Under the pieces are notes generated by a model, which had not been told where the DNA came from, made no database searches, and was given only the letters and a program-made list of their open reading frames with translations. From Methyloversatilis sp. RAC08 (lineage in GTDB: Bacteria; Pseudomonadota; Gammaproteobacteria; Burkholderiales; Rhodocyclaceae), in NCBI RefSeq assembly GCF_001713355.1, contig NZ_CP016448.1:3224001-3288000 (forward strand): a stretch of 64,000 nucleotides of DNA. Reading direction: 5' to 3'. Of this stretch, positions 1-64,000 are shown one piece after another; the stretch's first letter is position 1; every line of letters starts with the position of its first letter. The position numbers and the translations under genes were made by a program.

Positions 1-2
1 GC

Positions 3-1106
3 GCCTGGTTCGTGTTCGGCGAGCTCGGCGTGGCGCTGGGCGAACTGCCCAAACTGTACTTCCTCGGCTGGCTGATCACGGTGATGATCAGCGGCGAGTT
101 CTCGTCGCTGTGGCGCGGCCGCGTGCGGCGCGCCGAAAGCGTGCAGGCCTATCTCGAACAGCGGCTCGAATACCTGACGCATCAGCACTATCTGTTGCGC
201 CTGTCGCATGACCGGCTTGAGCAGGACCTCATTTCACGCCCGGTGTCGATGCGCGATGCGCTGGTCAGCCTGCGCGGTCTGGCATCGACGCCGGCGGCAG
301 CGGGGACCTCGCTGCCGGGTGCGGCCGAGCTGTTGCGGCTGGTGTCACAGTATTGCCAGATCGAGCGCGCCGCCCTGTTGCAGGTCGATCAGAACGGCCA
401 TGCCGATGGCGCGGCGCCGGTGCATCTGGGCGCGCAGTTCGACATCGACTTGGCGGATCCGCTCGTCGGCTACGCCTGCGAACGACGCCGCCTGGCCCAC
501 ATTGCGCTCGACGAGGAACGTGCGCTCAGCGGCTCGCGCTACCTGGTCGTGGCGCCGCTGACCGACATGAACGGCGACATGCGCGCGCTGCTGGTGGTCG
601 AAGGCATGCCGTTCTTTGCGCTGCACGACGAAACGCTGCAGATGCTCAACCTGCTGCTCGGCTACTACGCCGACGGCCTGTCAGCCAGCGAACTGGCGGC
701 ACCGATACGCGCTGCGTACCCGGACTGCCCGCTCGACTTCGCGTTCGAACTTGCGCGCATGTGGCGTGTGCGGGTCGAATCCGGCGTGGCCAGCGCACTG
801 GTCACGCTCGACTTTCCGGCCGCTGCGCCGGAAGACGATCTGGCGCTGCAGATCAGCCGCATCCAGCGCTCGCTCGACGTGGTCTGGCTGGTGCGCAGCG
901 ACACCGGCTCGCAACTGATCACGCTGATGCCGCTCGCCGGCAGCGCCGCGGTCGAAGGCTATCTCGCGCGCATCGATGCCTGGCTGGCGCTGCACCGCAG
1001 CGGCGGGCTGGATGCAAGCGGCGTCGGGAGCCGCATCAACCCGATCGATACGGTCGAACCGCTGACGCTGCTGGAACGGCTGCTGAAAGGTCGCCATGGG
1101 CGCTAG
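3..1106 (+). CDS. pelD: PelD, c-di-GMP receptor of Pel polysaccharide export (5' partial)
   Basis: Inner-membrane c-di-GMP receptor that switches on Pel exopolysaccharide synthesis and export. The reading frame is open to the left edge, so the N-terminal part is missing; the family is about 455 residues and about 367 are visible. Counting from the GTG at 12, there is the end of a membrane region, a coiled-coil linker (about 35-80), a GAF domain (about 100-225) and a degenerate GGDEF domain. The GGDEF signature is absent. An RxxD (RSLD, about 286-289) is a candidate inhibitory-site motif of the kind that binds c-di-GMP in this family. pelE starts inside its last codons, and pelF and pelG follow, which fixes the identity. 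pelA, pelB and pelC would be expected just upstream of the window. Confidence 0.9.
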   Translation, partial: AWFVFGELGVALGELPKLYFLGWLITVMISGEFSSLWRGRVRRAESVQAYLEQRLEYLTHQHYLLRLSHDRLEQDLISRPVSMRDALVSLRGLASTPAAAGTSLPGAAELLRLVSQYCQIERAALLQVDQNGHADGAAPVHLGAQFDIDLADPLVGYACERRRLAHIALDEERALSGSRYLVVAPLTDMNGDMRALLVVEGMPFFALHDETLQMLNLLLGYYADGLSASELAAPIRAAYPDCPLDFAFELARMWRVRVESGVASALVTLDFPAAAPEDDLALQISRIQRSLDVVWLVRSDTGSQLITLMPLAGSAAVEGYLARIDAWLALHRSGGLDASGVGSRINPIDTVEPLTLLERLLKGRHGR

Positions 1107-2097
1107 CAAATTCGGCCTGATGGCCCTGCTGACCGAGCTGGGCGCCCTGCAGGCGCTGCTTCTGGTCGAGCATGCCGATCAGGCACTGCTGGCCTACCTG
1201 GCGATTCACGCGCCGGCGAGTGGTCTGCTTGCGCTGGCGGTCTACACGCTGATCCCGGCGCGGCAATCGAAGCCGCGCAGCAGCGTGCTGGCGCTGCTGT
1301 TCAGCTGCATATTCTTCGTGCCGCTGCTCGGTTTCGTCGGCGTGATCATCGGTGCGCTGCTGCGCCACCTGCTGCCCAGGTTGCGCGCGCCGCAGCGTTT
1401 CACCGCGGTGCGCCTGCCCGATCTAGATACGCACGAAAGCAGCGAGAAATCGTCAGCCGGATTCCGCCAGGCCGGCGTGCGCCAGTTCCTGAAGAACGAG
1501 CGTGCACCGGTGCCGCAGCGCCTGCGTGCGATGGTGGCGCTGTCGCATGCGCCGTCGCGCATCGGCTCACCGGTGCTGCGCGAACTGCTGGGCGATGCCG
1601 AAGACGACCTGCGCCTGCTCGCCTACGGCCTGCTCGACGGGCGTGAAAAGCATCTCAACGCGTCCATCCACGATGCGCGTCAGCGCCTTGCGGCCAGCCG
1701 CGACGTCGCAGTGCGCAGCACGGTGGCGCATCAGCTCGCCGCGCTTTACTGGGAGCTGATCTATCAGGGACTGGTGCAGGGCGACCTGCTGGACTACGCA
1801 GTCGGCGAGGCGCTGCGCCATACCGAAACCGCGCTGCAGGGGCTGACCGACGATCCGGCGCTGCACCTGCAGCACGGTCGCCTGCTGCAGCAGCTGCAAC
1901 GCTTCGACGAAGCGGACGCCGCCTACCGGCGCGCGCGCGAACTGGGCCTGCCGGCGTCGCGCGTGGTGCCCTATCTGGCCGAGCTGGCGTTCGCCCGGCG
2001 CGATTACGTGCGCGTGAAAACCCTGCTGGCAAGCATGCAGGACTGGGAAGGCCTGTCGCGCCTGCAACCGGTACTGCGGTTCTGGGGGCACGCATGA
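1096..2097 (+). CDS. pelE: PelE, membrane/TPR scaffold of the Pel synthase complex
   Basis: Inner-membrane protein of the Pel synthase complex, thought to scaffold PelD, PelF and PelG. It has 333 residues. Two or three hydrophobic segments lie in the first 95 residues, followed by a charged linker and a helical TPR-like region (about 200-330) with the typical pattern of paired helices (for example around QRFDEADAAYRRAREL). The ATG overlaps the end of pelD by 11 nt and its own stop overlaps pelF, so the genes are translationally coupled. PelE is poorly conserved in sequence; the call rests mostly on position between pelD and pelF plus the membrane and TPR architecture. Confidence 0.85.
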   Translation: MGASKFGLMALLTELGALQALLLVEHADQALLAYLAIHAPASGLLALAVYTLIPARQSKPRSSVLALLFSCIFFVPLLGFVGVIIGALLRHLLPRLRAPQRFTAVRLPDLDTHESSEKSSAGFRQAGVRQFLKNERAPVPQRLRAMVALSHAPSRIGSPVLRELLGDAEDDLRLLAYGLLDGREKHLNASIHDARQRLAASRDVAVRSTVAHQLAALYWELIYQGLVQGDLLDYAVGEALRHTETALQGLTDDPALHLQHGRLLQQLQRFDEADAAYRRARELGLPASRVVPYLAELAFARRDYVRVKTLLASMQDWEGLSRLQPVLRFWGHA

Positions 2098-3659
2098 CAG
2101 ACCTGACAAAACCGGCGGGCGTCGATGTGGCGCTGCTGCTCGAAGGCACGTTTCCGTACGTGTCGGGCGGCGTGTCGAGCTGGGTGAACCAGATCATCCG
2201 CGCCTTCCCCGACCTCACGTTCGCCGTGGTGTTCATCGGCAGCCGGCGCAGCGATTACGGCGACATGCGCTACACGCTGCCGGACAACGTGAAGCACATC
2301 GAAACCCACTATCTGCATGACGATCTGGGCAGCGCCAGCGCACATGACCGCAAGACCGGCATGGCAGGCGACGCCGAAGGCTTCGCCCGCATGGCGGCCC
2401 TGCACGACACCTTCCGCAGCGGCGGCGACGCGCTCGACCTGTTCGGCTCGGCGTGCCGCGAAATCAGTCCGGGCGGCCGGGTCAGCCTCGACGACTTCCT
2501 GCGCAGCGAAGCCTCGTGGGACATCGTGACCGACCGCTATCGCAAGTACTGCAGCGACCCGAGTTTCGTCGACTATTTCTGGACCGTGCGCATCATGCAC
2601 CAGCCGCTGTGGCAGCTCGCACGCGTTGCGCACGGGCTGATTCCGGCGAAGGTCTATCACAGCGTATCGACCGGCTACGCCGGCTTCCTCGGTGCCATGC
2701 TGGCGCAATCGACCGGCCGGCCGCTGGTGCTGTCCGAGCACGGCATCTACACCAAGGAACGCAAGATCGACCTGTACCAGAACGAGTGGATACGCGACAA
2801 CCGCAACGTGTTCCAGAAGGACGCTTCCGAACTGAGCTACTTCCGCCAGCTGTGGATACGCTTTTTCGAATGGCTGGGCCGGCTGACCTATGGCGCGGCC
2901 GACCCCATCATCGCGCTGTATGAAATCAACCGCCTGCGTCAGGTCGCCGACGGCGCCGACGCGGCGCGCACGCGCAACATTCCGAATGGCGTGGCGATCC
3001 AGAAGCTGGCGCCGCTGCGCGACAAGCGGCCCGACAGCGTGCCGCCGGTGCTGTGCCTGATCGGCCGCGTGGTGCCAATCAAGGACATCAAGACCTTCAT
3101 CCGCGCGATGCGCCGTGTCGTGAATCGCATGCCCGAAGCGCAGGGCTGGATCGCCGGCCCGGCCGAGGAAGATCCGGCCTATGCCGAAGAGTGCCGCAAT
3201 CTGGTCGACAGTCTGGGTCTGAATGACAACGTGCGCTTTCTCGGCATGCAGAAGATCGACGAACTGATGCCGAAGATCGGTCTGGTCGTGCTGTCGTCGA
3301 TCTCCGAGGCGCTGCCGCTGGTGCTGCTGGAAGGTTATGCGGCGGGCGTGCCGGCGGTGTCGACCGATGTGGGTTCGTGCCGGCAGCTGATGTACGGACT
3401 GGGCGACGAAGACGAGGCGCTCGGTGCGGCCGGCCGCGTGGTCGGCATCGCCGATCCTCAGGCACTGGCCGATGCCGCGCTCGAACTGCTCGGCGATCCG
3501 GTCGCCTGGACCTCCGCGCAGCAGGCCGGCATCGCGCGCGTCGAGCGCTACTACAGCGATACGCAGATGTTCGGCCGCTACCGCGAGGTCTACACGCAGG
3601 CGCTGGCGCGCGAAGGTCGCGCCGCCGGTGGCTGCCCGTTCGGACACGGAGCGCGCTGA
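2094..3659 (+). CDS. pelF: PelF, cytosolic GT4 glycosyltransferase for Pel
   Basis: Cytoplasmic GT-B (family GT4) glycosyltransferase that polymerises the Pel chain from a UDP-sugar. It has 521 residues, close to the usual roughly 507. The N-terminal Rossmann half opens with VALLLEGTFPYVSGGVSSWV, typical of PelF. The C-terminal half has the nucleotide-sugar site: a conserved IGRVVPIKDIKTFI loop and the ExSEALPLVLLEGYAAGVP region with its acidic residues. It overlaps pelE by 4 nt (ATGA) and abuts pelG (TGATG, 1-nt overlap). No sign of truncation. Confidence 0.95.
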   Translation: MTDLTKPAGVDVALLLEGTFPYVSGGVSSWVNQIIRAFPDLTFAVVFIGSRRSDYGDMRYTLPDNVKHIETHYLHDDLGSASAHDRKTGMAGDAEGFARMAALHDTFRSGGDALDLFGSACREISPGGRVSLDDFLRSEASWDIVTDRYRKYCSDPSFVDYFWTVRIMHQPLWQLARVAHGLIPAKVYHSVSTGYAGFLGAMLAQSTGRPLVLSEHGIYTKERKIDLYQNEWIRDNRNVFQKDASELSYFRQLWIRFFEWLGRLTYGAADPIIALYEINRLRQVADGADAARTRNIPNGVAIQKLAPLRDKRPDSVPPVLCLIGRVVPIKDIKTFIRAMRRVVNRMPEAQGWIAGPAEEDPAYAEECRNLVDSLGLNDNVRFLGMQKIDELMPKIGLVVLSSISEALPLVLLEGYAAGVPAVSTDVGSCRQLMYGLGDEDEALGAAGRVVGIADPQALADAALELLGDPVAWTSAQQAGIARVERYYSDTQMFGRYREVYTQALAREGRAAGGCPFGHGAR

Positions 3660-5029
3660 TGGCGGGCATCGGTTTCGAACTGCGCAAACTGCTGAAGAAG
3701 GACAGCCTGCTCGGGCTGGCGCAGGCCTACAGCTACGCCGGCGTGATCGGCTCGGGGCCGTGGGTGCTGTCCATCGTCGGCATCCTGATGGTCGGTCTGC
3801 TGTCGCGTGCGGTCGTGGTGCCTGAATTCCTGGTCACGCAGTTCCAGGTGTCGGTGACCTATCTGATCGCCACCTCGCTCATCCTGACCGGCGTCGTGCA
3901 GCTGGCGTTCACCCGCTTCGTGTCGGACCGCCTGTTCGAGAAGCGCGACGACATCATCATGTCGAACTTCAACGGCCTGCTGCTGTGGGTGATCGCGCTG
4001 TCCGGCATCATCGGCCTCGCGCTGGCGTTCACGCTGTTTTCCGGCCTGTCGGTCGCCTACCGGCTGCTGATGCTGTCGGGCTTCGTGCTGCTGTGCGGCA
4101 TCTGGGTCGCCACGATCTTCCTGTCCGGGCTGAAGATGTACCGCGCCATCCTGCTGCTGTACGCACTGGGTTACGCGATCACCGTCACGGCTGCGCTGCT
4201 GGCCCGGCCGTGGGGGCTGGAAGGCCTGCTCGGCGGCTTCGTGCTCGGGCACTTCGTGCTGCTGGTCGGCATGTGGATCATGACGTCGTGGCACTACCGC
4301 TCGGTGCTCACCATCTCGTACGAATTCGCCGACCGCAGTACGCGCTATCCGACGCTGATGGCGATCGGCCTGCTGTACAACCTCGGCGTGTGGGCCGACA
4401 AGTTCATGTTCTGGAGCTGGCCGGAAACGTCGGATGCCATCATCGGTCCGCTGCGCGCCTCGGTCATCTACGATCTGCCGGTGTTCATGGCCTATCTGTC
4501 CATCATTCCGGGCATGGCGGTGTTCCTGGTGCGCATCGAAACCGATTTCGTCGAGTACTACGACCGCTTCTTCGATGCGGTGCGTGCCGGCGGGTCGCTC
4601 GAATACATCGAGGACATGCGCGACGAAATGGTTTATTCGATCCGTCAGGGCCTGGCAGAGATCGGCAAGATCCAGACGCTGGCCATGCTGGTGGCCATCG
4701 TGGCCGGCCCGGCGGTATTCGCGCTGCTGGAGATTTCCGAGCTCTACCTTCCGCTGCTGTACATCCAGACGCTGGCGGCCAGCCTGCAGGTGGGCCTGCT
4801 GGCGCTGCTGAACGTGTTCTTCTATCTGGACCAGCGCCGGCTCATTCTCGGCCTGTGCGCCTTCTTCTGCGTGTCGAACATCGTGTTCACCGCGCTGTTC
4901 TTCAAGCTGGGCGCCAGCTTCTACGGCTACGGCTATGCCCTGTCGGTGCTGCTGACGCTGCTGTTCGGCCTGTATGCGCTCGACCGCAAGCTCGGTCGGC
5001 TGGAATACGAAACCTTCATGCTGCAGTGA
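3659..5029 (+). CDS. pelG: PelG, polytopic membrane transporter of the Pel complex
   Basis: Multi-spanning inner-membrane protein of the MOP-flippase-like PelG family, proposed to carry Pel across the inner membrane with PelD and PelE. With ATG at 3659 it is 456 residues, the normal family length, and starts MAGIGFELRKLLKKDSLLG. About 12 hydrophobic segments run through the protein. An upstream in-frame extension (from 3377) lies wholly inside pelF and is not used. It is the last gene of the operon; the next gene is on the opposite strand. Confidence 0.95.
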   Translation: MAGIGFELRKLLKKDSLLGLAQAYSYAGVIGSGPWVLSIVGILMVGLLSRAVVVPEFLVTQFQVSVTYLIATSLILTGVVQLAFTRFVSDRLFEKRDDIIMSNFNGLLLWVIALSGIIGLALAFTLFSGLSVAYRLLMLSGFVLLCGIWVATIFLSGLKMYRAILLLYALGYAITVTAALLARPWGLEGLLGGFVLGHFVLLVGMWIMTSWHYRSVLTISYEFADRSTRYPTLMAIGLLYNLGVWADKFMFWSWPETSDAIIGPLRASVIYDLPVFMAYLSIIPGMAVFLVRIETDFVEYYDRFFDAVRAGGSLEYIEDMRDEMVYSIRQGLAEIGKIQTLAMLVAIVAGPAVFALLEISELYLPLLYIQTLAASLQVGLLALLNVFFYLDQRRLILGLCAFFCVSNIVFTALFFKLGASFYGYGYALSVLLTLLFGLYALDRKLGRLEYETFMLQ

Positions 5030-5045
5030 CCGCCGGCCCTGTACA

Positions 5046-5957
5046 TCAGGCCTGACGCCGTCCGTCCTGCTCGATCAGTGATCCGCCGCGCGTCAGGTCG
5101 GGCGCGGCGGTCGAGATCGCCTGCTGCGCATCCATCGCTTCCGACTGCAGGTCGCTGGCGTCGCACAGCGTCGTGATCTGCAGACGGCCACCGGTCTGCT
5201 GCGCCTCGCCCTGCAGGCTGATCGCCGGCAGATCGCCCGCGTCACGGCCGGTACCGATCCGGATCAGTCGTCCGATCGGCGCCGTACCGGTCGGATCGAA
5301 CAGATACCAGCGATCACCCAGGAATACTTCGATGCAGCAGTGCAGACCGGACAGACCTTGTCCCGCACTGCTGCCAGGGCCGCTCACGCTGACCAGCCGC
5401 GCCGGAACGTAGAGTGCGCGGCACAGCGCAATCGCCAGATGGGCGAAGTGTTCGCTGGCGCCGCTCTTGTCCAGCAGGGTGTCCATGACCGATTTGTCGG
5501 CGCCGGCCTGCGCCGGGTCGAAGCAGGTGCGGTCGCGCACGCACTCGCACAGCGTAGCCACGCGTGCATAGCCGGGCTTCATGCGGCCGAAGGTGCGGAA
5601 CGCCAGACGGGTCAGCGGCTCGGTCGGGCAGAACGGGCTTTCATGCAGGAAGGGCAGCACGTCGAACGGCAGTTCGGCGACGCCGATCTCGGCCAGTGTG
5701 GCCGGATCGGCCGCGTGGTGAGTGGTCAGCACGCGCGCCGAATAGTCGATCTCGAGCGGGCCGGGTGGCGCCTGCACGTGCAGCACGCGCTGGCCGAGGC
5801 GGCCGTTGACGATGCGGCTGCGCGCACCGAGCGACGACACCAGCGACTCGCCGCTCACCTTTTGCTGGGGTGTGGCGGCGGGCAGGATGCGCAGCGCCAG
5901 ACTGCCCGCGGTGTCGACGTCGTAACGCAGTGAAACAGTGACGTTCATCCTGGGCAT
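5046..5957 (-). CDS. Transglutaminase-fold protein with catalytic Cys replaced by Ser
   Basis: 303-residue protein with an N-terminal beta domain of the kind seen in bacterial transglutaminase-like proteins and a C-terminal transglutaminase core. Family members usually read GxCRDFAHLAIALCRALG.PARxVSGY around the nucleophile. Here the segment is SGASEHFAHLAIALCRAL, so the Cys position is Ser168. The His (His206 in GLHCCIEV) and Asp (Asp221 in YLFDPTG) of the triad are kept, but the usual HAW is HCC. It may be inactive or have changed chemistry. ATG 5957 has GGAG 8 nt upstream; ATG 5987 (10 residues longer) is possible but lacks a good site. It converges on pelG; no functional link is shown. 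Confidence 0.75.
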   Translation of the reverse strand: MPRMNVTVSLRYDVDTAGSLALRILPAATPQQKVSGESLVSSLGARSRIVNGRLGQRVLHVQAPPGPLEIDYSARVLTTHHAADPATLAEIGVAELPFDVLPFLHESPFCPTEPLTRLAFRTFGRMKPGYARVATLCECVRDRTCFDPAQAGADKSVMDTLLDKSGASEHFAHLAIALCRALYVPARLVSVSGPGSSAGQGLSGLHCCIEVFLGDRWYLFDPTGTAPIGRLIRIGTGRDAGDLPAISLQGEAQQTGGRLQITTLCDASDLQSEAMDAQQAISTAAPDLTRGGSLIEQDGRRQA

Positions 5958-6118
5958 GGGCACGGCTCCGATAGCGGTTTGAGGCAACCGGGCGGATGCT
6001 AGACGTGCGTGGCTACCAAGGCTGTAGGACGGGGACTACCTGCTTGCGGGCGGGCCGCGGTGCGGCAAATCTCCAGGACGGGAGCCAGCGCTCAGGTCCG
6101 AAACGGATCCGGAATGGA

Positions 6119-6982
6119 TCAATACAGCGGCCGCTGCAGTTCGGTCCGCAGGATGCGGTAGAGAGACATGCGTCCGGGGGCGACGTTGTCGCGCAGCGCG
6201 CAGTCGGGCTCGCGGTCGTGGGCGCAGTCGCGGAAGCGGCACTTGCCCAGGTAAGGGCGGAAATCGACGAAGGCGTGTTCCAGCGCCGGCAGGTCGAGAT
6301 GCGACAGGCCGAATTCCTGCAGACCGGGGCTGTCGATCAGTTCGCCGCCGCCCGGCAGCTCGTACAGCCGGGCGTAGGTGGTGGTGTGCTTGCCGGAATC
6401 GAGCGCCGCCGAAATCTCGCGCGTCGCCGCCGCGGCACCGGGGATGAGCGCATTGACCAGGGTCGACTTGCCCATGCCGGACTGGCCGATGAACACGTTC
6501 AGCCGGCCCTTGAGGTGGCTGGCGAGCAGCGACACGTCCTGCTTCGCCGACAGCTCCAGCACCGTGTAGCCCATGGCGGCAAATCCGGCGAGCTGCGCGC
6601 GGGCGCCCGCGAGGCCGTCGGCGAGGTCGCACTTGTTGAGCACGATCAGGCCGTCGACGTCCTGCGCACTGATCGCGATCAGGATGCGCGCCACCAGATC
6701 GGCGTTGAAGCCGGGTTCGGTCGCGGTGACGATCACCACCTGGTCGACATTGGCGGCGACCGTCTTCTGCTTGAAGGCGTCCTTGCGGTAGAGCAGGCTG
6801 CGCCGCTCGTGAATGCGCTCGATGCGCGCCTGATCGGCCTGCAGCGACAGTTCGACCCGGTCACCGCAGGCCACTTCGGACCGCTTGCCGCGCGGGAAGG
6901 CCTGCAGCACCTTTCCGTCGTCGAGCCGCACCATGTAGTGCCGGCCGTGCGCCGAAACGACGCGACCGCTCAGCGTGGTCAA
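6119..6982 (-). CDS. rsgA: RsgA, ribosome small-subunit maturation GTPase
   Basis: Circularly permuted GTPase that helps late 30S subunit maturation and releases RbfA. 287 residues: N-terminal OB fold, then G motifs in permuted order NKCD (G4), GQSGMGKST (G1, P-loop), a TTT segment (G2) and DSPG (G3), then a C-terminal zinc knuckle with the CRFRDCAHDREPDC pattern. The start is an unusual TTG that overlaps the phhB stop (TTGA), which suggests coupled translation. It lies last in a likely M48 protease-phhB-rsgA operon. Confidence 0.95.
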   Translation of the reverse strand: MTTLSGRVVSAHGRHYMVRLDDGKVLQAFPRGKRSEVACGDRVELSLQADQARIERIHERRSLLYRKDAFKQKTVAANVDQVVIVTATEPGFNADLVARILIAISAQDVDGLIVLNKCDLADGLAGARAQLAGFAAMGYTVLELSAKQDVSLLASHLKGRLNVFIGQSGMGKSTLVNALIPGAAAATREISAALDSGKHTTTYARLYELPGGGELIDSPGLQEFGLSHLDLPALEHAFVDFRPYLGKCRFRDCAHDREPDCALRDNVAPGRMSLYRILRTELQRPLY

Positions 6983-7314
6983 AGGTTGCGCATCGCTTCG
7001 ATGCGGGCGGCGCAGATCAGGTCATTGATCGATACGCCGCGCACGCTGTGCGTCGTGAACACCACGCGCACCCGGTTGAAGCCGAACATGATGTCCGGGT
7101 GATGGTCTTCCGCTGCCGCCAGCGCGGCCACCTGATTCACGAACTCGACCACCTGCGCGTAATCGGCAAACTGGAAATCCTTGGAAATGTGGTTGTCCAT
7201 TTCGATCCAGCCGGGCACGCTGCGCAGATGCGTGGTCAGGGTGTCGCCGGTCAGTCTTTTGTGCGCGCCCTTCTGCGGCGTGCAGTGCTGCTGGGCAAGT
7301 TCGTGTGCGTCCAT
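6979..7314 (-). CDS. phhB: Pterin-4a-carbinolamine dehydratase
   Basis: Small cytosolic enzyme (111 residues) that dehydrates 4a-hydroxytetrahydropterin, recycling the cofactor of aromatic amino-acid hydroxylases. The signature is the AAAEDHHPDIMFGFNRVRV stretch with the catalytic His pair, followed by THSVRGVSINDLICAARI, typical of the PCD/DCoH family. No phenylalanine hydroxylase gene is seen nearby. The gene is 13 nt downstream of the M48 protease gene and overlaps rsgA. Confidence 0.93.
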   Translation of the reverse strand: MDAHELAQQHCTPQKGAHKRLTGDTLTTHLRSVPGWIEMDNHISKDFQFADYAQVVEFVNQVAALAAAEDHHPDIMFGFNRVRVVFTTHSVRGVSINDLICAARIEAMRNL

Positions 7315-7327
7315 GAGTTCCTGAGGG

Positions 7328-8560
7328 TCAGAGCGTCTGCAGTTTCGCCACGCGCAGGGCGGCGGGCGGGTGCGAGTCGTAGAAGCTTGAATACAGCGGA
7401 TCGGGCGTCAGCGTCGAGGCGTTGTCGCGGTACAGCTTGACCAGCGCCGACACCAGCCAGCCGGAGCGGGTCTGCGCCGCGGCATAGGCGTCGGCTTCGA
7501 ATTCGTGCTTGCGCGACATCAGCGACATGATGGGCGACAGCGGGAAGGAAAACACCGGCATCACCAGCGCGAACAGCATCAGCGCGATCACATTGCCCTG
7601 GCTGGCCACACCCAGCTGTTCGTAGAACCACGGCTGGTCGATCAGCCAGCCGAGCAGGGCGAAGAAGGCCAGACTGCCGCCGCCGATCAGCGCGACGCGC
7701 TTCCAGATGTGGTGGTGCTTGTAGTGGCCCAGTTCGTGCGCCAGCACGGCTTCGATCTCGTCGCCACCGAGCCGGTTGAGCAGGGTGTCGAAGAACACGA
7801 TGCGTTTGCCCTTGCCGAAGCCGGTGAAGTAGGCGTTGCCGTGCGCCGAGCGGCGCGAGCCATCCATGACGAACAGGCCGTCGGCGCGGAATCCGCAGCG
7901 CTCGAGCAGGCCTTCGATGCGGCTGCGCAGTTCGCCTTCGGGCATCGGTTCGAACTTGTTGAACAGCGGCGCGATCAGCGTCGGGTACAGCAACATCGCG
8001 GCAAGGCTGAACGCCAGCCAGAACGCCCAGGCGTACACCCACCAGGCGCTGCCCAGGCTGTCCATGATCCACAGCACCGCAGCCAGCACCGGCGCACCGA
8101 TGGCGGCCGCCACCAGCCCGTGCTTGATCAGGTCGCCGAAGAACATGGCGGGCGTCATCTTGTTGAAGCCGAAGCGCGCTTCGACGACGAAGGTGCGATA
8201 CAGCGTGAACGGCAAGTCGATCACGCCGGAAGCCAGGGTCAGTACGCCGACGAACACGAGGTCGCGCAGCAGGCCGTCGCCGGCAAGGTTTCCGGCAAGG
8301 TCGTAGAACCACTGCAGGCCACCGCCCAGTGTCAGCACCAGCAGCCACAGCGCGCTCACCACGACGTCGGCGCGGGCGAGGCTCACGCGCGCCATCGTGT
8401 AGTCGGCGGCTTTCTGATGGGCGTCCAGCGGAATGCTGTCGCGGAAGGCCTGCGGCACTTCGGCGCGGTGCGCCGCAATGTGCGTGCGATGTCGGGTCGC
8501 GAGCCACAGGCGCACGCCGGTGGTCAGCACGAGTGCAAGGATGAAGATTTCGGTCAGCAT
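7328..8560 (-). CDS. M48 (Ste24-type) membrane zinc metalloprotease
   Basis: Integral-membrane zinc protease of family M48, Ste24/CAAX-protease subtype; 410 residues. An N-terminal M48 membrane domain is followed by the zinc site HELGH (275-279), with Glu353 in SRKHEFEADAYA as the third ligand. Several hydrophobic segments surround the catalytic region. In bacteria such enzymes act in membrane-protein quality control; the substrate here is unknown. First gene of the M48-phhB-rsgA run, divergent from orn. Confidence 0.92.
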   Translation of the reverse strand: MLTEIFILALVLTTGVRLWLATRHRTHIAAHRAEVPQAFRDSIPLDAHQKAADYTMARVSLARADVVVSALWLLVLTLGGGLQWFYDLAGNLAGDGLLRDLVFVGVLTLASGVIDLPFTLYRTFVVEARFGFNKMTPAMFFGDLIKHGLVAAAIGAPVLAAVLWIMDSLGSAWWVYAWAFWLAFSLAAMLLYPTLIAPLFNKFEPMPEGELRSRIEGLLERCGFRADGLFVMDGSRRSAHGNAYFTGFGKGKRIVFFDTLLNRLGGDEIEAVLAHELGHYKHHHIWKRVALIGGGSLAFFALLGWLIDQPWFYEQLGVASQGNVIALMLFALVMPVFSFPLSPIMSLMSRKHEFEADAYAAAQTRSGWLVSALVKLYRDNASTLTPDPLYSSFYDSHPPAALRVAKLQTL

Positions 8561-8696
8561 GATGGAGAGCCTCGGGTGGATGCGGTTCCTGTCGGAACTC
8601 CGATTTAGACGGAGTCCAGGTCAGCTGAGTGTGACAAAATCAGGCCGATCCGCGTTCGGACGAACGCATTAATCCCGCTTGGAAATTTTCTCGATT

Positions 8697-9245
8697 ATGG
8701 CACAGGACCCCACCTACCTCGTCTGGCTGGACATGGAAATGACCGGTCTCGACCCCGACAACGATCGCGTCATCGAACTGGCCTGCGTGGTCACCGACGC
8801 GCATCTCGAAGTGGTCGCAGAAGGGCCGGTGATCGTCGTGCACCAGTCCGATGAGGTGCTCGCCGGCATGGACAAATGGAATACCAGCACGCACGGCAAG
8901 TCTGGCCTGACCGAGCGCGTGCGCGCCTCGACCGTCACCGAAGTGGCCGCCCAGACGGAAATGATCGCATTTCTGAGCCAGTACCTGCCCGAGCGCACCA
9001 GCCCGATCTGCGGCAATTCGATCTGCCAGGACCGCCGCTTTCTCGCCCGTCACATGCCGCAGCTCGAAGCCTGGTTCCATTACCGCAATCTCGATGTGTC
9101 GGCGCTGAAGGAGCTGTGCAAGCGCTGGCGGCCCGAGCTCGCGGCGCAGTTCAGGAAGGCGCAGCGGCACGAGGCGCTGGCCGACATCTACGAATCGATC
9201 GACGAGCTCAAGTTCTACCGCGAACACTTCCTGCGCATGGAGTGA
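8697..9245 (+). CDS. orn: Oligoribonuclease
   Basis: 3'-to-5' exoribonuclease of the DEDDh family that degrades 2-5 nt RNAs, including pGpG from c-di-GMP breakdown. 182 residues, the normal size, from ATG 8697 ([19 protein letters not shown]); an upstream TTG at 8679 would add six residues and is less likely. The DxE metal motif is in [10 protein letters not shown] and later DEDD residues lie in the [12 protein letters not shown] region. Divergent from the M48 gene and followed 4 nt later by nadE. Confidence 0.96.
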
Positions 9246-9249
9246 GGCC

Positions 9250-10866
9250 ATGAGCACCCTCCGCATTGCGGTTGCGCAGATCAACTGCGTGGTCGGCGAC
9301 CTCGACCACAACGCCTCACTCATCCTCGACGCCGCGCAGCGCGCGGTCGAGCAGGGCGCCCAGCTGCTGCTGACACCCGAACTTGCCTTGTGCGGCTATC
9401 CGCCGGAAGACCTGCTGCTGCGCCCCGACTTCATCCGCGGCTGTGCCGCCGCGCTGGCGCGCCTGGCGGCCGACGCACCGGCCGGGCTTGCGCTGCTGGT
9501 CGGTCACCCGCATGCGACGAGCGACCGCCTGTACAACGCCGCCAGTGTCGTGCGTGGCGGCCGCGTCGAAGCGACGTATTTCAAGCAGCGCCTGCCCAAT
9601 TACGAAGTGTTCGACGAAGAACGCTACTTCGACGAAGGCATAGCCCCGCTGGTGGTCGAGGTCGCCGGCGTGAAGGTCGGCGTGAACATCTGCGCCGACG
9701 TGTGGGAAGCTGGCGCGCCGGAAGCCGCGGCGGCCGCGGGTGCCCAGCTGCTGGCCGTGCTCAACGCCTCGCCCTACCACGTCGACAAGCCGGTCACGCG
9801 CGAACAGGTGCTGGCCGAACGCGTGCTCGCGACGGGCATCCCGGCGGTGTACTGCAATCTGGTCGGCGGTCAGGACGAACTGGTGTTCGACGGCGCCTCG
9901 TTCGCGCTCGACCGGCTCGGCCGCCTCGCCTGGTGCGCGCCGCATTGCCGCGAGCACTTCGCCACGGTCGAATTCAGCGACGGCGACTTCGTCGCCCAGC
10001 CCCTGCCGCCGGTCACCCCGGTCGAGCAGGACTGTTACGAAACGCTGGTGCTGGGTGTGCGCGACTACCTCGGCAAGAACGGCTTCAGGCAGGCGCTGAT
10101 CGGGCTGTCGGGCGGCGTCGATTCAGCACTTACGCTGTGCATCGCCGTCGACGCCATCGGCGCGGCGAATGTGCGCGCCGTCATGATGCCGTCGCCCTAC
10201 ACCGCGCAGATGAGCCTCGACGACTCGCGCGAACTGGTGAAGAACCTCGGCGTGCGCTACGACGAGGTGTCGATCGCCCCCGCGATGGAGACCTTTGAGC
10301 AGATGCTCAAACCGCTGTTCGGCAACGCCAGGGCCGATACCACCGAAGAGAACGTGCAGGCGCGCGCCCGCATGATCATGCTGATGGCCCTGTCGAACAA
10401 GACCGGCGCCATCGTGCTCACCACCGGCAACAAGAGCGAAATGGCCGTCGGCTATTCCACGCTCTACGGCGACCTCGCCGGCGGCTTCGCGGTGATCAAG
10501 GACATCTACAAGACCTTCGTCTATCGCCTGTGCGCCTGGCGCAACAGCGTGAAGCCCGACATTCCGCAGAACATCCTGACCCGCGCCCCATCCGCCGAAC
10601 TGCGCCCCGACCAGACCGACCAGGACAGCCTGCCGCCCTACGAGGTGCTCGACGCCATCATCCAGGCCTATATGGAACGCGACGAATCACCGCGCGAAAT
10701 CATTGCTCAGGGTTTTGCCGAAGCGGATGTGAAGCGGGTGATCGGGTTGCTGAAGCGCAATGAATACAAGCGGCGGCAGGCGCCCCCGGGGGTGAGGGTG
10801 ACCGAGCGGGGGTTCGGGAAGGACTGGCGGTATCCGATTACGAGTGGGTATCGGGACGAGAGCTGA
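9250..10866 (+). CDS. nadE: Glutamine-dependent NAD+ synthetase
   Basis: Last step of NAD biosynthesis: amidation of deamido-NAD with glutamine as donor. 538 residues. The N-terminal nitrilase-type glutaminase domain has the Glu-Lys-Cys triad (Glu44, Lys112 in FKQRLPNYEVFDEERYF, Cys148 in GVNICADVWE). The C-terminal synthetase domain has the SGGVDS pyrophosphate loop (in LIGLSGGVDSALTL) and a conserved TTGNKSEMAVGY segment. Complete and well conserved; likely cotranscribed with orn. Confidence 0.96.
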   Translation: MSTLRIAVAQINCVVGDLDHNASLILDAAQRAVEQGAQLLLTPELALCGYPPEDLLLRPDFIRGCAAALARLAADAPAGLALLVGHPHATSDRLYNAASVVRGGRVEATYFKQRLPNYEVFDEERYFDEGIAPLVVEVAGVKVGVNICADVWEAGAPEAAAAAGAQLLAVLNASPYHVDKPVTREQVLAERVLATGIPAVYCNLVGGQDELVFDGASFALDRLGRLAWCAPHCREHFATVEFSDGDFVAQPLPPVTPVEQDCYETLVLGVRDYLGKNGFRQALIGLSGGVDSALTLCIAVDAIGAANVRAVMMPSPYTAQMSLDDSRELVKNLGVRYDEVSIAPAMETFEQMLKPLFGNARADTTEENVQARARMIMLMALSNKTGAIVLTTGNKSEMAVGYSTLYGDLAGGFAVIKDIYKTFVYRLCAWRNSVKPDIPQNILTRAPSAELRPDQTDQDSLPPYEVLDAIIQAYMERDESPREIIAQGFAEADVKRVIGLLKRNEYKRRQAPPGVRVTERGFGKDWRYPITSGYRDES

Positions 10867-10904
10867 CCATCACTTGCTACGATTGCAGAGTTTGAGCACG
10901 GCTG

Positions 10905-11564
10905 ATGTCTGCCGGGGGCGCGCTGTACGCGCGCAATGGCCGTCTGGTCCTGCGGCATGCGGACAACAACCGGGCCTTCCGCAACGTGGCGAAGTCGCTT
11001 TATGGCAAGGCAGGCGATGACCGCTTTCCGGCCTGTGTCTATCTGCCGCTGGCGGTGAGCGGCCACGAAGGTGTGGCTCAGCCCGAGAGGAGCCGCGTGT
11101 TCGGCATGATGCTTAATTCGCTGTCGCCCGAGCGCACGATAGGCGCTTTCGGCTTCAACCCATCCTTGCTGGCGGTGGCGCATATGTCGCAGGGCGAGTC
11201 AGAGCCCGATCCGTCGGTCGTCGCGAGCGCCCTCGGGCATACGCGGGCGGAGGCACGGATCGCCATCGCGATTACGCTGGGGCTGTCGGTGGAGCAGATC
11301 GCCGAACAGCGCTGCAAGGCGGTGAGCACGGTGCGCAGCCAGGTGAAATCCATGCTTGCGAAAATGGGGTGCACCCGTCAGAGCGAGGTGGTGAGCCGCG
11401 TGCTTTCATTGCCCTTCATATTCCTTGGCATGCAGTGCAGTGGCGACACTGCACACCGCCCGCGCCGGCCGGCCAACGATGTTGCGGCACACGCAAGTGC
11501 GGTTGCCCACGGCCTGATCCCGAGCACACAGCGTGTGCGTACCGCGCCGGGCGGGAACGTCTGA
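10905..11564 (+). pseudogene. 5'-truncated LuxR-type regulator, paralogue of the next gene
   Basis: 219-residue frame that aligns with only the C-terminal half of the downstream regulator, from its residue about 218 on. Shared landmarks are the xxGALYxRNGRLxL start, the TRAEARIAIAITLGLSVEQIAE half of a LuxR helix-turn-helix and the VVSRVLSLPFIFLG end. Its own helix-turn-helix looks intact, with STVRSQVKSMLAKMG as the recognition region. An in-frame TGA lies 12 nt before the ATG and nadE ends 38 nt upstream, so no sensory N-terminus remains. It could be a decayed duplicate or a short functional DNA-binding protein. Confidence 0.6.
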
Positions 11565-11706
11565 GCGCTGCAGGGCTTGCGTCTTGCAGCGGTAATTGCG
11601 CCCCAACTCTACATGCCGCCGTGAGCGGCCGGCCCCGGCTCCCTTGGCGTCGATGCATGCGGGGCGACGCGAGCGGGTGTGAAGTGATGCGTCTTCAGGA
11701 GGTGTC

Positions 11707-12981
11707 GTGGGGAATGGAGCAGAAATGCATGCGGTCATCGAGCAGCTTTATCGCGCTGCGACGGGCAGCGCAGAGGTGACTTGGGAGTGCGCGCTGTACG
11801 ACGTGAATCGCATGGTGCGAGGCCACGCCGTTGCGCTCTGCGAGATCAACGTGTCGCGGCGTGAGCTCTTGTTCCATGTCGAAGTTGGCGACGTGCCGCC
11901 GAAGGCGCGGCTTGTGTTCAAAAGTCGAGTCCACCTGGGGGATCCGCTGCTGACGCGTCTGCACGCAACGAGCCCGGGATGCTGGGTTCACTGTCCTGAA
12001 CGGGTCGACGATGCATCCGTTTGCAGCGACTCCTTCCACAAGGCGTTTCAGCCGCCCGACGAGGGGCGCTGGGTCAGTGGCATCAAGCTGATCGCGAGCG
12101 GTGACACCGCCGTCAGTCTGTTGGTCACACGGCGCGCAGAACTGGGGCCGCTGGCAGGAGATGACTTCCTGGCCTGCGACATTCTTTCCTTTCACATCGC
12201 AAAGGCCTACGCGTTTGCGCAGTTGCACGCGCGGCTCGGCAGACAGCATGCGGCGGCTGAACTCGTGATGCAGCACCTCGGTTCGCCGATCGTTCTGCTC
12301 GATGGCGAGTGCAGGGTGCTCTTTGCAAACCGGCCCGCACGCTCGCTGATATCGTCTGGTTCAGCGCTATCAGAGCGTGAAGGTCGCCTCGCGCTCGCAT
12401 ACCCAGAGGACGACCGGGCCTTGCGAGCACTGGCCGACAGGCTTTATCGCGAGGCGGACGCTGCGCGATTGTCGGCCGGAGCCCATCCCACGTTCGCTGC
12501 CAGCGAACATGTCGGTATCGCACGGCCGGCTGGGTTGCGTGTCGCGGGCATGACACTGATGCTGCTGCAGGATAATGAGACGTCGGCTTTCATTTCGTGT
12601 CCGGTACTGCTGGCGGTGGTGCATGAACTGAAAGGCGATCTTCAGACAGACTCGAGCATCCTGGCCAGCGCTTTTGACCTGACGAGAGCGGAAGCGAAGG
12701 TGGCCATGTGCATTGCACAGGGCATGCCGGTGGCGCTGATCGCCGAGCTGCATGGCTTGGCACTCAGCACGACACGGCGCCTGGTGCAGTCCGTGAAGGC
12801 AAAGCCGAACGGCATCCGGCTGGTCGAGGTGATCAACCGTATGCGATCCATCCCGTTCATGTTTTTCGGTCTGCGGAGAGATGACGAGGACGGTGCGGCA
12901 ACAGCGGCGTTTTCGCCGCGCCGTCCTGTTCCACACTTGCCGCACGCGTCCGGAATGTTCGCACCGGATGACTTCGCCTGA
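11707..12981 (+). CDS. LuxR-family transcriptional regulator with N-terminal sensory region
   Basis: 424-residue regulator. The N-terminal half (about 1-190) is a sensory region of unknown ligand; a PAS-like segment follows (about 200-300, HLGSPIVLLDGECRVLFANRPA). A LuxR-type helix-turn-helix starts near FDLTRAEAKVAMCIAQGMPV. Its recognition helix (STTRRLVQSVKAK) departs from the LuxR consensus, so DNA binding may be unusual. The start is GTG with AGGAGG 4 nt upstream; ATG 11725 with GGAG is an alternative. It has no partner kinase beside it and forms a tandem pair with the truncated copy upstream. Confidence 0.75.
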   Translation: MGNGAEMHAVIEQLYRAATGSAEVTWECALYDVNRMVRGHAVALCEINVSRRELLFHVEVGDVPPKARLVFKSRVHLGDPLLTRLHATSPGCWVHCPERVDDASVCSDSFHKAFQPPDEGRWVSGIKLIASGDTAVSLLVTRRAELGPLAGDDFLACDILSFHIAKAYAFAQLHARLGRQHAAAELVMQHLGSPIVLLDGECRVLFANRPARSLISSGSALSEREGRLALAYPEDDRALRALADRLYREADAARLSAGAHPTFAASEHVGIARPAGLRVAGMTLMLLQDNETSAFISCPVLLAVVHELKGDLQTDSSILASAFDLTRAEAKVAMCIAQGMPVALIAELHGLALSTTRRLVQSVKAKPNGIRLVEVINRMRSIPFMFFGLRRDDEDGAATAAFSPRRPVPHLPHASGMFAPDDFA

Positions 12982-13087
12982 AGCCTGGAGGTGATCACGT
13001 CACCTTGATGGCTGCCGCGTCGCCGGGGTCAATCGGGTTGTGCCGCGCAGGCTTGCGCGCTTGAGAGGCGTGCGCCTGCCCGAGTGC

Positions 13088-15385
13088 TCAACGACCGCGC
13101 CGCCAGACACTCCCCGCCAGCGCCGCTGCCAGACTGGCCAGCGCCCAGCCGGGCAGTGGCACATCGCCGTCGCTGGGGCCGGTCGCCGCGGCCGCAGTGA
13201 CCGCAAAGCTCACGCTGACTGGTATGGCGGCGAGCCACACGTCGTTGCCGGGCTGGCTGGCCTGCACGGTGCAGGTGCCGGTGGCGAGCAGGCTGGCCTG
13301 GCTGCCGGCGGTGGCGCACACGGTCGGTGTCAGGCTCAGATAGCTCACCGCGAGACCTGAACTTGCGCTGGCGGCGAGGGGGACCGGGCCGGCGTCGACG
13401 GCGAATGGGGGTGGAATCGGGAAGGTGATGGTCTGGCTGCCGCGCGCCGGCTTGATCGTGAAACCAAGCGTGACCGACGCGGCGGCAAACCAGTCGCCGT
13501 TGCCGGCCTGGCTGGCGGTGAGGCTGCAGGTGCCGGCGGCAAGCAGCGTGGCGATGCTGCCGCTGACGCTGCAGGTGGCCGGTGTGATCGATGCGTAGCT
13601 CACCGCGAGGCCGGAACTGGCGAGCGCTTCAAGCGCCAAGCTGCCCTGGTCCAGCCACACGTCGCCCGGCGACGGAAACACGATGTTCTGTTCCGCGCGT
13701 TCGTCGAGGGCGAGGTTGAGCACGATGTTGCCGGTGGTGCCATTGAAGCCATCGACGGCGATGCGATAGGTCGTGCCGGCGGTGACGACGGTTTCGAGCT
13801 GGCTCTGCGCGCCTGTGCCGCTGTCGTCATCGCTGGCCAGCAGCGCCAGCGACGACAGGGCGCTGCCGGTGTAGAGGGCCAGCATGGTGTCGAAATTGCT
13901 GCCGTTGGTATCCAGCGTCAGCATGCCTGAAGCCGGCGCGGTCCATACCCACCACAGCGATCGCGTCGCGGCGATGCCGTCGTGTGCCGGCTCGCCCGCT
14001 TCGCTGCTGGCCAGCGTGTTGCTGCCGCTGTCGGTGGCCGATGCGCCGCCGAGCACGCGCGCGGCGGCGAAGGCGTCGTTGCTTTCGGTGCCTGCGCCGG
14101 CCAGTGCGGCGCCCAGTGCCAGCCGCGGACGCTGCAGGCCGTTGCGGGTGTCGGTCACCGCGGGGCCGCTCAGTTTGAGCCGGCTTTCGATCTGTTCCGG
14201 CGTGTCGAGCGGGAAGCGCTGTTTCAGCACGGCCACCGCGCCCGCGACCATGGGCGCGGCGAAGGACGTGCCGTCCAGCGTGTTGCCGCTCAGGGTGAGT
14301 ACCGAGCCCGGCGCGAAAAGGTCGAGCGGCTCGCCGCTGTTGGAATAACAGGTCACCTTGTCCGCCGCGGTCGTGCTGTCGGTGCAGCTGCCGAAGGCGC
14401 GCTGGCCGACGTTGGCGTCGTAGGTAGCGCCGACCGCTACGGCGTTGGCGACGCAGGCTGGTTCGGCGACACCGGCCGTGTGGCTGTCGTTGCCGGCGGC
14501 GATCACCACCACCAGCCCAGCGTTGCGTGCCCGGCGCACGGCGGCGACATAGGGTGTCAGCGTGCAGGCGCTGGCGTTTTGCTGGGTGTCGCCCAGGCTC
14601 AGATTGAGCGCAACGATGTTGTAGGTCGCGCGCTGCGAAATCGCCCAGTCCATGCCCTCGATCACGTCGGAATCGAAGGCGCCTTCGGGCTCGAACACGT
14701 CGATGGCAACGATGGAAGATTGAGGCGCGACCGCCAGCGCCGTCATCGCAACCTTGCTGCCGTGGCCATCGGCATCGCGCGCATTGTCTTCGACCGCCGC
14801 TTCGTATGCCGCGACCACCCTGCACGTGCCGGCGGGCACGCCGACCGCCGTGCAGGCGCCGAACGGCGCCAGCGTGTAATCGACACCGGTATCGAGCACC
14901 GCCACCGCCGTGCCCGCGCCCTGATACCCCGCACTGACTGCCGCCGGCTGGCCGATCAGCGGCAGCGCCTGTGCGCCGATCGCCTTGCGCTGCTTGTCCA
15001 TATATACAGCGGCGATCCGGTGGTCGCTCCGCAGTGCGCGCAGCGCATCGGCATGCTTCAGTGTGAGTGCCAGCAGGGGCATCGTCCTGTAGCGGCGGCG
15101 CACGCTGATGCGGTCGGCCGGCAGCGCGGCGATCACAGCAGCTTTCATCGTGTCGCGCCGCCGCTGCACCGTGCTCGACATCAGCACGCTGTCGTCGTCG
15201 GTCAGTTCGACGATCACCCGCGGCGCTTCGCCGCGTTCGAGCGCCGCGGCCACGTCGGCATCGATGTGGCGCGGGGCGGCATGTGCTGCTGCGCCGACAC
15301 ACGACACAAGCATGCCGATCATGGCCATCAGGCACGACAGGCCGGACCTGGGTGACATCACGCTGCAGGTTGAGCCGAGCGCCAT
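13088..15385 (-). CDS. Secreted subtilisin-like serine protease with VPLPGWAL sorting signal
   Basis: About 765-residue S8 peptidase. A signal peptide ends near HAAP and an I9-type propeptide region (PRVIVELTDDDS) follows. The catalytic triad is Asp156 (AVLDTGVDY), His199 (DADGHGSKVA) and Ser365 (LDGTSFAAPMVAG), numbered from ATG 15358. HGSK replaces the usual HGTH but the catalytic His is kept. C-terminal to this are a PPC-like domain, two Ig-like repeats of the QxIxF...SASSGL...C...GTC type and a C-terminal GDVPLPGWALASLAAALAG-RR tail: motif, hydrophobic helix, arginines. That is the layout of exosortase substrates. Start could be ATG 15385 or 15358. Confidence 0.88.
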   Translation of the reverse strand: MALGSTCSVMSPRSGLSCLMAMIGMLVSCVGAAAHAAPRHIDADVAAALERGEAPRVIVELTDDDSVLMSSTVQRRRDTMKAAVIAALPADRISVRRRYRTMPLLALTLKHADALRALRSDHRIAAVYMDKQRKAIGAQALPLIGQPAAVSAGYQGAGTAVAVLDTGVDYTLAPFGACTAVGVPAGTCRVVAAYEAAVEDNARDADGHGSKVAMTALAVAPQSSIVAIDVFEPEGAFDSDVIEGMDWAISQRATYNIVALNLSLGDTQQNASACTLTPYVAAVRRARNAGLVVVIAAGNDSHTAGVAEPACVANAVAVGATYDANVGQRAFGSCTDSTTAADKVTCYSNSGEPLDLFAPGSVLTLSGNTLDGTSFAAPMVAGAVAVLKQRFPLDTPEQIESRLKLSGPAVTDTRNGLQRPRLALGAALAGAGTESNDAFAAARVLGGASATDSGSNTLASSEAGEPAHDGIAATRSLWWVWTAPASGMLTLDTNGSNFDTMLALYTGSALSSLALLASDDDSGTGAQSQLETVVTAGTTYRIAVDGFNGTTGNIVLNLALDERAEQNIVFPSPGDVWLDQGSLALEALASSGLAVSYASITPATCSVSGSIATLLAAGTCSLTASQAGNGDWFAAASVTLGFTIKPARGSQTITFPIPPPFAVDAGPVPLAASASSGLAVSYLSLTPTVCATAGSQASLLATGTCTVQASQPGNDVWLAAIPVSVSFAVTAAAATGPSDGDVPLPGWALASLAAALAGSVWRRGR

Positions 15386-15515
15386 CAATCGCTTGCCTAT
15401 GCCGTCATTCAGGAACGAACTTTATGGACGAAAGATTTCACCTTTGCTCGTCATCGCGATCCCGATCGACTTTTTGGTCAGTGCAAGACGAGTGCGCTGC
15501 GCTTTCGACCGCCGA

Positions 15516-18500
15516 TCAGTCGCCGCTTTTCCGCGGCCTGCGCTGCATCGCGGCGCGGGCCAGGGCCACGCCCAGGGCGGCCAGCGCCCAGCCGGGCAAG
15601 GGTACGTCGCCGTCTTCGCCGCCGCCGCTCTGGCTGGCGCCAATCTGTACGCTCTGCGTCACGGTGTTCGCCGGCCGGAAGCTCGCGTTGCCCGACTGAG
15701 TGGCAGACACCATGCAGGTGCCAGTGCTCACCGCGGTCAGCGAGCTGCCGCTGATCGAGCAGATGTCCGGGGTGAGGCTGTCGAAGCTGACGACGAGGCC
15801 GCTGCTGGCGCTGGCGATCAGCGCGCCGCTGGCGCCCACCGCCAGCGTGGGCAGCGCGCTGAAGCTGACGCTTTGCGTGCTGCGCGCAGCAGACACGATG
15901 AAACTGCGGCTGACCGGTGCGGCTGGTTCAAAAATGGCATTGCCCGGCTGGCTGGCCGTGAGCTGGCAGGTTCCGATCATGAGGAGCGTGAGCCCGCCGC
16001 CTGCCACCTCGCACACGCCGGGCGTGTTCGACACCAGTGTGATCGGCAGTGCGGAGCTGGACGACAGCACGAGCGCCGGCGCCGCTTCACCCAGCCAGGT
16101 ATTGCCCAGTGGCGCGAAGCTGATGGTTTGCGCGGTGCCGGTTACGGTGAAGGACTGGGTCACCGTGTCGGCACGCGCGCGGCTTTCGTCGCCCTGCTGA
16201 TCGGCCGACACCACGCAGATGCCGGTACGCAGCAGTGCGACCGTGTCGCCGCTCACCGTGCATACCAAGCGGGTCCATGAATCGAAGCGCACCGGCAGGC
16301 CGGAACTCGCGCTGGCGCTCACGGCGATGGTGGCAGCCGACAACGGCAGATCGGGCAGCGCTGCGAAGCTGATCGTCTGCGCGCTATTGACCGACAGCGG
16401 TACGGCGCTGTTGCGAAGCACACCATTGCCGAGTTGGCCGTCGGCATTGCGTCCCCACGCGAACACCTGGCCATCCGATCCCACGGCGAGGCTGTGGTCG
16501 AAGCCCGCGGCAAGTCTGACCACGGACACCCCGGCGGGCAGGCTCACCGGTTCGGGCGTTGTGCGCAGTGTGATGCTGCCGCCGCCGAGCTGGCCGTAGT
16601 AGTTGTTTCCCCATGCATACAGCTTGCCATCGGATCCGAGGGCCAGACTGTGGTAATCGCCGGCTGCGACGCTGAGCGCGGACACCCCGGCTGGCAGGCT
16701 CACGAGCACCGGTGTCCTGCTGTCCGCGGTGCTGCCGTTGCCCAGCTGGCCGAAGCCGTTGTCGCCCCACGCATAGAGCTTGCCATCCGAGCCACGAGCC
16801 AGGTTGTGGTATTGGCCGGCTGCGACGCCGAGTGCGGACACGCCGGTGGGGAAAACGACCGGTACAGGTGTCGGGCGAGCCGTGGTGCTGCCGTCGCCGA
16901 GCTGGCCGTAGAGGTTGTCCCCCCACGCATACAGCTTGCCATCCGAGCCCTGAGCCAGGGTGTGGAGTCGGCCCGCGGTGACCTTGAGTGCACTGACCCC
17001 GGCCGTCAGATTCACCGACACCGGCGTCGTGCGCTGGAGGGTGCTTCCGTCGCCAAGCTGGCCGTAGCCGTTGCTCCCCCATGCGTACAGCGTGCCATCC
17101 GCCCCCTGTGCCAGACTGTGGAAGGTACCGGCTGCGACGGTGAGTGCAGACACCGCGGCGGGCAGAGTCACCTGAACCGGCGTCGTGCGCTGCAAGGTGC
17201 TGCCGTCGCCGAGCTCGCCATACCTGTTTTCCCCCCATGCATACAATCTGCCGTCCGAGCCCGCGACCAGACCATGGGATGCGCCGACTGCGGCGTTGAG
17301 TGCGGACACGCCCGCCGGCAGGCTCACCGCCACCGGTGTCGTGCGATCCGAGGTGCTGCCGTCGCCCAGTTGGCCGACGGCGTTTTCGCCCCATGCGTAC
17401 AGCTTGCCATCCGAGGCCCGAGCCAGGCTGTGGTCGCCGCTGGCCACGATGTCGAGCGCCGACACGCCGGCCGGCAGGCTCACTCGCCCCGGTGGCGTAC
17501 GAGAAGCAGCGCTGCCGTCGCCGAGCTGGCCATACTCGTTGCCGCCCCATGCATACAGCGTGCCGTCCGAACCCATCGCAAGCGTGTGGACACCGCCCGC
17601 GGCAACACCGAGCGCAGACACGCCGGCGGGCAGACTCACCTGCAGGCGTGTGGCGCGCCCGGTGTAGCTGCCGTCGCCGAGCTGGCCGTCGGAATTGCCA
17701 CCCCAGGCGTACAACATGCCGTCCGAACCCAGCGCAAGGCTGTGGGTGGCGCCGGCGGCGAGGCTGAGCGCAGACACGCCAGCGGGCAGGCTCACCTGCA
17801 CCGGTGTCCCTGGCGGAACGGCACTGCCGTCGCCGAGCTGGCCGTCGAAATTGCTCCCCCATGCGTACAGATTGCCATCCGAGCCCACCGCCAGACTGTG
17901 ATCGTCGCCAGCGGTGACGCTGAGCGCAGATACTCCGGTACTCAGCCTCACCCGAACCGGTGTCGCGCGCAGCTGGGCAAGACTGCCGTCGCCGATCTGG
18001 CGGCGGGTGTTGCTCCCCCACGCATACAGCTTGCCGTCCGAGCCCGTGGCCAGGCTGTGGACTCGACCCGCCGAAACGCTGAGCGCGCTCACCCCGACCG
18101 GCAGGCTCACCTGTACCGGTGTCGCGCGCTGTTGGACGCCGCCGTCGCCAAGCTGCCCAAAGTCGTTGTTCCCCCACGCGTACAGCTTGCCATCCGAGCC
18201 CATGGCCAGACTGTGGCCATCGCCGGCTGCGATGCCCAGGGCAGACACCCCGGCGGGCAGGCTCACCTGCACCGGTGTCGTGCGCTGCGTGGTGCTGCCG
18301 TCTCCGAGTTGGCCTTCGGCGTTGGATCCCCACGCATAGAGCTTGCCATCCGAACCCAGGACCAGGCTGTGGGCGCCGCCCGCGGCAACGCTCAGTGCGG
18401 ACACCCCGGCCGGCAGGCTCACCGGCACCGGTGTCGGGCGAGTCATGGTGCTGCCGTCGCCGAGCTGACCCGAGGCATTGGCGCCCCAGCCATGCAGCGT

Positions 18501-18938
18501 TCCATCCGCTCGGATTTCCAGCGAATGCCCGCCGCCCGCCGCCAGTGCTGCCGTCACCTCGAAACTGCGCGTCACGCTCACCGGCAGGAAATCGTCGTCG
18601 CCCGCCTGAGTCGCCGTGATCGAGCAGCGTCCGACGCGGAGCGTCGTGACCGTGTTGCCCGACACTGAACACACCGCAGGTGTGCTGCTTTCGAATATCG
18701 CCGCCAGCCCGGATGACGCCGTGGCGCTCAGGTTGAAGGCCGGCAGCACCCGCGCGCGGTCGGTCAGTGGCGCGAAGTCCAGCGTCTGGGCGCTGGGCGC
18801 CGTGACCGGCTCGGCCAGCCCGTCGCCCGGGGTGGCGGCTTGCGCAGGAAGGCTGCACAGCGCCGCATGCAGTACGCACATGGATGCGAGCGCTGTGCGC
18901 ACGGCGGCACACGCTCGAAGCAAAGACTGAATCGCCAT
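15516..18938 (-). CDS. Secreted RCC1-repeat (double beta-propeller) protein with VPLPGWAL sorting signal
   Basis: About 1140-residue surface protein. Signal peptide (MAIQSLLRACAAV to LPAQA), one Ig-like repeat, then 14 RCC1-type repeats of about 52 residues (HSLxxGSDGKLYAWGxNxxGQLGDGS...TTPVxVSLPAGVSAL), then three more Ig-like repeats. The C-terminus is GDVPLPGWALAALGVALARAAM followed by basic residues. Fourteen repeats equal two seven-bladed propellers. ATG 18938 is chosen because the signal peptide starts there; ATG 18959 also works. The frame extends to 19112 but that part is not signal-like. It shares its Ig-like repeats and tail with the neighbouring protease. Confidence 0.85.
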   Translation of the reverse strand: MAIQSLLRACAAVRTALASMCVLHAALCSLPAQAATPGDGLAEPVTAPSAQTLDFAPLTDRARVLPAFNLSATASSGLAAIFESSTPAVCSVSGNTVTTLRVGRCSITATQAGDDDFLPVSVTRSFEVTAALAAGGGHSLEIRADGTLHGWGANASGQLGDGSTMTRPTPVPVSLPAGVSALSVAAGGAHSLVLGSDGKLYAWGSNAEGQLGDGSTTQRTTPVQVSLPAGVSALGIAAGDGHSLAMGSDGKLYAWGNNDFGQLGDGGVQQRATPVQVSLPVGVSALSVSAGRVHSLATGSDGKLYAWGSNTRRQIGDGSLAQLRATPVRVRLSTGVSALSVTAGDDHSLAVGSDGNLYAWGSNFDGQLGDGSAVPPGTPVQVSLPAGVSALSLAAGATHSLALGSDGMLYAWGGNSDGQLGDGSYTGRATRLQVSLPAGVSALGVAAGGVHTLAMGSDGTLYAWGGNEYGQLGDGSAASRTPPGRVSLPAGVSALDIVASGDHSLARASDGKLYAWGENAVGQLGDGSTSDRTTPVAVSLPAGVSALNAAVGASHGLVAGSDGRLYAWGENRYGELGDGSTLQRTTPVQVTLPAAVSALTVAAGTFHSLAQGADGTLYAWGSNGYGQLGDGSTLQRTTPVSVNLTAGVSALKVTAGRLHTLAQGSDGKLYAWGDNLYGQLGDGSTTARPTPVPVVFPTGVSALGVAAGQYHNLARGSDGKLYAWGDNGFGQLGNGSTADSRTPVLVSLPAGVSALSVAAGDYHSLALGSDGKLYAWGNNYYGQLGGGSITLRTTPEPVSLPAGVSVVRLAAGFDHSLAVGSDGQVFAWGRNADGQLGNGVLRNSAVPLSVNSAQTISFAALPDLPLSAATIAVSASASSGLPVRFDSWTRLVCTVSGDTVALLRTGICVVSADQQGDESRARADTVTQSFTVTGTAQTISFAPLGNTWLGEAAPALVLSSSSALPITLVSNTPGVCEVAGGGLTLLMIGTCQLTASQPGNAIFEPAAPVSRSFIVSAARSTQSVSFSALPTLAVGASGALIASASSGLVVSFDSLTPDICSISGSSLTAVSTGTCMVSATQSGNASFRPANTVTQSVQIGASQSGGGEDGDVPLPGWALAALGVALARAAMQRRPRKSGD
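16390..18545 (-). repeat. Fourteen in-frame 156-bp repeats encoding RCC1 blades
   Basis: Fourteen tandem coding repeats, about 156 bp each, inside the RCC1-protein gene. The most constant segment encodes GSDGKLYAWG and GQLGDG. Copies differ at many positions, so this is an old protein repeat rather than a recent DNA amplification, though neighbouring blades 9 and 10 share the run STLQRTTPV and may have recombined. Confidence 0.9.
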
Positions 18939-19248
18939 TTTTATCTTGTTCCCGATCATCCCGATGGATGCCGGGCTTTGTTGCATCGGACCACCGTGTT
19001 TGACCGCATGTCGCATCGAGAAAGACCGGCGGCTGAAGTCCGGGCCAAATGATGAGGACGACATGACACGGCTTCGGCGATCACGACGTCCACGCGCGGC
19101 ACACCCACGCATCGGAAATGATGCTAATTGATTTCATCCATGTTTATGGAATGGCGTCCGCGGTGTAATGAAAACTTCATGGACGGTGATTTCGTCCACC
19201 CATTCGGTCGTGACGCGCGCGTCGCCTGGCGCGTTCGGCCCCCGTGCG
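18939..19248. other. Upstream region of the RCC1-protein gene; no gene seen
   Basis: About 310 bp between the RCC1-protein gene and the exosortase-associated gene, both on the minus strand. More AT-rich near 19120-19190. It probably holds the RCC1-protein promoter and 5' leader. I find no convincing open frame, tRNA or strong terminator. Confidence 0.5.
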
Positions 19249-19842
19249 TCAGGCGCTTCGCGACGCGACGCGCGCCGTCAATCTCACGATCAACACAGCG
19301 AGCAGACCCGCCAGCACGAATCGTCCGCCGGATTTGAGGAAAGCTGACCAGACCAGAATCGGCGAGCTGCCGTGCGGGTCATGCGCGTCGCGATGCAGTG
19401 CCCAGAGCAGGGCGTCGAGCACGAAGGGGACATCGAGCGCGAGCAGCAGAGCCAGGGCGGGCAGGGCGCACAGTGCGCGCAGTGGCCATTCGGCGGTGCG
19501 CTGTGCCGGCCAGGCGGCGAGCAGCGCAATGAACAATGTGGGTGCGAGCCAGAAGGTCGCCAGCGGCGTGGTGATGACGGCGCGGGCGCGCGGGTCGGCA
19601 TAGGTCACATGCGTGCCGGTCAGGATCAGCTGACGGATGCCGGCTTCGAGGCGGATCACCGTGTCGGCGCCGGTTTGCGTGATGCCGAGAGACAGCACGC
19701 TGTGATGACGATCGATCAGGTCCATCGTCAGCGCGATCGCGGGCAGCAGACGCTGCATCAGCGCCTCGCCCTGCCACAGCACGAGCGCGCCGATGAGGCA
19801 CAGCGCTGCGATGAAGCGCAGCGCGACATGGCCCGGATTCAT
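19249..19842 (-). CDS. Exosortase H-associated membrane protein
   Basis: 197-residue membrane protein with hydrophobic segments near residues 8-30, 105-120, 125-150 and 170-190, and a soluble loop between the first and second (about 45-100). Its ATG overlaps the exosortase stop (ATGA). A membrane protein of this size directly after xrtH is a regular partner of exosortase H loci. Its exact function is unknown; a role in complex assembly or in presenting substrates is possible. Confidence 0.75.
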   Translation of the reverse strand: MNPGHVALRFIAALCLIGALVLWQGEALMQRLLPAIALTMDLIDRHHSVLSLGITQTGADTVIRLEAGIRQLILTGTHVTYADPRARAVITTPLATFWLAPTLFIALLAAWPAQRTAEWPLRALCALPALALLLALDVPFVLDALLWALHRDAHDPHGSSPILVWSAFLKSGGRFVLAGLLAVLIVRLTARVASRSA

Positions 19843-20387
19843 CGATAGCCGATGTCCGGTTCAGGTTCGGGAACGGGCGCGCGATGCATGATCCACTGGA
19901 AATACAGCGCCAGCAGCGCCACCAGCACGATGGGCCCGATATAGTTGTGCAGCCAGTCGAACCAGCGTGGATCACTGCGCCAGGCGAAGAACAGCGCCGT
20001 GATGCGCGTGACGTTGAGCAGCCACACGAGCAGCAGCCCGGCCAGCCAGCCACCCAATCGCCAGCGCCAGGCGAGCGGCGCCACGGCGAAGGCGGCTGTC
20101 ATCAGCCACAGCAACTCTGCACCGTCGCAACCCTGCAGCACATTGATGCCGCCACCCGGTGCCTGCACGCGCGGTCCGGCCGCTGCGGCACCGCTTTCCG
20201 GCTGAACTGCGGCGATCAGCACGACGGCGGCGCGCACATTGAGGTCTTCGACCCACAGCCGGAACAGCGCGCTGTCCTGCTGCACCGACCAGCCCCACTG
20301 CAGCGCGGCGAAAATCAGCGCGAAAATGCCGACGCGCCAGAAAGCCATGGTGCCGACCGAGTCATCTGCGGGCTTGCCTTCCGTCAC
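19839..20387 (-). CDS. xrtH: Exosortase H (cysteine transpeptidase-like sorting enzyme)
   Basis: 182-residue polytopic membrane protein of the exosortase/archaeosortase family. The three invariant residues are visible: Cys87 (NVLQGCDGAELLW), Arg128 (LNVTRITALFF) and His147 (DWLHNYIGP). The NVTR-type arginine motif and short length fit XrtH, which in known systems processes IPTLxxWG-CTERM proteins. GTG 20387 overlaps the stop of the upstream substrate gene by 4 nt (GTGA); ATG 20348 is another possible start. The gene sits between one VPLPAWAL-tailed protein and its membrane partner, with two more tailed proteins downstream. Confidence 0.88.
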   Translation of the reverse strand: MTEGKPADDSVGTMAFWRVGIFALIFAALQWGWSVQQDSALFRLWVEDLNVRAAVVLIAAVQPESGAAAAGPRVQAPGGGINVLQGCDGAELLWLMTAAFAVAPLAWRWRLGGWLAGLLLVWLLNVTRITALFFAWRSDPRWFDWLHNYIGPIVLVALLALYFQWIMHRAPVPEPEPDIGYR

Positions 20388-21217
20388 GGTTTCGAAGTTT
20401 CCGATTCTCGTTTGCGCAGTCGTGGCCGGACCGCTGCGCCAAGCAGTGAGGCAGCCAGTGCGCCCAGGGCCCAGGCGGGAAGAGGCACATCACCCGACGC
20501 GGCGGTCGGCGGATCGTATTCCAGGGTCAGCAACGGCACATTCACTCCCCCTTCCCGACTGACCAGGCGCTTGGCGGAGCGCGTCGTTGCTTCTGCACCG
20601 CGGATCAACCAGCCGTGGTTGGACGACGGATCATTCACCCATCCCTGAATGTCGGCCAGCATTTCCGGCGTGCCTGCCCACACGAAGGCGCCGGTCGAGA
20701 CCAGCAGAATCGATGCGCTTTCCGCCGCAAAGTCTCCACCCGGGGTGCTCCAGCTCTGGGGCGGGGCAGCCGCATGGTAGCGCTGCGTCCAGGTCACGTC
20801 GCCGGGCAACGCGAGCTCGCCACCGCCGTTGCCTCCTCCGCCTGAACCCGAAGCGCCCTCACCCCACGCGGCGAGCACCCGGTGCAGGCCCGCCACACTG
20901 TCGGCGGGTGCGCCATTGGCGATGCGGTCGATCACCACACGCAAGGAAGCAGACCGTACGGTCGATCCGGGCGGAACGTCGGAGAGGTCGAAGCGCACCA
21001 GGGCGCGTCGTGGAAAACCGGCCGCCGTGGCGCCGATGAACAGGTGGGAACCCGATCCGTTTGCCAGGCCCGGCTCGTCGCCGAACAGGGTCGCATCGGC
21101 TGCCGGCGCGCGCTGTATTTCGACACCTTGCGCCGGAGCGGCGAAAGCGATCAGCACAAGCGAAAGACACCACGGGCGCGCATGGGAAACCATCACAAAT
21201 CGCGACATGGCACTCAT
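20384..21217 (-). CDS. DNRLRE-type surface protein with VPLPAWAL sorting signal
   Basis: About 277-residue secreted protein. From ATG 21217 (GGAG 7 nt upstream) it has a signal peptide ending near APAQG. A DNRLRE-type beta-sandwich domain follows (ALVRFDLSDVPPGSTVRSASLRVV ... DVTWTQRYHAA ... VNDPSSNHGWLIRG). The C-terminus is GDVPLPAWALGALAASLLGAA followed by a basic tail, the three-part exosortase signal. It overlaps xrtH, so substrate and enzyme are translationally coupled. Longer in-frame starts up to 21307 are possible but do not look like signal sequence. Confidence 0.82.
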   Translation of the reverse strand: MSAMSRFVMVSHARPWCLSLVLIAFAAPAQGVEIQRAPAADATLFGDEPGLANGSGSHLFIGATAAGFPRRALVRFDLSDVPPGSTVRSASLRVVIDRIANGAPADSVAGLHRVLAAWGEGASGSGGGGNGGGELALPGDVTWTQRYHAAAPPQSWSTPGGDFAAESASILLVSTGAFVWAGTPEMLADIQGWVNDPSSNHGWLIRGAEATTRSAKRLVSREGGVNVPLLTLEYDPPTAASGDVPLPAWALGALAASLLGAAVRPRLRKRESETSKP

Positions 21218-21338
21218 GCGACGGCTCCGGAAAGGTATGCGACGGAGTCTAGGTACGAAACGTGATGATTTCGTGATGCGTGGGTGCGCCCGTAATGCGC
21301 AGCGCACGAGGTCAAGGAGCGCTGCGCCGTACGGTCGG

Positions 21339-22672
<1,334 letters not shown>

Positions 22673-22676
<4 letters not shown>

Positions 22677-23221
22677 GCCGTGCCGCGGGTGAGCGTGAAG
22701 CGGATGACGCTGCCGGGCGCATCCGAAATGTCTTCGCGGCGGATGCCGATGTTCTCGTTGAAGTGCGCGATGCAGGCGGTGATCAAGCCTTCCGCGAGGT
22801 CACCGAAGTGGCGGTCCGAGCGGTAGGTCATTTCAAGCGTGTTGATGCCGTCGCCACCGATGTCGAAGCGCGGTGGCCGTGCGTCCGGGTAGAGCTTGCG
22901 CACTTCGGGGTGGATGATGGATTCGATGCTCGACAGCATGTGGAAGGAGTCATTCATGCCCGAGAACAGGTGGCCGTAGCCCTGGTGGAAGCGGCCGAAC
23001 AGGTATTCGCCGAAGGTGCGCACGAGTTCGGGCACGGTCTTGCCGGTGCGTGCCGACAGCTCGACCACCATCTTCACCAGTTCATGGTGGTCGTACTGAC
23101 CCACGGCGGTGTAGGCGCCGCCATTCGGCGGTGCAGCCGCCTCGATGACTTCGTCCATCAGTTCGGGCGAGTAACGTGCCTCGACCATGTCGATGAATTC
23201 CGTGAATACCATGCCCTTCAT
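22673..23221 (-). CDS. H-NOX heme-based nitric oxide sensor
   Basis: 182-residue heme NO/O2-binding domain protein. Heme-pocket residues are present: proximal His104 (SIIHPEVRKLYPDARPPRF), the conserved Pro pair that distorts the heme, and the YxSxR heme-propionate motif (Tyr133, Ser135, Arg137 in TYRSDR). No distal tyrosine is evident from inspection, which would favour NO over O2 binding, but that needs alignment. Stand-alone cytosolic form, cotranscribed with the hybrid kinase by a 4-nt overlap. Confidence 0.93.
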
Positions 23222-23265
23222 GCCGGACCTCCCCGCTACCCGCTGACGATGCCCGGTTAACGGCG

Positions 23266-23660
<395 letters not shown>

Positions 23661-23690
23661 CGGCCATCGCCTGGTTCCGGGCCTCCTGGA

Positions 23691-24269
23691 CTACTGGCCG
23701 GACATCGGTTTGAGCAGCACCATCAGGGCCCCCGCGCCGCCTTCGTGCGGCCGAGCCTGACAAAACGCCAGCACCTCCTGGCGATGCATCAGCCAGCCCA
23801 GCACCAGGCCTTTCAGCACCGGCTCCCGCCCGGGCGAACCCAATCCCTTGCCGTGAATGACCCGCACGCAGCGCAGTCCGCGCCGGTGCGCGTCGTGCAT
23901 GAAACCGACCACCAGATCGTGCGCGGCGTCGCGTGTGGCGCCGTGCAGATCGATCTGCCCCTGCGACACCCAGCGGCCGCGTCGCAGGTCGCGCAGCACC
24001 TGCTTGCCCAGACCGGCGCGCAGGAAGGACGGCTCTTCGCCGCCTTCCAGACGCAGATCGGTCGATAGCGGCCCGCGGATCGATTCGGCCAGCACCGACC
24101 GGTCGTCCGCTTCACGCTGTACCGGCCAGGCGCGCGGCGGCGGGGTTTCGAGCAGGATGCGGTCGGTGTATAGACGATGCACGCCTTCCACCGCCTGCCT
24201 GAACAGCGCGATGTCTTCAGCGTCGGGCAGCGCCGGCGCCGGGTGGCGCCGCCTCTTGTTCGAAGACAT
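23691..24269 (-). CDS. Smr-domain protein
   Basis: 192-residue protein with a C-terminal Smr (MutS2-like small) domain: DLHG (107-110), HGKG (139-142) and GGAGALMVLL near the end. Smr domains are nucleic-acid nicking or binding modules; stand-alone versions resemble SmrA/YdaL. The function in this organism is unknown. It lies 22 nt downstream of trxB on the same strand, so the two are probably cotranscribed. Confidence 0.9.
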   Translation of the reverse strand: MSSNKRRRHPAPALPDAEDIALFRQAVEGVHRLYTDRILLETPPPRAWPVQREADDRSVLAESIRGPLSTDLRLEGGEEPSFLRAGLGKQVLRDLRRGRWVSQGQIDLHGATRDAAHDLVVGFMHDAHRRGLRCVRVIHGKGLGSPGREPVLKGLVLGWLMHRQEVLAFCQARPHEGGAGALMVLLKPMSGQ

Positions 24270-24291
24270 CGCGCGTCATGTCCAACCGGAA

Positions 24292-25616
<1,325 letters not shown>

Positions 25617-26288
25617 ATGGTAACGGCTCACCCCGTTTCAGTTACGGCTTTGCGCACGTTTTCGATGTTCAGCGGGCTGCCCGACAGTTCGCTCGACCCG
25701 GTCGCCAAGGTATCCAACATGCGGCGCGTGCCGCGCGGTTCCATCGTGGTCCGCGCCGGCGACAAGACTGACTTCGTCTACCTCATCCTGTCCGGCAGCC
25801 TGAAGGTGCTGGTGAGTGACGAGGAGGGCCGCGAGGTCATCCTGTCGATGCTCGGTCCGGGCGAGTTGTTCGGCGAAATGGGCGTGCTGGACGACAACCC
25901 GCGTTCGGCCACCGTGGTATCCGTGGTGCCGAGTGACCTGATCGTCATTGCAAAGACCGACTTCAAGCGCGTGCTGCAGGAGAACTTCGACGTGTCGATG
26001 TTCATCATGCGCAATCTGGTGGCGCGCCTGCGCACCGCCGACCGCAAGATCGAAAGTCTTGCGCTGATGGATGTCTATGGTCGCGTGGCGCGCCTGCTGC
26101 TCGAAATGGCCGACGAGGTGGATGGCCAGAAGGTCGTTAATCGCAAGATTTCGAAGCAGGACATTGCCAAGATGATCGGTGCGTCGCGCGAAATGGTGTC
26201 GCGCGTCATGAAGGATCTGCACCTGCAGGGCCTGATCGAAGAAGCCAACGGCAAGATCCATCTGCGCGAGCGCCTCGAAACCGTTTGA
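25617..26288 (+). CDS. Crp/Fnr-family transcriptional regulator
   Basis: 223-residue regulator with an N-terminal cyclic-nucleotide-binding-type beta roll (VRAGDKTDFVYLILSGSLKVLV ... MLGPGELFGEMGVLDDNPRSATV) and a C-terminal winged helix (KISKQDIAKMIGASREMVSRVMKDL). No N-terminal Cys cluster, so it is not an oxygen-sensing FNR; whether it binds cAMP is unknown. ATG 25617 has a near-perfect AGGAGG 6 nt upstream, which favours it over in-frame starts back to 25494. Located between trxB and ftsK. Confidence 0.9.
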   Translation: MVTAHPVSVTALRTFSMFSGLPDSSLDPVAKVSNMRRVPRGSIVVRAGDKTDFVYLILSGSLKVLVSDEEGREVILSMLGPGELFGEMGVLDDNPRSATVVSVVPSDLIVIAKTDFKRVLQENFDVSMFIMRNLVARLRTADRKIESLALMDVYGRVARLLLEMADEVDGQKVVNRKISKQDIAKMIGASREMVSRVMKDLHLQGLIEEANGKIHLRERLETV

Positions 26289-26315
26289 CGCTCGCAGGTC
26301 GCCGCTTTCCGACAC

Positions 26316-26345
26316 GGGCCGCTGATGCGGCCCGCGTCTTATAAT
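26316..26345 (+). terminator. GC hairpin after the regulator, next to a -10 element for ftsK
   Basis: GGGCCGC-TGAT-GCGGCCC (26316-26333), a perfect 7-bp stem with a 4-nt loop, 28 nt after the regulator stop. It is followed by CTT and TATAAT (26340-26345). It may end the regulator RNA; the TATAAT could be the ftsK -10 box. Confidence 0.5.
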
Positions 26346-26383
26346 CGGGCCTGTTTCAACCCCGGCCCCGCGCCATCTCCCCT

Positions 26384-28660
26384 GTGGCGAAAGACGCTCA
26401 GCAACTTCCCCTCCCCGAACGCATCGCCGCCGTGCTGCACGAGGCCCGCTGGCTGGTCCTTGCCGCGCTGGCGCTTTACCTCATCATGGCACTGGGCGGT
26501 TACGACCGCGCCGATCCGGGCTGGTCACACGCCGCCGCGTCCGAAGGGCTGTCCAACCCGGCCGGCCGTTTCGGTGCCTGGCTGGCCGATCTGGCGCTGT
26601 TCCTGTTCGGGCTGTCGGCCTGGTGGTGGGTGGCCCTGCTGATCGGCGGCTGCATCTGGCTGTCGCGCGCCAGCGAACGTCGGCTTGATCGCCGCCCGCT
26701 CTACGTCGCGCTGGGTGGTTTTCTGCTGGTGCTGCTGTCGAGCAGCGCGCTCGAGGCGGTGCGCTTTCACAGTCTGTCGGCTGATCTGCCGGTCGGGCCG
26801 GGTGGCATGCTGGGCAACGAACTCGGCCAGCTGCTGAGCAGCGGATTCGGCTTCACCGGCAGCACGCTGCTGCTGCTGGTATCGCTTGGCGTCGGGCTGA
26901 GCGGCATGACCGGCGTGACCTGGCTCGGTGCGGCCGAAGCGGTCGGCAGGGTGCTGGAACTTGTGTGGTTCGGCAGCGTGCGCGCCTTCACCACGTGGCG
27001 CGACCGCCGGGTCGGCCAGCAGGTGGCGGAACAGCGCGAGGCGGTGGTCGAGGCCGAGCGGCGCAAGCCGTCGCGCCGGCGCGAGCCGATCCGCATCGAA
27101 GTGCCGGAAGTCGAAGTGCAGCAGTCGGAACGGGTCAATCAGGAGCGTCAGCAGACGCTGTTCGCCAATCTGCCCGGCTCGCTGCCGCCGCTCGCCTTGC
27201 TCGACGAAGCGAAGCCGGACATCGAACCGCCCAGTCCGGAAACGCTGGAACTCATTTCGCGCCAGATCGAACGCAAGCTGGCCGATTTCAATGTTGAGGT
27301 GAAGGTGCTGGCCGCCTATCCGGGCCCGGTCGTCACGCGCTACGAAATCGAGCCGGCGACCGGCGTCAAGGGCAGCCAGATCGTCGGTCTGGTGAAAGAC
27401 CTGGCCCGCGCGCTGTCGGTCACGAGCATCCGCGTGGTCGAGACCATTCCGGGCAAGAGCTGCATGGGGCTGGAAATCCCCAACGCACGCAGGCAGATCG
27501 TGCGCCTGTCGGAAATCCTCGGTTCGGTCGCCTATCACGACATGGCCAGCCCGCTGACGATGGCGCTCGGCAAGGACATCGGCGGCCTGCCGGTGGTGGC
27601 GGATCTGGCGCGCATGCCGCATGTGCTGGTCGCCGGTACGACCGGCTCGGGCAAGTCGGTGGCGATCAACGCGATGATCCTGTCGCTGCTTTACAAGGCC
27701 GATCCGAGCCGCATCCGGCTCATCATGATCGACCCGAAAATGCTGGAACTGTCTGTTTACGAAGGCATTCCGCATCTGCTCGCACCGGTCGTGACCGACA
27801 TGCGCCATGCCGCCAACGCACTCAACTGGTGCGTTGGCGAGATGGACCGTCGCTACAAGCTGATGTCGACGCTCGGCGTGCGTAATCTGGCAGGCTTCAA
27901 CGCCCGCCTGCTGGAAGCCGAAAAAGCCGGGGTGCCGCTGAACAATCCGTTCTCGATCACGCCGGACACGCCCGAACCGCTGCAGACGATGCCGATGATC
28001 GTCGTCGTCATCGATGAACTGGCCGACCTGATGATGGTGGCCGGCAAGAAGATCGAAGAACTGATCGCCCGGCTGGCGCAGAAGGCGCGCGCGGCCGGCA
28101 TTCACCTGATACTCGCGACGCAGCGGCCGAGCGTCGATGTGATCACCGGCCTGATCAAGGCGAACATTCCGACCCGCATCGCCTTCCAGGTGTCGAGCAA
28201 GATCGACTCGCGCACCATTCTCGACCAGATGGGCGCCGAGGCGCTGCTCGGCCAGGGTGACATGCTCTACCTCGCGCCCGGTACTGGCCTGCCGACGCGG
28301 GTTCATGGAGCCTTTGTCGCCGACGGCGAGGTGCACAAGGTGGTCGATCATCTGAAGAGCACCGGCGCGCCGGATTACATCGAAGGCCTGCTGACCGGCG
28401 CGACCGACGACGACGGCGGCGAACTGCAGCTCGAAGGTGCGGGTGGCGGTGCTGGCGGCGAAGCGGACCCTTTGTACGATCAGGCGGTCGAAGTCGTCGT
28501 CAAGACGCGCCGGCCGTCGATTTCGCTGGTGCAGCGTCACCTGCGCATCGGCTACAACCGCGCCGCGCGCCTGATCGAGCAGATGGAGAAATCCGGGCTC
28601 GTGTCACCCATGAATGCCACCGGCGGTCGCGAAGTGCTGGCGCCGGTGCGGGAGGAATGA
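26384..28660 (+). CDS. ftsK: DNA translocase FtsK
   Basis: Septum-associated DNA pump that clears chromosome dimers at division with XerCD. 758 residues: four hydrophobic segments in the first 185, a short linker, then the alpha/beta RecA-like motor with Walker A near residue 420 ([12 protein letters not shown]) and Walker B ([14 protein letters not shown]). The C-terminal gamma winged helix ([20 protein letters not shown]) reads KOPS sites. Start is GTG 26384. Overlaps lolA by 4 nt. Confidence 0.95.
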
Positions 28661-29298
28661 TCATGGTGCATCCGTGGCGGGCATCCGTCGTCGCCGCGTT
28701 GTGTCTGCTGGCGCTGCCGGCTTCGGCCGCGAGCGGCATCGAGCAGTTGCGTGCCTTCATCGAATCAACCCAGTCAGGTCGTGCGAGCTTCGAGCAGCGG
28801 GTGACCGCGAAGTCCGGTCGCAAGCCGCAGGAAGCGAGCGGCACGATGGCGTTTTCGCGCCCCGGCAAGTTCCGCTGGACCTATGACAAGCCCTATTACC
28901 AGTTGCTGGTCGGCGATGGCGAAAAGCTGTGGGTGCATGACCGCGATCTGAATCAGGTCACGGTGAAGACGCTGGGCGACGCCCTGGCGTCGACGCCCGC
29001 AGCGCTGCTTGCCGGTCGCAACGAACTCGAACGCAATTTCGAACTGCGCGAAGGCGGTGTCGAGGACGGACTGTCCTGGGTGGACGCCAAACCCAATGCC
29101 GCGGAAGGCGGTTTCGAATCGGTGCGCATCGGCTTCGCCGACGGCATGCTGCGCGGCATGGTGCTGCGCGACAGTTTCGGTCAGACCACGCTGCTGCGAT
29201 TCAACAGCTTCGAACGCAATCCGAAGCTCGATGACGCGCAGTTCCGCTTCACGCCACCCGCCGGCGCCGACGTGATCGGCGACGGCGCGAATCAGTGA
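28657..29298 (+). CDS. lolA: Outer-membrane lipoprotein carrier LolA
   Basis: Periplasmic chaperone that ferries lipoproteins from LolCDE to LolB. 213 residues with a signal peptide cleaved near PASAAS. The LolA core is visible: [51 protein letters not shown], split here only for recognition as the SRPGKFRW and DGEKLWVHD motifs. The ATG overlaps the ftsK stop, and rarA follows 23 nt later, the usual ftsK-lolA-rarA order. Confidence 0.94.
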
Positions 29299-29321
29299 GC
29301 GGCCTTTCGTGATCACCGTGC

Positions 29322-30686
29322 ATGGCTGATCTATTCGGCATGCCGGACGAACCGGCGCCGCCCGCGCGCGCCAGTGCTGCACCCGGCGAGGCCAGAAGTT
29401 CGGCCCACGCACCGCTGGCCGAACTGCTGCGCCCGCGCACGCCGGACGAGGTGATCGGTCAGCAGCATCTGCTCGGGCCGGGCAAGCCGCTGCGGCTTGC
29501 GTTCGAATCCGGCATTCCGCACTCGATGATCCTGTGGGGGCCGCCGGGTGTCGGCAAGACCACGCTGGCGCGCCTGATGGCCACCGCCTTCGATGCCGAA
29601 TTCACCGCGCTGTCTGCAGTGTTTGCCGGCGTGAAGGACATCCGCGAAGCCATGCAGCGCGCCGAAGCGGTCGCCGCGAACACCGGCCGGCGCACCATCC
29701 TGTTCGTCGACGAGGTGCATCGCTTCAACAAGGCGCAGCAGGACGCTTTCCTGCCCTACGTCGAGTCGGGCACCGTCACCTTCATCGGAGCAACGACCGA
29801 AAACCCGAGTTTCGAGGTCAATTCCGCGCTGCTGTCGCGCGCCGCCGTATACATATTGCAGAGCCTGAACGAGGACGAGTTGCAGGCGCTGTTCGAGCGC
29901 GCCCGCACCTGCGCCCTGAACGGGCTGGCCTTTGACGAGGACGCGCGCGCCCGGTTGATCGGCTTCGCCGATGGTGACGCTCGCAAGTTGCTGAATCTGC
30001 TGGAACAACTCGATACCGCTGCGCGCACCGCCAAAGTCGATCCGGTCACCGCAGCCTTCGTCGACAGCACCTTGTCGCGCAATCTGCGCCGCTTCGACAA
30101 GGGAGGCGACGCCTTCTACGACCAGATATCCGCGCTGCACAAGTCGGTGCGCGGCTCCAACCCCGACGCCGCGCTGTACTGGTTCGTGCGCATGCTCGAC
30201 GGCGGCGCCGATCCGCTCTACCTGGGCCGGCGCATCGTGCGCATGGCGGTCGAGGACATCGGTCTGGCCGACCCGCGCGGGCTGGAACTGTCGCTGCAGG
30301 CCTGCCAGACCTACGAACGGCTCGGCTCGCCCGAAGGCGAACTGGCGCTCGCCCAGGCCGTCATCTTTCTTGCGTGCGCCGCCAAGTCGAACGCCGTCTA
30401 CATGGCGTACAACGCCGCGCGCCGCTTCGTGGCCGAGGACGGTTCGCGCCCGGTGCCGATGCATCTGCGCAACGCGCCGACGAAAATGATGAAGAACATG
30501 GGCTTCGGCGCCGAGTACCGCTACGCGCACAGCGAGCAGGACGGCTACGCGGCGGGCGAGCGCTACCTGCCCGACGGCATGCCCGAACCGCAGTGGTATC
30601 AGCCGACCGATCGCGGCATGGAAGCGAAGATCGCCGAAAAACTGGCCGCGCTGCGCGAACGGGACCGCAAGGCGCGCGGCGATTGA
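29322..30686 (+). CDS. rarA: Replication-associated recombination protein A (MgsA/RarA)
   Basis: AAA+ clamp-loader-like ATPase that acts at stalled replication forks. 454 residues. It has Walker A GPPGVGKTT (near residue 75), Walker B ILFVDEVHRF, sensor motif GATTENPSFEVNSALLSRA and the C-terminal tetramerisation region (YMAYNAA ... RNAPTKMMKNMGFGAEYRYAH). Complete. Followed by a REP element and a tandem array. Confidence 0.95.
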   Translation: MADLFGMPDEPAPPARASAAPGEARSSAHAPLAELLRPRTPDEVIGQQHLLGPGKPLRLAFESGIPHSMILWGPPGVGKTTLARLMATAFDAEFTALSAVFAGVKDIREAMQRAEAVAANTGRRTILFVDEVHRFNKAQQDAFLPYVESGTVTFIGATTENPSFEVNSALLSRAAVYILQSLNEDELQALFERARTCALNGLAFDEDARARLIGFADGDARKLLNLLEQLDTAARTAKVDPVTAAFVDSTLSRNLRRFDKGGDAFYDQISALHKSVRGSNPDAALYWFVRMLDGGADPLYLGRRIVRMAVEDIGLADPRGLELSLQACQTYERLGSPEGELALAQAVIFLACAAKSNAVYMAYNAARRFVAEDGSRPVPMHLRNAPTKMMKNMGFGAEYRYAHSEQDGYAAGERYLPDGMPEPQWYQPTDRGMEAKIAEKLAALRERDRKARGD

Positions 30687-30769
30687 CCGACGCTGGTATC
30701 GCGGGCAAGGGCCGCTTCTCGGGCGCCGAGCAGCGCTCGCAGACGCCCGCTGCAGTCAGCGCAGTTCCT

Positions 30770-30881
30770 GCGGGAGCGGCGGCCTGTTGGAGCGGCCCCT
30801 GTGGGAGCGGCGGCCTCGCCGCGATCGTGCCGCGATGGTCGCATTGCAGCGTGCGTATCGCGGCGAGGCCGCCGCTCCCAC
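30770..30881. repeat. REP-like palindromic element 1
   Basis: Arms 30801-30825 and 30857-30881 are exact reverse complements; the left arm begins GTGGGAGCGGCGGCCTCGCC. A 31-bp core separates them, giving 81 bp. A partial extra copy of the arm start lies at 30770-30798. It sits just after rarA in the gap before the converging HAD gene. The arm resembles REP sequences known from Pseudomonas and relatives. No transposase of the REP-associated type is in the window. Confidence 0.88.
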
Positions 30882-31104
30882 AGGATGCACCCCACAGGAT
30901 GCACCCCACAGGATGCACCCCACAGGATGCACCCCACAGGATGCACCCCACAGGATGCACCCCACAGGATGCACCCCACAGGATGCACCCCACAGGATGC
31001 ACCCCACAGGATGCACCCCACAGGATGCACCCCACAGGATGCACCCCACAGGATGCACCCCACAGGATGCACCCCACAGGATGCACCCCACGGGATTTAC
31101 CCCA
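30881..31104. repeat. Tandem array, 15 perfect copies of a 14-bp unit plus one degenerate
   Basis: Unit CAGGATGCACCCCA repeated without error from 30881 to 31090 (15 x 14 bp), then one diverged copy (CGGGATTTACCCCA, 31091-31104). It begins exactly at the last base of REP element 1; the unit contains CCCACAGG, matching the sequence at the end of the REP arm. Open frames across it are artefacts of the repeat. There are no spacers, so it is not CRISPR. Confidence 0.95.
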
Positions 31105-31154
31105 CATGTACCGCTCCCGCAGAAGGCGCGCCGCTCATCGCCCGCTGGCGGGCC

Positions 31155-31919
31155 CTAAGTCAGGCACGCGGCGAAACGGGCGAAATCGTCGTGGATGGCG
31201 TCCGGCCGGATGTCCGGGTGACTTTCGTCGGAGGTTGAATACTTGCCGGTGCGCACCAGCACACCGGCGATGCCCAGCGCCTGCGCGCCGCCGATGTCGT
31301 CGCGCAGGTCGTCGCCGACCATGATAGCGTCGGCGGCCGCCACGCCGAGGCGGTCGAGCGCGGCCTGGAAGAAGGGCGCCGCCGGTTTGCCGGCGATGTC
31401 TGCCGTTACGCCGGTGCCGTATTCGAGCGCGGCGACGAAGGCGCCCATGTCGAGCGACAGGCCGTCCTCTTCCCTGAAGGTCCGGTTGCGCGCCATGGCG
31501 ATGAAGGGCAGGCCGCGCTGGATCAGGCGGAAAGCGATGTTCAGCGTGGCATAGTCGAAGTACGGACCGGCGTCGCCGAGCACGACAGCGTCAGGCTGTG
31601 CGGCATCCGGCCCGACTTCGCTGCGCAGGTCGGGATGCACGATCCAGTGCGGGTGCAGCCGACGCGAGCGCACCAGATTCAGCGTGGCGCCCGGAGCGGT
31701 CAGCAGTTCGTCTTCGCGCATCGCAAAGCCGAGCGCATTCATCTTCGCGACCAGCGTGCGTTGCGGCGTGCGCGTCGTGTTGGTCAGGAAGAGCAGCGGC
31801 AAGCCGGCGGCGCGCAGCCGGGCGAGCGCTTCGATCGAACCGTGGATGATCTGGTCGCCGACATGAAGCACACCCGCCAGATCGATCAGCAGGGCCTTGG
31901 GGTGGGCGGGCAGTGGCAT
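31155..31919 (-). CDS. HAD-IIA family phosphatase (LHPP-like)
   Basis: 254-residue haloacid-dehalogenase-fold hydrolase of subfamily IIA. Motif I is DLAGVL with Asp13 as nucleophile; the usual second Asp is Ala15, as it is Ser in LHPP phosphohistidine/phospholysine phosphatases. Motif II FLTNTTRTP, motif III GKPAAPFF, motif IV VGDDLRDDIGGAQ. The substrate is unknown. ATG 31919 with GGAG 7 nt upstream is the true start; the frame runs on to 32150 only because REP element 3 is open in it. Confidence 0.88.
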   Translation of the reverse strand: MPLPAHPKALLIDLAGVLHVGDQIIHGSIEALARLRAAGLPLLFLTNTTRTPQRTLVAKMNALGFAMREDELLTAPGATLNLVRSRRLHPHWIVHPDLRSEVGPDAAQPDAVVLGDAGPYFDYATLNIAFRLIQRGLPFIAMARNRTFREEDGLSLDMGAFVAALEYGTGVTADIAGKPAAPFFQAALDRLGVAAADAIMVGDDLRDDIGGAQALGIAGVLVRTGKYSTSDESHPDIRPDAIHDDFARFAACLT

Positions 31920-31980
31920 GGCAGGTCTCCCGGATGAGTCAGCGATGGCGAGCGCAGGCGAACAGCCCCGGCTGCGGCCT

Positions 31981-32100
31981 GTGTGAGCGGCTGCCTCGCC
32001 GCGATACGCACTCTGCACAATGACGGTCGCGGCACTGATCGCGGCGAGGCCGCCGCTCCCACAAAACCTCGGCCGCTCCCACAGGGACAGCTCCCACGGC
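31981..32100. repeat. REP-like palindromic element 2, opposite orientation
   Basis: Arms 31981-32005 and 32038-32062 around a 32-bp core. The core is the reverse complement of the core in the element at 58652-58732, with a few changes, so this copy is inverted. The left arm has two mismatches. Beyond the right arm are two more decayed copies of the arm end (CGCTCCCACAGG and AGCTCCCACGG, 32053-32098 region). It lies between the response-regulator gene and the HAD gene. Confidence 0.85.
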
Positions 32101-32156
32101 ACCCATCCCGCAGCGCCTCGGCGATCTTCCCTTGCCTGCCGGTCAGGCACGAAGGA

Positions 32157-32819
32157 TCACAGCGTCACCAGTTGATGGCGGGCGGCGAAGCTCACAAGTT
32201 CGACCGGGTTCTTGATGTCGAGTTTTTCGAACAAGCGTGCCCGATAGGTGCTGATGGTGTTGGCCGACAGCGAAAGCTCGCGCGCGATGTCGCCCACGCT
32301 GTGGCCGCTGGCGAGCAGCTTGAGCACCTGCATTTCGCGGTTCGACAGGCTGTCGAGCGGACTGGCGGGGGTGTCGCTGCGCACGCCGAAAGCCAGCCGC
32401 TCGGCCAGTTCGGGGGTCACGAACAGGCCGCCGCGCGCGACGCGGGCGATGGCGTCGAACAGCTGTTCGGTCGAACAGCCCTTGTTCAGGTAGCCCGACG
32501 CGCCGCTCTTGAGCGCGCGCACGCCGAACTGCGATTCGGGGTAGGTGGACAGCATCAGCACTGCAACCTGCGGAAATTCGCCGCGCAGCTGTTTCAGCAC
32601 ATCGAAGCCGTCGCGGTCGTTCAGCGCGATGTCGAGCAGCACCACGTCGGCGCCGTCGGTGCGCAACAGACGCATCAGATCCGGGCCGCCCGCTGCCTCG
32701 CCGACCACTGCGATGGCCGGGTTCTCGCCGAGGATCTGCGCAATTCCCCGGCGCAGCATCAGGTGATCGTCGACGATGACGACGCGCGTGGGCCGGCTGG
32801 CGTCCGCGAACGAATTCAT
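32157..32819 (-). CDS. NarL/LuxR-type response regulator
   Basis: 220-residue two-component regulator. Receiver domain with Asp63 (VVLLDIALNDRDGFD), and a C-terminal LuxR helix-turn-helix (LSNREMQVLKLLASGHSVGDIARELSLSANTISTYRARLFEKLDI, of which SANTISTYRARL is the recognition helix region). It overlaps the kinase gene by 4 nt (ATGA), so the two are a cognate pair. Target genes are not evident. Confidence 0.93.
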   Translation of the reverse strand: MNSFADASRPTRVVIVDDHLMLRRGIAQILGENPAIAVVGEAAGGPDLMRLLRTDGADVVLLDIALNDRDGFDVLKQLRGEFPQVAVLMLSTYPESQFGVRALKSGASGYLNKGCSTEQLFDAIARVARGGLFVTPELAERLAFGVRSDTPASPLDSLSNREMQVLKLLASGHSVGDIARELSLSANTISTYRARLFEKLDIKNPVELVSFAARHQLVTL

Positions 32820-33988
32820 CGGGTCGAATCCGGTACGCGCAGCGTGACCATCGTGCCGGCGCCCGGCGCGCTGTCGATCTGCAATTCGCCACCCAGCACG
32901 CGGGTGCGTTCATACATGCCGAGCAGGCCGAAGGAGGTGGGCTGTGCCGGCACCTGCATGCCGCGACCGTTGTCGCGGATGCGCAGTTCGATGTGGCTGG
33001 CCGCGCCGGTCACATCCACCTGCACTTCGGTGGCGCCGGCATGGCGTGCGATATTGGTCAGCACTTCCTGCACGATTCGATACACCGCCACTTCCGCGCT
33101 GCGCCCGAGCCGGCGCTCCGGGCCGGTGTCATGAACGTTCAGCGTGCAGCGCACGCCGCTGCGCGCCTGCATTTCCTGCAACTGCCACTCGATCGCCGCC
33201 CACAGACCGAGGTGGTCGAGCACGCCAGGCCGCAGGTCGGTCAGGATGCGCCGCACCGCGCCCAGCGCCTGCTGCGTGACGCCCACCATGTCGTCGAACT
33301 TGCGCTCGAGCGTGTCGTCGCACGCCACCTTGGCGCGCAGCCAGTTCAGGTCGAACTGCAGCGCGGTCAGCGACGCGCCCAGCTCGTCGTGGATTTCGCG
33401 TGCGATGTGGGCGCGCTCGTCCTCGCGCACCTGCTGCAGGTGGGCCGACAGCCGCTGCAGCGCGCCGTGCGACTGCTGCAGCTTCGCGTTGGCCTGCGAC
33501 AGCGCCGCGGTGCGTTCCGACACGCGCCGTTCCAGTTCAGCCTGATTGGCGCGCAGCACCGCCTCGGCCTGCTTGCGCTCGCTGATGTCGGCGAAGGTGA
33601 CCACGGCGCCGACGATCTGGCCGGCGTCGCGGATCGGGTAGGACGTGTACTCGGCCGGAAAGGCGCTGCCGTCGCGCCGCCACAGCACTTCGGATTCGAC
33701 CCGCACGCCCCGCCCTTCCTGGAAGGCGCGGAAGATCGGGCAGTCCTCGACTTCGTAACAGCGGCCGTCGGAATGCGCGTGGTGGATCAGATAGTGCATG
33801 TTGCGGCCGAGCACTTCGTCGGCATCGAAGCCGATCAGTTCGGCCCCGGCGCGATTGATGAATATGCAGCGGCCGCGCTGGTCGATGCCGTAGATGCCTT
33901 CGCCGGCCGACTCCAGCAGCATTTCGAGCTGGTGTCGCCAGGCAGCGTGATGCGATAGATGGTGGAGGTTGGCAAACACGGCGCGCAC
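32816..33988 (-). CDS. PAS-domain sensor histidine kinase (NarX/DegS-type HisKA_3)
   Basis: About 390-residue soluble kinase. A PAS domain (about 25-140: LESAGEGIYGIDQRGRCIF ... FDADEVLGRNMHYLIHH) with PAC, a coiled coil (about 150-190), HisKA_3 with the phosphorylated His in REIHDELGASL, and a HATPase ending DNGRGM ... FGLLGMYERTRVLGG. No membrane segment is seen. The start is uncertain: GTG 33988 or 33979 are the first plausible ones; the frame runs further but overlaps the NtrC gene. Pairs with the downstream NarL-type regulator. Confidence 0.85.
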   Translation of the reverse strand: MRAVFANLHHLSHHAAWRHQLEMLLESAGEGIYGIDQRGRCIFINRAGAELIGFDADEVLGRNMHYLIHHAHSDGRCYEVEDCPIFRAFQEGRGVRVESEVLWRRDGSAFPAEYTSYPIRDAGQIVGAVVTFADISERKQAEAVLRANQAELERRVSERTAALSQANAKLQQSHGALQRLSAHLQQVREDERAHIAREIHDELGASLTALQFDLNWLRAKVACDDTLERKFDDMVGVTQQALGAVRRILTDLRPGVLDHLGLWAAIEWQLQEMQARSGVRCTLNVHDTGPERRLGRSAEVAVYRIVQEVLTNIARHAGATEVQVDVTGAASHIELRIRDNGRGMQVPAQPTSFGLLGMYERTRVLGGELQIDSAPGAGTMVTLRVPDSTR

Positions 33989-34116
33989 GTTGAAGCAATG
34001 CGCCAGCCTTGCATCAAGCGTGCCAAAGGGCGCAACAGTCGCCTTCCATGCACGGACGCGGGTTTGCCTGCGATCGGCCGATGCACGCAGACGGTGCGTG
34101 CACCGATCTGGTGCGT

Positions 34117-35529
34117 TCAGGCTGGCGCGTCGCGCACCCGCAGTGCGCCGTCGGTGTCGCCGGCTTCGATCAGCCCAAGTTCTTCGTAGCGACGCAGCTT
34201 GCGCCACAACGACACGCGGTCGATGCCGAGCAGGCGTGCCGCCATCGCGCGATTTCCACCGACTTCGGCCAGCACGTCGAGAATGTGCGAGCGCTCGACG
34301 CATTCCAGTGTGCGGATTTCGCCGCCCACGCGGGCGCCCGCGTCGCGATGAACCGCCGACGCGGCAAATCCGGCCGGCAGATCGGCTTCGCCCAGCATGC
34401 TGCCGCCGGCCAGCGCCACGCCGCGCTCGATCAGGTTTTCCAGTTCGCGCACATTGCCGGGGTAGTCGTAGGCACACAGTTTCTGCATCGCCGACGGCGC
34501 AATGGCCGTGACCGGCTTGCCCATCGCCAGTGCGGCGCGGCGCAGGAACTGCTGCGCCAGCAGCGGGATGTCTTCGCGCCGCGCGCGCAGCGGCGGCAAC
34601 TGCAGCGTGACCACATTGAGCCGGAAATAGATGTCCTGCCGGAACGTGCCGGCATCGACCGCGCTGCGCGGTTCGCGATTGGTGGCCGCGAGAAAGCGCA
34701 CGTCGGCGCGCACCGGCTCGGTGCCGCCAACCCGCATGTACTCGCGCTCCTGCAGCAGGCGCAGCAGCTTGACCTGCATCGCCGCCGACATTTCGGTCAC
34801 TTCATCGAGAAACAGCGTGCCGCCCTGCGCCGCCTCGACCAGGCCGCCGCGCGATTGCTGGGCACCGGTGTAGGCGCCCTTTTCGTGGCCGAACAGTTCG
34901 TTGGCCAGCAGGTCTTCGGTCAGCGCGCCGCAATTGACCGCCACGAACGGCCCGCCGGCGCGTCGGCTGTGCGCGTGCAGGTGGCGCGCCAGCAACTCCT
35001 TGCCGGTGCCTGTTTCGCCGACGATGAGAACGTTGCAGTCGGTCGGCGCCACGCCGCGTGCGATGTCGAGAATGGCGCGCATGCCGCCGTCGCGCGTGAT
35101 GATGCGTTCTTCCGCCGCCTGCTCGACCAGCTGGCGCAGGCGGTGATTTTCGGCGCGCAGCTGCGCCTTGTCGGCGGCTTCGCGCACCAGCTTGCGGACC
35201 TCGCCCAGCCGGAAGGGCTTGGAGATGTAATAGAAGGCCCCGGTGCGCATCGCCTCGACCGCCGATTCGGTGGTCGCGAAGCCGGTCACCACGAGCACCT
35301 CCATGTCGGGCCAGGCTTCGCGCGCGCGGCGCAGCAGATCGAGGCCGTCCATGCCGGGCATGCGCACGTCGGTCAGCATCACCTCGAAATCGCGCGTGCG
35401 CAGCAGCGCCAGCGCACTGTCGCCGTTGTCGGCCGTCGTGACGTCGAAGCCGTCGCGCCGCAGTGCGGTGGCCAGGCCCTCGCGGGCGACCGCCTCGTCA
35501 TCGACCAGCAGTACGCGTGCTCCACTCAT
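34117..35529 (-). CDS. Sigma-54-dependent NtrC-family response regulator
   Basis: 470 residues: receiver with Asp54 (VMLTDVRMPGMDG); AAA+ domain with Walker A GETGTGKE (171-178), the sigma-54 contact loop GAYTGA (218-223; GAFTGA in most members) and Walker B GGTLFLDEV; C-terminal Fis-type helix-turn-helix (NRAMAARLLGIDRVSLWRKL). It overlaps the upstream kinase gene by 4 nt. A candidate sigma-54 promoter lies about 1.6 kb away at 37153, next to that kinase gene. Confidence 0.94.
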   Translation of the reverse strand: MSGARVLLVDDEAVAREGLATALRRDGFDVTTADNGDSALALLRTRDFEVMLTDVRMPGMDGLDLLRRAREAWPDMEVLVVTGFATTESAVEAMRTGAFYYISKPFRLGEVRKLVREAADKAQLRAENHRLRQLVEQAAEERIITRDGGMRAILDIARGVAPTDCNVLIVGETGTGKELLARHLHAHSRRAGGPFVAVNCGALTEDLLANELFGHEKGAYTGAQQSRGGLVEAAQGGTLFLDEVTEMSAAMQVKLLRLLQEREYMRVGGTEPVRADVRFLAATNREPRSAVDAGTFRQDIYFRLNVVTLQLPPLRARREDIPLLAQQFLRRAALAMGKPVTAIAPSAMQKLCAYDYPGNVRELENLIERGVALAGGSMLGEADLPAGFAASAVHRDAGARVGGEIRTLECVERSHILDVLAEVGGNRAMAARLLGIDRVSLWRKLRRYEELGLIEAGDTDGALRVRDAPA

Positions 35530-36953
35530 GATGTTTCCTCCGCAGGTATCCAGACCGTGACGCAGGCGCCGCCGTCCGGTTCGCGCGCGATGCTGACGCG
35601 GCCGCCGTGTTCGGCCGCGATTTCATGCACCACGAACAGCCCGAGTCCGGAGCCCTTGCCGACCGGTTTGGTCGTGAAGAAAGGGTCGAACACACGCTGC
35701 AGATCGCCTTGTGCAATGCCGGGCCCGTTGTCGCTCACGTCGATCGCCGTGCCGCCGTCGCGCTGCGTGCCGCTGACCACGATGTGCGGCGTGGTTGCGG
35801 TTTCGTCACAGGCTTCGAGTGCATTGCGGATCAGGTTCAGAAGCGCCTGCTGGATGCGCTGACCGTCGGCGTGGATTTCCAGCGCCGGGTCAATGTGCAG
35901 CGTGACGGCGTCACCGGCATCCGGCTGTTCGGCGCGCAGCAGTGCGATGGTTTCTTCGACCAGAGGCCGCAGCGGCTGGCGCACCAGCGCAAAGTGGCTG
36001 TCGCGCGCGAAGGCGAGCAGCGTGCGCACGATGCGCTGGGCGCGCTGCACCTGATCATCGATCTGTTCGACGAAGGCATTGAGCGGCGTCGAGTCGCCGC
36101 GCTCGGGCTCCTCGAGCAGCAGCTGGGCGTTGAGCGAAATATTGGACAGCGGGTTGTTCAGTTCGTGTGCCACACCGGACAGCATGGTGCCCAGCGAGGC
36201 CAGCCGTGCGGTGCGCAGCACGGCCAGCTGGCGTTCTTCGAGGTCGCCGAGCGCGCGGTTGAAGGCGTCGACCAGCGCCGCGATCTCGTCGTCGTGATCA
36301 CGTGGCGTGAGGCGCGCCAGATTGCCGGTACCGACGCGCGCCAGATCGCTTTCGACCTCGCGCAGCGGCACCACGACGCGCCGTGTCACCAGCTGGCCGA
36401 TGCCCAGCACCAGCACGATGGCGGCGAACATGATCACGTACAGCCGCGATTCCTGGCCGGTGAGCGCGCTGCGCATCGCTTCGCGCGCCTGGTCGGACAG
36501 GCGCTCGCTGCTGTCGAACACCTGTTTGCCGACGGCCTCCATGCGCTCTTCCAGCGGCGAGATCGGGTCGGTCGGCTTGATGCGGCGCTGCAGGCGGTCA
36601 TCGAGCAGGTCGCGCCAGTCGGACAGCGACTGCTCGAGTTCGTCCAGCGCGAACCCGGGTGCGGCACGCTGCATCAGCGGGCGGTCGCGCTCGATCAGCG
36701 CCAGCGCCTCTTCCGCCTTGCTGACCGCCGCCTTCAGTTCCGACGGCTTGCGGAACAACAGGTAGTTCTTCTCCAGCCGACGCGCCTCGCGCACCACGTC
36801 GTGCATGCGCGTGACCTTGTATTCGTCGTCGACATGCGACAGCAGGTCGCGCACCTGTTCAAGTGCGGCGAACACGAGCAGCACGAACAGGCCGCCGAGC
36901 ACGATGTAGCCGAGCAGGATCTTGCCGTGCAGCGATCGGGGCAACAGTTTCAT
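35526..36953 (-). CDS. Membrane sensor histidine kinase, partner of the NtrC-type regulator
   Basis: About 475 residues. Membrane segment 1 near residues 10-32, a helical periplasmic sensor region of about 160 residues, membrane segment 2 (LYVIMFAAIVLVLGIGQLV), HAMP, HisKA with the phospho-His in SGVAHELNNPLSN, and HATPase with DNGPGIAQGD and GKGSGLGL. ATG 36953 begins MKLLPRSLHGKILLGY just before the first membrane helix; ATG 36962 and 37022 are in frame, and none has a clear ribosome site. The ligand is unknown. Confidence 0.88.
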   Translation of the reverse strand: MKLLPRSLHGKILLGYIVLGGLFVLLVFAALEQVRDLLSHVDDEYKVTRMHDVVREARRLEKNYLLFRKPSELKAAVSKAEEALALIERDRPLMQRAAPGFALDELEQSLSDWRDLLDDRLQRRIKPTDPISPLEERMEAVGKQVFDSSERLSDQAREAMRSALTGQESRLYVIMFAAIVLVLGIGQLVTRRVVVPLREVESDLARVGTGNLARLTPRDHDDEIAALVDAFNRALGDLEERQLAVLRTARLASLGTMLSGVAHELNNPLSNISLNAQLLLEEPERGDSTPLNAFVEQIDDQVQRAQRIVRTLLAFARDSHFALVRQPLRPLVEETIALLRAEQPDAGDAVTLHIDPALEIHADGQRIQQALLNLIRNALEACDETATTPHIVVSGTQRDGGTAIDVSDNGPGIAQGDLQRVFDPFFTTKPVGKGSGLGLFVVHEIAAEHGGRVSIAREPDGGACVTVWIPAEETS

Positions 36954-36962
36954 CAATTGCAT

Positions 36963-36990
36963 GTTGAAACGTTGCGTTGCGGATTTCAAC
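36963..36990. promoter_or_regulatory. Inverted repeat upstream of the sigma-54 promoter, possible activator site
   Basis: GTTGAAA (36963-36969) and TTTCAAC (36984-36990), a 7-bp inverted repeat with a 14-bp gap, about 165-190 bp upstream of the -24/-12 element. The distance suits an enhancer for an NtrC-type activator, and it overlaps the start of the kinase gene. Inferred only. Confidence 0.35.
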
Positions 36991-37152
36991 GGTAATGCGA
37001 ATGGCGCATCGGTCGGTTTCATGCGGGTTTTTGGTGATCGGACAGGCATGAATAGCCCGGGTCGCTGCAATCTGCAACGTCCGCTGAGTGCGAAAACCTG
37101 GGCTGGATGGGCGAGCATAATGAAATCAATGACTTGAAATATTTCGTTGAGC

Positions 37153-37168
37153 TGGCACAACCCCTGCT
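37153..37168 (+). promoter_or_regulatory. Sigma-54 (-24/-12) promoter
   Basis: TGGCACAACCCCTGCT: TGGCAC at -24 and TGC at -12, with exactly 10 nt between the invariant GG (37154-37155) and GC (37166-37167). One mismatch to the TTGC -12 consensus. RNA would start near 37179. No protein gene of credible quality begins downstream before the terminator at 37283. Confidence 0.65.
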
Positions 37169-37178
37169 AGAACTTCCA

Positions 37179-37316
37179 TGCCAGCTCTGTGGCCACCGCC
37201 CGACGGCTCCTCGGACGGTGGCCGGTGGCAGGGGGGCAATGGGGAGGCCGGTTTGCCAGCGGATTGAACCGGTTCTTTTGTGCGGCTCGCGACTCCTTCG
37301 CGAGCCGTTTTTCTTT
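37179..37316 (+). ncRNA. Candidate sigma-54-dependent small RNA, about 138 nt
   Basis: The region from the predicted sigma-54 start to a strong terminator folds into three hairpins. Hairpin 1 has outer stem GGCCACCG (37191-37198) with CGGTGGCC (37216-37223) and an inner CCGA/TCGG stem. A G-rich single-stranded stretch follows (37229-37246). Hairpin 2 pairs CCGGTT (37248-37253) with AACCGG (37267-37272). Hairpin 3 is the terminator. Loops 1 and 3 both carry CUCC(U), able to pair with Shine-Dalgarno sequences. It lies beside an NtrC-type two-component system, an arrangement comparable to crcZ beside cbrAB in Pseudomonas, though no sequence relation is claimed. Confidence 0.55.
37283..37316 (+). 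terminator. Strong intrinsic terminator
   Basis: CGGCTCGCGA (37283-37292), loop CTCCT, TCGCGAGCCG (37298-37307), then TTTTTCTTT. A perfect 10-bp GC-rich stem with a U-tract. No protein gene ends upstream on this strand, so it must end a non-coding transcript. Confidence 0.88.
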
Positions 37317-37501
37317 GTCCCTTGTTTCTACCCTGTGTCGGCCCTTTCTTGCCTTTCGCGATGCGTCCGGTCAGGCCTCGGGCCGCAGGGCGATGCCGGA
37401 AAGCTCGACCGCGCATATCACCAGACCTTCGCGCGCCGGTTTTAACGGATAATTCGCGGCCCCCTCCCGTCGTCGCGCCGTGCCTGCTGTCCGAACCTTC
37501 G

Positions 37502-38152
37502 ATGCCTGAGTCTTCCGTCCCGCTGCTCGAAACCCACGCCCTGACCTGCGTGCGCGGTCGCGCGCGGCTGTTCGCCGGGCTCGACCTGGCGGTCGGCGAA
37601 GGCGAACTGCTGCATGTGGCAGGTGCCAACGGCAGCGGCAAGACCAGCCTGCTGCGCATCCTGTGCGGCCTGTCCGAACCGGAATCGGGCGAGCTGCGCT
37701 GGCGCGGCCAGCCGGCCCGTTCGGTGCGCGACGACTGGCGCGGCGGCCTGCTCTATCTGGGTCACCGCAACGGCGTGAAGGACGATTTCACGCCACTCGA
37801 GAATCTGCACGCGAGTGCAGCCATCGCTGGCGAGCGCATCGCCGACACGGTGCTGCTCGAAGCCTTGGTGGACATCGGTCTGGCCGCGCGCCTCGATGTG
37901 CCCGCGCGCAGCCTGTCGCAGGGGCAGCGCCGGCGCGTGGCGCTGGCGCGACTGCTGGCCGATACGCGCAGCGCGCTGTGGATACTCGACGAACCCTTCA
38001 CTGCGCTCGACGTGCGCGCCGTCGGGGTACTGGCGGCGGCGATGGCTGCGCATCTGCGCCGTGGCGGCGCGCTGATCTACACCACTCACCAGCCGGTGGA
38101 TATCGACGCCGAGCGCCGGCAGACACTCAATCTGGACGACTACGCATGCTGA
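37502..38152 (+). CDS. ccmA: CcmA, heme exporter ATPase
   Basis: ATP-binding subunit of the CcmABCD release complex in System I cytochrome c maturation. 216 residues from ATG 37502. Walker A GANGSGKTS, signature LSQGQRRRVALARLL, Walker B LWILDEPFTALD, and switch His in THQPVD. Upstream in-frame codons to 37280 lie in the terminator region and are not used. First gene of the ccmABCDEFGHI run. Confidence 0.95.
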   Translation: MPESSVPLLETHALTCVRGRARLFAGLDLAVGEGELLHVAGANGSGKTSLLRILCGLSEPESGELRWRGQPARSVRDDWRGGLLYLGHRNGVKDDFTPLENLHASAAIAGERIADTVLLEALVDIGLAARLDVPARSLSQGQRRRVALARLLADTRSALWILDEPFTALDVRAVGVLAAAMAAHLRRGGALIYTTHQPVDIDAERRQTLNLDDYAC

Positions 38153-38814
38153 GCCTGTTCGTGTCGGTGGTGCGCCGCGACCTGCTGCTGGCCTGGCGAA
38201 GGCGCTCCGACGTCTTGACTGCGCTCGGCTTCTTCCTGCTGGTGACCAGCCTGTTTCCGCTCGGTGTCGGACCGGAACCAGAGCAACTGAGTCACATTGC
38301 GGCTGGCGTCATGTGGGTCGCCGCGCTGCTGGCGACGCTGCTGTCGGTCAGCCGGCTGTTCGAATCGGACGAAGCCGACGGCACGCTGGAACAGATGCTG
38401 CTGTCGGTCGAGCCCTTGCCCGTCATAGTGCTGGGCAAGGTGTGCGCCTACTGGCTGCTGACCGGTCTGCCGCTGGTGGTGATTGCGCCGCTGATCGGCC
38501 TGCAGTTCAACCTGTCAGCCGACGAAACCCTGATCGTGTGCGCGACGCTGCTGGTCGGCACGCCGTCTCTGTCGCTGCTCGGCGCAGTCGGCGCGTCGCT
38601 GACGCTGGGCCTGCGCGGCGGTGGTGCGCTGATCGCGCTGCTGGTGCTGCCGCTCTACGTGCCGGTGCTGATCTTCGGCGCCGGCGCGCTCGATGCCTGG
38701 CGGGCCGGGCTGGGCATACAGTCCCATCTGGCGCTGCTGTCGGCGGTGCTGCTGGTGGCGTTGGCGGTGTGTCCGCTGGCCAGCGCCACCGCGCTGCGCA
38801 TCGCTCAGGATTGA
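38146..38814 (+). CDS. ccmB: CcmB, heme exporter permease
   Basis: Six-helix inner-membrane protein, 222 residues from ATG 38146, that forms the CcmA2B core with CcmC. The start overlaps the ccmA end by 7 nt. Conserved RDLLLAWRRRSDVLTALGFF at the N-terminus and the FESDEADGTLEQ loop are typical of CcmB. A 176-nt gap separates it from ccmC. Confidence 0.95.
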   Translation: MLSLFVSVVRRDLLLAWRRRSDVLTALGFFLLVTSLFPLGVGPEPEQLSHIAAGVMWVAALLATLLSVSRLFESDEADGTLEQMLLSVEPLPVIVLGKVCAYWLLTGLPLVVIAPLIGLQFNLSADETLIVCATLLVGTPSLSLLGAVGASLTLGLRGGGALIALLVLPLYVPVLIFGAGALDAWRAGLGIQSHLALLSAVLLVALAVCPLASATALRIAQD

Positions 38815-38990
38815 ACTGTTCCTGCAGCATTCGGGCCAAAGCGGCGAGTCGGTTAAACTGTCGGCCGCTGATGTGGCAGGCGGTCGCCTTCGAAGGTGAC
38901 CGGGCCTCCGCTGTGCGACAGCCACTCCCGGCCACACCACCCCGGTCACACCACCGGGCAACCTGAACCCGGATCAACCCGAAACCGCTG

Positions 38991-39788
38991 ATGTCTGACT
39001 CACCGCTTACTGCAACGCGCGCGCCGTCGTCCGGCTTCAGCCTGTTCTATTACGCCAGTCCGCAGACCTTCTTCCCGCTTGCCGGCAAGCTGCTGTGGCC
39101 GACCTGGATCATCGCCATCGTGCTGACGATCGCCGGCCTCTACACCGGCTTCTTCATCGCACCGACCGATGCGACGCAGGGCGACAGTTACCGCATCATC
39201 TTCATCCACGTGCCGGCCGCGTGGATGTCCATGGTGATCTACCTGGTGATGGCCTTCTGGTGCGCGGTCGGGCTCATCTTCAACACCCGGCTGTCCTTCA
39301 TGATGTCGAGTGCACTCGCGCCGACCGGCGCGCTGTGGGCCTTCATCGCACTGTGGACCGGTGCGCTGTGGGGCAAGCCGACCTGGGGCACCTACTGGGT
39401 GTGGGACGCGCGACTCACGTCAGAACTCATTCTGTTCTTTCTTTATTGCGGCTACATGGCGCTGCAGGCGGCCATCGACGACCCGCGCCGGGCTGATCGC
39501 GCAGGGGCGCTGATCGCCATCGTCGGTGCGATCAACGTGCCGATCATCTATTTTTCGGTGAAGTGGTGGAACACCCTGCATCAGGGGGCGTCTGTAAGCC
39601 TGACGCAGTCGCCGTCGATGGCCAGCACCATGCTCACCGGCATGCTGCTGATGGCGCTGGCGGCATGGGCTTACACGATAGGCGTGGCACTTGTGCGTGT
39701 GCGCGCCATCATGATCGAACGCGAGCGGCACACCGACTGGGTGCGTCAGCTCGGCAACGCAACACAGGCAGGAGGCAGCAAGGCATGA
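38991..39788 (+). CDS. ccmC: CcmC, heme handling protein for CcmE
   Basis: Six-helix membrane protein of the heme-handling family that loads heme on to CcmE. 265 residues. Tryptophan-rich WWD-type motif is seen as [17 protein letters not shown], with conserved His residues flanking (IFIHVPAAW and WWNTLHQG). Overlaps ccmD by 4 nt. Confidence 0.96.
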
Positions 39789-39982
39789 ACTGGGAAAGCG
39801 CCAGCCATTTCTGGGCGATGGGCGGATACGGATTCTTCGTGTGGGGCTCGTACGCGGTGACCGCTGTGCTGGTCGCCGCCGAACTGGTGATGGTTGCGAG
39901 GCGCATGCGCGCAGCGCGCGCCGGTGCGGCACGCGATGTGGCGATCGAACGCATGGATGCCGACCGGCGGGGGCGCGCATGA
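39785..39982 (+). CDS. ccmD: CcmD, small membrane protein of the Ccm complex
   Basis: 65-residue protein with one membrane helix (about 12-35: [21 protein letters not shown]) and a basic cytoplasmic tail ([10 protein letters not shown]). It helps release holo-CcmE from CcmABC. Overlaps ccmC and ccmE by 4 nt each. ATG 39785 is in the correct place for the family. Confidence 0.93.
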
Positions 39983-40425
39983 AACCGCGGCAGAAACGCT
40001 TCGCCCTGATCGCCGTCGGCGTGATCGCGCTGGCCGGCGCAGCCACGCTGGTGCTGACCGCGTTCGAGGACAACATGGTTTTCTTCTTCACGCCGAGCCA
40101 GGTGGCGGCGCGCGAAGCGCCGCAGGGCCGCACCTTCCGCATTGGTGGCATGGTCGAAGAGGGCAGCCTGCAACGCGGCGACGATGGCACGTCGGTCAAG
40201 TTCGTGGTGACGGATACGGCGCACAAGATTCCAGTCACGTTCACCGGCGCGCTGCCCGACCTGTTCAAGGAGGGCAAGGGCGTGGTGGCGCAGGGCAAGC
40301 TGAACGACGGCGGTGTTTTTGCCGCCAGCGAAGTGCTTGCCAAGCACGATGAGAATTACATGCCGCCGGAAGCGGCGCACGCGCTCGAACAGGCGAAGAA
40401 GGCGCAGGGCACGGTCGTCCAGTGA
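39979..40425 (+). CDS. ccmE: CcmE, periplasmic heme chaperone
   Basis: 148 residues: an N-terminal membrane anchor (about 8-28) and an OB-fold periplasmic domain. Covalent heme attaches to His123 in [12 protein letters not shown], with Tyr127 as the axial ligand expected for the family. It carries heme from CcmC to the CcmFH lyase. Confidence 0.96.
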
Positions 40426-40476
40426 AGTCCAACACCGGCGCGCCCTGGCGCGTCCGGTTTCAGGGGTTGAGCAAGC

Positions 40477-42495
40477 ATGTATCCCGAATTAGGTAATTTT
40501 TCGCTGTCCATTGCGCTGGTCCTTTCGCTGCTGCTGGGCATCCTGCCGCTGGTCGGCGCGCAGCGCGGCGACGCGCGGCTGATGGCGGCAGCGCGCCCGC
40601 TGACCCAGGGCGTGTTCGTGTTCGTCGCGTTTGCCTTCGTGTGCCAGATCCAGTCCTTCATCCTGAATGACTTTTCGGTGCTGAACGTCGCGACCAACTC
40701 GAATTCGACCTTGCCGCTGGAGTACCGCATCGCCGCCTCTTGGGGCAGTCACGAAGGGTCGCTGCTGCTTTGGGTGTTCATGCTGGCGGGTTGGGCGCTG
40801 GCGGTCAGCGTGTTCTCGCGCCGCCTGCCGCCGGACATGGTGGCACGCGTGCTGGCGGTGCTCGGACTGATCACGGTCGGCTTTCTCGCCTTCATGCTGG
40901 CCAGTTCGAACCCGTTCGACCGTCTGCTGCCGGCAGCGGTCGATGGCCGCGACCTGAATCCGCTGCTGCAGGATCCGGGCATGATTTTCCACCCGCCGAT
41001 GCTCTACATGGGCTATGTCGGCTTCTCGGTCGCCTTCGCCTTCGCCATCGCGGCGCTGATCGGCGGTCGTCTAGACGCGGCGTGGGCACGCTGGTCGCGG
41101 CCGTGGACCACCGTAGCCTGGGTGTTCCTGACGCTGGGCATCGCACTCGGCAGCTACTGGGCGTACTACGAACTCGGCTGGGGCGGCTGGTGGTTCTGGG
41201 ATCCGGTCGAGAACGCATCGTTCATGCCCTGGCTGGTCGGCACGGCACTGATCCATTCGCTGGCGGTGACCGAAAAGCGCGGCGCCTTCAAGAGCTGGAC
41301 GGTACTGCTCGCGATCTCGGCCTTTTCGCTGTCGCTGCTCGGCACCTTCCTCGTACGCTCCGGCGTGCTGACCTCGGTGCATGCCTTCGCCACCGACCCG
41401 GAACGCGGCGTGTTCATCCTCGCGCTGCTGGTGTTCGTCATCGGCACTTCGCTGCTGCTGTTCGCGATCCGTGCGCCGTCGGTCGGGCTGGGCGGCGGCT
41501 TCGCGCTCATTTCGCGTGAAACCGCGCTGCTCGGCAACAATGTGCTGCTGGCGGTGGCCACATCGGCAGTGCTGCTGGGCACGCTGTACCCGCTGTTTCT
41601 CGATGCGCTGGGCATGGGCAAGATTTCGGTCGGCGCGCCATATTTCGATGCGGTATTCGTGCCGCTGATGACGCCGGTCGCCTTCCTGATGGCGATCGGG
41701 CCCTTCGTGCGCTGGAAGAAGGACGGCGCACCCGGCCTGGTGACGCGCCTGCGCTGGGCCTTCGCAGTCAGCGTGGTCAGCACGGTCGTCATGATGGTCA
41801 TGTCGGGCGGCTTTGCACCGATGCTTGGCCTGGGTACCTTCATCGTCGTGTGGATCGTCGCAACCAGCGTGCAGCATCTGGTCGAGCGGCTGCGCGGCCG
41901 CACCGGTGACGGCAACTGGTTCGCCCGCGCCAGGGCGCTGCCCGGCGGCTGGTGGGGCATGTGGTTCGCACATCTGGGCATCGCGGTCACCATCGTCGGC
42001 ATCACGCTGGTCAAGGGGTTCGAACAGAACATCGACCTGAAGATGGCGCCCGGGCAGACGGCGACGCTGGCCGGCTACACCTTCCGTTTCGACGGCGCGT
42101 TCGCGCATGAGGGGCCGAACTACGACGCCGCGCGCGGGCGCATCGAAATGACTCGGGACGGCCGGTCGGTCGCGATGATGTATCCGGAGAAGCGCATGTA
42201 CCGCGTGTCGCAGATGCCGATGACCGAAGCGGCGATCGATTCGGGCATCACGCGCGACATCTATGTGTCGATGGGCGAGCCGCTGCCTGACGGCAGCGCA
42301 TGGATCGTGCGCATCTTCTACAAGCCTTTCATCAACTGGATCTGGATCGGCGCGCTCATCATGGCCCTCGGCGGTACGCTCGCAGCGGCTGACCGGCGCT
42401 ACCGCAAGCTCGCGCAACGCGACGGGCGGCAGCCTGCCGAAGAAGCAGCTGCAACGGTGGTGAAACCGGGACCGGCGCAGGAACAGCACGCATGA
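40477..42495 (+). CDS. ccmF: CcmF, cytochrome c heme lyase subunit
   Basis: Large polytopic membrane protein, 672 residues, that attaches heme to the CXXCH of apocytochrome c with CcmH and CcmI. The WWD motif is GWWFWDPVENASFMPWL, followed by conserved His in GTALIHSLAVTEKRGAF. A periplasmic C-terminal domain precedes the last helix (WIWIGALIMALGG). Overlaps ccmG by 4 nt. Confidence 0.96.
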   Translation: MYPELGNFSLSIALVLSLLLGILPLVGAQRGDARLMAAARPLTQGVFVFVAFAFVCQIQSFILNDFSVLNVATNSNSTLPLEYRIAASWGSHEGSLLLWVFMLAGWALAVSVFSRRLPPDMVARVLAVLGLITVGFLAFMLASSNPFDRLLPAAVDGRDLNPLLQDPGMIFHPPMLYMGYVGFSVAFAFAIAALIGGRLDAAWARWSRPWTTVAWVFLTLGIALGSYWAYYELGWGGWWFWDPVENASFMPWLVGTALIHSLAVTEKRGAFKSWTVLLAISAFSLSLLGTFLVRSGVLTSVHAFATDPERGVFILALLVFVIGTSLLLFAIRAPSVGLGGGFALISRETALLGNNVLLAVATSAVLLGTLYPLFLDALGMGKISVGAPYFDAVFVPLMTPVAFLMAIGPFVRWKKDGAPGLVTRLRWAFAVSVVSTVVMMVMSGGFAPMLGLGTFIVVWIVATSVQHLVERLRGRTGDGNWFARARALPGGWWGMWFAHLGIAVTIVGITLVKGFEQNIDLKMAPGQTATLAGYTFRFDGAFAHEGPNYDAARGRIEMTRDGRSVAMMYPEKRMYRVSQMPMTEAAIDSGITRDIYVSMGEPLPDGSAWIVRIFYKPFINWIWIGALIMALGGTLAAADRRYRKLAQRDGRQPAEEAAATVVKPGPAQEQHA

Positions 42496-43019
42496 GTCGC
42501 TATCTGTGGCCGCTCGGCCTGTTCGTCGTGCTGGCCGGCTTCCTGTTTGCCGGCCTGTTCCTGAATCCGCGCGAAGTGCCCAGCCCTCTGATCGGCCGTA
42601 CGGTGCCGGTGTTCAGCGTCGCCCAACTGGGGGCACCGGACAAGACCTTCTCGCCGGCCGACATGAAGGGCAAGGTGTGGTTGATGAATGTGTGGGCGTC
42701 GTGGTGCGTGTCGTGCCGGCAGGAACACCCGCTGCTGGTCGAACTCGCGAAGACCGGCACGGTCACGATGGTCGGTCTGCACTACAAGGACGAACGCGAC
42801 GCAGGCCTTAAGTGGCTGGCCGACTACGGCGACCCCTACCTGCTGTCGGCGCACGACCGTGACGGTCGCGTCGCGATCGACTTCGGTGTCTATGGCACGC
42901 CGGAAACCTTCATCATCGACCGCCAGGGCGTGATCCGCCACAAGCACACCGGGCCGCTGACGCCCGCACTGCTGCGCGACGACATCCTGCCGCGCATCCG
43001 GCAACTCGAGGCCTCCTGA
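42492..43019 (+). CDS. ccmG: CcmG/DsbE thiol-disulfide oxidoreductase
   Basis: 175-residue membrane-anchored thioredoxin-fold protein that reduces apocytochrome c thiols. Active site WCVSC (Cys72, Cys75) and the cis-proline segment GVYGTPETFIID. An N-terminal helix (about 5-22) anchors it in the inner membrane. One nt separates its stop from the ccmH start. Confidence 0.95.
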   Translation: MSRYLWPLGLFVVLAGFLFAGLFLNPREVPSPLIGRTVPVFSVAQLGAPDKTFSPADMKGKVWLMNVWASWCVSCRQEHPLLVELAKTGTVTMVGLHYKDERDAGLKWLADYGDPYLLSAHDRDGRVAIDFGVYGTPETFIIDRQGVIRHKHTGPLTPALLRDDILPRIRQLEAS

Positions 43020-43020
43020 C

Positions 43021-43494
43021 ATGCGCCATCTGTTCCTGCTGATCGCGCTGTCGATCTGCGCGCTGCTGCCTGCGCACGCCGATCAGGCGCAGCCGCTCGC
43101 CGACGATCCTGCGGTCGAGGCGCGCGTCCAGCATCTCGGCGAAGAACTGCGCTGCCTCGTCTGCCAGAACCAGAACATCGCCGATTCGCACGCCGATCTG
43201 GCGATGGACCTGAAGAAGCAGGTGCGCGAGCAGATCGCCGCCGGTCGCAGCGACCGCGAAATTCTCGACTACATGGTCGAGCGTTACGGCGACTTCGTGC
43301 TGTACCGACCGCCGCTCAAGGCCAGCACGGTGCTGCTCTGGGCCGGGCCATTCGTGCTGCTGGGCGTGGTCGTGCTGCTGCTCGGCCGTCGTCTGCGCCG
43401 TCGTACGGTCCAGGCGGCGGCCGCCAATACATTGAGTGCCGATGAGCAGAAGCGCGCGCGCGCGCTGCTGGCCGGCGAGGAGAAACAGGTTTGA
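43021..43494 (+). CDS. ccmH: CcmH, LRCxxC heme-lyase component
   Basis: 157 residues. Signal peptide (to AHA), redox motif LRCLVCQNQ (Cys45, Cys48) and a three-helix bundle typical of CcmH/NrfF, then a membrane helix (about 100-122) and a short tail. Short form without the fused CcmI part, which is the next gene. Confidence 0.95.
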   Translation: MRHLFLLIALSICALLPAHADQAQPLADDPAVEARVQHLGEELRCLVCQNQNIADSHADLAMDLKKQVREQIAAGRSDREILDYMVERYGDFVLYRPPLKASTVLLWAGPFVLLGVVVLLLGRRLRRRTVQAAAANTLSADEQKRARALLAGEEKQV

Positions 43495-44342
43495 CGCAGT
43501 TCTTGATCGGCGCCGGGCTGATGCTCGCCCTGGCGCTCGCCTTCGTGCTCGCCCCGTTGTTGCGCGGGCGTTCCGGCGCAGTCCCCGAAGCCCAGCGTGC
43601 GCTGACGCTGGCCATTCACCGCGACGCCCTGGCAGAACTCGACCGCGATCTGGCGGCCGGTCTGATCGACGATGCGCAGTACCGCATTTCCTGCGCGGAA
43701 CTGGAGCGTCGGGTGCTCGACGAAGCGGGTGCCGCACCGACGTCGGTGCGCAGTTCCGGCCGCTGGGTGGCCATCGTGTCGGCCCTCGCCGTGCCGGTCT
43801 TCGCCGTGCCGGTCTATCTTGCGCTCGGCAATCCCGAGGCCGTGGATGCGCCGCGCAGCAGCCCGAGCGAGCAGCAGGCCATGGGACAGGAGGAAATCAC
43901 TCCGGAGCGCATCAGGGCGATGGTGGATCAACTCGCCGAGCGCATGAAGAGCGAGCCGGACAACGCCGACGGCTGGCAGATGCTGGCGCGCTCGTACAGC
44001 GCCATGCAGCGCTTCGACGAGGCAAGCGTGGCGTATGGGAATCTGGTGAAGATCGTCAGTGGTGACGCACAGGTATGGACCGATTACGCCGATGTGCTCG
44101 CGATGAGCAAGGGGCGCCAGCTGTCGGGTGAGCCTGAAGCCATGCTGGCGAAGGCGCTCGCCATCGATCCGGATCATCCGAAGGCCTTAGCGCTCGCCGG
44201 CAGTGCCGCGATGCAGCGCGGCGACAAGGCGGGCGCACGCAAGCACTGGGAGCGACTGCTGAAGTTGCTGCCGCCGGAGTCGCCGTTGATCCAGCCGCTG
44301 ACCGAAAGCCTGCAGGATGCTGCGGAGACGCCGGCGAACTGA
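43491..44342 (+). CDS. ccmI: CcmI, apocytochrome c chaperone
   Basis: 283-residue protein with two N-terminal membrane helices (about 4-22 and 88-107) around a cytoplasmic loop and a periplasmic TPR region (about 140-260) that holds apocytochrome c. Shorter than many CcmI. The start is TTG 43491, overlapping the ccmH stop (TTGA), with GAGGAG about 8 nt upstream. Last gene of the ccm operon; a bidirectional terminator follows. Confidence 0.92.
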   Translation: MTQFLIGAGLMLALALAFVLAPLLRGRSGAVPEAQRALTLAIHRDALAELDRDLAAGLIDDAQYRISCAELERRVLDEAGAAPTSVRSSGRWVAIVSALAVPVFAVPVYLALGNPEAVDAPRSSPSEQQAMGQEEITPERIRAMVDQLAERMKSEPDNADGWQMLARSYSAMQRFDEASVAYGNLVKIVSGDAQVWTDYADVLAMSKGRQLSGEPEAMLAKALAIDPDHPKALALAGSAAMQRGDKAGARKHWERLLKLLPPESPLIQPLTESLQDAAETPAN

Positions 44343-44440
44343 GCTGTCAGGACTGAATTGTCATTTCGCGCCGATCGCAAGCATCAGGCCGTACCATGAA
44401 CCGCTGCGAGTTCTGAAACCGACAGACGAAAAGACAGACG

Positions 44441-44470
44441 AAAAAAAGCCGGCATCTCGCCGGCTTTTTT
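44441..44470. terminator. Bidirectional terminator between ccmI and the lipoprotein gene
   Basis: A-tract, AGCCGGC, loop ATCTC, GCCGGCT, T-tract. It works for both converging genes. Confidence 0.92.
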
Positions 44471-44487
44471 CATTTCGAAGCGAAGAA

Positions 44488-44802
44488 TTACTTCTTCATT
44501 TCTTCAGCAGCAGCCTTGGCAGCATCGGCAGCAGCATCAACGGCTTCGCCGGCAGCCTTGGCAGCTTCGCCAGCGGCGTCGGTGGCGACAGCGGCTGCAT
44601 CCGTAGCGGTGGCTGCAGCATCCGTAGCGGTCGCTGCAGCTGCGTCAGCGGCAGCCGGGGCGGCATCAGCGGCTGCGGGGGCAGCGTCAGCCGGGGCAGC
44701 GGCCGGAGCGGGTTCGGCAACCGGTGCCGGTGCTTCTTCCGGCTTCGAGCAAGCGGCGAGAGTCAGGGCGAGCAGGGCGGCGGCGAGGAGGGACTGTTTC
44801 AT
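44488..44802 (-). CDS. Small alanine-rich lipoprotein
   Basis: 104 residues. Lipoprotein signal peptide with lipobox LAAC (cleavage before Cys near residue 18) and Ser at +2, which predicts outer-membrane sorting. Then a Pro/Ala/Glu-rich linker and a long alanine-rich stretch with an approximate 7-11-residue period (ATATDAAATATDAAA ... AGEAAKAAGEA) likely to form a helix. ATG 44802 has AAGGAA 8 nt upstream; the frame continues to 44865 without a ribosome site. Function unknown; perhaps a structural link between outer membrane and cell wall. Confidence 0.8.
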   Translation of the reverse strand: MKQSLLAAALLALTLAACSKPEEAPAPVAEPAPAAAPADAAPAAADAAPAAADAAAATATDAAATATDAAAVATDAAGEAAKAAGEAVDAAADAAKAAAEEMKK

Positions 44803-44875
44803 TTTGATTTCCTTGGCTGATGGCGACAACAAAAATTCTGTCTGACAAGATCGAACGTGCAGCATCGATCAGCCC

Positions 44876-44904
44876 AAAATAGTAGCACGGGCGTCATGTA
44901 TCAA
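44876..44904 (-). promoter_or_regulatory. Sigma-70 promoter of the alanine-rich lipoprotein gene
   Basis: On the minus strand, TTGATA (44904-44899), 17-bp spacer, TATTTT (44881-44876). It gives a leader of about 67 nt. The match suggests strong constitutive expression. Confidence 0.65.
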
Positions 44905-44927
44905 GGTAGCGCGCGGGAAACATGACC

Positions 44928-45416
44928 TTACAGGCCGAACTTTGTTGTGCTGATGCAACATGAGCAGGCCTCCCACAATTCACTGAAGCGCTGCTTGTAT
45001 CCGGCGTTTTCCAGCGCATCGCCGATCAGCAGTTTGCCGCGGAAATGCTTGCTGTGCGTGCGAATCAACAGGGAGCCACCGGCGCTGAGCATGAAGGTTT
45101 CGGTCAGATGGCGCAGGGTGCGCGGTGTCTGCCGAATATGCATCCGGTGCGATTGCGCGGCGCACAAATTCCACAGCCGCGGCATGCGATGCTGCAGCGC
45201 ATCGGCGTCATGAAGCACGATGCGCACCGTCATCGCCGGGTCGCGCGCCAGCGCGTCCGACAACTGTGCCACGCATGGTGAGCTGGCCAGCGCGGTGTCC
45301 ACCAGATCGACGTCGAAAATGTCGAGGCCGAGGCGGCTGTGTTCGATCTGCTGCACCACTGCGGCCTGATAGCCCGCGCGATCGGTGAAGCGCAGCGGCT
45401 CGGCAGCGTCAGTCAC
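44928..45416 (-). CDS. Conserved hypothetical protein
   Basis: 162 residues from GTG 45416. Not assigned to a known function; similar small proteins accompany RoxA-like genes in betaproteobacteria as far as I recall. It has LDIFDVDLVD, a run VRIVLHDADALQHRMPRLW and RTHSKHFRGKLLIGD. The His-Lys-Arg spacing in the last segment is loosely like phospholipase D-fold proteins but no complete HKD motif is present. The start overlaps the stop of the JmjC gene by 8 nt. A Cys-rich stretch (EACSCCIS) precedes the C-terminus. Confidence 0.7.
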   Translation of the reverse strand: MTDAAEPLRFTDRAGYQAAVVQQIEHSRLGLDIFDVDLVDTALASSPCVAQLSDALARDPAMTVRIVLHDADALQHRMPRLWNLCAAQSHRMHIRQTPRTLRHLTETFMLSAGGSLLIRTHSKHFRGKLLIGDALENAGYKQRFSELWEACSCCISTTKFGL

Positions 45417-46536
45417 CGTGGGCACCCGGGTACAGGAAGCCGTCGCCATACCAGTCGTGCAGCAGTGCCAGTGTGCCGGCATGGTCAGGCACGGCGGCCA
45501 GCAGTCGATCGCGCGCCAGCGCTGCAAGCGTCCCGGCGCTGCCTTGCGGTACATCGACCGCCTCGCCATTGATCCAGAGATGGCGGCCGCTGCGCAGCAG
45601 CTGCGTGCGCGTGTCGAGCCGAACACCGTGCTTCGACACCTTCTGTGCGAAACGCTTCAGACCCGGCGTGTCGTCCGGCGGGTCGAAGAACACGTGCTGC
45701 TTCGGTTCCGAAAGGTAGCTGCCGAGGAACTGTTCGACGTCGCTGCGCGACCAGCGGATGGCGCCCAGTATGTCGGCGACGCGATCGATCATGGCCGGCG
45801 GCAGTCTGGCCGGGTCGTCCTGCAACGCGAGATCCGGGTCGGCGTACATGCCGTCGAGGCACAGCCGGTCGCGCAGGTGGTCGAGGAAGGCGGTGCCCAA
45901 TTCCTGCGCCGACGGGGCGCGGAAGCCGATCGAGTACGTGGTGCATTCGCCTTCGGCGACACCGTTGTGCGCGTAGTGCGGCGGCAGGTAGAGCAGGTCG
46001 CCGGGTTCGAGCAGCCATTCCTGCTCGGGCACGAAGTCGCGCAGGATGCGCAGCGGCGCGCCGTCGACCAGCGTCAGATCCTTCTGTGCGCTGATCTGCC
46101 AGCGGCGCCGGCCACTGCCCTGCAGCAGGAATACGTCGTAGGAGTCGAAGTGCGGCCCGACGCCGCCGCCATCGGTGGCATAGCTCACCATGACATCGTC
46201 GAGCCGTGCATACGGGATGAACGCGAAGCGGCGCATCAGGGCATCGGCCTGCGGCAGCAACAGATTCAGGCCCTGCACCAGCACCGTCCAGGGCTGCGAC
46301 TTCGGCCGCTTCAACAGCTGCTTCGGCAGCGGGCCGCGTTCGAGTTGCCAGCCGGCGGAGTCATGCGCGATGAAGCGCGATTCGACGTCTTCGTCGCGTG
46401 CCAGATCGAACAGCGCGTCGCGGCTCAGCAGCCCGTCGAAGCCGGGGATCGCGCCACGCACCAGCAGCGGCTTCTTCTGCCAGTGGTCACGCAGGAAGGT
46501 GCGCGGGCTCAGCCCGCCGAGCAGTGTCTTGTCCAT
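45409..46536 (-). CDS. JmjC-type 2-oxoglutarate/Fe(II) oxygenase, RoxA (YcfD)-like
   Basis: 375-residue cupin-fold oxygenase related to E. coli RoxA, which hydroxylates an arginine of ribosomal protein L16. Iron ligands His129 and Asp131 (GVGPHFDSYDVFLLQ) and His190 (LPPHYAHNGVAE) are in place. The C-terminal part (after about 230) corresponds to the dimerisation and winged-helix domains of RoxA. ATG 46536 has GGAG about 11 nt upstream; the frame extends to 46674 across the divergent promoter region. Divergent from rlmD. Confidence 0.85.
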   Translation of the reverse strand: MDKTLLGGLSPRTFLRDHWQKKPLLVRGAIPGFDGLLSRDALFDLARDEDVESRFIAHDSAGWQLERGPLPKQLLKRPKSQPWTVLVQGLNLLLPQADALMRRFAFIPYARLDDVMVSYATDGGGVGPHFDSYDVFLLQGSGRRRWQISAQKDLTLVDGAPLRILRDFVPEQEWLLEPGDLLYLPPHYAHNGVAEGECTTYSIGFRAPSAQELGTAFLDHLRDRLCLDGMYADPDLALQDDPARLPPAMIDRVADILGAIRWSRSDVEQFLGSYLSEPKQHVFFDPPDDTPGLKRFAQKVSKHGVRLDTRTQLLRSGRHLWINGEAVDVPQGSAGTLAALARDRLLAAVPDHAGTLALLHDWYGDGFLYPGAHGD

Positions 46537-46620
46537 GGTGCGGATTATCTCCGATGCGCCGGAAAGCGCGTGCGCAGCGGGTAAAATCCGCATCCCCCAA
46601 GAATCATGCAAGGTTGAGCC

Positions 46621-47940
46621 ATGCCGGTTGTCCGTATCGAATCGATGGACCACGAAGGTCGCGGCGTTGCGCACTTCGAAGGCAAGGTGATCTTCGTGGA
46701 TGGTGCGCTGACGGGCGAGCAGATCGATTTTTCACCCTATGTCCGCAAGCCGTCGTACGAACTGGCGCAGATCAGCCGCATCCTGAAGCACAGCCCGCAG
46801 CGGGTGCAGCCGCGCTGCCGTTACTTCGGCACCTGCGGCGGCTGCAGCATGCAGCACCTCGACGTGGTCGCGCAGGCGTCGGTCAAGCAGCGCGTGCTGG
46901 AAGATGCGCTGTGGCATGTCGGCCGCGTGAAGCCGGAGACGGTGTTCACGCCGCTGATCGGGCCCGGCTGGGGGTACCGTTACAGGGCACGCCTGTCGGT
47001 GCGTCACGTGTCGCGCAAGGGCGGCGTGCTGGTGGGCTTCCGGGAACGCAAGTCGAGCCATGTGACGAATATGTCGTCGTGCGAGGTGCTGCCGCCACAC
47101 ATGTCGGCAATGCTTTTGCCGCTGCGCGAACTGATAAACGGCTTTTCGATCTGCGACCGAGTGCCGCAGGTCGAGGTGGCGATCGGCGGCGAGGGCGCGC
47201 AGCAGATGACCGTGCTGGTGTTTCGCGTGCTCTCGTCGTTGTCGGCGCAGGACGAAACCGCGCTGCGTGCGTTTGCCGACGCGCAGCGGGTGTCCATCTA
47301 TGTCCAGCCGGGCGGCCCCGACACGCTGGCGCCGTTCTGGCCGCTGCCGATGCCCGAACTCGCGTACGAGCTGCCCGATTTCGGCGTTCGCCTGGCCTTT
47401 GCGCCGTCGGAATTCACCCAGGTGAATCACGGCATCAACCGCTCGCTGCTGCGTCGCGCCATGTCGATGCTGGCGCCGCAAGCGGGCGAGCGCATCGCCG
47501 ACATGTTCTGCGGTCTGGGCAACTTTTCGCTGCCGATTGCGGCGCTCGGCGCTGACGTGGTCGGTATCGAGGGCGCCGAAGCGCTGGTGCAGCGCGCCGC
47601 GCGCAACGCCGAAGCGAACGGTCTGGCGTCGCGCGCCAGCTTTCGTGTCGCCAATCTGTTCAAGGCGACACCCGAAAGCCTCGCCGCGCTCGGCCACTTC
47701 GACAAGATGGTGATCGATCCGCCGCGCGAAGGCGCCTTCGATCTGGTCAAGGCGCTGCCCCGGGCAGATGCCGCAGGCGCGGTGCAGCGCATCGTGTATG
47801 TGTCGTGCAGCCCGGCCACGCTGGCGCGCGATCTGGCCGTGCTGATCAACGACAAGGGGTATCGCTTCCGCGGCGCCGGCATCGCCAACATGTTTCCGCA
47901 GACTTCGCACGTCGAGTCGATCGCGCTGATCGAGCGCTGA
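46621..47940 (+). CDS. rlmD: 23S rRNA (uracil-C5)-methyltransferase RlmD
   Basis: 439-residue RumA-type enzyme that makes m5U in 23S rRNA (position 1939 in E. coli). N-terminal TRAM domain, iron-sulfur cluster motif CRYFGTCGGCSMQH, SAM-binding DMFCGLGNFSLPIA, and catalytic Cys in VYVSCSPATLARDL. EFTQVNHGINR is the usual FxQxN motif. A TAAAAT box at 46582-46587 may be its -10 element. Confidence 0.94.
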   Translation: MPVVRIESMDHEGRGVAHFEGKVIFVDGALTGEQIDFSPYVRKPSYELAQISRILKHSPQRVQPRCRYFGTCGGCSMQHLDVVAQASVKQRVLEDALWHVGRVKPETVFTPLIGPGWGYRYRARLSVRHVSRKGGVLVGFRERKSSHVTNMSSCEVLPPHMSAMLLPLRELINGFSICDRVPQVEVAIGGEGAQQMTVLVFRVLSSLSAQDETALRAFADAQRVSIYVQPGGPDTLAPFWPLPMPELAYELPDFGVRLAFAPSEFTQVNHGINRSLLRRAMSMLAPQAGERIADMFCGLGNFSLPIAALGADVVGIEGAEALVQRAARNAEANGLASRASFRVANLFKATPESLAALGHFDKMVIDPPREGAFDLVKALPRADAAGAVQRIVYVSCSPATLARDLAVLINDKGYRFRGAGIANMFPQTSHVESIALIER

Positions 47941-47962
47941 TCCGGTCGCGTGCGACGGCAGA

Positions 47963-47996
47963 AATGAAGAAGGCGGCCGCAGCCGCCTTCTTCATT
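47963..47996. terminator. Bidirectional terminator between rlmD and the BI-1 gene
   Basis: AATGAAGAAGGCGGC, loop CGCA, GCCGCCTTCTTCATT: a perfect 15-bp stem between two converging genes. Confidence 0.88.
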
Positions 47997-48010
47997 CCGT
48001 TCAGCCGGGG

Positions 48011-48700
48011 TCAGTCGCGCTGGCCGGTCAGCGCCATCAGCAGGTGCAGCAGGCTGACGAACATGTTGTACAGGTTCAGATACACCGACAGCGACGCCGA
48101 CACGTAGTTGGTTTCGCCGCCGCGGACGATGCGCTGCACGTCATAGAGCATCCAGGCCGCCGAGATCATCACGATGCCGCCGGAGATCGCCAGCGACAGC
48201 ACCGGCATCTTCAGGAAGATGTTGGCGACGATGGCGAGCAGCAGCACGATCATGCCGACCATCAGGAAGCTGCCCATGTTCGAGAAGTCGCGCTTCGTCG
48301 TGCTGGCGATCGACGCCAGCGTGAAGAAGGTGACCGCCGTGCCGCCTGCCGCCATCGCGATCAGCGACCCACCGTTCGAAAAGCCCAGCGCGACCTGCAG
48401 GATGCGGCTCAGCATCAGGCCCATGAAGAAGGTGAAGCCAAGCAGCAGGGCGACGCCCAGCCCGCTGTTCTTGTTCTTCTCGATCGCCCACATGAAGCCC
48501 CAGGCAATGCCCATGAACAGCGCGAACGCGATGAACGGGCTACCCGCCATGAACGAGAAGTTCATCTGGATGCCCACGACGGCGCCGAGCAATGTCGGAA
48601 CCATCGACGCAGCGAGCATCATGTAGGTGTTGCGCAATACGCGGTTCTGCCCGGCGCTTGCGGTGCCGGCAGTCTGGATGGTCTGGAATTGCGGTTGCAT
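48011..48700 (-). CDS. Bax inhibitor-1 / YccA family membrane protein
   Basis: 229-residue protein with seven hydrophobic segments, the BI-1 (TMBIM) layout. Conserved start NRVLRNTYMMLAASM and the C-terminal YDVQRIVRGGETNYVSASLSVYLNLYNMF stretch are typical (the acidic pH-sensing residue of the family lies in this tail). Members can act as calcium leak channels or FtsH modulators (YccA). ATG 48700 is chosen; an in-frame start at 48727 adds nine residues. Confidence 0.9.
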   Translation of the reverse strand: MQPQFQTIQTAGTASAGQNRVLRNTYMMLAASMVPTLLGAVVGIQMNFSFMAGSPFIAFALFMGIAWGFMWAIEKNKNSGLGVALLLGFTFFMGLMLSRILQVALGFSNGGSLIAMAAGGTAVTFFTLASIASTTKRDFSNMGSFLMVGMIVLLLAIVANIFLKMPVLSLAISGGIVMISAAWMLYDVQRIVRGGETNYVSASLSVYLNLYNMFVSLLHLLMALTGQRD

Positions 48701-48850
48701 GGCGTTACCCCGAAGGATGATTAACACACTAAAGACTATCGCACGGGTCGTTAAGTTTCAACGCATTGGACGCGTGTTAGTATCCTGCCCCGAATGAAAT
48801 CGTGGGGTCGAAACGGCTGACGCCTCGATATTCATCGCGAGCAGTGCAGC

Positions 48851-48938
48851 GGAAGCTTGGCAGAGTGGTCGATTGCACCGGTCTTGAAAACCGGCATACC
48901 GCAAGGTATCCAGGGTTCGAATCCCTGAGCTTCCGCCA
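48851..48938 (+). tRNA. tRNA-Ser (anticodon UGA)
   Basis: 88 nt with encoded CCA. Acceptor stem GGAAGCT/AGCTTCC, anticodon loop CTTGAAA with TGA, a long variable arm (CATACCGCAAGGTATC region) typical of class II tRNAs, and T arm with GGTTCGAATCC. Discriminator base G as in tRNA-Ser. Confidence 0.97.
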
Positions 48939-48959
48939 ATTTGGGCAGATACCGCACAA

Positions 48960-49964
48960 TCACAGGTTCAGGCGTCCTCGGACGTTCCGTCGCAGGCACA
49001 GTGCTGCCAACCCAGCCAGCAACATCGACAAAGTGCCCGGCTCGGGCACTGGCGCCAAGCTCCCCACATAACTGACACCATCGGGGCTGAACGCAGTAAA
49101 TGACGCTACTGGATTTCCGTTCGCATCGAGCAGGCCGGTGATGCCGTCCCAGACAAATGTATTGGAAAAGTCGGCGACAGCACTGGCTTGGCCGCTGAAC
49201 GATATCTCGGTCCCGATAGGTTCTACAAATGCGGAAACGCTGACCTCGGAGTACCACTGCATCGAGAACGGACGCCCGAAGAAGAATTCCATCCCAAGCA
49301 CATGTCGGCCAATGCCGGCACCGGTCGGGAAGTCAACGGATGGTTCTCCGTTCTGAATCTGTTGGACGGATGAACCGACCAAGCTGACACTGGCCACACC
49401 GTCGGACTCTACAAGAAGCTTGCTACTCCAAAAAGCTAGGGCAATGCTACTGCCGCCGTCGCCATCCGGATTGCTGCCCGTAGAATCGACAAATGCGTCA
49501 CTGCTGTTCGTGCCATCGAAGACGACCGCAAACTGCAGATAACCGCGTGAGCCGGTGGAGCAGGCTGCGCAGCCAGGGGCAGACACGAGGAAATAGTCAG
49601 TGAATTGTCCGGAGGCATGGGCTTGGCCCAAAGCAGGCCCTTGGCTGTAACTTGTCGCCGATTTGGCGAGCGCAGTTGCATACAATCGAAGGTAGCCCGG
49701 TCCTACGCTGCCCTTTGCGGCAGCAACCGCGGACGTTGCATACGACCCAACTGGCGTCGAGTCGGGAAAGCCTTCCCCGGACGCAGCAGACGACGAACCG
49801 ACCGACAAGGACACGCCAGTGCTGCCGGTGAGGTGTTTCACGACGTCCAGTTCGCCGGAGAAGGCCGTTACCGAGACCCGAGAAAAGGCCGCCCCCGCGG
49901 GCCCACAGCTCGCGAACACCGACACGCCAACGAGCATCCGCCCGAGTAAAGTAGAAAGCGACAT
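48960..49964 (-). CDS. PEP-CTERM sorting-signal exported protein
   Basis: 334 residues. Signal peptide ending near GPAGAA, a beta-rich Ser/Gly/Thr domain of unknown function with one Cys pair (PGCAACS), and the C-terminal [21 protein letters not shown] tail that exosortase A (EpsH/XrtA) recognises. Lower in G+C than the genes around it. ATG 49964 has AGGA 6 nt upstream; ATG 49970 is too close to that site. No XrtA gene is in the window. Confidence 0.85.
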
Positions 49965-50301
49965 GTACATTCCTATTTGTTTTTACGAATCAAATTAGTG
50001 ATTCGGCGCGACGAGTGCATCGCTGACGATGTCGCCTCAGTGCCGACGTCACTGTGTCGCAACGGCAAAAAACTGCCCCCCAATTTCTGCTCCTGTTATC
50101 AGTGACGCGCCCCGACTTTATGAACCACGAAAAACTTGGGAAAAATGCCTCGAAAGCCTGATTCGACATTCAGCAAGACAGGATGGCATAACGTTTTTGA
50201 AATGATGTTGAGACACAGGGCGCTTCACAAAAAAACATATAGGTAGGATTCGCTCCGCTTCCGCCAGGCATCTTTCAGTCTTTGATAACGCGGAGCCGTC
50301 G
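49965..50301. other. AT-rich upstream region of the PEP-CTERM gene
   Basis: 337 bp between the PEP-CTERM gene and the SLC13 gene, both on the minus strand. More AT-rich than the rest. It contains CGAATCA (49986-49992) and TGATTCG (49999-50005), a 7-bp inverted repeat 22 nt upstream of the start codon. No gene seen. Confidence 0.5.
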
Positions 50302-51681
50302 TCACACCAGGCGTGCGTAAAGCGTGATGACGCCGATGCACACTGCGTTCAGCACCAGTCCGCAGCGCATCATCGAAGCCGCCGACACGTGGCCGGTGCC
50401 GAATACCAGCGCGTTCGGAGGCGTGGCGACCGGGAGCATGAAGGCGCACGAGGCCGAGATCGCAATGGCCGCCGACAGCGCGCGCGGATCGAGGCCGAAG
50501 TCGGGGGCCAGTACGGCGAAAACCGGAACCAGCAGCGCGGCGCTTGCGGTATTGCTCACCAGTTCGGTCAGCATGACGACGAAGGCGATGATGCCCAGCA
50601 GCACCAGCCAGTCGGGCGTGCCGCGCAGCAGGTCGGTCAGTGCATCGGCCAGAAAGCGGCTCGCGCCACTCGAACCCATCAGGGCGCTCAGCGCCAGTCC
50701 GCCACCGAACAGCAGCAGTACGCCCCATTGCGCATGTGATTCGATGTCCGGCCAGTCGATGGCGCGGCTGGCCACCAGCAGAACGATGGCGGCCAGTGCG
50801 ACCACGGCATCGATGTCCTGTTCGACGCCCAGCGCGCGTGCCAGCGGCGCTCCGAACACCCAGCCCAGCACGGCGAATGCGAATACCGAAGCGGTGGCAA
50901 TGCGTCCGGGCGTCCAGCCATCTTCGCCGTCGTCTGCCGGCAGTTCGATGCGGCCGCCCAGCTCGGGACGCAGCACCAGCCACAGCGTCGCCGCCATCAG
51001 CGGCATCAACACGACGACCAGCGGCAGTCCGAAGCGCAGCCACTCCGCAAAGCCGATGCCGGCCTGGGCAGCGGCGATGGCGTTCGGCGGGCTGCCGACC
51101 AGCGTGCCGATGCCGCCAATGCTGGCGCTGTACGCCACGCCGAGCAGCACGAAGGTGCGTTCGCGCGGATCGGCATCCGGGCCGAGTAGACCGAGTGCCA
51201 GCGGCAGCATCATGGCTGCGGTGGCGGTATTGCTGATCCACATCGACAGCAGTGCAGTCAGTGCAAACAGCAAGGCCAGCGAGCTCACCCGGCGGCCGCC
51301 CGACAGTGCGAGCACCCGGCGCGCGAGCCAGCGGTCCAGTCCGTGCCGTGCGAGTGCCGCCGCCAGCGCAAAGCCGCCGAGGAACAGGAAGATGATGGGG
51401 TGCGCGAACGACGCCAGCGCCTTCGATGGCGGCACACCGGCAAACAGCACCGCCAGCAGCGGCACCAGCAGCGCGGTCAGCGTCAGCGGCAGAGCCTGCG
51501 TCATCCACAGGGATCCGGCCAGCGCAAAGATCGCCAGCGCGGCGCGCAGTGCGGGGTCGTCCGGGCCAAAGGCGGCCACGGCGAGGGCGAGCCCCGCGCA
51601 GGCGCCGATGCGCAAAAGGGAAGCGGCCATTTCAGGATCGAAGAAAGTACGGACCGGATACAAGGATACCGGTGCGCGCAT
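50302..51681 (-). CDS. SLC13/DASS-family anion transporter
   Basis: 459-residue polytopic membrane protein. The two SNT signature loops for sodium and substrate are present in both halves: SNTATAAMMLP and SNTASAALLVP, plus the matching GTLVGSPPNAIA and MLPVATPPNALVFGTG segments. The family imports dicarboxylates, citrate or sulfate with sodium; the substrate cannot be read from sequence alone. ATG 51681 or, 17 residues later, ATG 51630 (MAASLLRIG) could be the start; neither has a clear ribosome site. Confidence 0.88.
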   Translation of the reverse strand: MRAPVSLYPVRTFFDPEMAASLLRIGACAGLALAVAAFGPDDPALRAALAIFALAGSLWMTQALPLTLTALLVPLLAVLFAGVPPSKALASFAHPIIFLFLGGFALAAALARHGLDRWLARRVLALSGGRRVSSLALLFALTALLSMWISNTATAAMMLPLALGLLGPDADPRERTFVLLGVAYSASIGGIGTLVGSPPNAIAAAQAGIGFAEWLRFGLPLVVVLMPLMAATLWLVLRPELGGRIELPADDGEDGWTPGRIATASVFAFAVLGWVFGAPLARALGVEQDIDAVVALAAIVLLVASRAIDWPDIESHAQWGVLLLFGGGLALSALMGSSGASRFLADALTDLLRGTPDWLVLLGIIAFVVMLTELVSNTASAALLVPVFAVLAPDFGLDPRALSAAIAISASCAFMLPVATPPNALVFGTGHVSAASMMRCGLVLNAVCIGVITLYARLV

Positions 51682-51729
51682 CCGCGTCAGCCCATGGACA
51701 GCTCACAGGTCGCCGCCAACGAGCCTTTG

Positions 51730-54483
51730 CTACATCGCCGTGATGATGCCGCGCGCATCACGGCGTGAGCGGGTGACCAGCTCATCCACCGGCTCGGGCC
51801 GGCCGAACAGATAGCCCTGGAAGCCATCGCACCCGTACTGCATCAGCAGCGCGTGCTGGGCATCGGTTTCCACGCCCTCGGCAATCACCGACAGACCCAG
51901 TGAGTGGCTCATGGCCAGAATGGCGCGCACGATGGCCAGATCGTTCTGGTCGTGCGTGAGGTCGCGGATGAAGGTGCGGTCTATCTTCACCTCGTCGACG
52001 GGCAGGCGCTTGAGGTAGGACAGCGAGGAATAACCGGTGCCGAAGTCATCGATCGAAAAGCGGATGCCGACTGCCTTGAGGCGCAGCATGCGCTCGATCA
52101 CTTCCTCGACGCGGTCGAGCACCACGCTTTCGGTCAGTTCGAGCGTGAGGTAGCGGGCGTCGATGCCGTGGCGGCGAACGGCGTCCAGCACGCAGTCGAC
52201 GAAGTCCGGCTGGTGGAACTGCCGGGCACTCACATTCACCGACAGGCAGAGCGTGGCCATGTCGGCGTCGCCCTGCCAGCATTTCAGCCAGCCGCAGGCC
52301 TGTTCGATCACCCATTCGCCGATCGGGACGATGAGCCCGGTTTCCTCGGCCAGCGGAATGAACTGCAGCGGCGGGACCGCCGGCGAGTCGGGCGGCAGCC
52401 AGCGCAGCAATGCCTCGGCGCCCGTCACGCGGTGGTTCGCATCCACCTGCGGCTGGCAGTAGAGCTTCAATTCATGCTGTGCGATGCCGCGTCGCAGTGC
52501 CGCTTCCATCGCGGCGCGGGCGTCGATGGCGGCCTGCATGTCCGGATTGAAGAAGCGCGACGTATTGCGACCGGCGTTCTTGGCCTGGTAGAGCGCAACG
52601 TCTGCCTGCTTCAGCAGCAGTTCGGCGGCCGTGTCATACGCCTGGAAAAGCGTCACGCCGATGCTGGTGGTGCAGTGGTGAGGCGGCCGGTCCGCCTGCA
52701 GCACGAAGGGCTGCGCGAGCGCGCTGCGTACCTTGTCTGCGACCGCTTCGGCCTGTCTCGTGGCGGTGCCGGCATCCAGCCCCAGACCTTCGATGACCAT
52801 CACGTATTCATCGCCGCCCAGCCGGGCCACCGTGTCTTCCTGACGCAGGGCGGACGTGAGCCGCCTTGCCACCTCGATCAGCAGTCGGTCACCAAGATCA
52901 TGTCCCTGCGTGTCATTGAGGTTCTTGAAGTGATCCAGATCGAGGATGAAAAGGGCGCCGAACTGCCGGCTTCTGCCGCTCGCCGCCATGGCCCTTTGCA
53001 GGCGGTCCATCAGCAGGCGTCGATTGGGCAGGGCGGTGAGCGGGTCGTAGTAGGCGAGCTGCAGGATCTGTTCCTCAGCCTGCTTCTGCTCGGTGATGTC
53101 GACGCAGAACCCCATCATCCGGTCGCCCGGCAGCGCAATGGCGTGAAGCTCGGCGACCAGCACCTGCCCATCCTTGCGGCGCAAGGTGATTTCCGCAGTC
53201 TGGCTGCCGCCTTCGAGGATGCTCCGGTGCAGTTCGGCCTGGTCGCCCGAAAGGCCGAACGGTGACAGATCCGTCGCCGACATGGTCAGCAGTTCTTCGC
53301 GCGCGTAGCCGACCATGGCGCAAGCGGACGGATTCGCGTCGATGAAGCGACCTTCCGCATCGGTCACGAAAACACCTTCAGGCGCATGTTCTATATAGGT
53401 GCGATAGCGCTCCTCGCTTTCGCGCAGTTCCCTTTCCAGCGCTTCCCGGCGCGTGACTTCGCGCACCAGCGCGTCGTTCTTTTCCTTCAGTTCGGAGCGG
53501 TCACGGTTGGACTCGAGCACATCTGCTTCCAGCTTTCGCGCCCGTTGCCGTGTGCCGTGCGTAGCCAGCAGCACGAGCAGCAGCAGCAGGGGCCCGGCCA
53601 CTGCAACGTAGGGAAAGATCCGGACGGCGAGCGGCCCGTGCAACCTGGATTCCGGTACCAGCGTCACCAGCGACAGCCCGGTGTCTCCGACCGCACTGCG
53701 CAGGACCAGATCGCCCGCCTGAACCGGCAAGGGCAAGCCCGCCGGCAACTGAGCGGCCGGGACCGGATTGCCTTCGGGCAGTCTGGTCAGCGCAGGGAGC
53801 GGCTCGGCCGTCAGCGCCATGGACAGGCTAGCCGTCAGCGGCCGCCCGTTTGCGTCGATCAGCAGTTGGCGTGGTCCTTCGTCGTCAATCGGCGACGACA
53901 GATAGCGCGACAGCAGCGCCAGATCGGTGACCGTCGTGACCGTGCCGCCGGGCGTGCCGCGGTAGCCGACCGCTGCCGACGCAATGATGCGGTGGTGCAC
54001 GGCATCGATGTCGAGTACCGGATCCAGGCCGGCGGTCTTCATCGGCGGCAGATCAAGTCCGCCGGGTGAGGTATCGGCCAGCACCTCGCCGGATTCATCG
54101 ACATAACGGATCCGCGAATAGACCGGGCTGCCCAGCGCCTGCCGGCGCTCGATGGCGCGTCGCAAACTGCTGTCGACTTCGTACAGGTTGGCGCCCAGGC
54201 CATAGCGCATGGACATGCCCAGTGCGCGATTGGTCAGGAAGACATCGATCTCGTTACTGTCGGCGAGGCTGCGCACGAAATGACGCTGCTCCGCCAGAAA
54301 GTCGGTCAGCAGACCGGCCGTCTGACGTGCGTCGGCCAGCAGCCGCGCTTCTTCCGATGACTTCAGTTTCTGCTGTGAGTCATGCGAGTGCACCAGCAGC
54401 GCGCCGACCGATACCGAAAACAGGGCGGTCGCGAGTTGCGCCACGCGTTGCCAGGTCAGCCACGCGCTCACGACGGGGGGCAT
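51730..54483 (-). CDS. Membrane PAS-GGDEF-EAL cyclic-di-GMP enzyme
   Basis: About 917 residues. A membrane helix near residues 8-30, a periplasmic region of about 270 residues with a dCache-like pattern, a second helix (PYVAVAGPLLLLLVLLA), coiled coil, PAS (TYIEHAPEGVFVTDAEG), GGDEF and EAL. The cyclase motif is RLGGDEY instead of GGDEF. The EAL domain looks active: EALLRW, ELTES, DDFGTGYSS, KIDRTFI. So it may make, break or both. ATG 54483 is 13 nt downstream of the binding-protein gene; the frame to 54540 overlaps that gene. Confidence 0.9.
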   Translation of the reverse strand: MPPVVSAWLTWQRVAQLATALFSVSVGALLVHSHDSQQKLKSSEEARLLADARQTAGLLTDFLAEQRHFVRSLADSNEIDVFLTNRALGMSMRYGLGANLYEVDSSLRRAIERRQALGSPVYSRIRYVDESGEVLADTSPGGLDLPPMKTAGLDPVLDIDAVHHRIIASAAVGYRGTPGGTVTTVTDLALLSRYLSSPIDDEGPRQLLIDANGRPLTASLSMALTAEPLPALTRLPEGNPVPAAQLPAGLPLPVQAGDLVLRSAVGDTGLSLVTLVPESRLHGPLAVRIFPYVAVAGPLLLLLVLLATHGTRQRARKLEADVLESNRDRSELKEKNDALVREVTRREALERELRESEERYRTYIEHAPEGVFVTDAEGRFIDANPSACAMVGYAREELLTMSATDLSPFGLSGDQAELHRSILEGGSQTAEITLRRKDGQVLVAELHAIALPGDRMMGFCVDITEQKQAEEQILQLAYYDPLTALPNRRLLMDRLQRAMAASGRSRQFGALFILDLDHFKNLNDTQGHDLGDRLLIEVARRLTSALRQEDTVARLGGDEYVMVIEGLGLDAGTATRQAEAVADKVRSALAQPFVLQADRPPHHCTTSIGVTLFQAYDTAAELLLKQADVALYQAKNAGRNTSRFFNPDMQAAIDARAAMEAALRRGIAQHELKLYCQPQVDANHRVTGAEALLRWLPPDSPAVPPLQFIPLAEETGLIVPIGEWVIEQACGWLKCWQGDADMATLCLSVNVSARQFHQPDFVDCVLDAVRRHGIDARYLTLELTESVVLDRVEEVIERMLRLKAVGIRFSIDDFGTGYSSLSYLKRLPVDEVKIDRTFIRDLTHDQNDLAIVRAILAMSHSLGLSVIAEGVETDAQHALLMQYGCDGFQGYLFGRPEPVDELVTRSRRDARGIITAM

Positions 54484-54496
54484 GATCGCCAGCCGC

Positions 54497-55384
54497 TCAA
54501 TGGGGTTGAACGAAGAATTCCGGGAAGTGACGCTGCACACCCGGGTAATACTTGATCACCAACCGGTCGTAGCGTCCGTCCGCACGGACGCTGCGCAGAT
54601 ACTCGTCGAACGCCTTGCGCAGCTCCGGAGCATCCTTCGGAAAGGCGGCGGCCAGATCCTGGACTTCCGAAATCGGGCCGAGCACCTTGAACTGGCCCGG
54701 CCACTTCTTCATGTCGAGCAACAGGTCGGGCACGTCAAGCAGTGACAGATCGGCATGGCGATTCAACAGTGCCGGCACCATTTCGTTGATGTTCGTACTT
54801 TCTGTCCAGGCGCGCAGTTCGATATTGCGGCCCTTGAGGTCGTAATTGGCCGGATCGAGACAGGTTCTTTCCATCACGAGCAGACTGTGGCCCACGGCCA
54901 GTGCCCGTGTTTCCTCGATGTCGCGGCGCAGATCGTCGCTGCCACGGATGGGCCGGATGCGCGAATCTGCGCGTGCGATCAACATGACCTGCGAGGGAAA
55001 GGTCGGGGCCGAAAACAGCAGTACCCGCTCGCGCCAGGGCAGCACCGTCAATCCCGTGGCAATCATGTCGCCGCGTACCGGGTGCTTGCCGGTCAGCCGC
55101 ACCGCACTGCCTTCGCGCACCACGTCCTGGCCGAGCAGGTCGCGGATCACCGAATAGAAGTCGCTGTATACCAGCCGGTATCCGACACCGATGTGGCGCG
55201 CGAAGCCCTGCACGAGTTCTACGTCGAAACCGTCGCCGGCGCCGGTAACGAAGTTGGCGTAGCGGACGCCGAGGTGGCGCAACTCTCCGCGTACGCGGAC
55301 CTCTGCAAGATCTGCAGCGATGCTGCCTGTAACAAGAACGGAGAGAAACAACCCGGCGAACACGCGCCCCAGTGTGTATCTCAT
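54497..55384 (-). CDS. Periplasmic solute-binding protein (SBP family 3)
   Basis: 295 residues with a signal peptide (to SIAAD) and the bilobed amino-acid-type binding fold (LRHLGVRYANFVTGAGDGFDVELVQGFARHIG). No ABC transporter genes adjoin it. Instead it is 13 nt upstream of the GGDEF-EAL gene, so it may act as a ligand-binding input to that enzyme rather than in uptake. The core is somewhat divergent from ABC-transporter binding proteins. Confidence 0.85.
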   Translation of the reverse strand: MRYTLGRVFAGLFLSVLVTGSIAADLAEVRVRGELRHLGVRYANFVTGAGDGFDVELVQGFARHIGVGYRLVYSDFYSVIRDLLGQDVVREGSAVRLTGKHPVRGDMIATGLTVLPWRERVLLFSAPTFPSQVMLIARADSRIRPIRGSDDLRRDIEETRALAVGHSLLVMERTCLDPANYDLKGRNIELRAWTESTNINEMVPALLNRHADLSLLDVPDLLLDMKKWPGQFKVLGPISEVQDLAAAFPKDAPELRKAFDEYLRSVRADGRYDRLVIKYYPGVQRHFPEFFVQPH

Positions 55385-55490
55385 GACATCACCTCTCGGC
55401 CTGCATCGAAGAATGCGAACACATTCATCGTGATCCGCTTCTGTCAGTTTCGACTGATGCAGGACAATCTTTAGCGAGGATTGATGCAGA

Positions 55491-55517
55491 CGGCGGCGCG
55501 ATGCGGGCGCGCCGCCG
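55491..55517 (-). terminator. GC hairpin downstream of nrdJ
   Basis: CGGCGGCGCG, 7-nt loop, CGCGCCGCCG: a perfect 10-bp stem, 12 nt after the nrdJ stop on the minus strand. It has no clear U-tract, so it may need help or serve as an RNA 3'-end stabiliser. Confidence 0.6.
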
Positions 55518-55529
55518 GGACGGACCGTG

Positions 55530-58418
55530 TCAGCCGCAACTCCCCACCGCCCCGCAGGCGGTGCAGAAGTCGCAGCCGTCCTTGCGGATGACCGACTGGT
55601 TGCCGCATTCGCCGCACAGCGCGCCCTGCATGAGTCTGGGTTCGTCGTCGCCGCGCGGCGATTCGAGAATGCCCATTTCGCGCATCGGGAAGCCGGCTTC
55701 GTCGAGGATGCCCAGCATGGCGTAACGGTGGATGATGAGCCGGGCGACGTAGGCGACGGTCGACGGCCAGTTCTGCTGGCGGCGGGTGCCGGGCACGAAG
55801 GCCATGAAGTCGCCCAGCGGTTCCGGATAGCTGATGAGCTTGCGCAGCTTCATGCCGATCCAGGCCGGGTCCATCACGCGCATGTCGAGCGCGAGGATGC
55901 GGGTCAGGCCGTCGAGTGCGCGCGGGTAATTGCCCGACAGCCAGACCGAGTAAGGGCGGGTTTCGCCGCCGGGCAGCGTGATTTCCTTCAGGCCCAGTAC
56001 AAAGTCTTCGCCGGTGGCCGGGTTGCTGATGTCCACCGTCCAGCTCAGCGTGCCGTCGGTACCGGTCTTCGGCTCCTGCAGCGCGAACAGCGTGTCGAGC
56101 ACCGGTGTCGGCGCTTCGCGTTCGAGGGCACCGAGCTTGTCGCAGCGGTAGCGGATCACGTTGGCGAAGGCCGCCACCACGCCGGGCATGCGGCGGTGCT
56201 CGCCGCTGGGCGGCATCGGCATGTCGAAGCCCTGGTCACTGGCGGTACGCGCCAGCACGTCGAGCTTGAGCTTGAGCCAGCCCGGATCGTTGGCACGCAT
56301 GTCCATCGACAGCGTCTTGGCGACGGCGCCCAGACCGCGCGGCTGGTCGGCGCCATTGACCCAAACCTCGAACGGCAGGGTCTGCATGCGGCCGTCCGCA
56401 CCTTCGTTCTCGATGTGGCCGACGAACAGCGCAAATTCGCCGCCCGGCGTCTTCAGCATGTAGGTCCAGCTCGGGTTGCCGTCCGGCATGTCGGGCCGGC
56501 CCGGCCAGCGCAGGCTGGACAGCACCGGCGCCGGCAGCGCGCCGATTGACAGGCGCTGATTGGTGCCGGTGATGATTTCGACGTCGTGCGGCTGCTTCTT
56601 CTCTTCCGTCTTCGGCGCGTCCACCGACAGCACGCTGCCCAGCACGCTATTCGGCCGGTAGGTCGCGAGACCCTTCAGGCCGGCCTTCCACGCGGCGAGA
56701 TACAGATCCTCGAAGTCGGCGTACGGATAGTCGGCCGGCACGTTCACCGTCTTGGAAATCGACGTGTCTACATAGGGGGCGACCGCTGCGACCATGTCCT
56801 TGTGCGCGGCGGCGGAAATTTCCAGCGCGGTCACGAACCAGGGCGGCAGTTTGGTCACGTCGCCGCCGAGGTGCCGGTACATGCGCCAAGCGTAGTCCTC
56901 GACCGCGTATTCCTTGAAGGTGCCGTCGGCCATGCGCTTCTTGCGCGTGTAGGTCCAGGAGAACGGCGGCTCGATGCCGTTGCTCGCGTTGTCGGCAAAG
57001 GCCAGCGAAATGGTGCCGGTGGGCGCGATCGACAGCAGGTGCGAATTGCGCAGGCCGTGCTTGCGGATCTGCTCCTTCACGTCGGCCGGCAGGCGCGACG
57101 CGAAATTGCCGCCCGACAGGTACATGTCGGCGTTGAACAGCGGAAAGCTGCCGCGCTCCTTCGCCAGTTCGACCGACGCGAGGTAGGAGGCGTCACGCAT
57201 CACTTCGGAAATGCGCGACGCCATCAGCCGCGCCTCCTGCGTGTCGTAGCGCTGACGCAGCATGATCAGCGCGTCACCCAGGCCGGTGAAGCCGAGTCCG
57301 ACGCGGCGCTTGGCCATGGCTTCGTCGCGCTGCTGCGGCAGCGGCCAGTGGGTCACTTCGAGCACGTTGTCCAGCATGCGGATGGCCACCGCGCAGACTT
57401 CGGCGAAGCCGTCGAAATCGAATTCGGCTGTTTCGCTGAACGGCTTCTTCACGAAACGGGTCAGGTTGATCGACCCCAGATCGCAGCAGCCATAGGGCGG
57501 CAGCGGCTGTTCGGCGCACGGGTTGGTCGCCTCGATGCTTTCGCAGTAATAGAGGTTGTTGTCGCGGTTGATGCGGTCGAGGAACAGGATGCCCGGCTCG
57601 GCGTGGTCGTAGGTCGAGCGCATGATCTGGTCCCACAGCTCGCGTGCCCGCGGCTTGGCATAGACCCACATGCCGTCTTCGCGCTGGTACGCGCCGGCCG
57701 CCTTGATGTCGCTGGCCGGCTCGGCCTTGTGCACCAGTTCGACCGTGCCGTCGGCTTCGACCGCCTTCATGAAGGTGTCGGTCACGCCGACCGACACGTT
57801 GAAATTGGTCAGATCGCCGCTGTCCTTGGCGTGGATGAATTGTTCGATGTCCGGGTGATCGCAGCGCAGTACGCCCATCTGCGCGCCGCGACGGCTGCCG
57901 GCCGATTCGACGGTTTCGCACGAACGGTCGAACACCCGCATGTAGCTGACCGGGCCGGACGCACGTGATTGCGTGCCGCGCACGCGCGCGCCGACCGGGC
58001 GGATGCTGGAAAAGTCGTAGCCCACGCCGCCGCCGCGGCGCATGGTTTCAGCGGCCTGCGCAAGCGCCGTGTAGATACCCGGGCGCTGGTCTTCGATTTC
58101 GGTGATCGAGTCGCCGACCGGCTGCACGAAGCAGTTGATCAGTGTGGCCGTGAGCTGGGTACCGGCGGCCGAACTGATGCGTCCGGCAGGCACGAAGCCG
58201 CGCTCCTGCGCGTCCAGGAACTTCGCTTCCCAGTGCGCGCGGCGGTCTTCCGCCTCGGCCTGGGCGAGCGCCTTCGCGACGCGGCGGCGCACTTCGGCCA
58301 CCGTCGTTTCGCCGCCCTTGGCGTATTTCTCTATCAGCACTTCACTGGATATTTCCTGCTCGGGCAGGCAGGCGATTTTCTCTTCTTCGGTCAGTGGGAC
58401 CAGATCGATCTGTTGCAT
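55530..58418 (-). CDS. nrdJ: Coenzyme B12-dependent (class II) ribonucleotide reductase
   Basis: 962-residue enzyme that reduces ribonucleotides with adenosylcobalamin as radical source, so it works with or without oxygen. N-terminal substrate-site Cys in [11 protein letters not shown], the [21 protein letters not shown] active-site loop with the N-x-C-x-E radical residues, a TSCPD-like region, and a C-terminal Cys cluster (CGECGNQ ... CDFCTACG) for re-reduction or zinc. AGGAG lies 8 nt before the ATG. No cobalamin riboswitch is recognisable in the leader. Confidence 0.95.
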
Positions 58419-58617
58419 GGGGTGTCTCCTGACGTCGTTTTACCGAACTTTACGCTTCGATGACACGTGGCAACAGCCTTGACAGTCAGCCCGCCGGGCG
58501 GTCGTCCGCCTGCCGTCTGGCCTTGCGGTCGATGGCGACGGCGCGCTGCGCGATTGCACTGCAACATGACCCGGAGAGCCCGGCTGGCTGAGGAAGTAGT
58601 GTCTTCTTGAGCGGCCC
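58419..58617. other. nrdJ leader and upstream region
   Basis: About 200 bp between nrdJ and REP element 3. It must carry the nrdJ promoter on the minus strand. I searched for the B12-box pattern of cobalamin riboswitches and saw none. No gene. Confidence 0.45.
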
Positions 58618-58732
58618 CTGTGGGAGCGGCGGCCTGTGGGAGTGGCGGCCTGTGGGAGCGGCGGCCTCGCCGCGATAGTGCCGCGACCATCGCCGTGCAG
58701 AGTGCGTATCGCGGCGAGGCCGCCGCTCCCAC
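58618..58732. repeat. REP-like palindromic element 3
   Basis: Arms 58652-58676 and 58708-58732, exact reverse complements, with a 31-bp core; 81 bp, the same size as element 1. Two further tandem copies of the 16-bp arm start CTGTGGGAGYGGCGGC precede it (58618-58633 and 58634-58649); the third copy is the arm itself. Located between nrdJ and the kinase gene. Confidence 0.9.
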
Positions 58733-58795
58733 AGGAAGCTCCCACAGGAAGCTCCCACAGGAAGCTCCCACAGGAAGCTCCCACAGGAAGCTCCC
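58731..58795. repeat. Tandem array, five copies of a 13-bp unit
   Basis: ACAGGAAGCTCCC repeated five times (58731-58795) and then ACAGG. It begins at the end of the REP arm, and the unit contains the arm end GCTCCCACAGG. It parallels the 14-bp array after REP element 1 but with a different filler. Confidence 0.92.
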
Positions 58796-58826
58796 ACAGG
58801 GGGCGCGCCGATACTGGCGCTGCGAG

Positions 58827-60197
58827 CTACACCTTCGGCACCCTCAGTGCGAACACGCTGCCGTGGCCGACGCGCGAGCGCACGGTCAGCGGGTGCCCCA
58901 GCAGCTCGGCCTGCTTGCGCGCCAGCGCCAGACCCAGACCCTGACCTTCATCGTGCCGCGTCTGGCGGTCGTCGAAACGGCGGTACGGAATGAAGATCTG
59001 CGGGATCAGGTCTTCGGCGATGCCCGGCCCGGTGTCCCAGACTTGCAACTCCACGTCGTCGCCACGTGGACGGGCGGCGATCAGCACGCGGCCGTGGTCG
59101 GTGTAGCGCACGGCATTCGACACCAGATTGTCGAGAATGGAGCGCAGCATCATCGGGTCGCTGTCCACAACCGCCCGGCCGGACCGGATCACCAGTTCGA
59201 TGCCCTTGTCACGCGCCAGCGGGCCGAACTGGGCGGTGCACGACGCCAGCACCTCGGCCAGCGGCAATGCACGGCGCAGCACGCGCGCCTCGCCCGCCTC
59301 CAGGCGCGACAGTTCGATCAGGCGTGACAGCTGGCTGCTCATCGCGCGCACCGCCTCGTCGACACCGGCACAGGCTTCATTCACCGTCGCATGGTTCACT
59401 TCGTCATCGCGCAGCGAGCGCAGATAGCGCATGTGCAGGCCGACCGCATGCACCGGCTGGCGCAGGTCGTGCGTGACACCGGCCATGAACAGATTCTTGG
59501 CGCGCATCGCGGTCTGCACCGCGTCGCGTTCGCGCCGCAATGTGTCGGCCAGGCGGGCGTTCTGGCGGGTCAGCAGCAGGGCGTTGCGCATCGTCGCGTG
59601 GGCGTTGCGGCCAAACGAAATCAGCACCGCCAGGTAGAACACGATGGTCAAGCCGCCGGCAATATTGATGACGCCGCCGATCAGCCACGACTTCACGATG
59701 AACGGCACGAGGGCGCACATCAGATACAGATTGAGTGCGCGTGGCAGCGCCGTGGTGGCGGTGACCGCGCCGCCGGCCATGCCGACCAGCATGGCAACGC
59801 TGAAGAAATCCATGAACGGGTCGCGCCCTTCGTAACCCAGCCAGGGCAGCACCCCCCAGGCCAGACCGGTCAGCGCCGCGATAGCTGTATAGATGCGCTC
59901 GGTGCGGTCGAGCTGGTGACCGGCCAGCACGGCAAGTTGCGGCTGCATCCAGCGCACGTAAAGCGCGCGCAGGGCGACCAGCAGGCAGACGACGGCCAGC
60001 CAGACCCAGACCGCCGAGTGCCCCTCGGTGCTGACCAGCACCGCCGCGGCGGTGCTCGCCACGGCCACGTTGCCGGCGACGATGGTGGGCGTATGGCCGA
60101 ACAGCACACCCAGCAGATCGCGCCGGACCGCCTCGCGCTCGTCCGCGCTGTCATCCGTGCAGTCGTGTGCGTCGAGCAGTATCGACGTCATCGCCAT
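58827..60197 (-). CDS. Membrane sensor histidine kinase, partner of the divergent regulator
   Basis: 456 residues. Six or more hydrophobic segments in the first 200 residues (a membrane sensor of unknown ligand), a coiled coil, HisKA with the phospho-His in AGVTHDLRQPVHAVGLHM and HATPase with DTGPGIAEDL and GQGLGLAL. ATG 60197 has GGAA 8 nt upstream. The HDLRQP phosphoacceptor box is that of orphan-type hybrid-like kinases seen with short LuxR regulators. Divergent from its likely regulator, start codons only 15 bp apart. Confidence 0.88.
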   Translation of the reverse strand: MAMTSILLDAHDCTDDSADEREAVRRDLLGVLFGHTPTIVAGNVAVASTAAAVLVSTEGHSAVWVWLAVVCLLVALRALYVRWMQPQLAVLAGHQLDRTERIYTAIAALTGLAWGVLPWLGYEGRDPFMDFFSVAMLVGMAGGAVTATTALPRALNLYLMCALVPFIVKSWLIGGVINIAGGLTIVFYLAVLISFGRNAHATMRNALLLTRQNARLADTLRRERDAVQTAMRAKNLFMAGVTHDLRQPVHAVGLHMRYLRSLRDDEVNHATVNEACAGVDEAVRAMSSQLSRLIELSRLEAGEARVLRRALPLAEVLASCTAQFGPLARDKGIELVIRSGRAVVDSDPMMLRSILDNLVSNAVRYTDHGRVLIAARPRGDDVELQVWDTGPGIAEDLIPQIFIPYRRFDDRQTRHDEGQGLGLALARKQAELLGHPLTVRSRVGHGSVFALRVPKV

Positions 60198-60212
60198 GGT
60201 ATTTTCCGGCGC

Positions 60213-60845
60213 ATGGAAGCCCGCGAGATTAGCATCGTCGTCGCCGAAGACCACGCCCTGGTGCGCCAGGGTTTGCGTCTGATGCTGTCGCGTGCGCCGC
60301 GCGTGCGCTGGCTGGGCGAAACGGGTGATGGCGAAGGCGCGCTGCGGCTCGCCCGTGAGCTCCAGCCCGACCTGCTGCTGCTCGACCTCGGCCTGCCGCG
60401 GCTCGACGGGCTCGAAGTGATGCAGGCCATCGCTGCCGCCCATCTGACGACCCGCGTGCTGGTCGTGACGGCGCGTCAGGATGCCGCCACCGTGCAGGCC
60501 GCGCTGTCCTTCGGCGCTCATGGCTACATGCTGAAGACCGACGACGCCGACGCGCTGGTGTCGGCCATCCACACCGTCGGCGACGGCGGCTACCACGTCA
60601 GCCCGGAACTGGCGACCTTGTTCGGTCATGGCGCGACGACAGAACAAGAAAGCCTGACCAGCCGCGAAATGGACATCGCCAGCCATGTCGGACGCGGCCT
60701 GTCGAGCAAGCAGATCGGCGCCGAACTGGGCATTTCCGAGCACACCGTACGCAAGCACCGCGAAAACATCGCCCGCAAGCTCGGCCTGCGCAATGCGGCC
60801 GAACTGGTGGCGTGGTCGATCCGCCAGCGCCTGCCCCTGGCTTGA
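60213..60845 (+). CDS. NarL/LuxR-type response regulator
   Basis: 210 residues: receiver with Asp58 (LLLLDLGLPRLDGLE) and Lys in GYMLKTDD, and a C-terminal LuxR helix-turn-helix (LTSREMDIASHVGRGLSSKQIGAELGISEHTVRKHRENIARKLGL; recognition part SEHTVRKHRENI). Start ATG 60213. Its promoter must lie inside the kinase gene, since only 15 bp separate the two start codons. Confidence 0.92.
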   Translation: MEAREISIVVAEDHALVRQGLRLMLSRAPRVRWLGETGDGEGALRLARELQPDLLLLDLGLPRLDGLEVMQAIAAAHLTTRVLVVTARQDAATVQAALSFGAHGYMLKTDDADALVSAIHTVGDGGYHVSPELATLFGHGATTEQESLTSREMDIASHVGRGLSSKQIGAELGISEHTVRKHRENIARKLGLRNAAELVAWSIRQRLPLA

Positions 60846-61075
60846 TCCGGCCGTGATCCAGTTCCTGGCCGCCGACATTTCTGGCCGCGCGCTACGCGCT
60901 TGTTCGTATTTACCGCCCAACAGGCGGCGCGCCTAATTCCCTCCTGAAATTTCCGGCTGTACGTGTGCCGGATTCCGCCCCCTGTGCGTTTCCCGGGCGC
61001 GGGATTCGAAGCGGGCACGGTCCGGAAGTCGCGAGCGGGCAGGCGCCCGCCGCGATCCACAACAAGGAGGTTCAG

Positions 61076-61714
61076 ATGAACATTCCCGCTGGCGGGGCGC
61101 TGCGCTGCGCTGTTTTCTCCGTGTGCCTGTGGGCGGGTGCAGCGTGCGCCGTGCCGATCACCTTCCAGACGACCGGCTCGTCCGTACAGACCTATTTCGA
61201 GGGGCAGCCGCTGGCGAGCGCGCGGTCCCGCATTGACGGATTGAGCGGCGCGCTGGACCTCACGCGCGACGCTCCGGTGCTGGCCAACTACTTCAAGCTG
61301 TTTGCGGGCACCGGGCCGGCAGACGAATCCGGCATGAGCGGCATCCAGTACCGGACCCACGCGCTGAGCATGACCGTCATGGGTGTCACCCGATCGTTCG
61401 AGGTCGACATCGGCATGCAGGAAATCGCCAACGGCCAGTACCAGCTCTATCGCTTCGATCTGCCGACGCTGACGTTCGACCTGGGCGCGACCGGCGTGCT
61501 GACTGTGACACCGGATGCAAACCGCACCCAATCGGTGCAGTTCCTGGCCAATACGCCCCTGTACCACTTTCGCGATGTACGCGCGACCTTCGAGCTGGCC
61601 GATCCGCTCGTGACGACCGTGCCAGAACCGGGCTCCCTGGCATTGACGGGGCTCGCTTTCGTCGCGCTGCAGGCGATGCGCCGCCGCCGGGCGGCCCCGC
61701 TTTGCAGAAATTGA
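61076..61714 (+). CDS. PEP-CTERM sorting-signal exported protein
   Basis: 212 residues. Signal peptide ending near GAACAVP, a beta-rich domain (ITFQTTGSSVQTYFEGQPLASAR ... split by a DESGMSG loop) of unknown function, and a C-terminal VPEPGSLALTGLAFVALQ helix with an RRRR tail. ATG 61076 follows AAGGAGG by 5 nt, a strong site that rejects the longer frame from 60965. A GCGGGC/GCCCGC hairpin (61035-61050) lies just upstream of the ribosome site. Confidence 0.88.
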   Translation: MNIPAGGALRCAVFSVCLWAGAACAVPITFQTTGSSVQTYFEGQPLASARSRIDGLSGALDLTRDAPVLANYFKLFAGTGPADESGMSGIQYRTHALSMTVMGVTRSFEVDIGMQEIANGQYQLYRFDLPTLTFDLGATGVLTVTPDANRTQSVQFLANTPLYHFRDVRATFELADPLVTTVPEPGSLALTGLAFVALQAMRRRRAAPLCRN

Positions 61715-61723
61715 CACATGAAG

Positions 61724-61755
61724 CGTCCGGATGCGGATTCGACGGCATCCGGACG
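61724..61755 (+). terminator. Hairpin after the PEP-CTERM gene
   Basis: CGTCCGGATGC (61724-61734), 10-nt loop, GCATCCGGACG (61745-61755): a perfect 11-bp stem 10 nt after the stop. It has no U-tract. Confidence 0.6.
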
Positions 61756-61798
61756 TGATGCATTGAACAACACCCTTGTCACATCAGCTTACAATCAT

Positions 61799-61838
61799 GT
61801 AGGAATAATTCCTACGAACGACCGCAAAGCACGGTCGT
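61799..61838 (+). promoter_or_regulatory. Palindrome and hairpin in the adhesin leader
   Basis: GTAGGAAT-A-ATTCCTAC (61799-61815), a perfect 8-bp inverted repeat, then ACGACCG-7 nt-CGGTCGT (61818-61838), a 7-bp hairpin, then GGGAG 7 nt before the adhesin ATG at 61861. The first looks like an operator, the second like an RNA structure in the leader. Inferred from symmetry only. Confidence 0.5.
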
Positions 61839-61860
61839 GGCAGTAACCGGGAGTCACACC

Positions 61861-64000
61861 ATGAAGAGCACGCAACGTCGTCGCAGCCTGCCCCGGCTGC
61901 GTACCCTGGTGGCCAATCTGCATCGCCCGCACGGACTGGCGATCGGCATGGCGAGTCTGCCGCTGCTGATGTCGCCGGCGGCGTGGGCGCAGGCGATCCA
62001 GGCGGATGGCCGGACGCTGACGACGGTGAGCACGGTCGGTGCGGTGACGGACATCCGGACCGGGACGATCGCGGGCAACGCCGGTTTTAACTCGTTCAAC
62101 ACGTTCAGCGTCAATTCGGGGCACACGGCGAATCTGCACGTGCCGAGCGGGGCGGTGAATCTGGTGAACATCGTGCGCGATGCGCGCAGCGACATCCACG
62201 GCACGCTGAACGCGATCCGCGACGGGCGCATCGGCGGCAATGTGTTCTTTGCCAACCCGCACGGATTTGTCGTCGGCGCGGGTGGCGTGGTGAATGTGGG
62301 TTCGCTGTCGGTGAGCACGCCGACGCAGCGCTTCGCGGACCGCTTCTTCGTCAATGGTCAGCCGGACGCCGGATCGGTGGGCCAGTTGCTCAATGGCACG
62401 GCGCCGCTGTCGAGCGCGGCGATCCGCATCGACGGGCAGATCAATGCGGCAGACGGGGTGACGCTGGCGGCGGGCACGGTGAGCGTGGCCGGAGCGGTGC
62501 TGACGGGTGCGCGCTTCGAAGGTCGCGCGCCGGACTTCACCGACATCGTGAATACGCAGGGTGTGAGCGCGGGCAGCCGGCTGGTCGAGCGGGCGGGGCG
62601 CATCTACATCGCGGCGGACGAGGACATCGAGATTGCCGGCACGCTGGATGCGCGCGGCGGCGGCGGCACCGACGGGGGCGACATCGATCTGCGGGCCGGG
62701 CGCGACATCGTGGTCGACATCGACGCGATGGTGACGGCGGCGGGCGATGGTGAGGGGTCGGACGGCGGGCGCGTGTATTCGATGGCCGAGCGCAGCGCAG
62801 TGATTCGCAGCGGTGCGGTGATGGACGCGAGTGCGGGGGCGAGCGGCGATGGCGGCTTCGTCGAGTTTTCGGCGAAGGATACGGTGGAGCTGGCCGGCGG
62901 GCAGTTTCTGGCCGACGGGCGGGCGGGCGGCGCAGCCGGTCTGGTGCTGATCGATCCGCTGAACATCGTGCTCAGTGCGAACCTGCTGCGCGGTGCGGGC
63001 GGCTACACCGGCATTCCGGCGGGGCCGGACAGCGGCGTCAGCGTCACCGGCGCCAACCTGCTGCTGCAGGCGACCAACAAGATCACGGTCAATGAAAACA
63101 TCGTCGTATCCAGCCGTCTGGTCGACAGCGATCACGTCGATGGTGCGTCGATCGGCCACTCCGGCAGCATCACCTTCGAGGCGCGCGAGATTGAACTGAA
63201 GTCCGGCAGCAAGGTGCTTGCCCATGCGACCGGCGCCTTCAGTGCCGGCGATGTCAGCCTGCTGGCAAGTGACATCAACGCCATCGGCGCAGTCCGCTCG
63301 GCCGATGCTCGGATCAAGGTCGAGAACGCGACCATACGCGGCGCGAACATCAAGCTGTCGGCGCTGGCGGATACCTCGCAGATCGTCCAGTTGCTGGAAA
63401 CCGCGCCGAATATCTCGCTGTCGCAGGCGCAGACCTTTCTTGACACGGAAATGGACGACATTTCCGACGGACCCGGCGGCGAATACCTCGCCATCACGAC
63501 CGATGCCACCGCGCTGACCGAAATCAAGGGCTCATCGATCAGTGGCAGCGGTGACGTGACGATCAAGGCGCATGCCGGCGCGCGCGCCGGCTTCGAAAAG
63601 ATCGCCACGGCGGATGTGACCATCGGCGACCACAACGGTGTCGCCAGCGAAATCAGCGGTCGCAAGGTCGATGTCGCAGCGACGTCGGACACCTCGCTCA
63701 CCTTCAACGTGCTGGGCAATGCGCTGCGGCTGGCCGACCAGAGCTGGCTGCCGGCCGAAGACAGCGGCGAAGTGCAACTGCTGAACGATCAGCTGTTCGA
63801 TTTTTCCAGCATCCCGCTGGTGTCGCTGTCGGAATCCACCGCCCGGGTCACCGTCACGGGCGCGACCGAACTGGCGGCGACCGATACGCTGACGCTGTCC
63901 TCGTCTGCCACATCGGCCGCCAAGCCCACGTTCGCCGGGCTGGTCGTCTTTTCGGTGGCATGGGGCGAGTCCACGGCGATCGCGGAAACCAAGGTTCAGG
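61861..64000 (+). CDS. Filamentous haemagglutinin-type adhesin (3' partial)
   Basis: Open frame from ATG 61861 to the end of the window without a stop: 713 codons visible. An extended signal peptide (about 1-48; hydrophobic GMASLPLLMSPAAWAQA) precedes a TPS (two-partner secretion) domain of about 250 residues with FNSFNTFSVNSGHTANL and GNVFFANPHGFVVGAGG (NPHG in place of the common NPNG). Then follow glycine- and aspartate-rich beta-helix repeats. Secreted through a TpsB/FhaC-type outer-membrane pore, which is not in the window. The rest of the protein lies to the right. Confidence 0.9.
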   Translation, partial: MKSTQRRRSLPRLRTLVANLHRPHGLAIGMASLPLLMSPAAWAQAIQADGRTLTTVSTVGAVTDIRTGTIAGNAGFNSFNTFSVNSGHTANLHVPSGAVNLVNIVRDARSDIHGTLNAIRDGRIGGNVFFANPHGFVVGAGGVVNVGSLSVSTPTQRFADRFFVNGQPDAGSVGQLLNGTAPLSSAAIRIDGQINAADGVTLAAGTVSVAGAVLTGARFEGRAPDFTDIVNTQGVSAGSRLVERAGRIYIAADEDIEIAGTLDARGGGGTDGGDIDLRAGRDIVVDIDAMVTAAGDGEGSDGGRVYSMAERSAVIRSGAVMDASAGASGDGGFVEFSAKDTVELAGGQFLADGRAGGAAGLVLIDPLNIVLSANLLRGAGGYTGIPAGPDSGVSVTGANLLLQATNKITVNENIVVSSRLVDSDHVDGASIGHSGSITFEAREIELKSGSKVLAHATGAFSAGDVSLLASDINAIGAVRSADARIKVENATIRGANIKLSALADTSQIVQLLETAPNISLSQAQTFLDTEMDDISDGPGGEYLAITTDATALTEIKGSSISGSGDVTIKAHAGARAGFEKIATADVTIGDHNGVASEISGRKVDVAATSDTSLTFNVLGNALRLADQSWLPAEDSGEVQLLNDQLFDFSSIPLVSLSESTARVTVTGATELAATDTLTLSSSATSAAKPTFAGLVVFSVAWGESTAIAETKVQ

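Follow-up and report, generated by a model that had tools for sequence, protein, structure and literature searches.

A conserved candidate sigma-54-dependent small RNA gene beside an NtrC-type two-component system in one betaproteobacterial genus

Introduction

Few small RNAs (sRNAs) are known that are made by sigma-54 polymerase and tied to an NtrC-type regulator of their own (GlmY, CrcZ, and Qrr), and these are gammaproteobacterial. The Qrr sRNAs of Vibrio lie near the NtrC-type activator LuxO, use sigma-54, and consist of stem-loops with a terminator. In the Enterobacteriaceae, glmY is under the two-component system QseE/QseF (GlrK/GlrR), whose NtrC-type regulator acts with IHF on the sigma-54 promoter of the sRNA (PMC6075780). 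In Proteus mirabilis, glmY-qseE-qseG-qseF forms one operon (PMC8745638). CrcZ and CrcY of Pseudomonas, controlled by CbrA/CbrB, start from a GG-N10-GC promoter, and an IHF site lies between it and the enhancer subsites; CbrB also drives protein operons (PMC6296734). CbrAB is described as confined to pseudomonads (PMC8871633 and PMC6296734). Finally, the S17/bdhR1 sRNAs of several Betaproteobacteria carry C/U-rich single-stranded sites that are predicted to keep ribosomes from binding (PMC11722255).

The window, the 64,000-nt stretch of DNA that was analysed, holds a candidate sRNA whose layout is that of GlmY beside QseE/QseF (PMC6075780) and which resembles CrcZ/CrcY (PMC6296734) in its GG-N10-GC promoter and in an IHF-like site between enhancer-like dyad and promoter. 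It lies divergent from its kinase and regulator genes, in contrast to glmY in the P. mirabilis operon (PMC8745638). Its C/U-rich loop is predicted to target ribosome-binding sites as those of S17/bdhR1 are; S17 differs in its sigma-70-type promoter, its place beside coq7, and its processing by RNase E (PMC11722255). The GlrR cut-off is 763 bits and the LuxO cut-off 800 bits, of which the neighbouring regulator reached 345 and 319; it fell below the cut-offs of its best 25 of 122 NCBIfam families, including AtoC, NtrC, ZraR, GlrR, and LuxO. The enhancer here is of the form GTTGC-N5-GCAAC; within 36950-37180, neither the GlmY-type motif TGTC-N10-12-GACA nor the CbrB subsite TGTTAC/GTAACA was found.

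The RNA likewise lacks AANAANAA, the CA motif of CrcZ-type RNAs. No Rfam family was reached. The best sub-threshold match was sX11 (26.5 of 70 bits), the GlmY/GlmZ covariance model gave no match, CrcZ was not among the Rfam matches, and Qrr was absent from those up to an E-value of 10. The RNA scored 20 of 112 bits for the Burkholderia family ncS037, far below the cut-off. We recognised no description of the RNA or of its promoter module in the open-access literature searched. The locus adds a betaproteobacterial candidate, whose regulator and enhancer differ from those above, to the sigma-54-dependent sRNAs beside their NtrC-family systems, which are a kind rather than one homologous family.

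Results

A preliminary description, made from the sequence of the window, had proposed a -24/-12 promoter with a 10-nt GG-GC spacing in front of the RNA. Sigma-54 sites with at most two mismatches numbered 35 in the whole window against about 40 expected, and the motif count, being no higher than chance, was dropped as promoter evidence. Because the motif by itself is at chance level, the promoter call is based on conservation of the -24/-12 element among 12 aligned genomes. All seven positions of the -24 box (TGGCACA) are invariant, as are five of the six in the -12 block, while none of the three spacer positions is. In the 12-row alignment, mean pairwise identity is 0.52 upstream, 1.0 in the -24 box, 0.39 in the spacer, and 0.97 in the -12 block; it is 0.81 across the RNA, where 77 of 139 positions are invariant, and 0.35 just past the terminator. 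This profile of promoter boxes, RNA, and a sharp 3' drop marks a promoter with a discrete candidate transcript. The preliminary description had named an unconserved -24/-12 element in close relatives as evidence against its proposal; the relatives keep the element, and its GG-N10-GC spacing in the window is as described. Coordinates are collected in Table 1.

Table 1. Features assigned at the sRNA locus and at a second promoter of the same type in the same genome.
Feature	Position	Strand	Basis or remark
NtrC-type response regulator, presumed activator	34117..35529	-	470 aa; Pfam Response_reg, Sigma54_activat, HTH_8
Membrane sensor histidine kinase (HAMP, HisKA, HATPase)	35526..36962	-	start 36962 or 36953
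Second enhancer-like dyad GTTGCGGATTTCAAC, near kinase start	36976..36990	.	GTTGC + TTTCAAC in 12/12 rows
Enhancer-like dyad CGCTGCAATCTGCAACG (GTTGC-N5-GCAAC type)	37063..37079	.	~74 nt before the -24 box; TGCA-N3-TGCAACG part at ~75-90 nt
IHF-like site AATCAATGACTTG	37124..37136	+	identity 0.81 in the block, 0.52 and 0.48 in the flanks
Sigma-54 promoter TGGCACAACCCCTGCT (-24/-12)	37153..37168	+	GG-N10-GC; conservation in 12 aligned genomes
Small RNA, ~139 nt, apparently non-coding	37178..37316	+	conservation, covariation, lack of a common frame
Hairpin 1, two-part stem	37179..37238	+	both-side changes: 7 upper-stem pairs, 1 lower-stem pair
Loop segment GGCUCCUC (anti-Shine-Dalgarno; presumed seed)	37205..37212	+	8/8 positions invariant, 12 genomes
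Hairpin 2, loop with AGCGGA, conserved UUCUUUU at end	37244..37277	+	mostly invariant sequence
Hairpin 3 = intrinsic terminator and U-tract	37282..37316	+	12/12 genus loci
Acetamidase/formamidase-family gene, Tat signal by eye	L169 5901-7388	-	promoter G000:C1:1989449-1989526

Upstream of the promoter, TGCA-N3-TGCAACG, part of the dyad nearer the -24 box, is kept in all 12 rows. A stricter dyad, GYTGC-N5-GCARC, was found between kinase and promoter at 9 of 12 loci in the genus, at 19 of 21 in the rest of the family, and at 15 of 26 in the order; it is missing from the other 11 order loci, and the 19 family loci include seven with no good sigma-54 site. Since dyads recur between the kinase and a sigma-54 site outside the genus, the promoter can be tied to the neighbouring regulator. 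The third upstream element fits the IHF consensus WATCAANNNNTTR.

The proposal of about 138 nt with three hairpins held, all three being present in a predicted transcript of about 139 nt. The segment first given begins at 37179; the transcript more likely starts one position earlier, at 37178, which is a purine (A or G) in all 12 genomes. The predicted fold of 37179-37316 has an energy of -70.4 kcal/mol and a z-score of -2.91; among 200 shuffles, 2 folded as well. The stem and U-tract described at the end of the RNA correspond to an intrinsic terminator at every genus locus; here the stem (37282-37308) has 11 pairs and a 5-nt loop, followed by a broken U-tract, TTTTCTTT. As shuffles of the terminator region yield terminator-like sites equally often (one observed, mean of 0.9 in shuffles), the terminator call is based on conservation.

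Compensatory changes in related genomes, a suggested check on the RNA, were seen in the upper stem of hairpin 1. In a 38-pair structure, picked from per-sequence folds of the same rows on which it was later tested (11 distinct rows), both-side changes occurred at 8 pairs against 4.4 +/- 0.9 in shuffles, none of 500 reaching that number, and pairing is kept in 98.1% of cells; slid control structures paired in 36-49% of cells. Seven of the eight doubly changed pairs belong to that upper stem. Its three-pair lower stem is weaker, with 84.4% of cells pairing. Hairpins 2 and 3 hardly vary, and covariation is therefore uninformative for both.

The preliminary description had also placed CUCC(U), complementary to Shine-Dalgarno sequences, in the loops of hairpins 1 and 3. 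This stands for hairpin 1, where the loop segment is invariant among the 12 genomes, but not for hairpin 3, where CUCC occurs in 5 of 12 (the window's own clade only) and GCAA or GAAA in the other seven. The hairpin-1 loop is thus the sole conserved anti-Shine-Dalgarno candidate. Its core, GCUCC, is predicted to be 0.62-0.89 unpaired. A U-rich stretch ahead of the terminator is also invariant, but just 0.19-0.28 unpaired by prediction. Judged by inspection, the invariant GGGGAG linker could pair with the hairpin-1 loop as a pseudoknot and so hide it.

The distribution of the element was narrow. With 37100-37330 as the BLAST query against 61 genomes (13 of the genus, including the window's own, a single contig of 3.94 Mb; 24 of other genera in the family; 24 of the order), it was found in 12 of 13 genus genomes (the own and 11 of 12 others) at 72-96% identity. 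The sole genus genome without it, G010, is 93% complete. BLAST found the RNA in none of the 24 genomes of other genera in the family. A match in one of the 24 order genomes was set aside, as it covers 22 nt of the IHF-like segment only, with no promoter and no RNA, and sits behind what by eye is a tRNA end. A covariance model of the genus RNA (R1) matched strongly in nine genus members only, among 249 family genomes. Of thirty weak rows, the 21 with loci lie outside the genus and look like chance; none has the arrangement, three showing a loosely sigma-54-like string at an unrelated place and one carrying GGCTCCTC far outside. The RNA sequence is confined to one genus.

Within that genus the neighbourhood is constant: the order regulator, kinase, RNA loop, ccmA is kept in all 11 relatives with the element. 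Kinase and sigma-54 activator are divergent from the RNA, as first described, and the same pair is found in each of these relatives. The regulator combines a receiver, a sigma-54 AAA+ domain, and a Fis-type HTH. Kinase identity is 81-99% in the genus and about 35-47% elsewhere in the family. Downstream, ccmA (NCBIfam CcmA) runs in the same direction as the RNA, its ATG at 37502 lying about 185 nt past the terminator. Elsewhere in the window, a tandem array of a 14-bp unit, CCCACAGGATGCAC, occupies 30877-31106 (16.4 copies, 98% match).

Outside the genus, the kinase served as the guide. It had matches in 45 of 249 family genomes, nine of which belong to the same genus as the window; a second search, made with a relative's kinase and a stricter cut-off, gave 26 of 399 order genomes, the own included. 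The comparison covered every non-genus family locus given, 21 in all (L064-L084), and 26 order loci (L143-L168), of which L156 coincides with L084 and L147 likewise comes from the family; the sigma-54 score and the terminator test were simple ad hoc rules. At seven family loci (genera g55, g67, and g83) a terminator stem begins 52-66 nt past a sigma-54 site. Six others (L078 and L080-L084) have a sigma-54 site and then an apparent protein gene, called by eye at L078 and L083 because the automatic test missed the frame. The seven of g77 (L064, L067, and L070-L074) have a dyad at the kinase start and no good sigma-54 site or terminated RNA nearby, and L079 starts inside the kinase.

All 26 order loci have a sigma-54 site scoring at least 18, located 137-264 nt from the kinase match, together with an ATG frame of 45 aa or more. 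Terminators are absent within 190 nt at all of them, and the terminator-like hairpin of L161 stands farther off, at about 224 nt. Frames of this length open at all 12 genus loci as well, so the terminator and protein likeness carry the distinction between RNA and protein. By eye, 22 of the 26 first frames, most of them encoding proteins of 54-72 aa, contain an N-A-(L/M)-A-(F/Y)-A-N-V-G-N-like segment, and the remaining four have a KVLLAVRE-like start. Behind the first gene lies a SulP-like gene or another membrane protein (L145). As a side observation, a small conserved protein (NALAFANVGN-like in those 22 of 26) is encoded by the first gene at L143-L168, 21-112 nt after the sigma-54 site.

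The short RNAs of the family loci differ in what follows them. A convergent gene comes after the RNA at three of three g83 loci (RuvB in L075) and a convergent tRNA-Arg in one g67 genome, so the short RNA is no leader there; at two of two g55 loci a same-direction gene follows (antiporter-like by eye). The g55 and g83 RNAs (L065, L069, and L075-L077) share GCGGACAAC-AGGAGAUUC before the terminator. Their covariance model (R2) was strong at its own five loci only, among 249 genomes; weak matches in 26 further genomes (E 8.6e-5 to 0.01) were taken for terminators. Across these family genomes, R1 and R2 did not find each other's RNAs strongly. A scan of named genomes returned mostly unrelated kinases. 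Of nine of its loci that were read, two (L176, Desulfocapsa; L179, a gammaproteobacterium) also have a divergent sigma-54 site and then an apparent protein start.

A second promoter of the same type was found within the own genome. The pattern GYTGCNNNNTGCARC gave 35 rows (32 places) against 11 in a backwards control. A locus was at hand for 27 of these places. A sigma-54 site scoring at least 19 lies within 350 nt at just two of them, the sRNA and one other; several more have lower-scoring sites (17 to 18.5). That other place is the formamidase-family gene of Table 1, preceded by a GTTGC-N5-GCAAC dyad, an IHF-like site, and a sigma-54 promoter, at which the same regulator presumably binds. 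The dyad, IHF-like stretch, and TGGCA of this promoter recur in 6 of 13 genus genomes; the assignment of the gene behind them comes from the own genome.

Discussion

The central proposal of the preliminary description, a sigma-54-dependent structured sRNA beside a kinase and NtrC-type regulator, is borne out by its presence in 12 of 13 genomes, synteny in 11 of 11 relatives, covariation, the -24/-12 element, and the dyads with an IHF-like site. Judged from sequence comparison, the locus is almost certainly a real, conserved sigma-54 sRNA gene. We consider the best overall explanation (probability roughly 0.65) to be a free-standing anti-Shine-Dalgarno sRNA that acts in trans and is under the control of the regulator next to it. 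Conserved linkage and the shared dyad are the grounds for the presumed tie between regulator and RNA, and activation by this regulator is predicted with high confidence. The kinase would phosphorylate the regulator, which would then bind the GTTGC-N5-GCAAC dyads; IHF would bend the DNA, allowing the regulator to switch on sigma-54 polymerase. We regard this chain as very likely. A CUCCUC-type loop that is invariant and predicted to be exposed points to ribosome-binding sites as its partners: the hairpin-1 loop GGCUCCUC would pair in trans with sites carrying GAGGAGCC and block translation. Hfq would probably be involved, docking at the U-rich stretch before the terminator and at the U-tail. 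Action by such pairing is somewhat favoured; the loop never varies, so covariation is silent on its pairing with targets. Counting against the overall explanation are the confinement of the RNA sequence to one genus, its absence from G010, the order loci that lack the strict dyad, the mostly paired U-rich stretch, and the linker that could hide the loop.

Other explanations fit parts of these data. A small peptide could start at the ATG at about +61 (MGRPV...), which is present in 12 of 12 genomes, always at the head of a frame of 45 aa or more. Non-triplet indels, however, shift the downstream frame among the 12 genomes into different registers, and the frames read through the terminator to lengths of 45 to 265 aa. 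No frame is conserved in a common register across the 12 genus loci; the peptide was rejected on this ground as having next to no likelihood, in line with the earlier statement that no credible protein is encoded. More serious, yet still improbable, is a sigma-54 leader or attenuator of the operon for cytochrome c maturation (ccm), in which the terminator would work as a conditional switch. It would account for the direction of ccmA, the same in the own genome and in 11 of 11 relatives, and g55 offers a parallel in the same-direction gene behind its short RNA. Against it, the convergent neighbours at the g83 loci and in one g67 genome leave nothing to attenuate, the stretch past the terminator is unconserved, and the terminator stem is retained in minimum-energy folds.

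The RNA might instead bind something other than mRNA. Two GGA motifs (in GGGGAG and AGCGGA) are invariant in all 12 genomes, and short RNAs from two further genera keep GCGGACA ... AGGAGA too, as might be expected of an RsmY/CsrB-type sRNA that titrates CsrA. A CsrA-family protein was nonetheless found in none of 13 genus genomes, by a search whose control was positive in 3 of 14 named genomes, including E. coli. Lack of csrA makes such a sponge highly unlikely, and it was rejected. A decoy of the GlmY kind, binding another sRNA or an RNA-processing protein, draws more from the data: the layout equals that of GlmY beside QseE/QseF (PMC6075780), the structure is large and very stable, and hairpin 2 and the linker hold invariant segments. 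Elsewhere in the own genome, however, no relative of the RNA turned up, BLAST and the model each giving a single match, and we consider this decoy unlikely, if the least so of these four alternatives.

Beyond the free-standing anti-Shine-Dalgarno sRNA itself, the comparison with kinase relatives bears on its origin. The genus sRNA probably took over a promoter that drives a protein gene beside most other kinase relatives. Beside most of those in the order, the module would drive a small protein and then membrane-protein genes (e.g. a SulP transporter). Four genera lack such a gene directly behind the promoter, and their short terminated RNAs would differ between genera, with a core shared by two of the four. 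Regulatory RNAs may thus have been born, perhaps repeatedly, from a protein-gene promoter, and the genus RNA may have become a conserved regulator of C1 metabolism that reaches the ribosome-binding site of a methanol dehydrogenase. We put forward this combination, a swap of module cargo from protein to RNA plus a C1 regulator with the formamidase-family gene as a sister target, as a tentative and rather doubtful scenario. Relatives in which the equivalent promoter drives a protein offer a rare comparison for the origin of an sRNA gene. If the targets of the loop include C1 genes, the RNA would be a post-transcriptional switch for methylotrophy; our literature search found none described.

Candidate targets were sought through the perfect complement of the loop. 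GAGGAGCC, which includes a plain Shine-Dalgarno sequence, lies 1-10 nt before an ATG at seven places in the genome, against four for a backwards control. Four of the seven are plausible gene starts by eye (ClpP-like, ferritin-like, HEAT-like, and PQQ dehydrogenase). The last is a PQQ methanol/ethanol-family dehydrogenase (TIGR03075, 661.6 bits), with matches at 24 places in 12 of 13 genus genomes, 18 of which were compared in their start region. Eight of the nine genomes with a copy at least 90% identical have one copy with GAGGAGCC at the ribosome-binding site; the exception is G012, whose only copy, at a contig end, lacks it. Six second copies and three distant copies also lack GAGGAGCC. G010 keeps the site despite having no RNA. 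Among 43 crudely picked gene starts of the own genome, one pairs with the loop at least as well as the dehydrogenase start. A PQQ methanol-dehydrogenase-type gene as one target is a weak lead, and we think it unlikely.

Two further observations concern these genes. The adjoining paralogous PQQ methanol-dehydrogenase-type genes at G000:C1:3023595-3027321 (L292 and L304) have different ribosome-binding sites. The GAGGAGGAGCC form of the dehydrogenase ribosome-binding site is kept in eight of the nine genomes with a close copy.
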